Position numbers and translations under genes: made by a program. The notes below the pieces were generated by a model, which was not told the origin of the DNA, made no database searches, and was given only the letters and a program-made list of their open reading frames with translations. A stretch of DNA of 64,000 bases from Coptis chinensis (Eukaryota; Streptophyta; Magnoliopsida; Ranunculales; Ranunculaceae). Positions within the stretch are counted from its first letter, which is position 1. Each line of letters begins with the position of its first letter. Below, in pieces: positions 1-64,000 of the stretch. Location: the NCBI GenBank assembly GCA_015680905.1, contig CM027382.1, positions 5,642,001-5,706,000 of the forward strand, given 5' to 3'.

Positions 1-334
1 CGGTTTGGGTGAGCAGAATTATTCAAATTGATTGGCAAGTTCAATTATAAGTTCGAACTTTGCACAGATCGGTAACTTGATAAGTTATTTGATTTGATAG
101 GCAAGATGAATTTGATTTGTTGGATTTGAATTTGATTGGCAAGTAATCAAATTGATCAGTTGTGTATTATTGATCGGCTAAAATTTTCTGGCTACCAATT
201 GGAATAGGAAGTTAAGTTACCAAAATTGAATTCATCGGTCAATAGTGAATAGTTGGCAAATTATTTGATCGGCAAGTAATTTGATTGGGCATGTAATTGT
301 ATTGATAGGCCGGCTAGTATGATATATTAATGTA
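1..334. other. AT-rich spacer with degenerate short words
   Basis: No gene seen. Words resembling TTGATTGGCAAG and GATCGGCAAG recur several times, so this may be an old, decayed tandem repeat. It runs directly into the minisatellite. Confidence 0.4.
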
Positions 335-918
335 TTGATAACGTAATTAAATCTAAGGTGTCGCCGCCCCCATAATATAATGATAACGTAATGAAATTTG
401 GGGCGTCGCCGCCCCATAATGTAATGATAACGTAATGAAATTTGGGGTGTCGCCGCCCCCACAGTGTAATGATAACGTAATGAAATTTGGGGTGTCGCCG
501 CTCCCACAGTGTAATGATAACGTGCCGCCGCCCCCACAGTGTAATGATAACGTAATGAAATTTAGGGTGTCGCCGCCCCCACAGTGTAATGATAATGTAA
601 TGAAATTTGGGGTGTCGCCGCCCCCACAGTGTAATGATAAGTTAATGAAATTTGGGGTGTCGCCGCCCCCAAAGTGTAATGATAACGTAATAAAATTTGG
701 GGTGTCGCCGCCCCCATAGTGTAATGATAACGTAATGAAATTTGGGGTATCGCCGCCCCTTAGTGTAATGATAACGTAATGAAATTTGGGGTGTCACCGC
801 CCCCATAGTGTAATGATAACGTAATGAAATTTGGAGTGTCACCACCCCCATAGTGTAATAATAACGTAATGAAATTGGGATGTCGCCGCCCCAAAAGTGT
901 AATGATAACATAATAATT
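335..918. repeat. 45-bp minisatellite, about 13 units
   Basis: The unit reads roughly GTGTAATGATAACGTAATGA followed by AATTTGGGGTGTCGCCGCCC and CCACA. Thirteen GTCGCCGCC-type cores occur at about 45-bp steps, with one shortened unit near 494-524. Because 45 is a multiple of three, reading frames stay open on both strands and yield false 15-residue peptide repeats. The G/C-rich core stands out in an AT-rich region. Late units (793, 836) carry CpG to CpA changes, as expected from cytosine methylation. Confidence 0.95.
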
Positions 919-1083
919 TAATGATTAATATGTATGAATATAATGAAATGTTATGAATGCTAATTTAAATGTATGCATGTATATATGAATAACAAATGAA
1001 TTATTAATGTAAAAGATATTTGAGACGCCCCATGTATGAATGGAATGTCTTTTATTTGATGACAAAGTGATAGTCGTTATTGC

Positions 1084-1087
<4 letters not shown>

Positions 1088-1125
<38 letters not shown>
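1088..1125. repeat. Poly-T tract (38 T)
   Basis: Uninterrupted run of T. It could be the poly-A tail of a minus-strand retroposon, but no clear flanking duplication was seen. Confidence 0.9.
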
Positions 1126-1127
<2 letters not shown>

Positions 1128-1200
1128 TGAATCAATATGACTTTAAGGCAGAATGATTGTAAGTATCAGCAGTTGGTAAAGCACTTATTGTCGTATGGCT

Positions 1201-1629
1201 GATCCATTCTTCAGTGAGGCAACAAATAGAAAGTTATCGACATCATCATATGGACATATCAGCATGTCGATGAGTCCTAAGGTTTGGGCTACTATCGACT
1301 TTGTGAGTTCCATTATGAGGTCAAGCACTCCTTGTTATATGTCGATCCCTTCTTTAATGAGGCAACAAATAGAAAGTTATCGACATCATCATATAGACAT
1401 ATCAGCATGTCGATCAACCCTAAGGTTTGGGCTACTATCGGCTGTGCGAGTTCCATTATGAGGTCAAACACTCCTTGTTATATGTTGATCCCTTCTTTAG
1501 TGAGGCAACAAATAGAGAGTTATCGACATCATCATATGGACATATCAGCATGTCGATGAGCCCTAAGGTTTGGGCTACTATCGACTGTGCGAGTTCCATT
1601 ATGAGGTCAAACACTCCTTGTTATATGTC
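1201..1629. repeat. 143-bp tandem repeat, three copies
   Basis: Copies begin at 1201, 1344 and 1487 (GATCCATTCTT or GATCCCTTCTT) and are nearly identical. The unit is not a multiple of three, so the same peptides appear in staggered frames; the overlapping ORFs here are artefacts of the repeat. Confidence 0.95.
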
Positions 1630-1639
1630 AATTTCGTAG

Positions 1640-2269
1640 TTCTTGAAGTTTCATCTCTATCATTAAGCTACTCAAAATGATTGATATGCTTTCGATATTA
1701 GATTCTCGATCTACTCAATATAAGATAATCGAATAAAAAAAATGAGATCTAATCAATATTCTTTTTGCTTGCCGACCAATTAAGTTGAATAAACTTTTTT
1801 GAAGTAAAATTGGTTGGAGTGTCAAAATTGAAAAATCAATTAAGACAAAAATCTTCTTGCCGACTATTTGGATCAAGCAAAGTGAAAACCAATTTTAGAT
1901 CGGCATTTTTTTTTTCTTTTGTGTCAAGGTAGGCAAAATTAGATACTACAAATTGTCAATGAATAGGAGAGCCAACTATGGAGATCGGTTCTTCCGTATA
2001 TAGGGCGAACATCTAGAGAATATAGACGGAAGGTTGGAATCCCATCACTCTTTTCGTGGTCCTATGTAAGTGAGTCACCTTATACAAAGCTACTACCGTC
2101 AATATACATGTTATGTGGAGCATGCCTTAGTCAACTAGAGAGCTTAAAGGTTGGAACTACTATTTGCAAAGAGACCCTCCAAAGACGTTGAACTACTAAT
2201 GTGTGGTAGCTGAAATCAGCATCTTGGCAATAAACTGCATGTTGACCCTCCATTTGTGGTCTATCATGC
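1640..2269. other. Unannotated spacer before the LTR
   Basis: No coding signal recognised. There is no purine-rich tract directly before 2270, so this is not obviously the 3' interior of a retrotransposon. Confidence 0.4.
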
Positions 2270-3945
2270 TGTAGACACCCCATTTTTGCACCCCAGGCAT
2301 AATTCATTCACGATTTTGCCTTGAATTAAATATGATCATATAAGGTGACTTGCTTTATAGAGTCTTCATTTCTATATCAAACTTCTTTCTTCTCATCTTC
2401 TCTTAGCGTCTTTAGACTCTCCTCATCATGTTCTAGCTATGGCTGAAGTTTCGTTGCTTTCTGAGTTTTGAGCTAAAAATTACCAAAATGCCCCTGTAAC
2501 CCTTTGGAGCCCAAATCTCATTTTTTCCACTCTTTCTTTGGGTGAGATTATTTCATATTTGAATTCTCCTTGACAAATCCTTCGAAATGAGTACAAGCTT
2601 GCCTAGGTTACTTTTGGATTTCGAAAACCCTAATCTTGCCCCTATCCCTTTTTGCCATTATCGCGACTTTGTTGAGTGCAACATTTTTTTGGAGTAAGAT
2701 TTCGACCCAAGGGTATTTTTTAAGAGTTCATGGGCCTTCCTAATGGATTAATTAACAATTTTTGTGAAGAAGAGTTTGCCTAATTTTGACCCGGTCAAAG
2801 GGAATTTGCAGCATTGAAAATATGGTCAAAATGGGCTTTTTTGTGGATTTTGGACTTGTGCTCGTGGGCTGTGGATCCAGCTCGAGTTGGACCTTTTAAT
2901 TAGGGTTTATAGCCCATTTTCAAGCCTCCAAAAACCTAGAGAACTTTCCTTTTTTGTTTGATTTGATTTGATCCCTAAAATCAAGAATATTCTAGAGAAT
3001 ATGCCATTTTGGAGCCAAGTTTGGAAACCCTGGATTATGGGCTCATTAAGGACGTGTAGGGCTTGTTTGTTTGCCCTAATCCATCTGAAATATCCAAAAA
3101 CCAAGGGCCAAGATCACACCCCTTATCCCACCTCTTGAATCAAGGGCCAGATTTAGGAGGTGCAACCAAAAAGATATCAAGCCATTGGATTTTTCTTCAT
3201 CAACACTCAGCCATTGGATCAAACTCATTACCATATTTGAAATCCATCCCAAAAAGCTATAAATATGGGTCTCATTCACCCACAAAAAACAATCTAGAGC
3301 AAGCTAGAGCTAGGAATTCGGAGTTAATAATCTGGACCTAGTTATTCAGAGCTAATAACCTTCTTTTCTTCAGTGTTCTTCATTTTTTCTTTCTAGTTCT
3401 TCATTTTAGCCTTTTTTTTCTTCTCGTCGATCTTGAGTAGAAACTTCTTTTCACCAAAAGTTGTTTTTTTCCTCAAATCACCTGTTTCAATCCAAAAATC
3501 ACAGTTGTCAATTCAAGATCAAGTTTATCATCAATCAATCAATCTACAATAAAGTATGAGGCAACATTCCGAACAAGGTGATGACATCTTTCTTTTTTCT
3601 TTTATTTCCTTTAGCATTGCATATTAGGTTATTTTTTTATAGCATATAGTTATTAGTTTTTTAATAATTTAGTGAGGATCATCCAACTTGATAGATTAAT
3701 TTTTCAAGCTTTCTTCGTTTGCTTATCTTAACACGTTGCACCTCAATAGAAGTAAGGCTGGTTTTTACCAGGCGATTGTGGGTGCCTAACACCTTCCCAC
3801 ATCGTACCTTGACTCCCGAACCCAATAATCATCTAGTTTCGAAGGCTAGTCCTTCACATAGGTTTTACTTAACTTTTCCTTAATAAAGTTAGTGGCGACT
3901 CTAAAATCAATTGCATAGACCTAGGTACACATTTTTGTGCGTACA
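2270..3945 (+). mobile_element. 5' LTR of a Ty3/Gypsy element, Tat/Ogre-like
   Basis: The segment opens with TGTAGACACCCC and closes with TGCGTACA, giving the TG...CA ends of an LTR. A primer-binding site follows six bases later and a gag-like ORF follows that, so this is the 5' LTR. Length is about 1.68 kb. A TATA box lies at 3258-3265. The start of the primer site, TGGCGACTCTGCTGGGGA, is the kind seen in Tat/Ogre elements that prime from tRNA-Arg; the lineage call is from memory of that motif. No matching 3' LTR lies in the window. Confidence 0.8.
3258..3265 (+). promoter_or_regulatory. LTR TATA box
   Basis: TATAAATA inside the LTR, 688 bases before its end, in the expected place for the U3/R promoter. 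Confidence 0.5.
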
Positions 3946-3951
3946 GGTTTT

Positions 3952-3969
3952 TGGCGACTCTGCTGGGGA
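3952..3969 (+). other. Primer-binding site
   Basis: TGGCGACTCTGCTGGGGA, just after the LTR. Its complement would match the 3' end of a plant tRNA, probably tRNA-Arg. Confidence 0.75.
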
Positions 3970-4108
3970 GAGCAAGAGAGAGTCAGACTTACATTTTCTT
4001 TGAGGTGTTTCAGTTAAGATAGGAAAAAAGAAGGCTTATCCAGAAGCTAGTTGGAATAAAAGACCAGGGTTAAGGTTATCTCGTGCAACCATTAACTCGC
4101 TGATTCAA

Positions 4109-4640
4109 ATGGAGAATCTACCAGACAGTTCTTCTCAAGAGTTGTCGCTGCCACCTATATCTTCATCACAGATGTATGTGCCACAAGGAAGTTCTCCACC
4201 AGCACCTCCAGTTGAGGGACAAATTTTATCAGCGAAAATTCGAAGTCCACATACAAGTAATTCTGGTGAATCGTCAATCCCTACCAGTCAAGAGGAATTG
4301 ATGGAGAAGGCGATGGAAAAGATGTTTCTCAAGATTATGTCAAAGTTTGCAATAACTCCAAGTCTGGGTCAACCATAACAACCAGGTATCACACTACCTC
4401 CCATGGTTAGTCCTAACCCTACCATTCTACCAACCTCATTACCTACTCCGTATGCGACACATAGATCAACCCAATTACATGTTCCTATGTCAACCCATAC
4501 TCGTCCCAATTTTTCCTCGGGGATAACACAACCTACATGCCTCAACCATCCACTCATCAAACTTTTCAAAGCCCAAACCAAATTCCAGCTACAACCATGA
4601 TGTCCAACCCATTTATGTTACCAACCCCAACCTATTTTCC
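4109..4640 (+). pseudogene. Gag N-terminal remnant (Gypsy)
   Basis: An ATG at 4109 opens an 89-codon frame rich in Ser, Pro and Gln, followed after one stop (4376-4378) by more Pro/Thr/Ser-rich sequence in a neighbouring frame. Such low-complexity N-terminal segments are usual for Tat-type Gag. It sits 140 bases after the primer site, as gag should. The similarity stops near 4640, where sequence becomes T-rich and unlike gag, so the element is cut off here. No capsid, protease or polymerase domain follows. Confidence 0.6.
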
Positions 4641-6531
4641 ATGCTAATATTTTGCCTCTCTTCTCTCTGATCTTTTCAATCTTTATATATGTTGTTTCAG
4701 TAAGCTTGGGTTTTGGGGTGTAACAGGTGAGATCTTTTGCTTTTTCACAGTTTTTATTGATCACTAATTTGTGGTTTCTTTAATCATGTACTATCAAACT
4801 CCTCATGGTATTTCTCTGCTACTGAGTGATTTTAAAGTAAAAAATATTTTTTTAACTTTTTCTTTATGTGTTCTCTTCTTTATCTCCAATTAGTAATACT
4901 TATTGATTGTGTTGAATTGAATTGATTTGGGGCTTTAAGTGTTTGTCACATTGTCTCACTGAGTCTATTTTCTCCACTCTCACCAATAAAATGGCCATAA
5001 CAAGTTGGCAGAAGAAGAAAAACAAATATAACAATTAGAAGTGATTGATACGTACTATGTCCGCCAATGTCTTCTACAAGGTGAAGATTCTTTCTTCTTC
5101 TACTTCTCCAGTACTATATGCTATTAATAGATTAATTATTATTGCACCACCTAAGCTTGGCATAGCAGTCCCTTTTCAAGCTCTCTCAGCCTATCCACGT
5201 CAACAGGGGTATTACGAAAAAATAGGGGAGCAAAAGAGAAGTTTACATAGACCTTAACCCAAAAAACCAACTTTGTCACAAATAAATAAAAAAAGATACC
5301 AAAAATTCGGAGAAAACCAAACATTGGTGCACAACTAAAACTCTAAAGTTAACTCCATGCACGTCGTGCCGTATTGCAATATAAGGGGTATTCCCCCTTG
5401 GCGAATGGAACAAGGATGAATACCCTTTAATAGGTATAACTACTCGATTTGTTGGTTGTTTTAAATGGATTTATCTGTTTTCTGTAAATCTAGGTGCTGG
5501 GTTTGTTTTTTGTTGTTGTTGGTTTTTTTTTTAATATTGATTACTTTTACCAACAATTTAAATTTAGGTATGACAGATAGATTGGTGGCAATAGTAGTTT
5601 AGTGAAATCTATTTTGTTGTTTGTGGGGGAGTTTCAGCTCATAATAGTTCGATGTCTAAATTCCCAAGTATTATTTCTAAAGATTTCAGATTGGGGAATA
5701 AAACATGTTTAATTGCGTCGAGATTACTGTTCTACCTATACTTCTGAGGAATCTTATTTAATCGAGTGTATAATGTATAATAGGTTTGATCGTATTTCAA
5801 TCTTATGTTATAGAGATTTTGTTGGAGCGAAGAGTGGAAGATAACCAAAGTCCTCGAATTCTACTCAGTTTTAGATACGTTAAGAGCAGCAAGTTTTGTT
5901 TTAGCACTTAGCAATGTAACAAAATGGATTATGAGTTACTACATACTACTTAACTCGACAGATAAACAAACTTTGTCCTTTGTCCCCTTTCTTCACTTTT
6001 CTTCACTAAGTAACGTTTTTTTCCCCTATTTGTAACCATCACCGAAGGATATCGATATGTAAAATCTTGAAAATTGTATTCAATTGTTTGACAATCACTT
6101 TTTTATTTGAGTGTTCAATTGTTTTTTATTTGATCAATGTAATTAATCAATCATATGCTAGACCATTGTAATAAAAAAAAATGCACAATTTTTCTCATTT
6201 TCTATATATTTTGTAACTTTTGTTTTGTTAAGTCAATCCATATCATTATAGAGTATGTGTAATACTTAAGGTTGTTAGTGTGTTCCGTAGGATAGAGTTC
6301 TTTGATCACTATGCTATCCTAGCTATTCCACATATACTGAACGAAGGATAAAAAGGTATCAAGATAGATGAATGTTTCACGCCTCGCGCAACCACTACCT
6401 GCTCAAAACACATGCTAATTGTAGTGCTTTAATATGCGAGGAATTTATGAGAATTCGTTTCTTTTGGTTCCCTTTAATTCCTTATGAGTTTGTAGGTGTT
6501 TGATACATATTATGTGGCCTGTTTTCTGCAG
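4641..6531. other. Spacer between gag remnant and cysteine oxidase exon
   Basis: T-rich, UTR- or intron-like. A 70-codon ORF at 5045-5257 resembles no family I know and is probably chance. Nothing else supported. Confidence 0.35.
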
Positions 6532-6789
6532 AAAACATGAAACCGGTAGACGTTGGACTGACAAATTAAGGACATGCCATATTTTAGAAAGTTTCATAAA
6601 TGTTTGGTTTATTGTCTTCCTTGAATCTCTTACTTGCACCTTTGCATATTGGAATTTTTGCCTACCACCATCTCGGTTCATTCCACTGCACAACCATCCA
6701 GGCATGACTGTGTTCAGGAAGCTTCTCTTTGGTTCAATGCATATTAAGTCATATGACTGGGAAACTAATGCACCCGTCAACTCAAAGGT
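6532..6789 (+). pseudogene. Plant cysteine oxidase (PCO) exon, broken
   Basis: Plant cysteine oxidases are cupin-type iron enzymes that oxidise the N-terminal Cys of group VII ERF factors and so couple oxygen to protein stability. Here one internal exon survives between an acceptor (TTTTCTGCAG, AG at 6530-6531) and a donor (GTAAGT at 6790). Read in order across three frames it gives [21 protein letters not shown], then CLPPS and [12 protein letters not shown] and [13 protein letters not shown]. The HNH pair holds two of the three iron-binding His. At least three frame changes and an in-frame TGA break it; one looks like loss of a single T in the run at about 6653. Neighbouring exons were not found. 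Fragment, not functional. Confidence 0.85.
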
Positions 6790-6822
6790 GTAAGTTCTTA
6801 TTTCTTCTAAGGTTCCCATCTA

Positions 6823-6871
6823 TTTGGTGATATTGATTGAACGATATTTGGTGATATTGATTGAACTATCT
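6823..6871. repeat. Short tandem duplication
   Basis: The words TTTGGTGATATTGATTGAAC recur back to back, just after the cysteine oxidase exon. Confidence 0.8.
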
Positions 6872-8569
6872 TACAACTTCCCCAAGTCTAAGGAGTTCTT
6901 TGGGATAATTCCGATAAAATACAATAGAGCAAATCATTAAATTAGGCGTTAGAAGAGTTATTCTTAATGTCTATTGAAATGACGTTCAAAAGAAATAGAT
7001 GTATATCCAAATCTTAGATCATGTTTGGTAAGTCTTATTTAGCTTTGTGATTTATTGTTTTAATATGTTGATGTATATGTAACTTATATTTCTGATGAAG
7101 TGTTGTTTAATCTCATATATTCAATAACTGTTGTAGAGAAATTATCGATATAAATATATAATGAATGAATATATAATGCAGAGTACATGTTTATGGCAGC
7201 CTGTGCCACTGTTATACCATAGCTATTATAATGGTATATGATGATAATGCATCTCCTCACAGTTTGGCTTAATATTGCCTTTGATAGACTACATGTTTGA
7301 AACTTATATTATTTTCCGCAACATAGCATTCTACTACATATTTTTTGTCAGTGAAAAACAAATTTAGGTAATTTATAGTCCTCCCCTAGACCATAAGCTA
7401 GCTAAAATAGTGGAGATGGAATGTAAAGGTACTTTGTATATGAGACCATGATCTATAAAGGTTGAGGTACCCTTAACCTCCAACTTAATAAAAGAAGAAG
7501 AAGGTATAACGGAGTTTATAAACATAAAAAGTACATTGTCTATTTTTTTTTAGTATTCTACCGTGGTTTTGCATTAACTTGTCCGTGGACATTTATTTTG
7601 ATCAGTTGACTGTACATATACACTTAAGTTTGTATTGGTAAAATAATTTATTTTGGGGTTTGGTTTAATTATACATGACATTTTGACATGAAGATCCACA
7701 TAGAGTTGATCATTATCTATGCCTTACCCATATTCAATGATGCGTGGCTATTTTTTAACTTCAAAGCATTAGACTATGTATAGTTGATATCACTTTTTTG
7801 TTTTTGCTATGTTGATGCCACTTTAGAGTATTCAAGTTTGTATATCTTTGATGTGAAAGGAATTTTGGTAAAGTCGCTTCCAATGACTTCGAGTAAACCA
7901 TCCGTTAGTGAATAGTTCCTTCTATAAGGTTTGGATTTACAAGAATTCACCTTTTTTTTTTTTTTTTTTTTTTTTTTTGATAAAACAAGAATTCACCCTT
8001 AAAGGTATGTTGGACATCATTATGTTTCAATGATTTTCTATTTCTTTGATGTTTGGTGTTGAGAGGTCCGTATTCTAACATTTGAACCGTTTGTCTTAAA
8101 ACCAGAAAGGTCGAGGAAACTTGAGTATCAAATGTTAATATGAATAACTTTATAGGAGAACTTTAATTTGTCACACCTCCAAGAGCTTCTTAGTGAAAAG
8201 TTGTATGCATATAATGATACAACATACACGACCATCCAAAATACACATTGGAAAGCGTATTAGCAAAACCCAATAAACCTTCGTTTCATTTTAAAACACT
8301 CCGTCTCCATTCTCAATTAGATTAGATTGTATACCAAAACCCAACACATCAATCAAAAGAGAAATATCTCAGGTATGTATCTCAACTTTCACTTTTTGTT
8401 TTAATCGATCTCACAAAAATAGCAATCAACAATAAAACAAAACCCAACCTTCGTCAAACACTCCAAAGTCTCTCACAAAAAAAAGTCTCTAAAGAAGAAA
8501 AATCAGTCTCCTCTTCATGTTATTAATATGGTAAGTTTTTTCTATTGCTTTTATTTTTGTTTTCGTTTC
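6872..8569. other. Non-coding spacer
   Basis: AT-rich, no ORF of note and no recognised exon. It includes the poly-T micro-insertion at 7952-7984 listed separately. Confidence 0.4.
7952..7984 (-). mobile_element. Extremely truncated retroposon: poly-T with 13-bp target duplication
   Basis: Twenty-seven T plus GATAAA is flanked on both sides by ACAAGAATTCACC (7939-7951 and 7985-7997). Perfect 13-bp flanks around a poly-T are the signature of LINE-type target-primed integration in minus orientation, where almost only the poly-A tail was copied. Confidence 0.75.
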
Positions 8570-8975
8570 ATGGCTTCTGGCTTTCATTTATTCAATTCCC
8601 CTTTTGGAGATACAACCTATACCAAGGTCTTTGTTGGGAGACCCAGAGCGAGACCATGTGTCGTTATTTCGACCAGTCCGGAGACATCGTCGAGGCTGTC
8701 ATCATTACCGATAGGATCACTGGGAGATCCAAAGGCTATGGTTTTGTCAGTATTCCTTCTTTTTAATTTTAAACAATTGATTGACTTATTATTCTTCATT
8801 TTGCTAAAAACAAATTATTTATTTTTAGGTGACTTTTCGTGATCCCGAAGCTGCCAAGAGAGCCTGTCTTGACCAAAGTCCTGTTATTGATGGGAGATGA
8901 GCGAATTGCAATTTGGCTTCATTTGGACGACCTCGCCCTCCACCGCCTTATGATAATCTTATTTCCTCCTTATTA
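8570..8975 (+). pseudogene. RRM RNA-binding protein (RBM24/ARP1-like), broken, intron retained
   Basis: An ATG at 8570 leads into SPFGDTTYTKVFVG, the RNP2 strand of an RRM. A deletion of about 13 bases near 8634 removes the following GGLA and shifts frame; then WETQSETM, YFDQSGDIVEAVIITD and GRSKGYGF follow. A GT-AG intron (8746-8828, donor GTCAGT) splits RNP1, and exon 2 resumes with VTFRDPEAAKRAC, SPVIDG and ANCNLASFGRPRPP. An in-frame TGA replaces an Arg codon (CGA to TGA) at the DGRR position. The intron shows it arose by DNA-level copying, not retroposition. It ends within the linker after the RRM; the usual Gly/Tyr-rich tail is absent. Such proteins bind mRNA; this copy cannot make the full domain. 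Confidence 0.88.
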
Positions 8976-11880
8976 TGGAGATCCCCTGGACTTACAACAG
9001 GTTTGTTTGCATTAGAAATTAATTTTCTCTATAAGTTATTTAATGATAGTGGACCTTCATTAAATTCCAATGTTCAAAGCTGGAGAATGTCATCATCATC
9101 AATGTCGTAAAATCCAATTGAGTTAGTATGTGGTGGTTAACTCACTTTGCAATAGCTTTTAAGTTCAAGGTATGGTGTCGATTTGTTATGACGGACCAAG
9201 AAGCAAATTTGTTCATTTATTCTATATTTTAACTTTGATAAAGGGAATTAGAGAAGTAGATTCACTATCATGTCATCATGGGGTTCAAACAATTTTTACT
9301 AAAACCACCTGTGTCATTTTACTCTGACATGAGGAAAATAGACAATCCAATTAGAGAAGATCGAGCTTACTAATCAATATGTTTACTAATCAGGTTTTTT
9401 GCATTATATTGCACCTCAAAACGACATTACTTTTTTTTTTTTTTTTTTCCCAATCCTCTAATAATAGATTGAGTTTGTGAACCTCTTCACCATACAAGTA
9501 ACTGATTATTCAATGGAGTGAAGAAACAATTTTCCTACTAGCTACTCATTTTAAGAGATTCTACACGCTATATACCTTAATATGTTTTATCTTCTTTATA
9601 GGTTTCTAAAAGCAAGTTGTAATACCATTCGAGACAATTAAGATCGAGGATCAGGGACAAACTACTTTCCAGCAAAGATACATGGTGAATCAACTTTTTG
9701 CCTCTTAATAGTTACTTTTTTTATGTAGTTAACTATTGGAAAAAAAAATTATGCTAAAAGAAATGGGTTCTGGGTCGCCTTCACATTTTTAAAGTGTTGT
9801 ATTCGCTAAAGGTTGTGGTATATATCATAAAAGCAGCATTCTGTCTTTCTTTCTATTTTGACTAATTGGTGTATCGTTGTTAGGATTAGTAACCTTACAA
9901 TATATCAATCTATTTTGTAGGTATAAGTGATTATTCGTTAAATTGAATCCAAACATTTTCAAATTGTTTGATTGATAAAACCAATCATAGACATACACTC
10001 TCATAGATATAGTTGTTCTTAGTGGTGTATGAACTACATGCGATTAGACATGAGAAATGGCTAAGTCGTTTTTGAGGATAATTAATGAGGATCAAAGTTA
10101 ATAAGGAGATTAGGGAGAGGTTTGTTTTCGGTTCCCTACTTGACTAACATTTCAATTAAGATTTCGACCTAGATACCCAAGATAATAATGCCACAAGTGA
10201 AGACTGATACCATATTATAAAACTTAGTTGCAATGAAACCCCAGGGTGATGGTGGTACATACACATTTAGGAACATATATATAACAAATGTTAAAGTCAT
10301 TATAGAAGATCAATGTTCAATGCCACTACATAGATAAATGCTTAAGAGAGTTTGATGAAATGCCTATCATTAAGAATAATTTCTTTCTTTGACTACATAG
10401 TTTTGATGGTTACTTTTGACTACGATTTTTTTTCCCTTATTTATTCATTAGTATTAACAGAAATTCTACAAAATCTGCAAGTTTTATTTGCATTGTGGTT
10501 ATTTAATTGACCTTTGTTTTTCATAAATTGATAGAAATTATTACAAGTTGTACCAAAACCTCAGTATGCAGTAGCGAATGCTTCGTGATGGGCAATCCCC
10601 TTTACCTATGTTTAGGTTGTGCGTCGACCTGGGTACCCAATACAGTTAAGTTTATATGATGCCATATGATGAAACTTATTTGTATCGAATCCTCGGGGCA
10701 TTGGTGTGCACAGTTAATATATTTAAAGCATGTTTAGTGATTTTTTTTTTTTTTTTTTTTTATTTTTTTGCATAAATGTATGTTATAGTTGAGGAAACGT
10801 AAAACTTCAACTACTTTGATGTGTACTATATGGAATCACATTAACTGGAATAATTGCATTAATTTGTACCAATTAGCAGGGTTAAATTTTACGTACTATC
10901 TCTTACTTTTGATTATTGCGAGATTGTCATGATGTAGTATACATAAGGACCACGATATGGTATACTTTTGAGTAGCCTAATTTTTTTTGATAACTATGGT
11001 ATATGGTTATATTACATATGGAATTGTTGATTATTAACGAAAAGTTATTATTATTGATTTTTCATTTGAATTGAGCAGGGAATTTATGTGTAGACCTGAT
11101 TTTACCTGTTGTAACCTAGCTTGAAGTTCATGCTACTTCACCTATTTGCAAGACAAATTATTAAATGTGACATGGGGAATGACCTTAAAATAAAGATCCA
11201 GTATTGGAATAGCTAGATCATGCTTAGATAACTTCAAATTGAACACTGCTGGCACTCTTTGTGGCTTCAATGATTGCTTTTGCTGTTTTGTATGCCTATT
11301 TTACTTTATATATTTCAATATTTGTATTTTCTTGCCTACATGAATGCTTACAGATACAGAGTTAGATACTTACATAAATGAGTTTTGAGGAAATTTTGTA
11401 CCATAAAGATCTTTTATCGCCTTTAATAATAACCATGTACCATGGGTTGATCTTCCATACTACAGTCTAATAAATATTGGAGTCTATGAGTTTTTTTCTT
11501 CTTAAGAGTTGAATCAGATTCAACAGTTTGGTTTTACCCCACTGTTGCATCTGCTTAGTTGTTGTGAAATTAAGCATTTGTGTTCATTGTTAATGTCTAA
11601 TACTTTTCGTGTTCTTTTTTGCTCATTTAATATTGACTTGATTTTTTTTTTATCTTCATTAATACTCCATTGTTTTTGGTAGGATGATTAGCCCTTTGTT
11701 GACTCTGACGACAACAAGTTTATTTTTTCAAGCCATTAATATTTGCTGATAACCTTTTCAAGTTGGTCTTGAATTATTTTTCTTATTATATTACAACGAA
11801 GTCAAATCTAGATCAAGACATCAAGTCAAATTTATGAATCCTCTTTCAGTTTTGATATAATATCTTGCAATTGCTTTCAG
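8976..11880. other. Non-coding spacer with poly-T tracts
   Basis: AT-rich. Poly-T runs at about 9431-9449 and 10741-10763. Two diverged copies of a repeat sharing CGACCT and GGTACCCAA-like words followed by a degenerate tract lie near 10165-10250 and 10625-10715. A weak PPR-like string (CLREFDEMPI) can be read near 10340-10371 but is too short to call. Confidence 0.4.
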
Positions 11881-12069
11881 AAAGCCGATGATTTGGTGTT
11901 GGCAGGGAAGTTGTTGGTGGAGATGGTGGATAGAGGGTTCATGCCTCGGAGATTTACTTTCAATCGAGTTTTGAATGGGCTTTTACTGACTGGAAATCAA
12001 GCATTTGCAAAGGAGATTTTAAGAGCGCAGAGTCACAGTGGTTGGCTTCCTCGACAATTCAAGTTATGA
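11881..12069 (+). pseudogene. PPR protein C-terminal exon
   Basis: Right after a good acceptor (TTGCTTTCAG at 11871-11880) an open frame of 62 codons runs to TGA at 12067. It contains LLVEMVDRGFMPRRFTF and NRVLNGLLLTGN and FAKEILRAQS and ends in RQFKL. This is the typical end of a plant P-class pentatricopeptide repeat protein, which binds organelle RNA. It begins without ATG, so it was missed by start-based ORF calling. No upstream PPR repeats are visible in the preceding kilobases; most PPR genes have hundreds of codons before this point. It could be a last exon of a gene with a distant start, but a stranded fragment is likelier. Confidence 0.7.
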
Positions 12070-13359
12070 TGCCTAATGGTCAGTTTAGAACCTGAGGCCT
12101 AACTCCTTAGCATGTAATGTAACTTAAGTGTGTGATTGTATTGATATGAGTCATTTGTAACTTAATATTTGTTTTACCTGAAACAAGAATAATCAGTAAG
12201 AGATTGCTTTCAGAATATCTTTTCATGTTAACTTTACATGGTGTGTTTCTTTCTGTCCATTGATTGTTATCTTTATCTTCTGTTTCAGTATAGCAAATGC
12301 TTATAATTAATTATCTTTGTCACCTTTGTGGATCTACTCCAGCAGATTTAGGCTCTTTTTAGCCTTTACGAAGATGGTTAGCATGGTTGTACTTCCTACT
12401 TGAAATGGCTTTCAATATGTTAATCGCCAATCCTCTGTTGCTCTGTATGAAGTTGACAGAGTCCATTGAACAGATGGGGTTCTGTTGAATGATCCTTATG
12501 CACCTTCCTTTATGCCTTACGATCATTTTCTCTGCATAATTTTCTATGTAGTGGGAATAAGATAATACATCACTTATGAATTGACAAACAAAAACAGAGT
12601 CTGCTTAGTATCACAGGGTTCCAACTTGCAACATAGCTTTAAGAATTGATCGTGACCATGAATGTTTACAGAATTTAGACAAAAAGATATACATCTCTAC
12701 ATATTAAATGGCTATATAGTCTATATGGTCATTGATGTTGCGATGCCTGATTCTCAGTATCCTTTTACCCCATTAAAATTGTAGTCCCAAACTCTAACAA
12801 ATGATGAAACAATCTTCACCTCCACACTCAATATATTTCAATGAGTACTTGGAGCGCCTTTTAGTTTGTTCATTGACAACTTGGGTAGTTGGGTGTCATG
12901 TAGATACTCTGCAACATTCTTTTTATCAATTAATAAAAGCCTTACTTGCATCCAAAAAAAGGTCATGTAGATATGCCAAGACTGTCAAAGTGTTTCAGGC
13001 TTTGCAAAACCATTATTTTGCAGTTGTTATTTCGAAGTTAAACTCAACAAACAATCTATCAAATAGTTGGATATCAAATTATATTATGAGAAATACATCT
13101 ATATTAGTACTTTATGATCTATGTTCATAATTCAAGCAACTGTATTAGCACCATTTTGGCATTTAAGAAGAAAATTCACACTTGAAGAGGAAAGCATGAT
13201 ATTAGATTAAGGATAATTCATAAAGTCAAATGAGGTAGGAATGCAATAGCCATGAAGGAAGGCAATTAGATCGACTTTGTGATATATCTTCCATTGTACT
13301 TAATTGAGTTTTTAACAATATTTTGTTTGACCACTGACACTACCCTTCACTCACTCAAA
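12070..13359. other. Spacer with possible LINE 3' tail
   Basis: A stretch at about 12,890-12,962 ending in AATAAAAG...CATCCAAAAAAA resembles the 3' end and short tail of a plant LINE. The 109-codon ORF over 12801-13130 resembles nothing and spans this tail; not called. Confidence 0.35.
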
Positions 13360-13690
13360 GTTAGCCACATCATCAATCCATTGTCCAAGACATGGAATTT
13401 AAATAGGATTGGAGAATTGTTTCCTTCCTTCATTAAACACATCATAAGTCTAATTCATATTAGACCTAATGATTACCAAGATGACCTAATCTGGTTAGGC
13501 CATTCAAAAGGCAATTTCACTGTTAAAACGACTTATAACCTTCTTTGTAATGAGTTCTCCTATGCTTAGAGTTCTTCACTCAGTTTTAAATCCATTAGAA
13601 GAATTTGACAATTAAGAGTAGATGCAAATCTGTAACTCCTTCTTTGGAAATCTTACATGTACTATCCTAACACCAGATGGTTTGAATCTA
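13360..13690 (+). mobile_element. LINE fragment: post-RT zf-RVT region
   Basis: The frame reads VSHIINPLSKTWNLNRI, then ISLIHIRPNDYQDDLIWLG and GNFTVKTTYNLL. The pattern WNxxxIxxLFP ... DxLIW ... GxFTVKxAYxLL is typical of the zinc-binding segment after the reverse transcriptase in plant LINEs. The frame closes with a stop at 13567. The polymerase core itself is missing, so this is a dead fragment. Confidence 0.8.
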
Positions 13691-13805
13691 TCTGACGGAG
13701 GGTATAACATGTGAGTCAGGAATAAGCACAAAGGATGTGAGTCCTGCTTTTCTTGATCTTACTGTTAGTGTTCTATCTGAAATAGATTAATGTGCTTTAT
13801 TCAGG
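13665..13805 (+). repeat. Duplicated segment, partner at 15457-15595
   Basis: ACACCAGATGGTTTGAATCT onward through GAAATAGATTAATGTGCTTT is repeated about 1.8 kb downstream with scattered differences. In the downstream copy this is the 3' part of the plastid-targeted protein relic. Confidence 0.9.
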
Positions 13806-14825
13806 ACCTAAACAAAAGCCGCACATGGCACCATATGGGTGGAATGAAAGAGACGAGGAATGAACATTCACATCACCTTTCCAAATTAATTTGTCTATTC
13901 TCAATAAATCCCATAATTGATGCCTAGGCACTATGCCTATTTTCTTAATTAACACCAAAGATATATAAAAGTTAAAATGGTTGTCTAGATTGCCAATTTC
14001 AATTCACTCTGCTTAAGAATGACAAATTAGTATAAAATAAGATATATTTTCACAAGTCTTGCAAATTGCAATTTTGGCAGGTTACAGACTGAAAGAAACC
14101 AGCTAGGTGACTTTACATAGATTTACTTTGGGGTCATTTCTTGCCTTCTAGGAAGAAACTTTAAATCTTCAGCCAGCCGAACCAAACCATAATAGTTCCC
14201 ATAGCATGAAGATATGCTCCTTGAATCATATAAATCTTCCATTTTCTTTCTTATAATGAAACACATTTACAACCAATTCAACATTTTATTTAACATCATC
14301 AAATCAGCCACTCAGCCTAGCTTTGCACATAATACAATTTCACAATTGCATAGACACTAAATTGCATAGAGTGGTGTTAGTCTGTGGATGCTCAACTTGC
14401 TCGATTGGTTGGGCAGACCACGTAATGAAGTAGCAAGGCATCCAATGCCCTTCTTCAGACTAGGAAACATAAATCTATATGGAAAGCAGCTCCTACTATT
14501 TGGATTAACACTCTAAAGGAATTCAGTCAAGATGGAAACTCAGAAAACAAAAGTGTTGCTATCCAACCAGTCTAACCCTCTTCCACACATTCAAATCTAA
14601 TAGATAGGCATGGACATGTGCACTGTTCTACCACATTGTTTTACATTGAAATCTAACTAAACAGCTTAAATAAAAAGTAGATATAGTCCACAATCAAAAA
14701 AAAGAAGCTAGAGCGGGAATGAGTACGAGACTGAAAAATAGGATCCATCAAACTCTTGCACCAAGTTCTTGATTCCCAGAAGTCATGCTTTCTGAATCCT
14801 TCCTACAAGGTAATAATCATGGCTT
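13806..14825. other. Spacer with two further duplicated patches
   Basis: No gene. CGATTGGTTGGGCA...GTAGCAAGGCA at about 14400-14440 recurs at 15610-15650, and GATGGAAACTCAGAAAAC onward at about 14530-14610 recurs at 15027-15105. Confidence 0.6.
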
Positions 14826-15023
14826 GTGCTTTATAAAGCTCATAAGGCTGACAAGGAGAGAAAGGCAGAGTTATGCGGGTCTTTGAGTAGGTTACATGGA
14901 ATACCGATTCTGCTCAAGGACAACATTTCTACCACAAACAAACTTAATACCACAGCAGGGTCATTTGCCTTGCTTGGATCAATTGTACCTCAGGATGCAG
15001 GTGTAGTGAAGAAGTTGCGAAAA
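14826..15023 (+). pseudogene. Amidase-signature enzyme fragment
   Basis: The frame gives YKAHKADKERKAELCGSLS, RLHGIPILLKDNI, LNTTAGSFALLGS and DAGVVKKLRKAG. This is the start of the amidase signature domain of plant amidases of the At4g34880 type, enzymes that hydrolyse amides using a Ser-Ser-Lys triad. The Lys of LLKDN is present, but the two Ser lie further on and are missing: after KAG the frame enters a duplicated non-coding patch (15027). There is no ATG start in frame; the reading frame simply opens near 14826. About 66 of some 500 residues remain. Confidence 0.85.
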
Positions 15024-15169
15024 GCTGGATGGAAACTCAGAAAACATAAATGTTGCTATCCAACTAGTCCAACCCTTTTTCACACATTCAAATCCAACGT
15101 ATACTACACAAAGATGAAATAAAGTTTCAAGAGACTATCAGAAAAAAGAGAAGCTGAACATTATCTCCA

Positions 15170-15595
15170 ATGTCTACTTCTTTGCTACACCAACCCATCC
15201 AACCTTTTCTCACATCTTCCTCATGTTCAGTTTCCTCATCCCAACTCACCAATCTTTCCTTCTACTTAAATCCATCTATAGAGAAGCATCATGGCCATAA
15301 AAGACCAACAATAACAGTGAACCTCAAGAAAAAGAACTCGTGCCTCGACCCCTATGACTATGGAGAGGACCCTGAAATGGAAAGGGGCTCACTATATTCG
15401 AAGGAAACCCAAACGTAAATGCAGCAGGAGCTGGACTTATGTTATCAGAAAAATTCACACCAGATGGTTTGAATCTATCTGACGGAAGGTATAGCATGTG
15501 AGTCAAGAATAAGCCCAAGGGATGTCAGTTCTGCTTTTCTCGATCTTACTATTAGTGTTCTATTTGAAATAGATTAATGTGCTTTATTCATGCAG
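15170..15595 (+). pseudogene. Plastid-targeted protein of unknown family, frameshifted
   Basis: ATG at 15170 begins a Ser/Thr-rich, acid-poor N-terminus like a chloroplast transit peptide (MSTSLLHQP...LTSSSCSVSSSQL), followed by SCLDPYDYGEDPEME. At about 15392 an apparent two-base insertion shifts frame; the next frame continues sensibly with IFEGNPNVNAAGAGLML, FTPDGLNLSDGRYSM, then a stop, then DLTISVLFEID. I cannot name the family. The 3' half is duplicated at 13665-13805. Amino-acid composition and the clean continuation in the second frame suggest a once-real gene rather than chance. Not functional as written. Confidence 0.55.
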
Positions 15596-15649
15596 GTATG
15601 CTTAGATGCTCGATTGGTTGGGCATACCATGTAATTAAGTAGCAAGGCA

Positions 15650-16274
15650 GTATACATTCTGATTCCCATGCCTACTTATAATTAGTTTAGCCCAATAATA
15701 AAAACCCTTGCCTATGGAGTTGGTCTGTTCCAGGAAATAATCTAACTTAACTGGATTCCCACCACCATAAGGACTTCTTCAACCAAAAGAATTCTATTAA
15801 TACTAAACTTCCTAAACAAACCTATACATATACAAAAGTAACAATCTGCCTAACACAAAACAAAAACACTAATTATGGATATATATAAAAGTTAAAATCT
15901 TATTAATATTAAACTTCTAATGACATAAGAAAACCTAATCAATTAACCTAAACAAACCTATATATATACAAAACAAACGATCTGCCTAATACAAAACAAA
16001 AAACACAGGTAAACTTTCAGTTTTTTTTTTTATTCTGATTTACATGTTGAATTCGATACATTAGTTTTAGATATATAACTGAGTTCTTTTTCTTTTCTTT
16101 ATTGCATACAATAGAAGATATTCAATCAAGGCTTCAGAAAGAGTTAAAAAAATGGATAAGGTAAACTATTTTTTTTCCCAGTATCTTATTTAAGAATTTT
16201 GTTGATTTCTCATGTAGTTATATAGAGATATATTACTACATATAGATGCTATATTGTCTTCCAATAACATGTGA
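15650..16274. other. Spacer with internal direct duplication
   Basis: Words such as CCTAAACAAACCTATA and ATCTGCCTAA recur at about 15815-15870 and 15945-16005. No gene. Confidence 0.5.
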
Positions 16275-17183
16275 GGAACCTTCATATCAGAAAGGTTCAA
16301 ATCATTTTCTACTCTTTTAATTCCACTAAATAGAAAACCAATCCTTACTCCTTTCTCCAATCCCCGTGAACCGAATTCTACCTTCCCCAATGCTAACGCC
16401 ACAATGACCAATCCATCGAAAAATCATTCAAGAAGATCAAAGTTGCACTTAATTGGAATTTACATCACACTTAGCAATATTATGGCAGGTCTAAGTGCTA
16501 CGACTTTTGCAGTGATTTTGATCTCCCAATTGAGAAAGAAGAATCCTAATTTGTGCAAGTCTAGAGATGTTGAGTTGCAACATCTGAGCATAAGAACTCG
16601 AAGTAAAATTAATACTCTTTCAGAGGATTCTCTAGATCCTTTTGACACTCAGACGATTGATACAACACCTCACAAGATGGTGATGGAGACTTACGAAGTT
16701 GAGGATCTCAAAAAAGCCACTAAAGATTTAAGTTCAAGTAATCTCATTCAAAGGGTCATGTTTCTATGTACTGAAACAAATATATGCATGGTATGGCTAG
16801 GAAAAGCCAATTTATTGCCTCTTTATATTGTTTCTTGACATGGAAACAATTCAAAGACTAAGGATTTGTCTTGATGTAGCCATGTCATTGCAATACATAC
16901 ACCACACTATGAACCCCAAGCTATGTCCATAGGAATGTAAAAGCCAGGAACAAACTCTTAGATGAAGAATTAAACGCGGAGATTGGGAATTTCGGCATGG
17001 CAAGATACACTGAAGAAGACTTCGTGGGCATGATAGCTCTTTCAAGTACTTGCTCTGTCTCTCAAAATAGAGGATAGTTAGCACCTGAGTAGTTGCAACA
17101 TAATATGATCTCTTCAAGTACCAACATTTTTGCATACGAGGTTATCTTACTTGAGGTGTTATATGGACAAACACCAATGTAGT
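16275..17183 (+). pseudogene. LysM receptor-like kinase (LYK2/4/5-type pseudokinase), decayed
   Basis: LysM receptor kinases sit in the plasma membrane and sense chitin-type sugars. The open frame begins at 16275 with the end of the third LysM and linker (LLIPLNRKP...NSTFPNANAT), an ATG at 16404, a membrane span (about 16464-16545, IGIYITLSNIMAGLSATTF), a juxtamembrane stretch and YEVEDLKKATKDLSSSNLI at the kinase start, stopping at 16836. After a deletion of most of the N-lobe, the C-lobe is readable in other frames: RLRICLDVAMSLQYIHH, VHRNVKARN (16925-16951), GNFGMARYTEED and IFAYEVILLEVL. The catalytic loop has HRN instead of HRD and the magnesium loop NFG instead of DFG, as in LYK pseudokinases; these features probably predate decay. 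Several frameshifts and stops; only one LysM edge remains. Confidence 0.82.
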
Positions 17184-18203
17184 TCATTAGATATGAAACA
17201 TCAAGTAGTATTTTGATTTCTATATCTTTTTCTCTTGAGCCTCTAAAGAAAAATATAATATCTATATAACATAGCTAGAGGTTAATATAGGGGCCTACGT
17301 TCTGATGATTCAACTGATGATAAAAACAAAATTTTTAATATTAAAGTTTAAACACATGAGATATTAGTGTAAGCAACCTGTAACGGTTTCTTTTTTATTA
17401 TTCTTTTAATTCAAAATTATATTGAACTATATTGAACTTACGACTTGTATTAGTGTAACAACTTTCTTAAGAGGCAGAGATACCCAAAAACTATCAACAG
17501 TACCAAAAAAAATCATACGCAATCACTAAAAATACAAAATAATAAATAATAAAAAAAACACCCAACCAACCAACCAAAGAAACAAGGAGCACACAAAAAG
17601 TATAACCAACAAAAATTGAATGCAAAACAAATTCAAGTTTTATGTACCTCATTGTATTCAAGAGACCATGGTATGTCAACAACATCAGGAAGTTTCACAT
17701 GGAAGTAACACCTATTCACTATAGCCCACTTTGACACACATTTAGTATCCTCCCACATATCCTAAAATACAGTAAAAGATCTTTCAATAAAACAAAACCT
17801 AAAATAATGCATGTTCTAAAAATAGCAAATTACTATAATCCCTAACATAAGTGGAATGTCGAAGAAGTTAATAAATGGAAAATTAAGAAAGAACAAGTTC
17901 AACTTTGTGCAACTTGATAAATGGTGAGATTGAATATTTTTGGATAATAAGAAATTCTCTGTACTGAAAAAAAAACTTGCCTGAAGCTTTGAAGGTCTCA
18001 AATTGCCATTGTTAGTGTTAAATAAACCTAAATTATTGACAAATGACTAGGGTTATTAATGTTACCTTCTTCATTAAACCAAAACACTTCTTCAACAATT
18101 AGTTGACAATTTGTAACTGTTCCCATTCAAACTACAAAACATTTTGTTGTCGTTACTATCACATTCCAAATCATTAACTATTGTAATTTTGAAAATACAG
18201 CTC
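17184..18203. other. Non-coding spacer
   Basis: No supported gene; AT-rich. The last bases before 18204 look like an intron end (GAAAATACAG). Confidence 0.4.
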
Positions 18204-18705
18204 ATGGAGTATGAAGCCAAACACAATATTTTACTAAAGACGGCGTTGAGGGAAATTCTCCTCAAGGAAAAAATTCATGGATAACCAGTTTACATATCAA
18301 AGATTGAAAACAACCAATACGCTGCAGATGTCATAAGAAAATTTGCCGATAATGAGAGAAATCTTCAAAAATCCTAATTACCCTATAAGCCAATCATTTC
18401 CGGGGACATATCAAGCTAAGAAAGTGGACTAAAAAAATGCGGCTGCAGGAAACGCTATCCGCTTTCTACAGCAGATATACAAATTTGAGGTTTTAGACGT
18501 CAACCACAAAGAAGTCATTACTAAACGTGAAGAGCTACATGAAGCAAATACAAGAGAAAAACAACTTCATCAATATATTGAACACTTGAGAAAAGAAAAT
18601 GCCTATTTGAAGGCAATAAATGAAGCATTGGTTATAGGAGGACCAAATTGGGAAATGGACTATCTAAGCATTCCAAATAATTTATCAGAATTGGATGAAG
18701 ATTAG
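18204..18705 (+). pseudogene. dsRNA-binding-domain-like coiled-coil protein, copy 1
   Basis: ATG at 18204, three bases after an acceptor-like AATACAG. The frame gives MEYEAKHNILLKTALREIL (helix 1), PVYISKIENNQYAADVI, then after a one-base shift SFPGTYQAKK and KNAAAGNAIRFLQQIY (AA-rich helix 2), an arrangement like a dsRNA-binding domain. The last 88 codons (18439-18705) are open and give a Glu/Lys-rich coiled coil (HEANTREKQLHQYIEHLRKE) and an acidic end. In-frame stops at 18282, 18375 and 18430 are all TAA, each one C-to-T change from CAA (Gln). A paralogue with the same plan lies at 29925-30407. The domain call is by pattern only; the family is otherwise unknown to me. Confidence 0.55.
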
Positions 18706-18815
18706 CGTAGTATCGTTAGATCTATCAAATTTACTTTTTTAGTTGTTTTTTAGCTGAATTCTCTATTGGATGAGGATTAGCATAGTGTTAGATTCATCAA
18801 ATTTATGTTTATCGA
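18690..18815. repeat. Tandem 74-bp duplication over the stop codon
   Basis: TTGGATGAAGATTAGCGTAG at 18691 recurs as TTGGATGAGGATTAGCATAG at about 18765, each followed by a similar ATCAAATTTA tract. Confidence 0.75.
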
Positions 18816-19092
18816 TTATGCCAATTTTTTTGTTTATCTATCCTCTAACATTATTATTATCTTGAGGTCTTGCAAATAATGCAATAGCTATACACACAAG
18901 AAAATATTTAAAAAAAAAATATGATCAATATACTTACTCTCATACTAATGTTGCTTCTTATTTTCATGCTGCTGAAAGAAAGAAAGAGAAGACAAAGATA
19001 ATCAGAGATGAGATGATAACTTATTTACAAGAAATATAAATAGGGAAATCTATTAGAATTTGAATTGGGTTTCGAATTTGAATTAGCAAACC

Positions 19093-19290
19093 TTAAGTAA
19101 AGCCCAGACAGAACAATTCTGATACCAAAGATCTCCTAACACACCATCCATGAACACTCTTCCCATGCCTCAACCACCTCAATTGACTACATACCAACAA
19201 GTTCACCATAACAACACCATTTAATTCCACCCCTTCACAAACCATGTTCTTATAGACTTCTAAACTCAACAATGGCTCCCCAAATTTCAA
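19093..19290 (-). pseudogene. PPR protein fragment (PLS-type)
   Basis: On the minus strand the frame reads LLSLEVYKNMVCEGVELNG, then VNLLVCSQLRWLRHGKSVHGW and VRRSLVSELF. The pattern of a short repeat with GKSVHGW is typical of editing-type (PLS) pentatricopeptide proteins, which target organelle transcripts. Only about one and a half repeats remain. The expected continuation VGNAL-DMY is missing: the frame ends at 19093. It is unrelated in class to the PPR end at 11881. Confidence 0.72.
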
Positions 19291-19743
19291 ATAATCCCCA
19301 CAATATAAAACTCAAAATCCAAATTTCAAATTACCCAACACGTGTCATAATCGTGGCTCCTAATAGAGTGGAGGCTGCAAACAGGGAGAAGCTCACTGTT
19401 GAAGAATCTCTTCGGAAGTGGAGATCTAATCATGGCCAAAAGATTCAAATTTAAGATATATACAAAACTAGAATCCTACGAAAAGTGAACTTCCAATCAC
19501 GTTGTAAAACCTAATCTATTAACCTAAAAAAATGTATATATGTACAAAAAAAAAAAAAAAAAACAATTGCACTACACATATCGAAAAACCAAGTAGTCTA
19601 TTTTCTTCCTCTTCTCCATTATTTACAATTTATTTCTGACTTCATTTCATATTGAAAATACTGGATTAAGTTTTTTTTTTTTTTTGTTATATTAAAGAGT
19701 ATTGGACCAAGAATTTATAAATTTTATTATGTATATTGCAGAT

Positions 19744-21184
19744 TGATAAACACTAATTTACATAAACTAACTATCTATGAGTAAACACAAATAATCAATC
19801 AACTAAAGTACTTAGATCAATATTCCTACTCTCAAATATAATAATAATGAAGTAATATAAAGAGTCAGGATTTGTTCCACTCCTAAACTACCAAGAAATA
19901 AATGGAATTCAACTAATTTAACAAAAGGAAACAATGGTGAGAGCAATAATTATGGATGTGAATTTATACTACGAGATAATACTATCAATTGATCTTATAC
20001 TAATATTAATTAAAGTAATTATTTATAGATGAATCAAATATAGAGAAGAATAGAGAGAGATTGAAATCCACTTTAATTAATACTTAATATGTTAGCATAG
20101 AGTTTGTTGTGAAACCCTAATCTTTACATTCAAACACAAGGTTCAAACATAAAGATTAGACCTTTAATGATCCCTAATTAATTATGGTATCTCTAGTCAT
20201 AACTAATTAGCATGAGAGAAAATTTAGATTAAACTCACTATTCTCTAGTTTAGATTAAACTCACTATTCTAATGGAAAAACTCACTATTATCTAGTTTAG
20301 ATTAAACTCTTCTTATTTATAAGTCAAGAAAAACCTAAACTTGAAGTTCTAACCAACAATTCTATACTAACAAATCAAGTCCTCATCAAAGCTTTACTCA
20401 AACCCTCTCTAATGGAGGTTTATCTTTGATTCATGGGACTATCATGAATAAAAGAATGAGAAGACGACATAATATAAAGAGAACCAATTGAATTGAATAA
20501 TAATAATAACTTAAAGGTATTTTAATGGAGGTTTATGGAGACTACAATTATAAACCTTAATTACGTAATTAAACTAAAGGGAAGAGGTAGGAGAGAAGAG
20601 GAATAGAGTTTTGCCTTAATCCTCTTTATATAGGAGAGGGTTAGATTTATAATTTCATGCATGGGCTTTGGAGCTGTGTTTTGGGCCACTAAATCAAGCC
20701 CAAAACCTAAATACTTGTGTCCAAAAAGGGTTTTCTGGCTGGAATTTACTGCAAAACTCATTTCGTCCACTTTTACTCCTATGATTGGGTCAAAGTTTAA
20801 ACCATTAGAAATATTTTTTTGAGCCGGTCGTTTTGACATATAATAGGCCCAATTCCGAGGTCTGAGCCTAAAGATACAGCCTGCGGAAGTTCTACTGACT
20901 TTTATGCTCTATTTCTGCCCGCATTGACTTTGACTTTTCAGTTTTGATCGAGATTTAAAAATGTTTCTTCTCTTTGAAACTTAGGCTTTAATCATATAAC
21001 TTCTTAGCAACCAACCTTTGCTCCTTTCTCTTGCAAAAGTGACATAATTTTTCACATATTTGATTCTAAGACCTAAAATACACAAAAGTACATAAACATT
21101 ACTAACTCTTATTTATTATAAACATAATTAGCCTAGATGTAATATTATTAAGGGGTTAAAATTACAGTTTTTGGGCTCTTATCA
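19744..21184 (-). mobile_element. Athila 3' LTR
   Basis: Homologous along its length to 28562-29918 and 60636-62000. A TATA box (TATATAAAG on the minus strand, about 20625-20633) is kept in all three. The outer 250 bases near 19744 are the most diverged. Confidence 0.88.
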
Positions 21185-21442
21185 AACTACTCCCAAACAG
21201 CATTTTGTTTGTCCTCAAACAAATATGTGAAATTAAAATAAGTGGCCAAAAATGTATTCCTAATTAATCTCGTTTTGCCGAGTGCAATTACATTGACTAT
21301 ATGTAATAAGGTCTTAAACCACTAGGAATTCCCGAGTGGATGAGTTATAGCCTCGTGAGAGTTTTCTAGAGAAGGTACTCACAAACTTTATTTATACTAT
21401 AACGACTAAGAAATAAAAGTAATTGTTCCCTAATTTAAATAT
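21185..21442 (-). other. Athila 3' interior up to the Pack-MULE
   Basis: Aligns with 62001-62255 of the second Athila element. Contains the purine-side tract by the LTR (GTTTGGGAGTAGTT on the minus strand) that should serve as polypurine tract. Confidence 0.75.
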
Positions 21443-21715
21443 GGGTATTTAGACTTTGGTCCTAACAATAATGGGTTTATTAGGGTTTGGTCCAGAAAAG
21501 CTTGAATATTAGGGTTTAGTCATAGTTCTGGTTGTTGCAACTGAGTTGAATGTGGTCAATTTGCTTGTATTTTTGAAATGACAATAATACCTCTCGCATG
21601 CAACATCACGTGAATATATAAGTTAGACTTTAATACAAGAAATAAGGTCATCTTCTAGGACTTGGTCCCTACTGTTATTTGACAAATTAGAGTTTAGTCC
21701 TACTTGTCAACCATT
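21443..21715 (+). repeat. Left terminal inverted repeat of Pack-MULE
   Basis: Pairs with 23015-23295. Ends inward at GTCAACCATTA. Confidence 0.9.
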
Positions 21716-22004
21716 AGAAAAAACCAGTCTCAACAGCGGAGGATCCCTTTTCCATCTTATTTGCCCCGACCCCTGTCTCAGCTTCAGACGTTGGAAAAGG
21801 AACAACTATAACCTATGCATGTTCCTCTTCTATGGATTATGGGTAAACAACCCTTTCTCTCACCTGGATCGATCAAAAGCCCATTACAAACACCTATCAA
21901 TAGAACCACAAGCAAACCTTCATTGACTCTGAACGAGATTCCGATAAATCCCCTCACTCCAGCGGAGAGAGGATGGGTATTATTGCAATTAATTTCAATT
22001 TCAG

Positions 22005-22896
22005 TTCAGTGAAAGATTTTGTCGAGTACTCTCTTCAGATGGCTGCATTACCTATATCATCTAGTTTTGGATCCCAACCTTCTAAAGGGAAAGGAAAATA
22101 TGGTCTGGCTGGTCCTGCTAGTCTGTCTCAAAGACAAATCATACATGATGAGGTTTTTAAGATTCTAAAAGGAGAAGTCACATTGTCATCAAATGAAGAT
22201 AGCGACAGCCTTAAAGTTGAAGCTGATAAACCCCTCCGTCTTGAGATTGATCCTATCAGCCCACTTAGAGTGGTACTTCTTGCTTCAGTCGCTTTTCATG
22301 AACAGGTGGTCAAGCCTGGTGCATCTACCTTGCTGACAATATCGCTATTGTCACAGCTCCCCCAACCAGTTGAGATTGATCAATTGGAAATCCAATTTAA
22401 TCAGCCTGCATGTAATTTCCTGATCAACAGTGCTCAGCAACCACCGGTAGATGCAACATCTTGTGGTCAACAAGATTTGTGGGTAGAGAATGCTCCATTT
22501 TTAAAATTGATCACAAATAAGTGGCTACGCTTGACATACGACATAAAATCTGGTATGCATCTGATCCCCTATGTATTTTCATCCATTCTTACTTTATTAC
22601 CACTGCAACTTTGAAACACTACTATGATTGCAAAACAAAGTGGAAAGCTTGACTACATATCTGTGATCTCAAAGGCGGGACCTTGTTTCACAATTATTTG
22701 CCGAGCTGAAAGCCCTGGCTCAATGGACGAGTTACCTCTTTGGAAGTTTGAGGAGCGTGTTAATACGTTGCCAACCAAGGACCTTGGTCTTGCATTCTCT
22801 GGCCAGAAGGTTATTCAAGTTGAGGAGCAGGATTCACAAGTTGATATAGTTTTAGGTGCTACTGGTCCCGCATTAGTTGGAGAGAGCTTCTTAGTC
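22005..22896 (+). pseudogene. TRAPPC11: Captured TRAPPC11 (trafficking complex subunit 11) fragment
   Basis: TRAPPC11 is a subunit of the TRAPP complex that acts in ER-Golgi trafficking and autophagy. Two exons are readable. Exon 1 (22005-22552), after an acceptor TTTCAATTTCAG, encodes KDFVEYSLQMAALPIS, GLAGPASLSQRQ, PLRLEIDPISPLRVVLL, SVAFHEQVVKPG, QLEIQFNQPACNF and TNKWLRLTYDIKS, with no stop. Intron 22553-22633 begins GTATGC but its acceptor AG has become AA (22632-22633). Exon 2 (22634-22896) encodes QSGKLDYISVISKAGP, PLWKFEERVNTLPTKD, AFSGQKV and LGATGPALVGESFLV, then leaves homology. The reading frame is unusually clean for this window. It lies wholly inside Mutator-type inverted repeats and is roughly a quarter of the normal protein. 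Confidence 0.9.
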
Positions 22897-23014
22897 AAGA
22901 AAAACCACTATTTCATCTGGTCCTGGTAAACACGGAGAGAGCTTTGCTTTATTCATAGTAGTCAGGTTATCTTAGCGCCTCTTGTTATTCAGTCCCCTGT
23001 TTCAGCCCATTATT

Positions 23015-23295
23015 TAATGGTTGACAAGGAGGACTAAACTCTAATTTGTCAAATAATAGTAGGGACCAAGTCCTAAAAGATGACCTTATTTTTTGTATCA
23101 AAGTTTAATTTATATATTAACGTGATGTTGCACGCGAGGGGTATTTTGTCATTTAAAAATACAAGCAGATTGACCACAGTCAACTCAGTTGACTAATAGC
23201 CAACAACAAGAACTATGACTAAACCCTAATATTCAAGCTTTTTGGACCAAACCCTAATAAACAAACTATTGTTAGGACCAAAGTCTAAAAAACCC
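23015..23295 (-). repeat. Right terminal inverted repeat of Pack-MULE
   Basis: Reverse complement of 21443-21715 with scattered mismatches and small indels. Confidence 0.9.
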
Positions 23296-23969
23296 TTTAA
23301 TCTCAGAATCTATATATCTCACTAGTATTTAAACAAGGATGATCATTCTAAAACTTAAACTAATACATGCATAATAATCAAATCATCTTAAGATAAACAA
23401 CTATATAATGAACTATGATATGAAATGCAATGGCAGGTCCGTTTATGAAACTTTTGGGTAGAGTGCCTAAGTAGGTTCTCACAAAGAATGTGTCAAAACA
23501 TATAACACTCTGATTTTTCCACTCAAGTTTGCTAATTCCAGTGTGCAGTGGGCACACATTTCCTTACAATCTCAATGACAATCCAAGAAAGTCGAGGTTG
23601 ATCAAACACATCTACCACTTATTATTACACCAACATATTCCTAATTGAGCTAGATGTCTTTATTAGGTGATACAGGGGGCATAGATATTGGTTAAAGAAT
23701 GAAGGAAATGGATATTCAAAAAGACAAATCTGAGAAAATAGGGTCTTCATATTATGTAACTTAGAGAAAATTTTGTTCTTTTGCTTCTACACTTTTTTCT
23801 CCATACTTAGCCCTTATTTTGGCTTTTGACTCCTTTTATTCTATTTTTGGAGTTCTAACTTTTTATTTTTCTTTCGAAGCAACTAACTAATTTTTGTTTA
23901 CACAGGTTTTTCTCTTCTCTTTTCTTTACTCATCCTATTTCTCAGACTTATCCAGATAGGTTGGCTTTT

Positions 23970-24031
<62 letters not shown>

Positions 24032-25340
24032 TATATAAATATTTTTTTTTTTTTTTTATTTTGTTTCATTGGGTAAAAGGATTTGTGGTTTGTGAAAAGG
24101 CTAATAGGGCTTAGTGGGGCGACTAGCGGATAATAAATTTCATATATGTGTGAATTTCTGGCTATATCGATCTAAAAAAGGCCTAAATTCTCGCTTAAGA
24201 TATGGTGTGGTGATCAAGCAAGTGGATGTGTGATTTCTCTACTCGGAATTTACTTCTCCCTTGTGTCATCACTTAGATATTTCACTCTTATGAGGCTTTT
24301 AGGCTGGATGCTCACATGATATGTATTAAGTACTCTAACCTAGGTCTCAGAAAAATACTACCAGGTACAATCAAAGATGCTCATGCAAGATGTTCGTGAA
24401 AAGATGCAATGACTATTACTTACGTATTAATCTAAGTTTCAAAAATTAAATCATAATTCAAGTACTACATGAGATTTCTAGACTAATATCATCATGCTGG
24501 AGAAGGGAATAATACCATTATTACTAAGTGCATAACATAAACTATATTTTTTATTTTTAACATTTTATAAAGAAAAGTGCGTAATATACAACCTAAAAGT
24601 GCCTAATTTTTGCAAATGTTTCTATCCCACCCCTAAACAATCGAATGCTTCGTCCTCAAAGTGTAAAGAGATAATGAAAGAATTTATCATAGAAACGTGG
24701 CAAAAATTAGCAGTACCTGTAACAGAAATATTATAAAGAAGATATGATAACATGAAACACAATTACTGTTACATATTAACTAATATGGACTCTACTAGAG
24801 TAAACATGACAGGCAAAGGGTGGCAACAAAATTTGAAATGAAATACCATAATACACCACCCCCAAAAAAAATTTGGAAACTCTTTTAAAGTTTGAAAATT
24901 TTTGTGGCCTATACTCCAGAAAGGTTGTATGTTACAAAAAATTATTTTTTAAGTTAGATTCCCTAGACTTAATGTGATATATATATATTAACATACAATT
25001 TACCATATATGAATAATCTAAATAATTGTGGATCTTTCCATAAATAGTTAACATGGAAAACACCATCAAACAGAATTAAGCACCAAGATTTCCTATGACG
25101 TGGCTTAGTGGAATGAGAGAGAAGCCTGATAGATCTAGAACCTAATCGAGCATACATTTTTTTTTTTTCCTCATACGAAAGGGATGCCAAGTGAATGAGC
25201 ATGAAAAAATGGATGGTTGTGGAAGATATATGGGATATGGATAAGTTTTAGACGGAAGGAATGGAAAAAATGAGAGCATGGGTTTAGCACAAAACTTATT
25301 GGTGGCATGGGTTGGTATTATCACACATATGAAAATGAAG
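23296..25340 (-). other. Athila 3' interior, non-coding
   Basis: Aligns with 62258-64000 of the second Athila element (for example CAGTGGGCACAC near 23546 and 62494). Includes an (AT)n tract. Two short minus-strand ORFs near 24969-25324 read LASLSYEEKKKMYARLGS- and LSFFPFLPSKTYPYP-like strings; I cannot assign them. Confidence 0.7.
23973..24028. repeat. (AT)28 microsatellite
   Basis: Uninterrupted AT dinucleotides inside the Athila interior; the second Athila has an independent AT tract at 63513-63578. Confidence 0.95.
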
Positions 25341-25363
25341 GTATCAGGTGGCTCTTTAGGTAG

Positions 25364-25645
25364 TTATTGAGAGGGTGGATCATTATAGGCTTTTAGAAAC
25401 TCGTTGAATTCCTCATCTAAGTTGTTCGCATCCACATAATTATGATATTCATCTCTATCTTTGAGGAATTCATCTATCTCGTCTGTTGTGAGATTGACTC
25501 CATCTCTCATAGGGTCAGAAGGTAGGGTGGAAAATTCTTTCTTTAATTCAGTTATGTTCAAGGATTCAAAATTGTGATCTTTGTCTTCTTCCATAAGAGG
25601 GGTATCTACTAGTGTGGGGATAAATGTGAGATACAAAACTCTCAA
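25364..25645 (-). pseudogene. Athila pol linker remnant
   Basis: Open frame of 93 codons, acidic (MEEDKDHNFESLNITELKK, TTDEIDEFLKDRDEY), directly downstream of protease on the minus strand, where Athila polyproteins have a linker before reverse transcriptase. No polymerase motif follows: homology jumps straight to 3' interior sequence by 25340, marking a large internal deletion. Confidence 0.55.
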
Positions 25646-25679
25646 TGGCCTTCACTTCTCCTTCTACAGGAAAACCTAG

Positions 25680-26483
25680 TTATCCCTGCTTTTGTCTAAA
25701 CATGTTAACTTTCACAAAAAGATTTCCAAAAGAAAGAGTCATTGAGCCATTCCGACAATTGATTTGGGCATTGGCGATTGCCAAGAAAGGACACCCTAAG
25801 ATGATGGGAATGGAATCATGAGCAACTTCTATGTCGAGAATAACGAAATCGGCTGGATAGTAAAAATCTTGAACTTTGGGATACTTAATAGAATGATCGG
25901 CTAACTGCAAAGTCATTTTGGTTGGTTGAAGCTTTGTTAGACCTAGTTGTTTATATAAATAAAAAGGGAGTAAGTTAACATTCACCCCCAGGTCTAATAA
26001 AGCAGTTGTTATGAAGTAATCTCCCAAGGTGCATTGTACAGTAGGACGACTATGGTCCTTGTACTTAATAATTCCATTATGTTCAGATAAAGAGGGATAT
26101 TGTTTAGTTAAGAAGGCTTCGTTGGGTATGTTGGTTTTCCTCTTCTTGGTGCACAACTCTTTTAAAAACTTAGCGTGTACAAATATACTTTTTATAGCAT
26201 CTAGAAAAGGTAGGTTTATAGTTAGATTTTTAAACACTTTCCTGATCTCATCAAAATTCTTGCCTTTTTTAGACACAACTAGTCTCTGGGGATACGGTGG
26301 TTTATCTCTATATTTAGCATAAGGGTCAAAAATATTATTAGTCTTTGCTTTATCTTTAGCCATTTTCCATCTAGGTGTCCATATTGGAACCTCTACAGGT
26401 GTATGATCATCAATTTCTATGACAGTATTTGGTATGGTTTCATTTTCAGCTTCCGTTTGAGAGCGATCTGTAAGCATATGCAC
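25680..26483 (-). pseudogene. Athila protease (retropepsin-like) region
   Basis: Open frame of 267 codons. It contains DPYAKYRDKPPYPQRL, FLKELCTKKRK, and the aspartic protease core LLDLGVNVNLLPFYLYKQLG followed by the strand with DFVILDIE and IILGCPFLA. The DLG triad with NLLP is the form typical of Athila-clade proteases. Stops separate it from gag upstream and from the acidic linker downstream. It could still fold, but with no polymerase the element cannot move by itself. Confidence 0.85.
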
Positions 26484-26499
26484 TTTGTTATCAACTACT

Positions 26500-27990
26500 C
26501 TACCTAAACAAAAGTAGTGACTGCCTGTAAGTTCCCTGGGGTTATATTACCATTACACTGAATACTATTTCGAAGGCGGTGCTTGTTGACTTAGGGTTAG
26601 ACACTGCTTGACCTGGAAACACGCCTATTTGGTTATTATTTTGGTTAGGAGACATGTCAATAACCTTTTGGCATAAAGATTGCATCATTTGCATCATTTG
26701 TTACATCATTTTAGAGTTTTGATCATGATGATCTTTCATCAAGTTGGAGTTTTGTTGCATAATTTGATTTTGTTTTTCCAACAAGGTCACTACTACTTCG
26801 TCTGTAGATGGTTGAATTGGAATTAAGGCTTGTTTAGCGTTCATGTATTGATGTTGATAGTTTTGGGTCCTAGGCATTAAACCTTTATTCCGGTCACCAA
26901 AGTTTCCTTGTCCTTAAGGTTGAGTTAACTGGTTGAAGTTTGATGGTTGTGGTGGTGGTTGCGCATAGACAAAAGGACAATAGAAGTCGGAATGCTCAAG
27001 ACTAAAACAGACATTATAATGGGTAGAGTTATTGTTCATGACTGGAGTGGGTTGTTGTTGAATAGAGAGGACATCTACCTTTTTAGTGAGGGCATCGATA
27101 AGGGTTTTAAGCTCGGGATAAGGTTTAACCTTAAAAGAAGAAGGAGTGGATCGGGAAGAGTCGCTATCTCCCCAATTGTTGTTCTTCTTAGATTGATCTT
27201 CTAAGAATTTATAAGCCTCCAAAGCTCCTTTACTAAGAAAACTACCCCCAGTCATGATATCTAGAACCACCTTATGATGATGTAAAAGTCTCTTGAATAA
27301 AGCACAAACAAGCGTGTCTTTTGCAAGGTTATGATGCGGACATTTTATGAGAAGATCAGTGAAACGGTTCTAGGCCTCTGAAAAAGATTCATGAGGGTTA
27401 TGGTGGAAGAAATGAATCTTTTGAAGCATTTTATCGGTCTTCAGTGGTGGGTAAAACTGTTCCATGAACAATTGAACAAGTTTAGCTCATGAGTCCATAG
27501 AGTTTGGCGTTTGGGCAATTAACCAAGACACCGCCTTGTCAGCTAGGGTGAATGGAAACACCCTAAGTTTAACTTGATCCGGACTTACGCTAGGATGATG
27601 GAATGTACAGTGAGAACTTGTTCTATCCTACGTATGTGTTGGTAAGGCTTCTCGGGGTCTAAACCATGGAAAACCGGTAACAAGTTAAATATATTTGGGG
27701 GAATTTGAAAATCCCCCACTAGGTCTGCAAGAACGATGCACGACTTATGGCCATCGTTTAGTGTTTTATAAAAATTAGAGAGAAGAATCTCTAGTTCTTT
27801 AGCCATTAATGCAGGTGTAGTGTGTGAAATTCTTGATAGGCGTGTGGTATTGTGTTTACGAAAAACAAGCCTGATTATACTAGAATTAAACTCCTCAGAC
27901 AGAAAAAACGAGGAGTGGAAGAAGGAGAACCTGAATGCATCCTTGCTACGCTTATGAATAGCATCTTGTATATGCAATCTCAGTGTACTG
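26500..27990 (-). pseudogene. Athila gag, interrupted
   Basis: Frames on the minus strand run in order: LPVFHGLDPEKPYQHIRRIE (27620-27680), LRVFPFTLADKAVSWLI, FYPPLKTDKMLQKIHFF (about 27400-27470), GGSFLSKGALEAYKFLED (27180-27260), then Gln/Pro/Asn-rich sequence and LMPRTQNYQHQY. This is the Retrotrans_gag fold plus spacer of Athila. At least five in-frame stops separate the pieces. Confidence 0.85.
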
Positions 27991-28059
27991 AAGAAGTTTG
28001 GAACACTGAATATAAAATAATTTGAACAAAAATAGAGTCTGCTACTAACCTGTGAATCG

Positions 28060-28561
28060 GGCTTTCTTCAGAAAGGGCGCAGGCGAGCTCAAATATAAGG
28101 CCACAAAGGAGCGTGCGCGCTCTGTGATTTTTTTTAGAAACAGGCTTTCGTGCTGTTCCTTAATGGGCTGGGCCTTGAAATTTGAAAATAAAACAGGAAA
28201 TAAATTTACTGTAGGTAGGGCACGTGCGCGCTCAGAAGGAGTGTAAATAGGGCGTGCGCGCTTCTGAGAACAATTGCGGAAATTTCCAGTAGACTTCTAG
28301 GAGCAAAATTTACTTTATTTTTGGACAACAGGTGTGTGCGCGCTCAGAAATAGCGTGGATAGGGCGCAGGTGCGCTCCTAAGTACAATCTCAAAAATTTC
28401 CAGTAGACATCCAGGAGCGAATTTCTGTTTTTCCTGAAAACACAAACACAGTTAAAACCAAACAAAGGGTGGGTGGGTAAGAATGGGGATTGCCCCTTGG
28501 ATTCAAGCAATTGAATTCTTGTCTTGAAAGAGTTTAAGATGGTAGCGTCGCCATTTGATAA
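28060..28561 (-). other. Athila 5' leader with GC-rich repeats and decayed primer site
   Basis: Between gag and the 5' LTR. Motif GTGCGCGCTC or close variants occurs near 28113, 28224, 28254, 28336 and 28369, partly because a block of about 110 bp is duplicated (28220-28314 and 28331-28426). Next to the LTR the minus strand reads TGGCGACGCTACC, a mutated form of the Athila primer site. Confidence 0.7.
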
Positions 28562-29918
28562 TGTTAAAAACAAGTTCTTACTCTATAAATAATATTATTT
28601 ATGCTAAGAATAAGAAAACTATATTTTTATGCTTAGATCAAAGTTTTACTCTCAACTATCGTGAAATAACGAGAGCAAAGATTCGTTCCACTCTTTGTTT
28701 CTTAAACTTAATAATTTAACTAGTTTAACAATTTTACTATATCAATGAGAGTAATTATTTAATTATACTAATGTGATGGGAATTAATATTAAGATAACTA
28801 ATTTATACTATTGCAATTTAATATGGAGAATTAATGGGAAGAGAAATTAGGGGGATTTGAATTCACTTAAATAAATTCCTAACATGCTAGTGTAGATTAT
28901 TGCAACCCTAACCAATAATGATTAAGTATTTGATCCCTAACTATTCATGGTATCTCTAACCAAATAATAGAAAGTATTAGAGTTAGTTTAACCCATTCTC
29001 ATGGTGAATAAACTAAACTCTAGATTGATAAACTATGTAAAAGCAATAATCTAACTAACACATCAAGTCATCATCAAATTAAAGTTTCATTCAAACCCTT
29101 TCTAATGGAGGTTTAGCTTTGATTCATAGGAATATCATGAATAAAAGAATGAGAAGAAGACATAATATAAAGAGAAGCAATTGAATTGAATAATAATAAT
29201 AACTTGAAGGTATTTTAATGGAGGTTTTATGGAGGCTACAATTATTTAGTTTAATTACTTAATTAAACTAAAGGGAAGAGGTAGGAGAGAGCTAATATTA
29301 AACCCTAATTAAATTAACTAAGTGGGAGAGAAGAGGAATAAAGTTTTGCCTTAATCCTCTTTATATAGGAGAGGGTTAGATTTACAATTTCGTGCATTGC
29401 TTTGGAGCTGTGTTTTGGGCCACTAAATCAAGCCCAAAACCTAAATAATTATGTCCAAAAAGGGTTTTCTGGCTGGAATTTATTGCAAGACTCTTTTCAT
29501 CCACTTTTACTCCTATGATTGGGTCAAGGCTTAGACCATTAGAAAGATCTTTTCGAGCAAGTCACTTTGATGTACAATAGGCCCAATTCCGAGGCCTGAG
29601 TCCAAAGATACGGCCTGCGGAAGTTCTGCTGACTTTTATGCTCTATTTCTGCCCGCATTGATATTGAATTTTTCAACTTTGACCGGGCTTTAGAAAGGCT
29701 TTTTCTCCTTGAAACTTGGGCTTTAACCACAGAACTTCTTAGCAACCAACATTTGCTCCTTTTTCTTGCAAAAGTGACATAATTCTTCACATATTTGATT
29801 CCAAGACCTGAAATACACAAAAACACGTAAACATTACTGACTCTTATTTATTATAAACATAATTAGCATAGATGTAATATTATTAAGGGGTTAAAACTAC
29901 AGGTTTGGGCTCTTATCA
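28562..29918 (-). mobile_element. Athila 5' LTR
   Basis: On the plus strand starts TGTTAAAAACAAG and ends GGGCTCTTATCA. Partner of 19744-21184; TATA box near 29360-29367. Confidence 0.88.
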
Positions 29919-29924
29919 CAGATA

Positions 29925-30407
29925 ATGGCGTATGAAAATTATAGGTTATGTAAAAAAAAATTGCTAAAGGAAATTCTAGAAGCAGGACTTAACGTTCAAC
30001 AAGATCTGGTATACAACACATAATTAGAGAACGGACGATTCAAAGGCACTATAAAATTAAATGTACCAAAAGACTTATTCTTTAACAATGAAGACGTCGT
30101 AGTTAAAGAAATTGATGGAAACACTACATATTCTGTTGCAAAAGCAGAGGATTCAGCAGCTTTTCACGCAATACAGTTTATAAAGAATGAACATGATATG
30201 GAAATTGAAAACTTCAATTTCAAATAACTTATGAAGAAAAGAAAAGAGGTTGAAGAGAAATAGAATCAACTCGACATCCTCAAAAATATTATGCTAGATT
30301 GTTTGGTTGATGATAAATACAACAAAGATAAAATATATTGTCTCGAGAAAAAAATTAAAGGAATGAAGGACATGGAGAGTTCCATAATAAAGAAAAGAAA
30401 ACCATGA
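29925..30407 (+). pseudogene. dsRNA-binding-domain-like coiled-coil protein, copy 2
   Basis: ATG at 29925 opens a single frame of 160 codons to TGA at 30405, broken only by in-frame TAA (30021), TAA (30225) and TAG (30261). There are no frameshifts. It reads MAYENYRLCKKKLLKEILEA, LENGRFKGTIKLNVPKDLFF, TTYSVAKAEDSAAFHAIQFI (AA-rich helix 2 of a dsRNA-binding-like fold), then a Lys/Glu-rich coiled coil ending in KKRKP. Each stop is one C-to-T step from a Gln codon. Copy 1 at 18204 has the same plan. The intron end TATATTGCAG of this gene now lies at 19731-19740, on the other side of the Athila element; joining the flanks places ATG right after the acceptor. The function is not known. Confidence 0.55.
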
Positions 30408-31039
30408 GGATTAGTACTTGAATATCAAAATTTTATTATGTTGGTCACATAGTATGTTTTCTATTAAACTTTTATTTTAAACTTTATATATGCATTAATT
30501 TCATTTATTTACTTCATTTGTAGCAAAATGATGTTGTTTTTAAAGAAGAATGTAGTCTTAAGTTTTGAAAGAATAATGTATAGATATAGACTTGTATTTA
30601 TGTCCTATTTGTAGTTAATGTGCTATTTGAACTGTAGCATTTTTAATCTATAGAAGTAAATGTACAAATAATGTCCATTTCTCCATGCACCCAAATATAA
30701 AGCATAGATATCTTACAAGAGAAGTCTTATGATGTCACTGAAGTTCATGCCTGAAATGAATGAACCTGAAAACAGACGGACATTAACCTAAATTTATTGG
30801 CGGAAGCAATGAAAAAGAACATCATCTGCCAATAACTAAAAAAAAAAACAATATTTAGAAATATATGTGGGCCTAAAGGAATGCCTAAAGATCAAGAATA
30901 ATGCTCTTTTCTCTGTTTCGTTTTCAGAGATCTTGAGCAAACCATTTTTCGTATACTTTACCAGTAGCCAAGCTATATCCAATAATATAAGCATATGCCA
31001 TGGTATAAGCTATTTTCAACTTAAAAAAAAAAAACTTCG
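30408..31039. other. Spacer
   Basis: AT-rich, no supported gene. Confidence 0.4.
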
Positions 31040-31447
31040 GTGCAAATTTCGCGTTTTAGCAACTATGCATATCCAGACATACCGTTGCCTCCCCTGCAAG
31101 GACCAGCAGATGACATTCCACCGGAATGGGGGACAAGATCAACTTCATATGTGTTGTCATCGAGTTTAACTGATGAGGTATGCAATTGGGAATCAACAAG
31201 TAATTTGGACGTGCCTTCTAAATATGGGTCCTACTACAATTATCAGGCTCAAAACAAACCAACGCTCCAACAGAACTGGCTGGCGGGGCTGCGTCAACAC
31301 CGAGCTCATTATCTTACAATAAAATATGATATATTGTACTACCTAGCTAGAGCTAATGTATTTGAATATGGTAATGCAGTAGTGATTAAGCAGGAAACAT
31401 ATAGACAATTCTTTGTTCAACTAACAAAAGAAAACATGCAATCCTAA
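31040..31447 (+). CDS. Hypothetical ORF, possible exon
   Basis: A 135-codon open frame of ordinary protein-like composition (YPDIPLPPLQGPADDIPPEW, TLQQNWLAGLRQHRAHYL, VVIKQETYRQFFVQL). A possible acceptor (CGCGTTTTAG, 31051-31060) and donor (GAGGTATGC, GT at 31179) would make only 31061-31178 an exon. I do not recognise the family. The start is not supported by context. It could be a gene relic or chance. Confidence 0.25.
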   Translation: MQISRFSNYAYPDIPLPPLQGPADDIPPEWGTRSTSYVLSSSLTDEVCNWESTSNLDVPSKYGSYYNYQAQNKPTLQQNWLAGLRQHRAHYLTIKYDILYYLARANVFEYGNAVVIKQETYRQFFVQLTKENMQS

Positions 31448-31696
31448 AGATTTGCAACAAAAGTTTCTAAAGTGATATTACATTTTCAGCATAAAAAAAT
31501 TGCTCCTGACATATTCCTGATTACTGCTAAGATCAAGTCTAATTGGGGGGCTATATGGGAGGTTAAAGGCAAATATAACACCCCAACCACAAAAATGTCA
31601 TTCCAATGGGGTTGCTAAAAGGGTCTTAAATTTGGAAGGAGTTAAAAACTCAGCCAAAGTTAAGACCTTCACTAGCAGCTGCCATAATAAGTTCCA

Positions 31697-31771
31697 GGAG
31701 ACGGACAACATAGTTTTTGCCGTCTATTGGTTATTTATGTACAAACGGCAGAAACTATGTCGTCTGTCTCC
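31697..31771. repeat. Hairpin with 27-bp arms
   Basis: GGAGACGGACAACATAG... (31697-31723) pairs with 31745-31771 with about three mismatches, around a 21-base loop. Confidence 0.8.
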
Positions 31772-32185
31772 AGTTTTAATTAAATGGATGGACAGCAGAT
31801 ACTGTGCCGTCCGTACCTTCCAGCCACTCAACCCGATTTAGACTTAGCCAAATTCAACCAATTTTTCACTCACATGCATTTACTTGTCATCAAAGCCTTA
31901 ACCCTTAACTCCTCAACCATCAACTCTTCAACCACCAACCTTATTTCTTATATCAACTTTATAGACCACAAATTTCTCAACTTTGTCTTCACTCATACTT
32001 TTTGCATTACTATTCTCAACTTTGCAACCTTTCTTTTCACATTCATTCTCAACTTTGCAACTTTTCTTCTCACATTCAAAATAACTTATTCTTCTCACTA
32101 TGTTGAATCAAGCTCCTCATCCAAAGATGAGAACATGATGAATGACAATGACAACATGTTCGTACCTATTTTCTCGTTATTGTAA
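31772..32185. other. Low-complexity stretch before PIF transposase
   Basis: A 133-codon ORF here is Thr/Phe/Leu/Asn-rich with repeated LNFATFL words. Its last part (SSSSKDENMMNDNDN) runs in frame, through one stop, into the transposase and may be its N-terminus. Confidence 0.4.
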
Positions 32186-32402
32186 GACATGCACGAAGTT
32201 GCTCGTGATCATCAAGGCTCGATCCCCAATAGAAAATACATTTATCGTGATTGAATTGACACTCACAATAGGATTATGAGGGATTATTTCGTGCAATACC
32301 CGAAGTATCCCCTTGATATCTTCCGTAGGAGGTTTAGGATACACCGCCATCTTTTCCTCTGAATCTTGAAAGTCGTCTTCGACCATGACAAGTACTTCAT
32401 AT

Positions 32403-33364
32403 TAGGGGTGACTTTAGATCGGATTAACCTCCTTTGGAATTTTTCCGAATTTTTTTCGGAACCTAATATGCTAGCCAAATCCGATCCAATTTTTTTTGGA
32501 TTCAAAATATATTTCCAATTTCAGAACTTTCGGAAATTTCAGAATAACTCGGAAATTTTGGAATACTTGGTAAATTTTCAAAGATATCTTTACTTTCAAT
32601 TATTTTTGGAATATCATACACCAATGTTCATTGTAGGGAGAGAAAACCATGTCCACAACACCAATGTACCAACAACAATACGCACTTGTTTACTGAGAAA
32701 ACCCATTTTCATTCAAACAAGTGATCCAAGAAAAAATGAGAAAAAGAACCTACAACCACCAACAACAAGCATTGCATTCTGTTGAGGTCTGGGTATTTGT
32801 AATGTTTTAATCTTTTTTTGTGTGTGGAAATTGAAGCGTGAAGTGTCTGTATGAATAATGGATTATGGTCTTGGACTCTAAGTAGCTTTACATAACATTC
32901 TATCTATTAGAATTTGGCTTTTGGATTGGTCTAGAAGACATTGTATGACTCAATGACATTTTTTTTCATATCATTGTTGTTATGGCAGACGGTGTAATGA
33001 CAGTGGAGTGGTCCAATTCAAGTGGGAAAGTAGCTGCTAGGTTATGTTTTTGGAAGTAAAAAACTAGAAAATGAATGAACGGTCGAGATCTAATCACAAG
33101 TGGATAGTGAGAGAAGTACATATTTTCGGAATAAATTGGCAATAATATCGGAAATTTCAGATCGGCTATATATCAGAACTTTTGGATCGGATATCGGATC
33201 GGATCGGTTTTTACAGTTATATCCGAATCCGATCCAAAAATTTTTCGGAATTTTCAGAAATCGAAAAATTGGAAAATCGGACCATGAAAACTACACCCAG
33301 AGCCAGACCAATTTTGGGTCGGATTTCGGAAAAATCGGAAATTCGGCAAAAAGAGACACCCCTA
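32403..33364. mobile_element. Non-autonomous hAT-type element
   Basis: Ends TAGGGGTGAC and, in reverse, TAGGGGTGTC. Eight-base flanks CTTCATAT (32395-32402) and CTTCACAT (33365-33372) match at seven of eight, the hAT duplication length. Interior is 962 bp with many TTTCGGAA or TTCCGAAA words near both ends, as expected for subterminal transposase-binding repeats. No transposase ORF. Confidence 0.88.
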
Positions 33365-33703
33365 CTTCACATACAAGGTTGATGGCATTGGAAAGCCATG
33401 TTTGACCGTTATGCAAAAGGTGGCTGCTTGCATTCGTTTGCTTGCATATGGTTATGGTGCACCTTTTTCGAAAGCTTGAGGCATTTTTGTGATGCCATGT
33501 TGGCGGTCTTCGAAAAAATATTTGAGGGCACCAAACAAATAAGACATTCAACGTTTACTTGCACAAGGTGAAAATCGTGGCTTCCCGAGTATGCTTGAAA
33601 GTTTGGATTATATGCATTGGCAATGGGAAATGTGTCATACAGCATGGCAAGGTACACATATGGGGTATAAGAAGAAACCTACAACTATTTTGGAAGTCGT
33701 TGT

Positions 33704-35659
33704 TGTAAAGACTCAAATTCTCGTTAAGGGTATTTTCTTAAATTTTATAGGCAACCTAGGGACATTTATGTAATTGGTCGGTCGGGGTTACATAACTTAA
33801 TGAAACTTAACTCCGACTCATAAACCACATTAGGTAAGCAACTCACATACGAAAATTTGACAAAAATGTCGGTTAGTGGCTTTCTGTGTTCGAAGCTGGC
33901 ACGAGTTAACAGCTTACACGCATGAGTGGGTTATTGTTATAGCCTGCGGTGGGATAGAATGTAGAAAATTAATTAAGCGGGTTGGGCCGGAAAAATAATT
34001 AAGACGCTAAGTCGAATTAGTGGGTGGTTAGAAGTTAATTAGGACCTTAAGCCTAATTTGGTCATATTGGGCTTGGGCCTTAACAACTTAAACAAGAAAA
34101 AGAAAAAAGAAAAAACGTATCGCACCAAACAAAAAACACATGAAACAAAAATTCCCCAAATCAAAATCACACCCAATTTCTCCCAATTTCGCAACTAATT
34201 AAAACCTAAGAAAGAGAAAACTCAATTCTCTCAATTCCCATCGATTAAAACCAACAATTCTTCGCACCCAATCCTTAGAAACAGTGAATCCAAGTGTGGA
34301 GATTCAAAAAAAATTCAGAATTTCGTCGTATCACAGCGAAAGGTGAGTTTAATTTTGTTTCAAATAATTATTTAGATTCGATTTAGATAGTTTGGGATTG
34401 TCTTGATGGAATTAATTGAGTTGGGGGTGATGTACTTCGGCAGTAGCTCATTTGGAGAAGATAGAGTGGATAGAAATTTGTGGAGCAGAGGGCTAAGGAG
34501 TTGTTCTACTTATTTGGTAAGGATTACTGGATATTCAATCTAATTTAGAGAATTGATGTTAGTTCTAGGCTTTGTTAAGATCATGTTGAATTATGATTAA
34601 GGAGAAAGAACACACACTTGATTTTGATTAATAGATTAAGGTGAAGTGAAGAGTGGAATTTGTTTGTAGTTAGAGTTGGGGAAAATCGTAATCGTTAGTG
34701 GAATTGATAGATATGAGTAGTGTGGGCATAAAGGCCTGTAGAGACCTGTCAGACTAACAGTGCTAGAAATGACCTGTAGCGCTGTTGACAGTAGTTAGAG
34801 GAAAACATTTACTGAGACCAAATTTGTAGCGTCGAGATTCTTCTCGACTTACGTTAGATAAGAATTCTCGTTCGTTTGATAACTTCTAATAGTCGACGTA
34901 TATGTATATGATGTTATAGGAGTCAAATAAGAGTGGATTCGGTTAAGCGGGCTCGATTCGGTTAAGTGGGCTTAAGGAGAACGGAGCTTGCTAAGGTAAG
35001 AACCTACATACCAATATATAGCATGCTTATTTTTATGCATGATTTGATTTGTTTAAATTGGTAATAGATAGTTTGCATATCAACCATGCATGTATATATA
35101 TGATATTCATGTTTTGCATTGTAGTTTTCCTCGATATAAACTATGGATAGCTTTTGTGTGAAAAGAAATGAGTTTGTGAAATCGGGGTAGTTGGGATTGT
35201 TTTCTTTGTTAAAAGAGTAAAACTGGTTTTGGGAAGGGTTCTCGTCTCTGGTCTCAGTAAGGAGACAGAGAGATGGATTTTGTAATGCGGGAAAGAATTT
35301 CCCGGTTGTTTGTAACTATATGTAAGGTTCTGGATTGTCCTGGGATAGTTGTTGTTATTTTTACGATGATTCGCCGTTTGGGAATCATCGGTTTATTATT
35401 TACTATGAAATCCGCCCGTTTAAAAAGGGAAATATGTCATAGTATTTGTTACGCTATATATATATATATGCTATCATTGTATTATTACTATGCTATCAGG
35501 AAAATCCATAAAGAAGGAACTCACACATACTAGGATTCGAACCACACCTTTCGAGGTGGTTTTAAAAGAAAAACTAAATATGTATATAGTATTTGGAAAT
35601 GACCACTGGATGTGTGTCGGGATCCCGAGCGTCTCTGCGATCGTCGAGCAGTACCGTAA

Positions 35660-35718
<59 letters not shown>

Positions 35719-36286
35719 GATATGCTTATTTCTTCTAGTTAGGATGTATATATATAGTCACGATTTTGAAAAGGAATTGTGAAATTTTTCTATAAAGTAA
35801 ACTATTTATTGGCTATGTCGTTTTCTTGGGCATAGATCCTACATTAACATTTCAGTTGTCGATTTTGATGGTTATGAGGGATTTGGGTGGTTTCCCCATA
35901 CTTGTGAGGGAGAGAGTCAGTTCATATAGTTTATTAGTCTAGTTTATTCTTTTGTTGTATATAGAGAGCATAACTCTTTTCTTTTGGTTGTATAGGAGAG
36001 CTTCGCTCATTTTGGATGTAATACTCGATGTATTGGAGTGTAGTTAATCTTAAACATTTTGGATATGTATATGGACATCACTGCTGTGTATAAAGTTAGG
36101 ATTTATGTATATGGTTGTTGTTAAGGATGAATTATGCGATGTCTAGGGTTTATGACAGGTTTTGAGTATACGAAACGTCGATTAAACAAAGGAGACTCCG
36201 CCGAAATTTTGTTAGAATCGGGATAACGATTGCCTTGAGATTCACTCTTTGTCCTCGGGATGTGTGTTGGGTCTCGGGGAGTGACA
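33704..36286 (+). mobile_element. Solo LTR (2.58 kb) in the PIF transposase
   Basis: Begins TGTAAAGACTCAAATT and ends CGGGGAGTGACA. Flanks GTTGT (33699-33703) and GTTGT (36287-36291) are a perfect 5-bp duplication. Removing LTR plus one flank rejoins the transposase reading frame (EVVVDQDLW). The end style TGTAA...GTGACA and length suit a Tekay-like chromovirus; the lineage is inferred. No interior or second LTR. Confidence 0.88.
35661..35715. repeat. (TA)n microsatellite
   Basis: About 27 TA units within the solo LTR; source of a false poly-Tyr/Ile ORF end. Confidence 0.95.
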
Positions 36287-37086
36287 GTTGTTGATCAAGA
36301 CTTGTGGATTTGACACGCTTTTTTTGGTATGGCGGGTTCAAACAACGACGTCAACGTGCTTCAATGTTCTCACCTCTTTGAATTGACAATCTTATACGTG
36401 GTGATGCTCCTCGTTGCAATTACACCGTGAATGGTCGCCAATAAAAATGGGTTACTATCTAGCCGATAAGATTTATCCTAAATAGGCTACACTTGTACAA
36501 ACAATTCCTCACCCAATAACTCAAATAGAGGGATTTTTTGCTAAGATGCAAGAAGCGTGTCACAAAGATGTGGAGCGTGCATTTGGTGTCTTACAAGCTA
36601 GATGGGAATAATCAAGAGGCTGGCGCGAATGTGGAGTTGGGATGACATTAATTAGATAATAAAGACGTGTATAATTTTACATAATATGATTGTCGAGGAT
36701 GAAAGATAAATTGATATTGAAAATTGGCAAATTGACATGGATTGGGAGCCATCAGTTGCATTACATGTTGCCGGGAATCAAAATAAAGAAATTGCAAGAA
36801 GACTCAACACACTTCGTCACATTCATAGCAGATAAACTAATGCTCAACTAAAAGTTGACCTCATCAATCACCTTTGACAATTTCGTGCGGATCAAGGAAT
36901 ATAGTATTAGTATTATCTATGTTTGTAGTTTGAGTATCATCTATGTTTGTTCTATAGTTTGAGTATTATCTATGTTTGACTTTATGTTGTTTTAAGACAA
37001 TTCAAATTAAAATTGAAATTACAATATTGGAAATGAACTAACAACAACAATGGAAATGAAATAACTAAAACAACATTAAAATTAAT

Positions 37087-37650
37087 CTAAGTAGTAGAAG
37101 CACCACCCCCACTAGAAGCACCACCACCACTAGAAGCATCACTTGGAATTCCAAATGTTCCACTCTCTCTCCTTTGGCGAATTATCTCAATTTTCATCAT
37201 CTTGAAGTATTCGGCAACTTCCGGCTCAAAAGTAGAAGTATCTTGTACTAATATTTTGTTGTCTTCTTTCCACTTCTTGAGCTCCATCATTTTCACCCTA
37301 TCGGCGGCGATATTCGTCATTTGTGCCAAATACTTCTCCATCATCTTGTAATTTTCTCCTCCTTTCTTCATCCTTTCTTTCTCACCACTTGTTCCCGGTG
37401 GTCGTTTTTTCTTGGCTCTACTTCCACTTGCATTTCCACTTTCACTTCCACTTCCACCTCCACTTCCATCCCTAACTTGTGTAGGAAATGGATCAATTGG
37501 AATGCCACCAAGAGTTGCCGACGGCATTGTGGGTGTTGAAGGCACGACTTCGTCATCTACATCGAGAATGACGTTGGTTCGTCTCCTCGATGTAGTTGTG
37601 GACCGCTCTCAAATTCTTCATTCCATTTTGGGCTATCCTTGAGGATGACC
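37087..37650 (-). pseudogene. PIF/Harbinger second ORF (Myb/NAM-associated type)
   Basis: The minus-strand frame of 152 codons reads GGIPIDPFPTQ, Ser/Gly linker, KKKRPPGTSGEKERMKKG, LKKWKEDNKILVQDTSTF and IEIIRQRRES, ending in Gly/Ser-rich sequence. Harbinger elements carry a second Myb-like or NAM-associated protein that helps the transposase; the basic PPGT motif followed by MELKKW helices fits it. Upstream, SPKWNEEFE can be read near 37600. It lies 180 bases past the transposase end, convergent with it. Truncated at its N-terminus by the Copia junction at about 37650. Confidence 0.65.
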
Positions 37651-37689
37651 TAACAATCAGGTCCTAAAGACATTGACGTCCTTGACCTT

Positions 37690-38810
37690 TTGTTACGTCT
37701 AGGTTCCTCCTCAATTTTGTTTTGTGTAGGATGGTTACTAGTTGTAGCGTCTAAGGTTCTCTTTATTGAACTTGGTTCTATACACATGTTATATGGAAAC
37801 GTATTTTCAAATAATGAAGCATTCCTTGACTCAATAATCGTATTAACATGTATATCTTGAATCTCTGATTTATGAACGAGAAAACGACATGCACTACTAT
37901 TGTTTTCATATCCAATGAATACACAATCAATAGTCTTGGGGTCCTATCTTCACCTTCTTAGGTTTAAGGACTTCCACTTTAGCAAGACACCCCCACACTT
38001 TTAAGAATTCGTAGAAAGTCTGATGACCTTTCCACAATTCGTATGGTGTTTTAAGTGTCTTCTTGTTAGGAATCTTGTTGAGAATGTAATTGGCAGAAAG
38101 TAAAGCTTCCCTCCACAAATTCTGGGGGTAAACCAGAACTTAAGAACATAGCATTCATCATCTCTTTTAGAGTTCGGTTTTTGCGTTTAGCAATATCGTT
38201 TGATTGAGGTGAATAAGGAACCGTAGTTTGATGAATGATTCCATGTTCAGAACAAAAACTTTCAAAAAGTGATTCATATTCACCTCATCTATCACTCCTT
38301 ATAGCCTTAATCTTTTTGCTTAGTTGATTTTCAACTTCATTTTTATAGTGTTTGAACACTTCAATTGCTTCATCTTTACTTCTTAACAAGTAAACATAAC
38401 TATATATCTAGTGATATCGTCAATAAAAGTAATGAAATACTTTTTATCACCTCTAGTATGCACTTATTTAAGATCACATATATCTGTGTGTATTAAGTCT
38501 AGAGGTTCAGTACTTCTTTCAATGGAATGAAAAGATGATCTGGTCAACTTGGATTCTACACAAGTTTCACATTTATGGTGTGGGTCTATTTTTATCTTTG
38601 GTATATAGTCCAAATTAATTAATCTACGCAAAATATCATAATTAACATGTCCTAATCTACCATGCCATACATGTGAAGACTCAATTAAGTAAATAGAATA
38701 TTCAACTTTATTGGCGCTCTTTGGCGCAATAGTAAAACAAGATATCCTAAGAGCCCATCCTGAAGATAGCCCTTTCCCACGAATACATCATTCTTAGTTA
38801 GTACAAATTT
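37690..38810 (-). pseudogene. Copia integrase remnant
   Basis: Translated in pieces: TTVPYSPQSNDIAKRKNRT near 38170-38230, NAMFL, then ANYILNKIPNKKTLKTPYEL and KVWGCLAKVEV (37927-38118) and EEPRRNKRSRT near 37690. These are the integrase core end and C-terminal GKGY-like part of Copia. Several stops. The sequence leaves Copia homology just before reverse transcriptase would begin. Confidence 0.82.
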
Positions 38811-40035
38811 ATCAAAACAAATACTAACTTAAAGCCATTCTTGCTCAGCAGCGACCTAGAAACCAAGTTTTTGCAAATGTCAGGCACATAGAGCACCTCA
38901 TTCAGAGTTAGTTTCTTCCCATAAGTTAACCTCATCACCACCTTTCCTTTGCCTTCAACCTTGGACGTAGAAGAGTTTCCCATAAAGAGTTGTTCTTCCT
39001 TTTCCATAGAATGATAAGTGGTGAACATCGACTTGTTGGAGCATATGTGGCGAGTAGCACCAGTATCCACCCACCATTTCCTTTCATTTCCAATCATGAG
39101 ACATTCAGAAACCACATCATATAGGTTCATGTCATTAACATTATCAGAAAGCGTGTCCATTGTCACATTTGCTTTAGTATTTTGCTTATTGTACTTTTTT
39201 GGCTTGCGACATTCACTTGCCTTATGTCCAACCTTTCCCACAGTTGTAGCATTTGCCCTTGAAGTTAGTAGGCATACTACTCTCTTCACCTTGAGCTTTG
39301 TCTTGGCGCTTCCTCTTTCCCTTAGCACTTGATCCTTCCACAACATTGGCCTTTGCCACCATGGGATTTTTTCCCTTCTTCTCAGATAGGTGGTTATCTT
39401 CCTCTATCCTTAGACGGACAATCAGTTCTTCAAGATTCATATCTTTGCGTTTATGCTTAAGATAGTTCTTAAAATCCTTCCAAGATGGTGGTAATTTCTC
39501 AATCATTGCAACCACTTGGAAAGATTCTCCTAGGGTCATTCCTTCAGCAATGACATCATGGAGGATTACTTGAAGTTCTTAGACTTGGCTTATGACGGTC
39601 TTACTATCCATTATTTTGAAATTAAGAAATCTGCCAACTATGAATTTCTTCATGCCAAAGATCTTCACTCTTGTATTTCTTGTCCAACCGAATCCCAAAG
39701 TTCCTTAGCGATCTTGAACACACTATACACATTGTATAATGAGTCACCAACGCTAAAGAACATAATTTCTACACAAGAAATCAGCATGAAACCAAGCATC
39801 CTTGGCCAAAACCTTCTTCCCCTGTCGGTTTTATCGGGCTTTATCAAGAGCCTTATCCCACGAAACCTTGCCAAGTTAAGGGGTGGTCGATAGAAGAGCA
39901 TCTTACATTGCCGGTAAAATTAGTTCCATTGAACTTTTCAAGTTTCTCCCCATGAGGAACAAAATGGGGAACAACAGTAGGAACAGTAACAGCAGGTGTA
40001 ACTGGTGGTGTTGCCATATTCTGAAATACAACCAT
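38811..40035 (-). pseudogene. Copia gag, zinc knuckle and protease
   Basis: ATG near 40017 opens MATPPVTPAVTVPTVVPHF and GEKLEKFNGTNF (Gag start). Later pieces give VAMIEKLPPSWKDFKNYLKH, the zinc knuckle CYNCGK with GHKASECRK (about 39210-39250), and protease [12 protein letters not shown] (about 39050-39080) with [16 protein letters not shown]. The CCHC spacing is broken by a frame change in the knuckle. The DTG active site is intact. Confidence 0.85.
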
Positions 40036-40128
40036 ACTTTGTTATTCTTTTAAACCAAAAAAGAAAACAAAACAAAAACAAATTCTGTTCGGTAAAGAAA
40101 AAGAAGAAAAGAAAAATATGTCTTAAGT

Positions 40129-40828
40129 TGTTAGGAATATACAACTTAATTGTACTTACTTTTTACCAATTACCAAACTATACAAACCTTTTGTCTTGTA
40201 CGTGTCTTGTACTTCTTAGTTAAATCCGAGTCTAGTGTAGATACACTATGTCCTTAAGACAGATTTTCCCCCTCATGGTGCTTGAAGGTTGATGGGAAAC
40301 TGTCTCCCAAGATAGAACGGATTTCCTTCTATAAAAATCTAGCACTTTAATTCTATAGAATCAGCGAACACAACATAGTATTTGACTAAGAACAGGGGGA
40401 GAAGAGAAGGATTAGAACTCTGTGTGATCTGGTGTCTCTTTCTCTCCAAATTCATCCACTATTTATAGGTGAGTGGTGCCTCTTCGAAACAACACAGTGA
40501 CTCTTGGGAAAAAGTAAACAACTCTTTGAAAAGTCACATGTTTCGAAAAGACACTCCATTTCGGCATAAATCACTGTTTCGAACCAATGCCTATTTCGAA
40601 AGGTCACACCTTTTCGGCATGATGCACTGTCTCAAACCAGTGTACATTCGAAAGGTCGCACATTTTCGGCATAATGCACTCTTTCGAACTAGTATATTAT
40701 TTTGAAAAGATTTTTCTCACTTTATGTACTGTTTCAAGAGAAATCCATTTCATCTCAAGTAGGGTAACTTGGGAGACAAATTACTCATTCATATCTCAAT
40801 GGATTTGTACAAATCCATTTTTCTAACA
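40129..40828 (-). mobile_element. Copia 5' LTR
   Basis: On the plus strand it runs from TGTTAGGAATAT to TTTCTAACA, so TGTTAG and CTAACA are inverted ends. The inner end is inferred from that symmetry only. Contains 52-53-bp repeats (40541-40705). Confidence 0.6.
40541..40705. repeat. Three 52-bp repeats in Copia LTR
   Basis: TTCGAAA...TTTCGGCATAA...CACTGTTTCGAAC-type units start at about 40541, 40594 and 40646. Likely LTR enhancer repeats. Confidence 0.8.
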
Positions 40829-41148
40829 CATATTTGACAATCTTGGGGTGAAATATCGCCTTGACATTGAAGTAGGCCATAGACTCGATCAGGACTTGCG
40901 CCCTCAGTTGTGTAGTAGAACCCATTCAGCGAAACGTTTGTGGCAAGGGAACCAAGAGTTAAGTTGAGATTGGTTGCAAATGGAGTATTTGGAGTGTAAT
41001 TGAAAGCTGTGTTACATCTTTCCATTAAAGGAGAACCGAGAGGAGTTTGTGCTATGGTTGGAGTTACAAGATCAGATAACAAGAAACAAGCATATAATAG
41101 GAAATGAAGTGCATTCAATGCTAAAGATGCTATGGAATGCACCATCAT
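40829..41148 (-). pseudogene. DUF26 cysteine-rich secreted protein or CRK, 5' part
   Basis: ATG at 41148 (or 41145) begins a hydrophobic signal peptide (MMVHSIASLALNALHFLLYA), cleaved perhaps after PTIAQT, then a Gnk2/DUF26 domain: PLMERCNTAFNYTPNT, LNLTLGSLATNVSLNGFYY, DRVYGLLQC and QGDISPQDCQIC. The C-x8-C-x2-C signature is complete, with the last Cys codon at the breakpoint (40830) where a Copia LTR begins. DUF26 proteins are secreted, often mannose-binding, or form the ectodomain of cysteine-rich receptor kinases. The 3' part of the gene is not in the window. Upstream codons from 41289 are open too but look non-coding. Confidence 0.85.
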
Positions 41149-41289
41149 ATCATGTACTGCAGTGGTCAAAGATGTACCTCTTGCAAAAGAATGAAGAACA
41201 CGAACGCTATTCTTATAGAACTGGATCCTTTTGCATTGGGACAATTTGACTTTCCAAGTTTTGGGCGCGTCTACCACGGCATTCCCCAC

Positions 41290-41612
41290 TCCCCAGACTC
41301 TCAGTACGGACTACGGAGATAGGAGTAGAAAGAAGTTGCGTTTTTCTCACCTCCCGTTTTTAACACGTCTATTTCTATTGCTATCTCACTTATTCCACGT
41401 AGGAACATCCAATTAACATCGATGTGGTAGTCTCACCCATATTGAAAAGTCCCTCGAAATACCGAACCGTAAATCCTTTCGACTTTTCGATAAATTCAAG
41501 ATGAAAAATTAAGAAATCTCGGAATTTCTAAATGTTTTGAGAATTTTTAAATTGGACTGGTCGATTTAGTAGGGATGATTCAAGATTGAAGATACGGCCG
41601 GTATTTGTGAAT

Positions 41613-41646
<34 letters not shown>

Positions 41647-41763
41647 GTATGCAAACCGTGCTACGTACCGAGATTTTTTTTTTCCTGAAGTCTTGAAACC
41701 CATCATTCGAGATCGATAATTATATATATAAGGGATAATTATGTTATTTAATAAGTGACATTA

Positions 41764-41819
<56 letters not shown>

Positions 41820-41955
41820 CTAAATTCTTAATAAAAGAGGGCTTGTTCTAAATTCAGGGAGGAAAACGGAAAATAATTAAATAATTTAAGTGACATTAGG
41901 GGGGTTCTTCTAAATTATTAATAAAATGGTGGTTTTAATTTTTGTGAGGGAGGTG
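41290..41955. other. Spacer with poly-T tracts
   Basis: Poly-T of 28 (41615-41642) and 51 (41769-41819). The words GTGACATTAG and TAAATT(C/A)TTAATAAAA recur on both sides of 41840, a local duplication. No gene. Confidence 0.6.
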
Positions 41956-42237
41956 TGCCACACCCCGAATTTCGACAGAATTTGGAAAAACAATATTTGT
42001 TCCCGACTCTTCGATCTTCGAGGTGTGACGCACTCTCAACTCCCAAAAACCCATAAACAGTTTGAATATGCGGATAATTAAAAATCAATAAAATTTTAAC
42101 TTAAACAAAAGTTATCTTCATTACAAAACTATACAAATAATATTATATTACAAATCTCTTTTCAATAACTCTTTATTTAAATACAACTGAAAATATAAAA
42201 CAACATTTGTGTAACGCCCGTATTTAAAATACATATT

Positions 42238-42271
<34 letters not shown>

Positions 42272-43646
42272 AATTGGATCGGATTGGGTTTGGGATACGT
42301 GGGCCTGTTTTTTGGGCTCGAGTCTGTATTGGGCTTGGGTTTCAAACCCAAGTATATAATCACATTGTTCTAGAAAATAGGGTTTTTAGAAAATAAAAAA
42401 ATAATAAAATTGAGGCGGCTTGTTTGCTAGAGCGTGGGAGCGCGACGATTCGGACGATGAAGGGTTCATTGAGTTTTAATACAGGTGAGTAGATTAGTTT
42501 GCTAGTTTACGTCTAAATTTATTGTTAAGAATTTCTGCTCATGTTTTCGGTTCATTATTCGGTTATTATTATTCGTCCTATCGTTGTGAAAACTGGTTAA
42601 ACTGTAGTTGATAAAACTTGTTAAATTGTCTGTTGAAACTCGGAAAATCGACATGGAACTGTCGAACCTTGTTTGGGCCCGTGAATGGCAATGCAAGCCC
42701 AACAGCAAGAAAACGTCCCATATTTTGGTTTGAACTCTTTTGGGTTGGTTTTGAACCCGTACTGATGTGGTTAGGATTGAAGATGTTGGGTGGTGGTGGT
42801 GAAGTGTTGGGGTATTTGTTGGTTGAAATCGGTGGTTAAAATGTCGGGATGGATATTGGGGGTGGCGGTAAAGCTTGCATTGTTCATCAATGGCGTGGCC
42901 TGTTATGATGTTGGTTGAACTCTTGATGTTTTGTTTTTTTTAATGTGTCGGCTGGAATGGATTGTTTGGTGGTGGTTGTGGGCTGGACAATGGTGTGGCT
43001 GAAGCTTCGAAAAGCGTTAATGGCGGCGGGAATTATTCTAGATCTAGTTTTGGGTGAAGTTTGGATTGAATGAATTGAGGATTTCGTGTTTGTTAAAGTG
43101 GTGGGGGTTTGCACCCTCTTCATTTTCGGTTGGTTGGAAAGGGGTGGTGTGTGGATATTGTGGAGGCCGGACTTGAGCAGCTGGTGGTGGTTGTTGGAGA
43201 AGATGATGACTTGGGCTTGGGCTTGGGTCGGGACCAAGTGGGTCGGTTTTGGTTTAGGCCCAATTCTATTTTAGTTGTTGGGCCCGATTTTATTTGGTTT
43301 AGTTTGGGCCCAGTTTAGGTTAAGTTGTTCGGGCTAAAACTAGTTGGTTTTGTCTTGGGCCTTGGTTGGTTTTGGGCCCGATTTTAGTTTGTTTTGTTTT
43401 GGGCCAGTTCTATTAGTTTTCTTTGGGCCGGTTTCTAATTTATATGGGCTGGTCCTTATGTCCCCAATTGGGTCAGGTGGAATAAATAAGTTGGTTTTAG
43501 ACTTTTGGGGCCGGGTTTTAAGGTTTGGGCTTGGCCAGTTGGGTCCGAACCATTTCCTTAGTCATGAGCCCTTGAGCCATGCACCTTTGCCCTTAGCCAT
43601 GAACCATGGCTATGACTCTGAACCTGTTGAACATGGAAATGATAGT

Positions 43647-43712
43647 TTGACTTCGACCATGATGTGTTGACTTTGACTTTGATAGTTGACCGTTGACTGT
43701 GGAATGTTGACT
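43647..43712 (+). promoter_or_regulatory. W-box (TTGACY) cluster, inner LTR
   Basis: Six TTGACT or TTGACC cores within 66 bases. W-boxes bind WRKY factors in defence and stress responses. It lies inside the LTR, so any role is in driving the transposon or a neighbour. Confidence 0.5.
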
Positions 43713-44524
43713 TTTTCCAGTTTTTCATATATTTAAGAATATGGACAAATATAGTAATAAAATATTATCGTAAATTGTATAACTTGGTTGGTCATTATCT
43801 AATTAAGATTTGACATGAGTAGTACGTAAAGCATATAAATATTTGGCACATAACAAGAGGGGAATTCTGATAATAAGAATTTGATATATATGTTTTTATG
43901 AGTATTAAATTATATACGGACTTAGATTTATGGACTTTAGTATTGGGATTTGATTGTGGACTGTGGACTGTTTAATTGTGCTACGTTTTATGTTGTAAAT
44001 TGTATGGACAAATCAAATGCTAAAATGCTGTGGAAGCTTGTATAAATTTGGTTGTCGTTATCTAAAAATGATTTGACGTTGATATTGTGTATATTTTGAC
44101 ACGTGACGAGATAGAAACTTTAGGAGATATAATATTCCTAAAATGCTACAAAAATATATGCGATACGTTTGAAGCAATTGTGACATTATATAATATCTTG
44201 GGATATATATATATATTAAATGCAATAGTTTTGAAGAAATAAATGTATAGACACTCCATTATTTTATCTGTGAGATGCTAGTAGAGTATTTGTGGATATT
44301 TCCCACGGGATTGTGGCGTAGTGCAATAATATTTTGGCACGCGAAAGAATGAAAGTGGTTATGAGATATAATTGAGATATTTCTAAATATTGTGGCTTAG
44401 TGCAATAAGGTATTTGACCTGCATGTGATATAGTGGAATTATTATGAGTCATAAATGGATGACACTTGAATAAATTACGTAACGAAAATCCTAGAACCTA
44501 GCTACCACAACTGATGTGATTTGG

Positions 44525-44665
44525 CCCTTCTGGCGTTTCAGTGAATCTGAATGGCCTTTGGGCGTAAGTAATGTGATTGACCCTTCTGGCGTTTAAGTGA
44601 ATCTGAATGGCCTTCGGGTGTAAGTAATGTGATTGGCCCTTCTGGCGTTTCAGTGAATCTGAATG
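44525..44665. repeat. 56-bp tandem repeat in inner LTR
   Basis: CCCTTCTGGCGTTT(C/A)AGTG starts at 44525, 44581 and 44637. A diverged reverse set lies near 46615-46720. Confidence 0.9.
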
Positions 44666-45134
44666 GCCCTTACAAAATAGCCGAATAGTGGCTTGATTAT
44701 TCCGTTCGCAAAATTAGAACGAGACGCGCGATATTTTATGCCGAATAGTGGCAGTATTTGCATAATGGCTTTCGTGTGAGGCTTACCTGGTGTGCGGCAT
44801 CCCGCTCAGGGTAGTTACGCACGGAATGGTTCATTATGTAAGGGGAGGCATGTGGATGTACATGTTCGGCGTTGGGAAGTGATTGTGGTAGCCAGGAAAA
44901 CTAGGTAAGACATAGATACGACGTGATTTTAGGGACACGCAAAGAAAGCCTGAAATAATCTAATTATGGTAATATGTTGGTTAATGAAGTATCTTTAGAT
45001 AGATGTTTGTATATGGTTTTGCAGAAGGGTGGGTCAAACTAATTACTTGGGTAGAGACGACCCACTCTGTTATTGAGCATGAAATGTGGTACGGATATAA
45101 TATGTTTGGTTGGTTATTTGTTTAGTTAGAATCT

Positions 45135-45310
45135 AAGGCGCCTCGATGGAGGAACTACATGCCTTATTTATGATGCGTATAGTTTGTTGTGTGGTTAGTG
45201 GGAAGTTAAGGCGCCTCAGTGAATGAACTACCTGCCTTAGTTATTGAACTTAAGGATGTTGTATTAGTCGTTGGAAGTTAAGGCGCCTCGATGGAGGAAC
45301 TAATTGCCGT
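45135..45310. repeat. 72-73-bp tandem repeat in inner LTR
   Basis: AAGGCGCCTC starts at 45135, 45208 and 45280, each followed by GGAACTA- or TGAACTA-type words. The reverse set lies near 46025-46165. Confidence 0.9.
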
Positions 45311-47434
45311 ATGGATTGTGTATATATATGTATAATTATATGTTGTATTTTAGAGCTACTCACACCAGTATTTTTATAATGCTGACCCGATTTGCATGTT
45401 TGCTTATCGGGTGTGTTCATTAAATGAACATAGTTGATAAGTATTGACAGGTTTAGTGTTGAAGAAGGTTGGCTGCTGCTTGTGGTTTGCGTTAGCATCG
45501 CATTTCAAGATAGGTTTTGTTTTCCTTTGAGGTGATATAGATTTTTCAGTTGAGGCAAGGTTATTTGCATTTTCATTTGTAAATTTTTGTAATGAAGAGG
45601 AATTTTGTTTAAGTTAAAAATTTTATTGGTTTTTAATTATCCGCATATTTAAACTGTTTATGTGTTTTTGGAAGTGGAGAGTGTGTCACACCTCGGAGAT
45701 CGAAGAGTCGGGAAACAAATAATGTTTTTTCCGAATTCTGTCGAAATTCGGGGTGTGACAATTTGTCTCAACTAAAAATCTATTACACCTTAAGGAAAAA
45801 CAAAACATATCCTGAATGCGACGCTAATGCAAACCACAAGCAGCAACCAACCTTCTTCAACATGAAACCTGTCAAGACTTATCAACTATGTTCATTTAAT
45901 GAACACACCCGATAAGCAAACATGCAAATCAGGTCAGCATTATAAAAATGCTGGTGTGAGTAGCTCTAGAATACAACATATACTTATACATATATATACA
46001 CAATCCATACGGCAGTTAGTTCCTCCATCGAGGCGCCTTAACTTTCCACGACTAATACAACATCCTTAAGTACCCTAATTAAGGCAGGTAGTTCCTCCAC
46101 TGGGGCGCCTTAGCTTCCCAATAATAATATAAAGGCATTTTGTTCCTCCACGAGGCGCCTTAGGTTCTAACTAAACTAATAACCAACCAAGCATATTCTA
46201 TACTTACCGCATTTCATGCTCAATTACAAAGTGGGTCGTCTCTGCCCAAGTAATTAGTTTGACCCACCATTCTGCAAAACCATATACAATCATCTATCTA
46301 AAGATATAACTCTAACCAACATATTACCATAATTATATTAATTAAGGCTTTCTTTGTGTGTCCCTAGAATTACGTCGTATCTATGTCTTACCTAGTTTCC
46401 CTGGCTACCACAATCGCTTACCAACGCCGAACATGTACATCCACATGCCTCCCCTTACATAATGAACCACTCCGTGCATAACTACTGGCGGGATGGATGC
46501 CGCGACACCGTAACCCTCACGAACGTCGTTATAAAAGATCGCCACTATTCGACATAAAATATCGCGCGTCTCGTTCTAATTTTGCGAACGGAATAATCAA
46601 GCCAGTATTCGGCTACGCCAGAAGGGCCATTGAGATTCACTGAAATGCCCGTAGGGCCAATCAAATTACTTACGCCCGAAGGGCCATTCAGATTCACTGA
46701 AACGCCAGAAGGGCCAATCAGATGAGTTATGGTAGCTAGGTTCTAGGATTTTCGTTACGTAATTTATTCCGGTGTCATACATTTATAACTCATAAAAATT
46801 CCAATATATCACGTGCAGGTCAAATACCTTATTGCACTAAGCCACAATATTTAGAAATATCTCAATTATATCTCATAACCACTTTCATTCTTTCACGTGT
46901 CAATATATTATTGCACTACGCCACACTCCCGTGGGAAATATCCACAAATACTCTACTAGCATCTCACAGATAAAATAATAGAGGGTTTATACATTTATTT
47001 CTCCAAAACTATTGCATTTAATATATATATCCCAACATATTATATAATGTCACAATATCAACGTCAAATCTTAATTAGATAATGACAACCAAATTTATAC
47101 AAAGCTTCCATCGAAAGATTTTAGCATTTGATTTGTCCATACAATTTACAATATAAAATGTAGCACAATTAAACAGTCTACAGTCCACAATCAAATCCCA
47201 AAAATCTAAAGTCCATGAATCTAAGTCCGTATATAACTGAATACTCATAAAAACATATATATCTAAGTCTTGTTATCATAATTCTCCTCTGGTTATGTGC
47301 CAATCTTATATTCTTTACACACTACTTATGTCAAATCTTAATTAGATAATGACAAACAAAGTTATACAATTTTCGATAATATTTTATTACTATATTTATC
47401 CATATTCTTTAATATGTGAAAAATTGGAAAAAAA

Positions 47435-47515
47435 AGTCAACATTCCACAGTCAACGGTCAACAGTCAACAGTCAACGGGTCAAAGTCAAAGTCAACACAT
47501 CATAGTCAAAGTCAA
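47435..47515 (-). promoter_or_regulatory. W-box cluster, outer LTR
   Basis: Ten (A/G)GTCAA cores, that is TTGACY on the LTR sense strand, in 81 bases. This is denser than the same site in the inner LTR. Confidence 0.5.
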
Positions 47516-49162
47516 CACGTCATTTCCATGTCTAATAGGTTCAGGGTCATAGCCATGGTTGATGGCTGAGGTCAAAGGTGCATGGTTCATGGGCTCAAGG
47601 CTAAGGTCATGGTTCGGACCCACTAGCCAAGCCCAAACCTTAGAACCCAAAAGTCTAAATGTTGAAATTTAGATCTATTTTAAGTTATATGGACCGGCCC
47701 CAAAACAAACTTGAAACTGGTCCAAAGAAAAGCAATTAGTTTTAGCCCAAACAACTTAACCTAAACTGGGCCCAAACTAAACCAAAACTGGTCCACAACT
47801 TAATCTGGAACTGGCCCAAAACTTAACATAAAAACCGGCCCAAAACTAAAATAGATTTTTGGGCCCAACCAAACAAAACTGAAATTTGGCCCAAGGCCTA
47901 ACCAGAGAACAGAGTCGTCTTCTCCAGTTTGCTTCTCCACCGCACCAACTTACGCGCCGCCAGCCACCACCTGACACCACTCGTCCTCCCCTTTCAATCC
48001 CACGGTTTCACTCCTGAACAAAAATCCCATATTTATATACAATAAAAACTCAATTCCCTCACCCTTCGAAAACTCAACCCCGACCGCCATTGAAGTTGTT
48101 TAAAGCTCCCAACAGCCCCCACTCTCCAATTAACAACCAAGTATCCATCCCTAACTCCTCCGACATCAACCCACAACCCATTCAAGCCGACAAATTCCAA
48201 ACAAGCAAACTACAACAGTTCAACCCACAGTATAACAGGGGACGCCCTTTCCGATTTCTCCAAACTTCACTGCCCCGACATCACGCAAACATCAACCTAA
48301 CAACCTAACATTCATCCCTTTACTACCACCCATCTTCAATCAACAACAAAACAACAAAAACAGTTAACATAAACTTTACTGGCGATTTCTCTGGCCGCTA
48401 TTAACAGCTTGCTTTGAGCTTCCACCAGCGCCCATCTCCAGCACTCACACACTCTACACTAGCTACCCCATCACCAACAACCCATCCCAACCACACTTTA
48501 ATCAATCTACTTCAACAACACAGTATAACAAACAATATACCGGACAATTGTTTGTTTGGGCTCGCAGCCGCTATTAACGGGCCCAATCAAATCTTCAACA
48601 GTTCAATGTCGATTTCGAGTTTTAACAACTAACGACAGTTTAACAAAATTTAACAACGGCAATTAACAAGTGTTTAACAACGACAGGACAAAGATTAATA
48701 ACAGAATAATTAACATGTTTCGTGAAATAGAAAACTAATCTACTCACATTAATCCCAAGCTCCACGAATCCTCCTAGTCCGAATCGTCGCGCTCCACCCT
48801 CCAGCAAATGAGTTTCTATCTCTGCCTCCATTTTTATTATTTTTTTATTCTCTAAAAACCCTATTCTCTAGAACAATGTGATTATATACTTGGGTTTGAA
48901 ACCCAAGCCCAACACAAACTCGGGCCCAGAAACCAGGCCCACATATCCCAGATCCAATCCAAGAGATTTTATATAAACAAATTAATTAATTAATAAATAA
49001 TTACGTATTTTAAATACGGGCGTTACAAGGTGTTTATAAATTTAGCAAATAAGGAGATTTCAATTTGCCTACTCGATAGTGGAGAGTGGGTTCCTGAAAA
49101 CCCGGCTATCATATAGTGTAGAGATTTGTTATGAAATCCGTTGGCCTACATGGATGCCCACC

Positions 49163-49608
49163 TAGGGCTGTCAATGGGTTTTGATAACCTGATAACCGAC
49201 CCGAATCAAACCGATAAAAAATAGTTTGGATTTTGGTAATTTGATTTATTTTTCACCAACCCGAAACCGAACCGAACCGATAAGATATTGGTTTGGTTTC
49301 GGGTTTTTTCTCACCAAACCGATATGTACCCGAACTGATAAGATGACATTTTAGTAATATTTATGATTAATTTTGTATATGTTAATCAATTGTGTGGTTG
49401 AAATTAATTGATTTAATTTAAAATTTAATTGATTTTATAGTTTTTGGTTCGGGTCTGTTCGGATTTGGTTTGCAATATTTCTTATCGGTTCGGTTTCAGG
49501 TTCCCAACTTTTTTTTCAGGTCAGTTTGGTTTCGGGTTCCTGACTTTCTTATCGGTTCAGGTTCAGATTTTCTAGAACTCAACCCAAACTGATCCATTGA
49601 CAACCCTA
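49163..49608. mobile_element. Small hAT-type element (446 bp)
   Basis: Ends TAGGGCTGTCAATGG and, in reverse, TAGGGTTGTCAATGG. Eight-base flanks TGCCCACC (49155-49162) and TGCCCACT (49609-49616). The 3' LTR at 53834 is the empty site, with one copy of TGCCCACC. The interior is rich in GGTTCGG and CCGAACC words near the ends. Confidence 0.92.
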
Positions 49609-49772
49609 TGCCCACTATTGAGCCCATATGGGACACCTACTCATATGTGTTTATCCTGGTAATCCTCTATCTTGGTGTTTATCCTGATAATCATTTATCT
49701 TGGTGTTTATCTTGGAGGTTACCTAGTTATATATAAAGGTAACCTCCTCCCATTCAGACTTACTTCAATCAA

Positions 49773-49776
<4 letters not shown>

Positions 49777-49834
<58 letters not shown>
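49777..49834. repeat. (CT)n microsatellite
   Basis: In the 5' LTR; its homologue in the 3' LTR is longer (54031-54118). Confidence 0.95.
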
Positions 49835-49837
<3 letters not shown>

Positions 49838-50230
49838 TTATTCTTCTACTTGGTTGATGTAGTGTTTCTCTTTAAAGCTAGTTAATTCTAACATGTTATC
49901 AGCATGAAGACTCTAGAAGTTATCAACTTGTACCATATTCTTCTACTCATCATCTATTACACAAAAGCAAATATACGTGAACACTAACCGATTTGTTTCA
50001 CTAGAGCAGTTTTTCATTGACCTGATTTGTTGGATTGACCTGAAATTTTTACTGTAGATGCACGACTCATGAAGTACAAACATATCAAAATTTTAGAAAA
50101 ATCCAATGGTTAGATCATTGGATATAAAATAAAGAACGTTATTGTTCATACTTGATCTATGACTTCAAATTCGAATTTTTCTTTTCTTTTCTTTTTGTTT
50201 TTTTGATGTATACTCTTGAACAATGATGTA

Positions 50231-50570
50231 GACCCTAAAGTTCTACGGACATATTTGGAACCTAAAGATCCAAGGTAAGATCTATTTATTTTAGGAACCT
50301 GAAGTTCCAAGATTCAATTTTTAGGAACCCGAAGTTCCAAAATATATTTTTTTAGGAACCTTAAGTTATAAGATCTATTATTTTTAGGAACCTGAAGTTC
50401 CAAGATTCAATTTTTTAGGAACCAGAAATTCTTGTATTGAATGTGCAAGTTTTGATATTGTCGAGACCTGAATTTCCATTCACTAGTTTATTTTCTTTAA
50501 AGAACCAGAAGTTCGTTAAGTTTTCTATGAAGAACTGGAAGTTCTCATATACTTATAACCCGAAGTTCTA
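50231..50570 (+). repeat. Degenerate GGAACC(T)GAAGTTCC array in Copia leader
   Basis: Ten or so imperfect palindromes of the form GGAACCTGAAGTTCC, with units at about 50231, 50257, 50294, 50324, 50355, 50388, 50418, 50501, 50531 and 50557. It lies between primer site and gag. Confidence 0.85.
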
Positions 50571-50770
50571 ACCTTATAATCAACGTTTAATTCTTTTACT
50601 CAAATATCTAATCCTATACACATGGCTAGATTAGAACCTAGCATATAATAGTTGTTTTGAAGTATTTTTTGAGCTAAACACTACGTACATTCTTAATAGT
50701 TATCTAAAATAAGGTTTAGTGTCTACATGATTTTATTATACATGATTAATTAATTAGTTGTGTTAATTAG

Positions 50771-51800
50771 ATGTCGATCATTGCTAAACTTGAATTCAAA
50801 GCTCTTGATGTGAGTGGTGATAACTACCTATCATGGCAATTGGATGCGAAGTTACACTTGCAGTCCAATGCCCTAGGCGATGCTATCAAGGAAGATAACA
50901 CTACAACCCCTGAGAAGAAGGCTAAGGCTTTGATATTTCTGCGTCATCATATTCATGATGATCTGAAGGCAGAGTATCTATGTGAGGATGATCTCTTGAG
51001 TTTGTGGACATCCTTAATGGATAGATTTGACCACCAAAGGATGGTTATCCTCCCAACTGCCCAAAGTGAATGGTTGAGCTTGAGATATGAAGACTACAAA
51101 ACTGTGAAAGAATACAATTATGCTTTGTTCAATATTGTTTCTCGCCTTATACTATGAGGTGAAACAGTAACAGAGTCACAAATGATTGAGAAAACTATAT
51201 CCACCTTTCACGCAAATAATGTACTTTTGCAACAACAATACCGTGAAAGAAAATTTGAGAAATATTCTCAAATTGTGAGTTGCCTTCTTGTATCAGAGGC
51301 AAACTGTAATGTTCTCATGAAAAACCACAACTCCATACCAACTGGGTTGCAATTCCATAAGCAAATGCTAGCTTTTGAGCTAGTGGTAGTCGGTGTAGAG
51401 GACATGGGAGAGGGCGTGGAAGAGGCAGAAATACTGGGAGAGGTGGTCGAGGCTATCATCCTTATGGAGATGGCAATGGTAATAGAAAAAAGGATCATTG
51501 GAATACTAATGACCAACAAAAAGGTAATTGGAACAAGTGGACAGCTCCACCACATAAAAAGGACTCAAATCCTCAAAACACACAAAAGGATAGCAGTGAT
51601 ATTTGCTACAGATGTGGTGGTAATGATGGACATTGTGCAAAATACTGCCGAGTTCCTATAGAAGAGGTTGAAAAGTATAAAGCCTCTAGGAAAATGGAAA
51701 CAAATGTGATAGAGAATTGGAAGAGTGACCACTTTAATGATGGTACTCATTTGGATTGTTCTAATTTCCTTGAGGTTCAATATGAGGATCCAAATAGCAA
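50771..51800 (+). pseudogene. Copia gag
   Basis: ATG at 50771 opens 128 codons: LDVSGDNYLSWQLDAKLHLQ, KAKALIFLRHHIHDDLKAEY, LWTSLMDRFDHQRMV and EWLSLRYEDYKTVKEYN, then a TGA (51155). After it come STFHANNVLLQQQYRERKF (51190-51250), a frame change, a Gly/Arg-rich stretch, and zinc knuckle CYRCGGNDGHCAKYC near 51605-51650. This is the UBN2-type Gag of Copia. The second and third parts are in different frames. The element makes no full Gag. Confidence 0.85.
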
Positions 51801-52799
51801 TGGGCAAGTTTGACGAGCAATTTTTCATCCTTGGAATGATTTATTTAGTTAATTGTATTTTTATTACCAGTTCATGGAATGTTTACCATTAATATTGTGT
51901 TCTCTTCATGGAAAGTCATTTAGGCCATGATTGTCGTTAATATTTTGAATTTCCTTATTATGAATCTCAAATTTTATTTTTCTTAATATATTTGTGCTAG
52001 TATCAATCTTTACAAATTTATTTTGCTTTATGTTAAAATGTATGGATATATAAATGGAGAAAAATATTATGGATATATGTCTGGTAGACTATACCCATAA
52101 ATGAGAAAGACATTGGGTATCAAATCTAACGCTAGGAGTAAGAAGCTCACTTAGACAGTCTTCCCGTCGTTAGGGGGAGAAAAGCAATGGTTGCTCTAAG
52201 AAAGACGTGAAGTAACGTGGATCACGTCCACTATCTCATTAAGGATCCAAACAATGAATGTGACTATATGAGATAAGGAGAATGATACACTTGCAAGCGG
52301 TTGCAAAGAAAATGTCTAAGCATTTAATGATATGGTAAAAATAACCATGAATGTGCCAGCCAGAATTGATGTTCCATTTGGACGGGGTCCAAACATGGCA
52401 ACAAATGAATCTACTATACGTTAAAAGAGTGGTAGACCTATAGGATCCAAAGAGAGTGCTCCTAGGAGAGGAGAACTGAGGAACCATCTTGTCCAAATAA
52501 TAGCCAGGTAATGGCTGGAGCGAGCTCCATGAACAAATAATGAAAATGTGCAAATATCCAAATTCACTGAAATGCCTATGGTTGACTATGGAGAGGCACA
52601 GGTACTTGAAAAATGAAGAGATCGATCTCAATATTCCATGCATGTTCAGGTGAATTGTGGGATAGGAAAGCATTTGTCATGGATGACATATTTAGCTATG
52701 GTATAGCTATTGGAACATCAAAGGACAATGATGAAAAATAAATTAACCATGTGTTTCGTCGACAAAGGAAAGATTGGCCAATCTGGAATTTGCTATTCA

Positions 52800-53410
52800 A
52801 GCATAATTAAACTCTTTGAAAAACATGGCGTGGACCTACAGTAAAATCCGAGGTTGGATTCAATATAGTAGCAGCAAGTTTGGTTGGTATAAATTTGATT
52901 GGGACACCTAATAAGGAATTTGAGAAAACTGCTGACTATAGATTTTTTAAATGAAATGGACAAAGCACATGGTTATGTGGAACTTGGATTTGGATAAGGA
53001 TCCATTTCCACTAAAGGAAGAACATGAGGAAGTTCTTGGCCTTGAAAATACTCTACTTGAGTGATATTGAAGCATTTATGTATCTAACACAATACGTGCA
53101 CAAGATCAAACATTGGATTTTCTATTAGTTTCTTATCAAGATATAATTGTGCACATACACTTAGACACTGGAATGATGTCAAACACATATTGAGATATTT
53201 TTATGGAATAACTGGTATGAAACTATTTTATTCTTATAGTTCCACTAATGACTATGATCTAGTTGGTTATACAGTCTTTGGTTATCCATCTAACCCTCAT
53301 AATAGTCACTCTCAAATAGGTTAAATTTTTATTAATAAATATGCAGCTATGTCTTGGCAATCGACAAAGCAAGATCCAGCAATAGCTTCCTTAAATCGCG
53401 AATAATTCAC
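52800..53410 (+). pseudogene. Copia RNase H remnant
   Basis: Readable pieces: RHWNDVKHILRYFYGITGMK (about 53160-53220), LVGYTVFGYPSNPHNSHSQ and AAMSWQSTKQDPAIAS (about 53345-53390). These match the RNase H end of Copia Pol. Protease, integrase and most of reverse transcriptase between 51800 and 53100 are not recognisable. Confidence 0.75.
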
Positions 53411-53550
53411 CACCAAGCCATGTAAAGACTTGTTTTTATCAAGGGGGCTAATAGAACAGGGGGAGCATCCTGATGAATGTGTCCCACCAAGTCATGTAAA
53501 GACTTGTTTTTATCAGGGGGAGAAATAGAATAGGGGGAGCATCCTAAAGA
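53408..53550. repeat. 78-bp direct duplication
   Basis: CATGTAAAGACTTGTTTTTAT followed by GGGGGAGCATCC-type words occurs twice (about 53419 and 53497), downstream of RNase H. Confidence 0.85.
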
Positions 53551-53833
53551 ATGTATCCCAGGACATATGCAATGTACTATTTTCCCTTCTCTAGGTTTTA
53601 TCCCACTGGGTTTTCCTAGTAAAGGTTTTAATGAGGCAGTATTAAGCAAGTCACAATGATTCTGAGTAATGTTGTACTCTTTTTCCTTTGCTTTGGTTTT
53701 TTCCCACTAGGTTTTACTTAGCAAGGTTTTAATGAGGCAACTGTCATTGGATAGTTATAGAGCATCCAAAAGAATGCTACAAAAGATGCATCCACCATAA
53801 TTTCCACAAGAATGGTGGACATCCAAGGGGGAG

Positions 53834-54027
53834 TGTTATGAAATCTGTGGGCCTATATGGATGCCCACCATTGAGCCCATATGGGACACCTCCTCATATG
53901 TGTTTATCTTGGTAATCCTTTATCTTGGTGTTTATCCTGGTAATCTTTTATCTTGGTGTTTATCTTGGAGGTTACCTAGTTATATATAAAGGTAACCTCC
54001 TCCCATTCAGACGTACTTCAATCAATA

Positions 54028-54121
<94 letters not shown>

Positions 54122-54170
54122 TTCTACTTGGTTGATGTAGTGTTCTCTCTAAAGCTAGTTAATTCTAACA
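53834..54170 (+). mobile_element. Copia 3' LTR
   Basis: Partner of 49127-49893, without the hAT insert; 337 bp. Confidence 0.92.
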
Positions 54171-55200
54171 ATATTGTTGTTTTATGAATTATTAACATGT
54201 TCATGGATAGTTTAATGGGATTTTGTTTAGGTGTATCAAAGCCCTTTTCTTTGTTGAGTATTTTGTGGAGTTGTTGAAATTTTGATGACTAAAATGGATT
54301 TCTTTATCTAAAGTAAATAAAAGTGAATGAGTTCGTTTAATAAGGAATTGAGCTTAACTGCAGTGTTTATCAAATAGGGTCATGTGGATCCTTGAAGTGC
54401 TTCACGTTGAGCATGCCATGGATTTGATCAACCAGGAGTTAAGTTTCGACCTGAAATTATTTTAAAGTTGGGGATGACCACAAAAAATTCCAGATAATTT
54501 GATAGCTATATAAAAGTTGTCACTAGAAGGATTTCATGATAATTATGGCGGTTAGAAATGTCGTTGGTGAAGGTGGTGTCACAATTGCATCATTGACGGG
54601 TTAAATTGTCACTACAGCCATTGGCAATGCTCCACATTCGCGACACCTATGCGACTGTTTGCAACCATGACCCAGAACGACAACTAAGGCTTGTCAAGAA
54701 TTCCAACAATTAGTGTGATGACCCAAAATTGTCAACTTAAACAAGATATTTCAATTGTTTGAAGTCGTCAGAATTGCCAATAGCTAATTTCTTTCTCAAA
54801 TAATGACTACTATCTCGATGACTCAAAATGGTCAATATAGCCAATTTTTTTTCCAACGGCTTTAAATTCTCATAATGGCCTACACTTAAAAATTGTTGCG
54901 GAATGTGTCAATAATTCTCAACAATGACACCCAAAATGATAAGCTTTTGCTGTTGAAAACGACATAAACCAATACTAAAGCATAGTCACCAAAGATTATA
55001 TATGATACAAAAACAATTCGTACACCCCAAAACCACCTCACACAAAGTTCCATAACCAATACCCCTTTTTATTAAAAATCAATGTATATGACACAGAAGT
55101 ACAAAACATTTACAATCTCTTATACTACACGTCTACAGTACAGAATATTTAGCTCCCGAAATTAATGGATAACTGAAGAAATACAACAACACATTTACAA
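54171..55200. other. Spacer
   Basis: No gene recognised. Recurring GACCCAAAA-TGTCAA and GACTCAAAA-TGGTCAA words around 54720 and 54820 hint at an old repeat. Confidence 0.4.
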
Positions 55201-55344
55201 CTAGACACCTGAGATATAACAAAGCTTCAGCCTAGTAGATAGATTCATCACTGCATTATTTACTTGCAGCAGCTTCCGCTTTGCTCCTTTTGTTGTAGTG
55301 CGTCCCTTGACCTTTTTTAGACCAATATCATTTGTTGCAGCCAA
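55201..55344 (-). CDS. Possible terminal exon, family unknown
   Basis: Reading minus, after an acceptor-like TTCAAG (55345-55350) comes an open frame of 47 codons to TAG: LAATNDIGLKKVKGRTTTKG, then basic and Leu-rich sequence. It has a protein-like, Lys-rich composition and lacks an ATG. I recognise no family and no upstream exons. May be a captured or stranded exon. Confidence 0.25.
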   Translation of the reverse strand: MAATNDIGLKKVKGRTTTKGAKRKLLQVNNAVMNLSTRLKLCYISGV

Positions 55345-55857
55345 CTTGAACAGTATAATAAGTCAATTAAAGCTATTTACAATCTGAGTTCACAATACAC
55401 AAATATAAACACTTGAATACAAAAGAGTATATTTATAAAGCAAATACTGATATTTATTAGGATACCTTGCACCGAGTTTTTACATGATACAAGTGAGAAC
55501 AATATTGAACCAAGAGCCCTTAGAGTCTTGGAGTTAAAGTTTGTTGTCGCAACATTTCTATTTGGATGCCCCTATATCATCCATATTATATAACTAGTAT
55601 ACATTAGATGAGGATATTAATCATTAACCTTTCAACATAAGAAGCAGTATAGTTAATTAGGAATCTCCTAATTTGTCCAAGCAAAATTTATATATCATGA
55701 TCCTAGTTAACATCATATAGCTAGTGAAATACTCCTCGACAAGGAATATTGCCTAAAACAACAAACTTAGACTTCAAGGGTAGTTGATGGAAATCAAAGT
55801 CTACATGCAAAAAATTATTTAGGCATACATAAAGAATCGACCACAATAATTCATGAA
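55345..55857. other. Spacer
   Basis: No supported gene. Confidence 0.4.
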
Positions 55858-57015
55858 AATAAATAAGGGTTAATTAGTGATAACCCCCCATTTTTAGACA
55901 TGCTTTTGTGTTGACCCCCTAAATTTTGAATCACCACAAAAGTTCTCCCATTCCATCCCGGCCCGGTTCAGAAATCATCTATATTTATCATATTGCCTAA
56001 AGTACCCTCGGGGCAAACACAAACTGAAAGAAATCGGCCCAACCCCAACTAACTAAACTAAACAACAATCGGGCTCACCATCTCCCTCATCTTCTTCCTC
56101 AACCACCAAACCAGCACAACAAATCCAACTAAACCAGCAACCTCGAGTCGAAGAACGCTTCAATCGCGATCGTTCCAGCTCGCTTCGATGACTGTGGCAT
56201 CCGTAATAAGAATTGAAATTCATTGAGAAAGCTTTTTGTAAATTCTGTGCTGCCCCCAAACACAACTTACACATCTTTGCATATTTCCATAACAAGATGG
56301 ATACATTCAATGCCACCAAAGAACTAAATTAATAAGATCATCTTTTATTCAAGTTAAAAACTTAAAATGTGTTAGTTTCGTACAGTCCGCGTCCTATTCA
56401 ACTGCTGAAAACCCACAATTGACGATTTACATGGATTAATTGACTTTTTTGATAGAGGGGATTGTTTTGTTTAAAACTGCCCACTTCGAAATATTGACAA
56501 CAAGGACGAACCGATGAGGAGGGAATCAATTGTCCCTTTTGAACTTCCATTTTTCATCTTCTTCAGTTGCAGCGTACAGTAGATTGCATTAAAACCACTG
56601 AGGTAGGGAGAGAAAATAGAGATTTGCATCAGCTACCAAGGTGTCTACGAGACAACAGTGTAGGTCACCGAGAAACGTTGAACGATCTCGATTGAACCGT
56701 TCTTCGAACTGAGGTTGCTGGTTCAGTTGGATTTGTTGTGCTTAGGGTTTGCTGGTTTGGTGGTTGAGGAAGAAGATGAGGGTGAGAGTGATCCTATACA
56801 CCCGGTCGTTGTTTAGTTTAGTTAGTTGGGCTTGGGCCGATTTCTTTTAGTTTGTGTTTACACCGAGGGTATTTTAGACAATATAACAAATATGGATGAT
56901 TTTTTAACGGGGCCGGATAGAATGGGGAGACTTTTGTGATGATTCAAAATTTGAGGGGTAAACACAAATATATGTCTAAAAATAGGGGGTTTAAACTAAT
57001 TAACCCAATAAATAA
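55858..57015. mobile_element. Mutator-like element with 9-bp target duplication
   Basis: The element itself is 55867-57006. It starts GGGTTAATTAGTGATAA and its reversed end starts GGGTTAATTAGTTTAAA. Inverted repeats of about 300 bases (55867-56170 and about 56690-57006) match throughout, including AGAAATCGGCCCAA. Flanks AATAAATAA (55858-55866) and AATAAATAA (57007-57015) are a perfect 9-bp duplication, as Mutator transposases make. The core (56180-56690) holds no recognisable gene; a minus-strand frame reading VSILLWKYAKMCKLCLGAA is unassigned. Confidence 0.9.
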
Positions 57016-57041
57016 CTGAAATAATGAAAAATCAACAGTAA

Positions 57042-57260
57042 TCATATTCCAGCTACAAAAGCACCTCCAGCACCAGTAGTGTGAAAGCATGAATTCACGC
57101 TCTCCGTTGGACTTAAATGTGACGAAAGCTAGAATATCGGCACAGATCAAAACGCATTCCCTTGCATACTGTTCACATTATTCTCCTTTAGAATATCAGC
57201 AAGCATATATCCAAACTCATCTTTTTTTTTAAAGGCATCCAAACTCATCTTCATGACACC
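57042..57260 (-). pseudogene. Fructokinase (pfkB) fragment with internal deletion
   Basis: Fructokinase phosphorylates fructose in the cytosol or plastid. On the minus strand, after an acceptor-like CGCATAG (57261), pieces read KKKDEFGYMLADILKENNVN (57172-57230), then in another frame ILAFVTFKSNGEREFML (57085-57140), then TTGAGGAFVAG (57045-57080). The last is the pfkB signature, normally GAGDAFVAG: the catalytic Asp is Gly here. Roughly a hundred residues between EREFM and TTGAG are missing. Dead fragment, 27 bases from the Mutator-like element. Confidence 0.82.
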
Positions 57261-57890
57261 TATGCGTGGTTCACAAATTAAAGAAAATGAGACTATACGA
57301 CTTGAGCACTTGATTAGAAATGTATAATTGTTATATTGTTCCAAGGTATATAAGATGAAAAAAAAAATGCAATTGACGCACATTATCAGTAGAGGAATAG
57401 TAGTCCGTGGGTACTCTGAAATATACCATAGCCAAGGGCATGACATGTCACAAGTGAAAATCACTGGTTTCAATGAGGCGGGACTTTACTAAACTTATTT
57501 TACACAAAGATATCTTACAGGTTCTAGTTACACCTCTTCAGCCTTAAAGGGATATTAAGTGGTACACTAAAAAATAGAATGTATAAACTGAAAAATGGAC
57601 TGATATGTTTAATTGAATAAGGGTAGTTTGGTAATTTTATTTGAGTAGGGGTAGTAGATGTCATTTAAGAAAAATATTTGTGTGTGTTGGATTAAATGCA
57701 CAGGATGGTGCCAAGTGGTAATTTGATTGATTTTGGTCTTAGAAGAGTCAATGGGTATTTTGGTAATTTTACATGGTGAGGAGTAGATTTGACATTGTAC
57801 ATGCACTAACCAGATGACATAAAAAGGCTGACTTGGCCATGCTGTGAAATTGGGGGTGGAAGTCTAATAATGGAAAAACTGGGGGTGGAA
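57261..57890. other. Spacer
   Basis: AT-rich; contains repeated GGTAATTTTA and GGGGGTGGAAGTCTAAT words (for example 57851 and 57880). No gene. Confidence 0.45.
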
Positions 57891-57896
57891 GTCTAA

Positions 57897-58645
57897 TTGG
57901 CAAAGTTGCTGATGGTGGAAATCTTACTAAGCAAGTTTGAGGGATTAGCAGGCGAATACCGCTTCATGGGCCGTGAATTAGCTCCTTCACTTGTTTTCCA
58001 TATTGTTAATGTGGTCGGAAAGAGCTACAATGAAGTGAATGAACTAGGTTACTGGTCTGAGGGACAAGGCTTTTCGAAGAATCTCACTAACGGAAAGAGC
58101 CCCTCGATGAAAATTCTAGGTCAAGTCTTTTGGCCTGTAGGCCCTTGGTCAGTTCCAAAAGGATGGTCTGTACCTACAAGTGAAAATCCAATAATAATAG
58201 GAGTCCCCATTAATTCGCCCCCTGATGACTTTACGTGTGTGATATATGATCCGGGAGGAAAATCATTTGTCAGTGGATATTCAATCGACGTCTTCAGAGC
58301 AGTGCTAGACTATCTGCCATATGATTTCGTTCCATTTAATGGAACTTATGATTATATGGTAGAACATATTTATGAAAATGTGGGAAACTCAGTCCTTATA
58401 CACCACAATTAAGTTTATCACCAATGACTATATATACTTCAAATTGTTTCCTGCTATTTTAAAATACTACATTCTTCTAAACTCTATCCTTGCTTTAGCT
58501 TGTTTCCATGCTATTTTAATCGTCTAATTTGAGATTTTTCAAAATTTGGAGGACAAGAAGAAGTTGGACGCAGTGGTGGGAGATACAACAATTATGGCCA
58601 ACCGAAGCAAGTTTGCAGAATTTTCCTATCCTTGGCCATTTAAAA
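57897..58645 (+). pseudogene. Glutamate-receptor-like channel (GLR) fragment
   Basis: GLRs are plasma-membrane amino-acid-gated cation channels. The frame opens without ATG at 57897: VEILLSKFEGLAGEYRF, FHIVNVVGKSYNEV, LGYWSEGQGFSKNL, VFWPVGPWSVPKGWSVPT, NPIIIGVPINSP and FVSGYSIDVFRAVLDYLPYD, reaching the ligand-binding S1 lobe. The frame ends at 58410. After about 140 bases that look like an intron it resumes (58546 on) with LDAVVGDTTIMANRSKFAEF and SYPW. Pore and S2 are missing, because the sequence changes to an antisense UGT gene at about 58640-58660. Confidence 0.85.
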
Positions 58646-58915
58646 TATCAAATGCTATTGCGAGAAGAGATGTTTTCTGCATAGGTACATCGGACATGGT
58701 TTCAGCACCAGGAGGAAGACCATCAACTTTAGGAATGGTCAGTGGAATGAACTGAATGAGGTGGGGATAAAGATTTAGATGGTTGAACTTATTCTGTGTG
58801 TTCTTGGGAATGAGGATGGTGACTCTGTGGCCTCTTTCAGCTAACATGTTTGAGATGTCGAGAAATGGAGTGATACGGCAAACCAAGGGAGCATAGCTAC
58901 ATGGTATGTGGGCTG
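58640..58915 (-). pseudogene. UDP-glycosyltransferase (UGT79/91-like) N-terminal fragment
   Basis: Such enzymes add sugars to flavonoids and other metabolites. Minus-strand reading: HVAMLPWFA, then after a small deletion ITPFLDISNMLAERGHRVTI, LIPKNTQNKFNHLNLYPHLI and FIPLTIPKVDGLPPGAETMS with DVPMQKTSLLAIAFD. The deletion removes the GH that follows WFA, and with it the catalytic His. The C-terminal PSPG box is absent. It abuts the GLR piece tail to tail. Confidence 0.85.
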
Positions 58916-60635
58916 TTTTGTGCCCCAAAAACTATGAAGCACACCAATCCAATGCAACAAAAGCGAACAACCAATATCAAACATGGTAGAAACAATCTAC
59001 AACTACGGTGTATGAAATCAACTAAATAATTCCTAAACAAGTAGTAAACAATGTAAATTACTCACTAATTCAAACAAACAACCAAGAGAAGAGAGACAAA
59101 GATTTACGTGGTTTAGCTTGCGCCTAATCCACAACCAAATAGAGAAATGTCCAATAGAGAGGATATTCAAAAGAGTACAATAAGCTCTCACCTTGATTCT
59201 AAAGAATCCCCAAAGTTTCCCAAGAAGAAACTCACAAATCTCTCTTTTTCTCCCCTCACAATAATGTTCTCTCAACTCTACAATAACTTTCAATGGTGTA
59301 GACAACTACCAAAGAGTTCGAGCATAAACAAATGAAGAGAAGACTAAGTTTTTCTTCTTCCAAAGCTCTCTCAAAAGAGGCACCAAATCCGAAACCCTAG
59401 CAACTAATTTTGTCTCTCTTAATTTCTAAACCCTAACTTTGTTTTAATAGTGTAGTTGATCCATTTTGGCATATCCAACAATTCTCCACCTTGGCGAGAA
59501 TTTCTCAAATTCGAGCCGACCAACTAATGCGCTACACCCAACTAACCAAATAACATCAAAGAGAGAACCAACCAATCCAACCATCAATGTCCCTACGAAC
59601 CTAACAATGAATGCACCACGAAGTGGTTGCTTACGTACTCGTTCAAAGGATCAAGCCTTCGTAGTTCTTCTACACCCCCAAACAAATGGGTCAATTAACA
59701 ACCATGCCCATATCAATGCCCGGAAAGGCGTGAGTCCCTCAAGGGATTACCAACAAACTTCAACACAAAGAGGTCAAAAGTACCAAATATCATCTCCATT
59801 GAGTATACTGAAGATGTTCCAATACCATCTCCTAGAGTAGGAGATATTCCAAAATCCTGAAACCTCATATGGCTTCCAACAACAAATGGCTTCACAACTT
59901 CACTATGCTCATATGGGATAAAACATCTACAACTTCAACTGTGGTTTCGCTTTCATTATCAGTTGTGTACCTATCTATATCACAAGGAGCAATATCAATC
60001 TCCACCGTTTGAAATATTTCTCCCACATCCAAACATACATTCATATCCAAATGCCCAAAACAAACAAATTTTAATTTTGTTTCTTCCCAAAACCACGTTC
60101 TTCCTTCATGGTAAAGTTTTCGACAAAAATACAAGTAGAATGATCTCCACCTGCACCAACCACAATTCCATAAAGAAAGTACAATTTTTTTCGCCTTATC
60201 CTTTTCATCACCACACGTGCATCTACAACAACCTTTAGAGCTTCATGTTCAAACACAACTTTCATACTATCCGACTCTAAAAAACCCAAAGAGATGAAGG
60301 TTAGATTGCAAATCCGGCACATACCGAACACCAACTAATTATCTAACTTCTCCATCGAACATCTTCAAACGGATAGTTCCCTTTCCACGTATTCTTTTTC
60401 AAATCAGGAACATGTCTGGCATCAACCAAATTTCTAATTGTTCCATCTTCTAACTTCAACCGAATTGTTCCAACTCCACCAATTTTGCAGACATGGCCAT
60501 TGCTTAATAAAACATAACCATCTAACTCCTAGAAGTTAGCAAACCAATCCCTATTGGGACACATATGGTAGGAGCAACTCGAATCCAAAATCCACTCTAA
60601 CGTGGAGTAGCCAATAGAAGATGTAACTGACAACG
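58916..60635 (-). mobile_element. Ty1/Copia 3' piece
   Basis: 3' LTR about 58916-59480 (reversed start TGTTGGATATGCC at 59480) with polypurine tract AAGGTGGAGAAT just inside. Degenerate pol fragments continue to 60635, where an Athila LTR cuts in. The left LTR edge is approximate. Confidence 0.75.
59490..60625 (-). pseudogene. Copia protease and pol remnants
   Basis: Near 60560-60610 the minus strand reads WILDSSCSYHMCPNRDWF, the protease region with DSS in place of DSG or DTG. It is followed by DGYVLLSNGHVCKIGGVG, IRNLVDARHVPDL, NLTFISLGFLESD and MKRIRRKKLYFLYG (before the integrase). The rest to 59490 is stop-ridden and includes WFWEETKLKFVCFGHLD. No polymerase domain recognised. Confidence 0.72.
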
Positions 60636-62000
60636 TGATAATAGTAAAAGCACGCTTTTACTCATATTTAGTTAATTAAACTAGGAAGAAGTAAAAACTA
60701 TTCTTAGGCTTGTGATCAAATTTCTACTCCCAATTATCATGTAATAAAATAGAGTTAGAATTCGTTCCACTCCTAGTTGCTTAGAACCTAACAATTTCAC
60801 TAATTTATACAATTCAACAATAACGATGATAGCAATGGTTTTAATTATACTAATATCGTAAAAACTAATATGGTTTATATTCTATATCAACTAAAGCAAT
60901 TAAATACGAAGATGTGAATGAAAAGAAGGGATTAGGGGGATTTGATATCCACCTTGATTAATCCCTAATATGCTAGTATGGATATTTGCAATCCTAATCT
61001 TTATGTTTTCACATGAGGTTCAACATAAAGGTTAGGTCTTTTGATCCCTAATTATTCATGGCATCTCTAACCAACTAATAATTAGCATGAGAGAAAGTTT
61101 AAACCCATTCTCATGGTGATTGAACTGCCCTCTAGATTGAAACTCTTAAAAGCAATTATTCTACACTGACACGTCAAATCTTCATCAAAGCTTTAATCAA
61201 ACCCCTCTAATGGAGGTTTAGCTAAGATTCATTAGACTATCATGGAAAACATAATAAGAATAAGACAATATAACTAAAGAATATAATGAACTTGAATTTT
61301 ATTAATGGTGGCTAGGTTTTTCTAAAAGAAGAGGTAGGAGAAGAGAATAATGAACCCTAATTAATTTAGACTAAGTTGGAGAGAGATATATAAATTATTC
61401 TAATTAATGGAAGGGAGAGCTAGAGTTCTCCCCTAGTCCTCTTTATATAGGAGAGGTTAGGTTTACAATTTTCATGCATGGGCTTTGGAGCCATATTTTG
61501 GGTCACTAAATCAAGCCCAAAACCTAATTAATCAAGTCCAAAAATGGTTTCTCTGCTAGAAATTACTACAACAACCTTTTTGTACACTTTTACTCCTCTG
61601 AATGGGTCAAGTCTTAGACCATTAGAAAATATCTTTCCGAGCTGGTCTTTTTTATGTATAATAGGCCCAATTTTGAGGTCTGAGTCCAGAGATACGGCCT
61701 GCAGAAGTTCTACTGACTTTTATACTCTATTTCTGCCCGCGTTGACTTTGACTTTTCAGCTTTGACTGGGATTTAAAAAGGTTTTTTCTCCTTAAAACTT
61801 GGGCTTTAACTATAGAACTTCTTAGCAACCAACTTTTTCCCCTTTCTCTTGCAAAAGTGACATAATTCTTCACATAGTAGACTCTAAGACCTGAAATACA
61901 CAAAAGCACGTAATCAGTACTAACTCTTCATTATTATAAACATAATTGGTCTAAATATAATATTCTTAAGGGGTTAAAACTACAGTTTTGAGCTTTATCA
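60636..62000 (-). mobile_element. Athila 3' LTR, second element
   Basis: Plus strand runs TGATAATAGT to GAGCTTTATCA. Homologous to the LTRs at 19744 and 28562; TATA box near 61442-61448. Left flank is CAACG (60631-60635); its partner lies outside the window. Confidence 0.88.
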
Positions 62001-63265
62001 AACCACCCCCAAACAGCATTTTGCTTGTCCTCAAGCAAAGATGAAAAATTAAAATAAGTGACCAAAATTAGAGTTTTAACTAGTCTCGTTTCGCTGAGTA
62101 CGATTACATTGACCATATACAATAAGGCCTTAAACCACTAGAAATTTCCTAGTGGACGAGTTATAACATCGTGAGAGTTTGCTAGAGAAGGTACTCACAA
62201 ATTTTATTTATACTACAACGACTAAGAAATAAAATTAATATTTTCTTATTTATTCTTAGATATCTATACATCTCACTAGCAATGAATAAAGAATAATCAA
62301 TTCGAAACCTAAGCTAATACGTGCATAATAATCAATCATCTGCGGATAAACATATATATAATGAACTATGCTATAAAATGTAATAACAGATCCGTTTATG
62401 AAACTTTGGAATAGTGTCCTTAAGTAGGTCCTCACAAATATGTTAAAACAAAAATACTCTGATTTTTCCGCTCAAGTTTCGCTAACTCTAGTGTGCAGTG
62501 GGCACACTTTTCCTCACAATCTCAATGACGTACAAGGTAGCCGAGGTTGATCAAATACATCTGCCACTTACTATCACACCAACCTATTCCTCATTAAGCT
62601 AGACGTTTTTATTAGGTGTTGTGGGGATTAGGCGATTGTTTAAGAAGGAAGGAAATAGATATTCAAATTAAAAAGACAAGTCTGAGAAAATAGGGTTTTC
62701 ATATTATGTAACTAGAGAAAACCACTGTTGCTTCTACATTTTGTTTCCATCCTTAGCCATTTTTTTCTTTTTCTTTTGGCTTTTGACTCATTTGATTATG
62801 TTTTTGGAGTTCTAACTTTTTTTTTTTTTTTGGATGGAAACTTTCTTTTCTTATTTGAAGCAACTAACACATTCTTGGTTTTCCACAGGTCTTTCTCTTT
62901 TCTTTTCTCCATTTCATCCTATTCTCAGACTAATTCCTAAAATGGGTAGCTGATTTTATTTTTATTTTGTTTTTATAAAAGGGTAAAGGATTTGTGGTTT
63001 ATGAAAAGGCTAAAGAAAGGCTCAGAGGGGCCGGGCGACTGGCGGAAAATAATTTCATATAGATTTGAATTTTGGGCTATATCGATCCAATAAGGGCCTA
63101 AATTCTCGCTTATGATATGGTATAGTGATCAAGCAAGTGGACGTGTGATTTATCTATTCGGAATTTACTTATCCCTTGTGTCATTACTCAGATATTTCAC
63201 TCATATAAGGCTTTTAGGCTATATTCTCACAGAAATTGTAGAATAAGTATTCTAGCCTAGGTTTC

Positions 63266-63508
63266 AGAAATTTACTGCCAATATAAACATAGATGCTCAT
63301 GCAATATATTTATAAAAAGATGCAATGATTATTACCTACATATTAACCTAAGTTTCTAAAAACTATTCTAATTTAAAAGCTAACGTGAAACTTCTAGACT
63401 ACTATCATCACAGAAAAAAAAAAAACAATACCAATATTCCTAAGTGCATAATATAAATACTTTTTATTTATAATATTTTTTTAAATTTTTTTACTAGAAA
63501 GCAAGTGC

Positions 63509-63581
<73 letters not shown>

Positions 63582-63911
63582 ATAGGTGCCTTAAATTACG
63601 CGTGTTTCTATACCAGAAACTTACTGCCAATACAAATATATATGCTCATGCAATATATTTATGAAAAGATGCAATGACGACTATTACCTACATATTAACC
63701 TTAGTTTTTAAAAACTATTCTAATTTAAAAGCTAACGTGAAACTTTTAAACTACTATCATCACAGAAAAAGAAACAATACAAATATTCCTAAGTGCATAG
63801 TATAAATACTTTTTATTTATAATGTTTTTTAATTTTTTACTAGAAAGCAAGTGCATATTATACATATATGTATATCTTAATAGGTGCCTAAAATTACACA
63901 TGTTTCTATGC
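63266..63911. repeat. Tandem duplication of about 300-345 bp
   Basis: Copy 1 from about 63266 and copy 2 from about 63614, sharing TGCTCATGCAATATATTTAT and GCTAACGTGAAACTT. Copy 1 carries a TA tract absent from copy 2. Confidence 0.9.
63513..63578. repeat. (TA)n microsatellite
   Basis: About 33 TA units in copy 1 of the tandem duplication. Confidence 0.95.
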
Positions 63912-64000
63912 CACCCCCAAACAAAAACATGCTTTGTCCTCAAAGTATAGAAATAAGAATGATAGAAAATACCATGAAAACACGAGAAAATTTTAGAACA

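Follow-up and report, generated by a model that had tools for sequence, protein, structure and literature searches.

The element at 21443-23295 (+) of the 64,000-nucleotide stretch of Coptis chinensis DNA that was analysed (hereafter the window) is supported as a non-autonomous Mutator-like transposon (Pack-MULE), in which a segment of the gene for trafficking protein particle complex subunit 11 (TRAPPC11) probably replaced about 400 bp of a mosaic recipient element through template switching, after which the product transposed and, in the window, is probably decaying without selection. This kind of element is already known, and the value of the case is the record of donor, recipient and product. 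How Pack-MULEs take up genes is still debated, with template switching during repair on one side and fusion of neighbouring insertions on the other; a donor, recipient siblings and a product found together can help to decide, and here they favour stepwise template switching into a distant element.

The element, which begins with GGG and ends with CCC, is delimited by its inverted arms, the 9-bp duplications of its family and an empty site within the window. The arms are about 280 bp in length, the left one at 21443-21721 (+) and the right one at 23010-23295 (-), and the terminal inverted repeats (TIRs) of MULEs are typically 100-500 bp according to the published description (PMC3310237), a range that includes them. 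Local alignment of 21448-21716 with 23015-23289 gave 89.9% identity (E 2e-103), and an end-to-end alignment of the two arms had 257 of 276 aligned bases identical (93%), 19 differing and 13 gap columns. Between the arms lie 893 bp of TRAPPC11, composed of two part-exons and one intron. The first-pass annotation, which described inverted repeats of about 275 bp around two exons and one intron of TRAPPC11, is thereby confirmed by both the arm alignment and the match to the parent gene. On either side of this segment the element retains older cargo of the recipient (21722-22002 and 22896-23009, both +), common to the related elements L034, L035 and L036; the left part includes the point, near 21875, at which about 155 bp were deleted, and a predicted intron (21843-22004, +) whose acceptor now stands directly before TRAPPC11. 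The interior is explained by TRAPPC11 and old cargo, and a Pfam scan of 5 of the 11 frames of at least 45 aa revealed no family, transposases included. No folding signal was seen for the left TIR as single-stranded DNA (z -0.62), IMG/VR scans found no relatives of the TIR pattern or of the protein, and tRNA and Rfam scans of the whole window were empty.

The captured segment was recognized from its protein relatives and from its parent gene. For the frame at 21973-22611 (+), 283 candidates included 62 relatives at E <=0.001, and one of these is named as TRAPPC11 of Prunus (E 3.5e-49). The frame at 22624-22926 (+) has a single relative, with 73% identity over 89 residues, and this protein extends past the end of the homology in the element. 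In the fragments themselves the Pfam scan detected no domain, and a sequence search of solved structures returned no match. A search of the genome for the parent gene and for sister copies recovered the parent, further TRAPPC11 copies and siblings free of TRAPPC11. The parent gene is L039 (contig C87), in the same genome as the window, with open frames of 399 and 503 codons that include Foie-gras and Gryzun-like domains. It matches only positions 561-1453 of the element (22003-22895, +) at 95.2% identity, and its exons continue beyond the captured segment on both sides; TRAPPC11 homology thus ends inside the arms and nowhere runs past the repeats into flanking DNA. Comparison with the gene resolved the segment into part-exon A (22005-22552, +), with its left end cut, an intron (22553-22633, +) that is 81 bp in the gene, and part-exon B (22634-22895, +), with its right end cut. 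The early impression of hardly any coding damage holds for the exon frames, which are open, but not for the intron, whose acceptor dinucleotide has changed from AG to AA, so that the damage is not nil. No inverted repeats and no match to the TIR of the element family were found in 10 kb of the gene. In Abrus precatorius, a short annotated protein (P0055, 223 aa) spans almost this part of TRAPPC11, without the intron, and reflects either a faulty gene model or a capture in that plant as well.

The state of the element before capture can be read from its relatives. The element was used as the query against the whole genome (935.6 Mb, 116 contigs), and the 40 scored of 746 candidates gave at least 101 matches, so all counts of family members and copies given here are lower bounds. 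The TRAPPC11-free siblings L034, L035 and L036 have the 564 bases of the left side, expanded in the middle by some 155 bp, and the 400 bases of the right side in common with the element; between the joints, 400 or 401 bases of the siblings correspond to 884 of the gene. The sequence at the left joint is TTTCAGTTGTCG in sibling L036, CTAAGTTCAGTG in the gene and TTTCAGTTCAGTG in each of the four TRAPPC11 copies, with AGTT common at the switch; that at the right joint is CTTAGTTCC in the gene, ACAGTCGAG in two siblings, ACAATCAAG in the third and CTTAGTCGAG in the copies, apart from single changes in L032 and the window copy, with AGT shared. A scripted count gave a left microhomology of 4 bp with all three siblings and a right microhomology of 1 bp with L034 and of 3 bp with each of the other two. 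Among random joints, the overlap reached 4 in 1.8% of draws and 3 in 5.6%, while at least 4 together with at least 3 occurred in 0.16%. Such microhomology is what template switching during repair predicts. The cargo of the siblings is itself a mosaic, in which six non-overlapping stretches resemble loci on other contigs, some over only 35-38 bp.

The steps of the capture are read as follows. Comparison shows that a recipient of about 1.5 kb, already a mosaic of genomic pieces and represented only by siblings that are about 10% different from it, gave up some 400 bp from within, and that 884 bp of TRAPPC11 with its intron stand there instead, joined at AGTT on the left and AGT on the right. The joining was probably a form of gap filling, in which DNA synthesis switched template to TRAPPC11 during the repair of a break inside the element. 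The alternative that two family members flanked a piece of TRAPPC11 and moved together as one is the published model for Pack-TYPE elements, for which DNA acquisition was argued to be a fusion of neighbouring insertions (PMC8903248), and the newest cargo is innermost here as well. Fusion is nevertheless very unlikely: in the 10-kb TRAPPC11 loci the family TIR yields a single 16-base match (E 0.002, in L037) and none in L038, L039 or L040, and the joints, which show microhomology, interrupt old cargo from which a corresponding stretch of about 400 bp is gone.

Loci outside the family bear on the direction of change. L068 (C8:38.2M) matches L036 unbroken over 681-753, across the left joint at 692, of whose left side it reaches only 11 bases, and L073 (C8:18.4M) matches L036 unbroken over 1050-1120, across the right joint at 1093. 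Similarly, L056 (488-619) and L064 (544-656) span the point near 573 of L036 at which the copies lack about 155 bp. Because these non-family loci follow the sibling uninterrupted through both joints and the deletion point, the siblings hold the older state. A reversed order of events, with TRAPPC11 present first and other sequence swapped in by the siblings, draws on the fact that microhomology at the joints carries no direction and on an ancestor known only through the siblings, but the four non-family matches stand against it and make it highly improbable.

Capture of TRAPPC11 by template switching, as preferred here, was followed by movement of the product. TRAPPC11 is carried by the window copy and by L031 (C6:94.4M), L032 (C2:6.7M) and L033 (C4:80.4M, with a deletion), and L041 (C7) is an additional 3' fragment of such an element. 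All readable copies have one base and the gene another at 17 sites; in 12 of these the base of the copies is absent from every TRAPPC11 copy of a second family described below, and at the other five, three of which look like changes in the gene itself, it is present in at least one. A 6-bp insertion, counted as 5 bp in L032, also unites the copies, and the loss of the intron acceptor is common to the three of the four copies that still hold the intron. In a tree of the segment the four copies are set apart from the gene and the second-family copies with a support of 100. These shared derived changes, the lost acceptor included, point to one capture followed by transposition. By the distribution of copies, the product moved and yielded at least four copies on three large contigs and the 3' fragment, the window copy having entered an older long terminal repeat (LTR) retrotransposon, and the transposase was presumably supplied by an autonomous relative. 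The suggestion that capture or transposition was fairly recent is therefore to be divided: the insertion in the window is younger than its host, but the capture is older than this insertion, since at least four copies share it.

Whether the fragment could be used as a gene was considered from several counts. The exon frames are open in the window copy, and stops or frame shifts occur in L031, L032 and L033. Replacement and silent changes of each copy's own numbered 11:9 in the window copy, 10:10 in L031, 13:10 in L032 and 13:3 in L033, with sites that split two versus two counted for more than one copy, and the replacement share expected without selection is about 74%. At sites conserved at the 95% level the window copy departs in 3 of 41, and at least as much departure occurs in 2 of 54 relatives, in an alignment from which 7 of 63 proteins were left out and 2 more were dropped as near-duplicates. 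The open frames were rejected as a sign of selection, because both the conserved-site departures and the replacement and silent counts fit neutral decay. One may suppose instead that the fragment is selected as a chimeric gene, in which an exon of old cargo is spliced in frame to part-exon A: splice-like sites at 21842/21843 and 22004/22005 are predicted to join the frames, the splice of 21842 to 22005 would keep the TRAPPC11 frame (M-D-Y-G, then TRAPPC11), and the frames open here are those broken in the other three copies. This has very little likelihood, as the ratio of 11:9 resembles those of the broken L031 and L032, the TRAPPC11 intron has lost its acceptor and the AG that follows runs into a stop, and the location is within a retrotransposon. 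Judged by its sequence, the fragment offers no case for a selected product, and the window copy is probably decaying without selected function. The case predicts chimeric splicing across 21842/22005 and small RNAs that could also match the TRAPPC11 gene.

The assignment to the Mutator superfamily depends on the family as a whole. Long TIRs and target duplications of 8-11 bp were described as marks of Mutator-like elements (PMC3310237; PMC6446971). Both ends of 17 elements were inspected, with the ends allowed to shift by a few bases, and a perfect 9-bp duplication was found in nine (L034, L036, L042, L043, L045, L046, L047, L048 and L051), although L047 and L048 share one insertion site in a duplicated region and are counted separately in this number. 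Four elements have 8 of 9 bases identical (L031, L033, L050 and L035, the last in an A-run), L044 has 8 of 8, L049 7 of 9 and the window copy 5 of 9, and the truncated L032 has none. These 9-bp duplications in family members identify the element as a Pack-MULE; the identity given to it at first is thus supported, but not by inverted repeats alone, which are no proof of a MULE. That the element belongs to another TIR superfamily, or consists of unrelated inverted repeats around a pseudogene, would suit the decayed duplication in the window and the lack of a transposase in the fetched family members, but is extremely improbable given the long TIRs and 9-bp duplications across the family and the empty site of the window insertion. 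Among the fetched members no autonomous partner or transposase with these TIRs was found, and the 6.1-kb L046 has no frame of at least 110 aa. The members at L047:643-3409 and L048:458-3204, which represent one insertion within a duplicated region that is 97.9% alike, include LRR-like and reverse-transcriptase-like stretches, both below the Pfam cut-off. TIR divergence was discarded as a means of dating, since the two arms are 4 to 9% apart in every one of the 15 elements compared, copies with perfect duplications among them, and so are no clock.

The Pack-MULE sits 258 bp inside its host LTR retrotransposon, in the 3' region of the latter. The host (19744-29918, -, with the insertion included) is complete, with a 3' LTR at 19744-21184 (-), a 5' LTR at 28556-29918 (-), the 5-bp duplication CAGAT on both sides and K 0.147 between the LTRs. 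The nesting reported by the first-pass annotation is borne out by this complete LTR pair with CAGAT around the insertion. A host frame at 25680-26546 (-) has 169 aspartyl-protease relatives at E <=0.001, and all three that were scanned belong to Asp_protease_2; two further internal frames may correspond to gag, which they resemble. No frame in 23296-28560 is longer than 288 aa, and no reverse transcriptase, RNase H or integrase was detected in the five internal-region frames scanned against Pfam. The assignment to Athila, which had been proposed for the host, is tentative: placement in that lineage is made by these three domains, and the name Athila is absent among the best 120 of the 169 protease relatives. 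With a protease frame and neither a reverse transcriptase nor an integrase among its scanned frames, the host may be non-autonomous. Elsewhere in the window, another retroelement shows a Pol_BBD and retroviral-protease stretch at 38801-39403 (-), and 37090-37608 (-) contains a NAM-associated domain, a domain that occurs in some transposon proteins. Inverted arms of more than 2 kb (43248-45558 and 45763-47873), 79-86% identical and about 200 bp apart, form a palindrome that could be a source of hairpin RNA, and two direct-repeat arrays (327-920 and 1175-1632) show 84-92% identity between shifted copies.

The LTR and 3' region of the host recur in the window at 61200-63310 (-), there without the insertion, and this second copy provides the empty site. 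Counted between outer anchors, the occupied flanks hold a net nine extra bases relative to it, and one single-base gap on each side in the same alignment makes the local surplus readable as ten. The nine bases beside each TIR, TTTAAATAT on the left (21434-21442) and TTTAATCTC on the right (23296-23304), align to one shared nine-base stretch of the empty site and form a putative decayed target duplication; the right flank is 7/9 identical to the empty site (62249-62257), and the two flanks are 5/9 identical to each other, or 6/8 if the duplication is taken as 8 bp. Random flank pairs reached 5/9 in 8% of draws and shared the first five bases in 0.2%. The published limit for a Pack-MULE target duplication is at most two mismatches (PMC3310237), and the window copy, at 5/9 or 6/8, falls short of a 9-11 bp duplication within this limit. 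The view that the Pack-MULE moved after the host was in place agrees with the empty site and with the divergences: since its common ancestor with the other TRAPPC11-carrying elements the window copy has gained 0.022 substitutions per site on its own branch, under one third of the host divergence of about 0.073 per LTR (half of K), which places the arrival of the Pack-MULE well after that of the retrotransposon. As few coding MULEs of maize and rice were reported to be inserted into other elements (PMC3903597), the nesting here is uncommon rather than strange.

TRAPPC11 is also carried by a second TIR family. L037 (C6:18.65M; element at L037:5291-7385) is bounded by an inverted repeat of another kind (arms of 191 and 55 nt, 95%) and has, with the ends allowed to shift, a perfect 9-bp duplication. 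It had been considered as the parent gene and was rejected on account of these two features. The loci L037, L038 and L040 are all unlike the gene; L038 and L040 share parts of the ends of L037 and carry frame shifts, and are therefore read as damaged copies of an L037-type element. At six sites where these three agree against the gene, the copies of the window family have the base of the gene at four and theirs at two. This pattern favours two separate captures from the gene, and an early transfer of TRAPPC11 from one TIR element to the other is possible. Chances are evenly balanced that one genome keeps the capture record of recipient, donor and product and that the second TIR family took the same TRAPPC11 interval independently. 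If so, plant Pack-MULEs would acquire genes stepwise by template switching in trans, and some genes would be acquired repeatedly.

A literature search whose scope was mostly outside subscription journals found no paper on a TRAPPC11 Pack-MULE, and, within the same scope and judged by titles and the beginnings of abstracts, no donor-recipient-product set for a plant MULE. Among known systems, the host is similar to Athila and other Ty3-type LTR retrotransposons as described in PMC6317226 in its long LTRs, 5-bp duplication and protease frame, and differs from them in that no reverse transcriptase or integrase frame was found. The Pack-TYPE elements of PMC8903248 resemble the present element in stepwise growth with the newest cargo innermost, whereas here neither the edges of the cargo nor the surroundings of the parent gene have remnants of the family TIR. 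In animals, microhomology was reported at capture joints, and the question was judged worth exploring for plant Pack-MULEs (PMC8277862); those captures, though found in animals and in other superfamilies, are alike in joint microhomology, in later transposition to multicopy and in a source on another contig. The closest likeness is to the Pack-MULEs of rice, maize, tomato and Arabidopsis described in PMC3310237, with which the element shares long TIRs, family duplications of 9-11 bp, no transposase, a host-gene fragment with an intron and several copies, as well as a size close to the tomato range. It differs from them, as far as that description goes, in a window duplication decayed past the usual limit and in that donor, TRAPPC11-free siblings and copies are all present.
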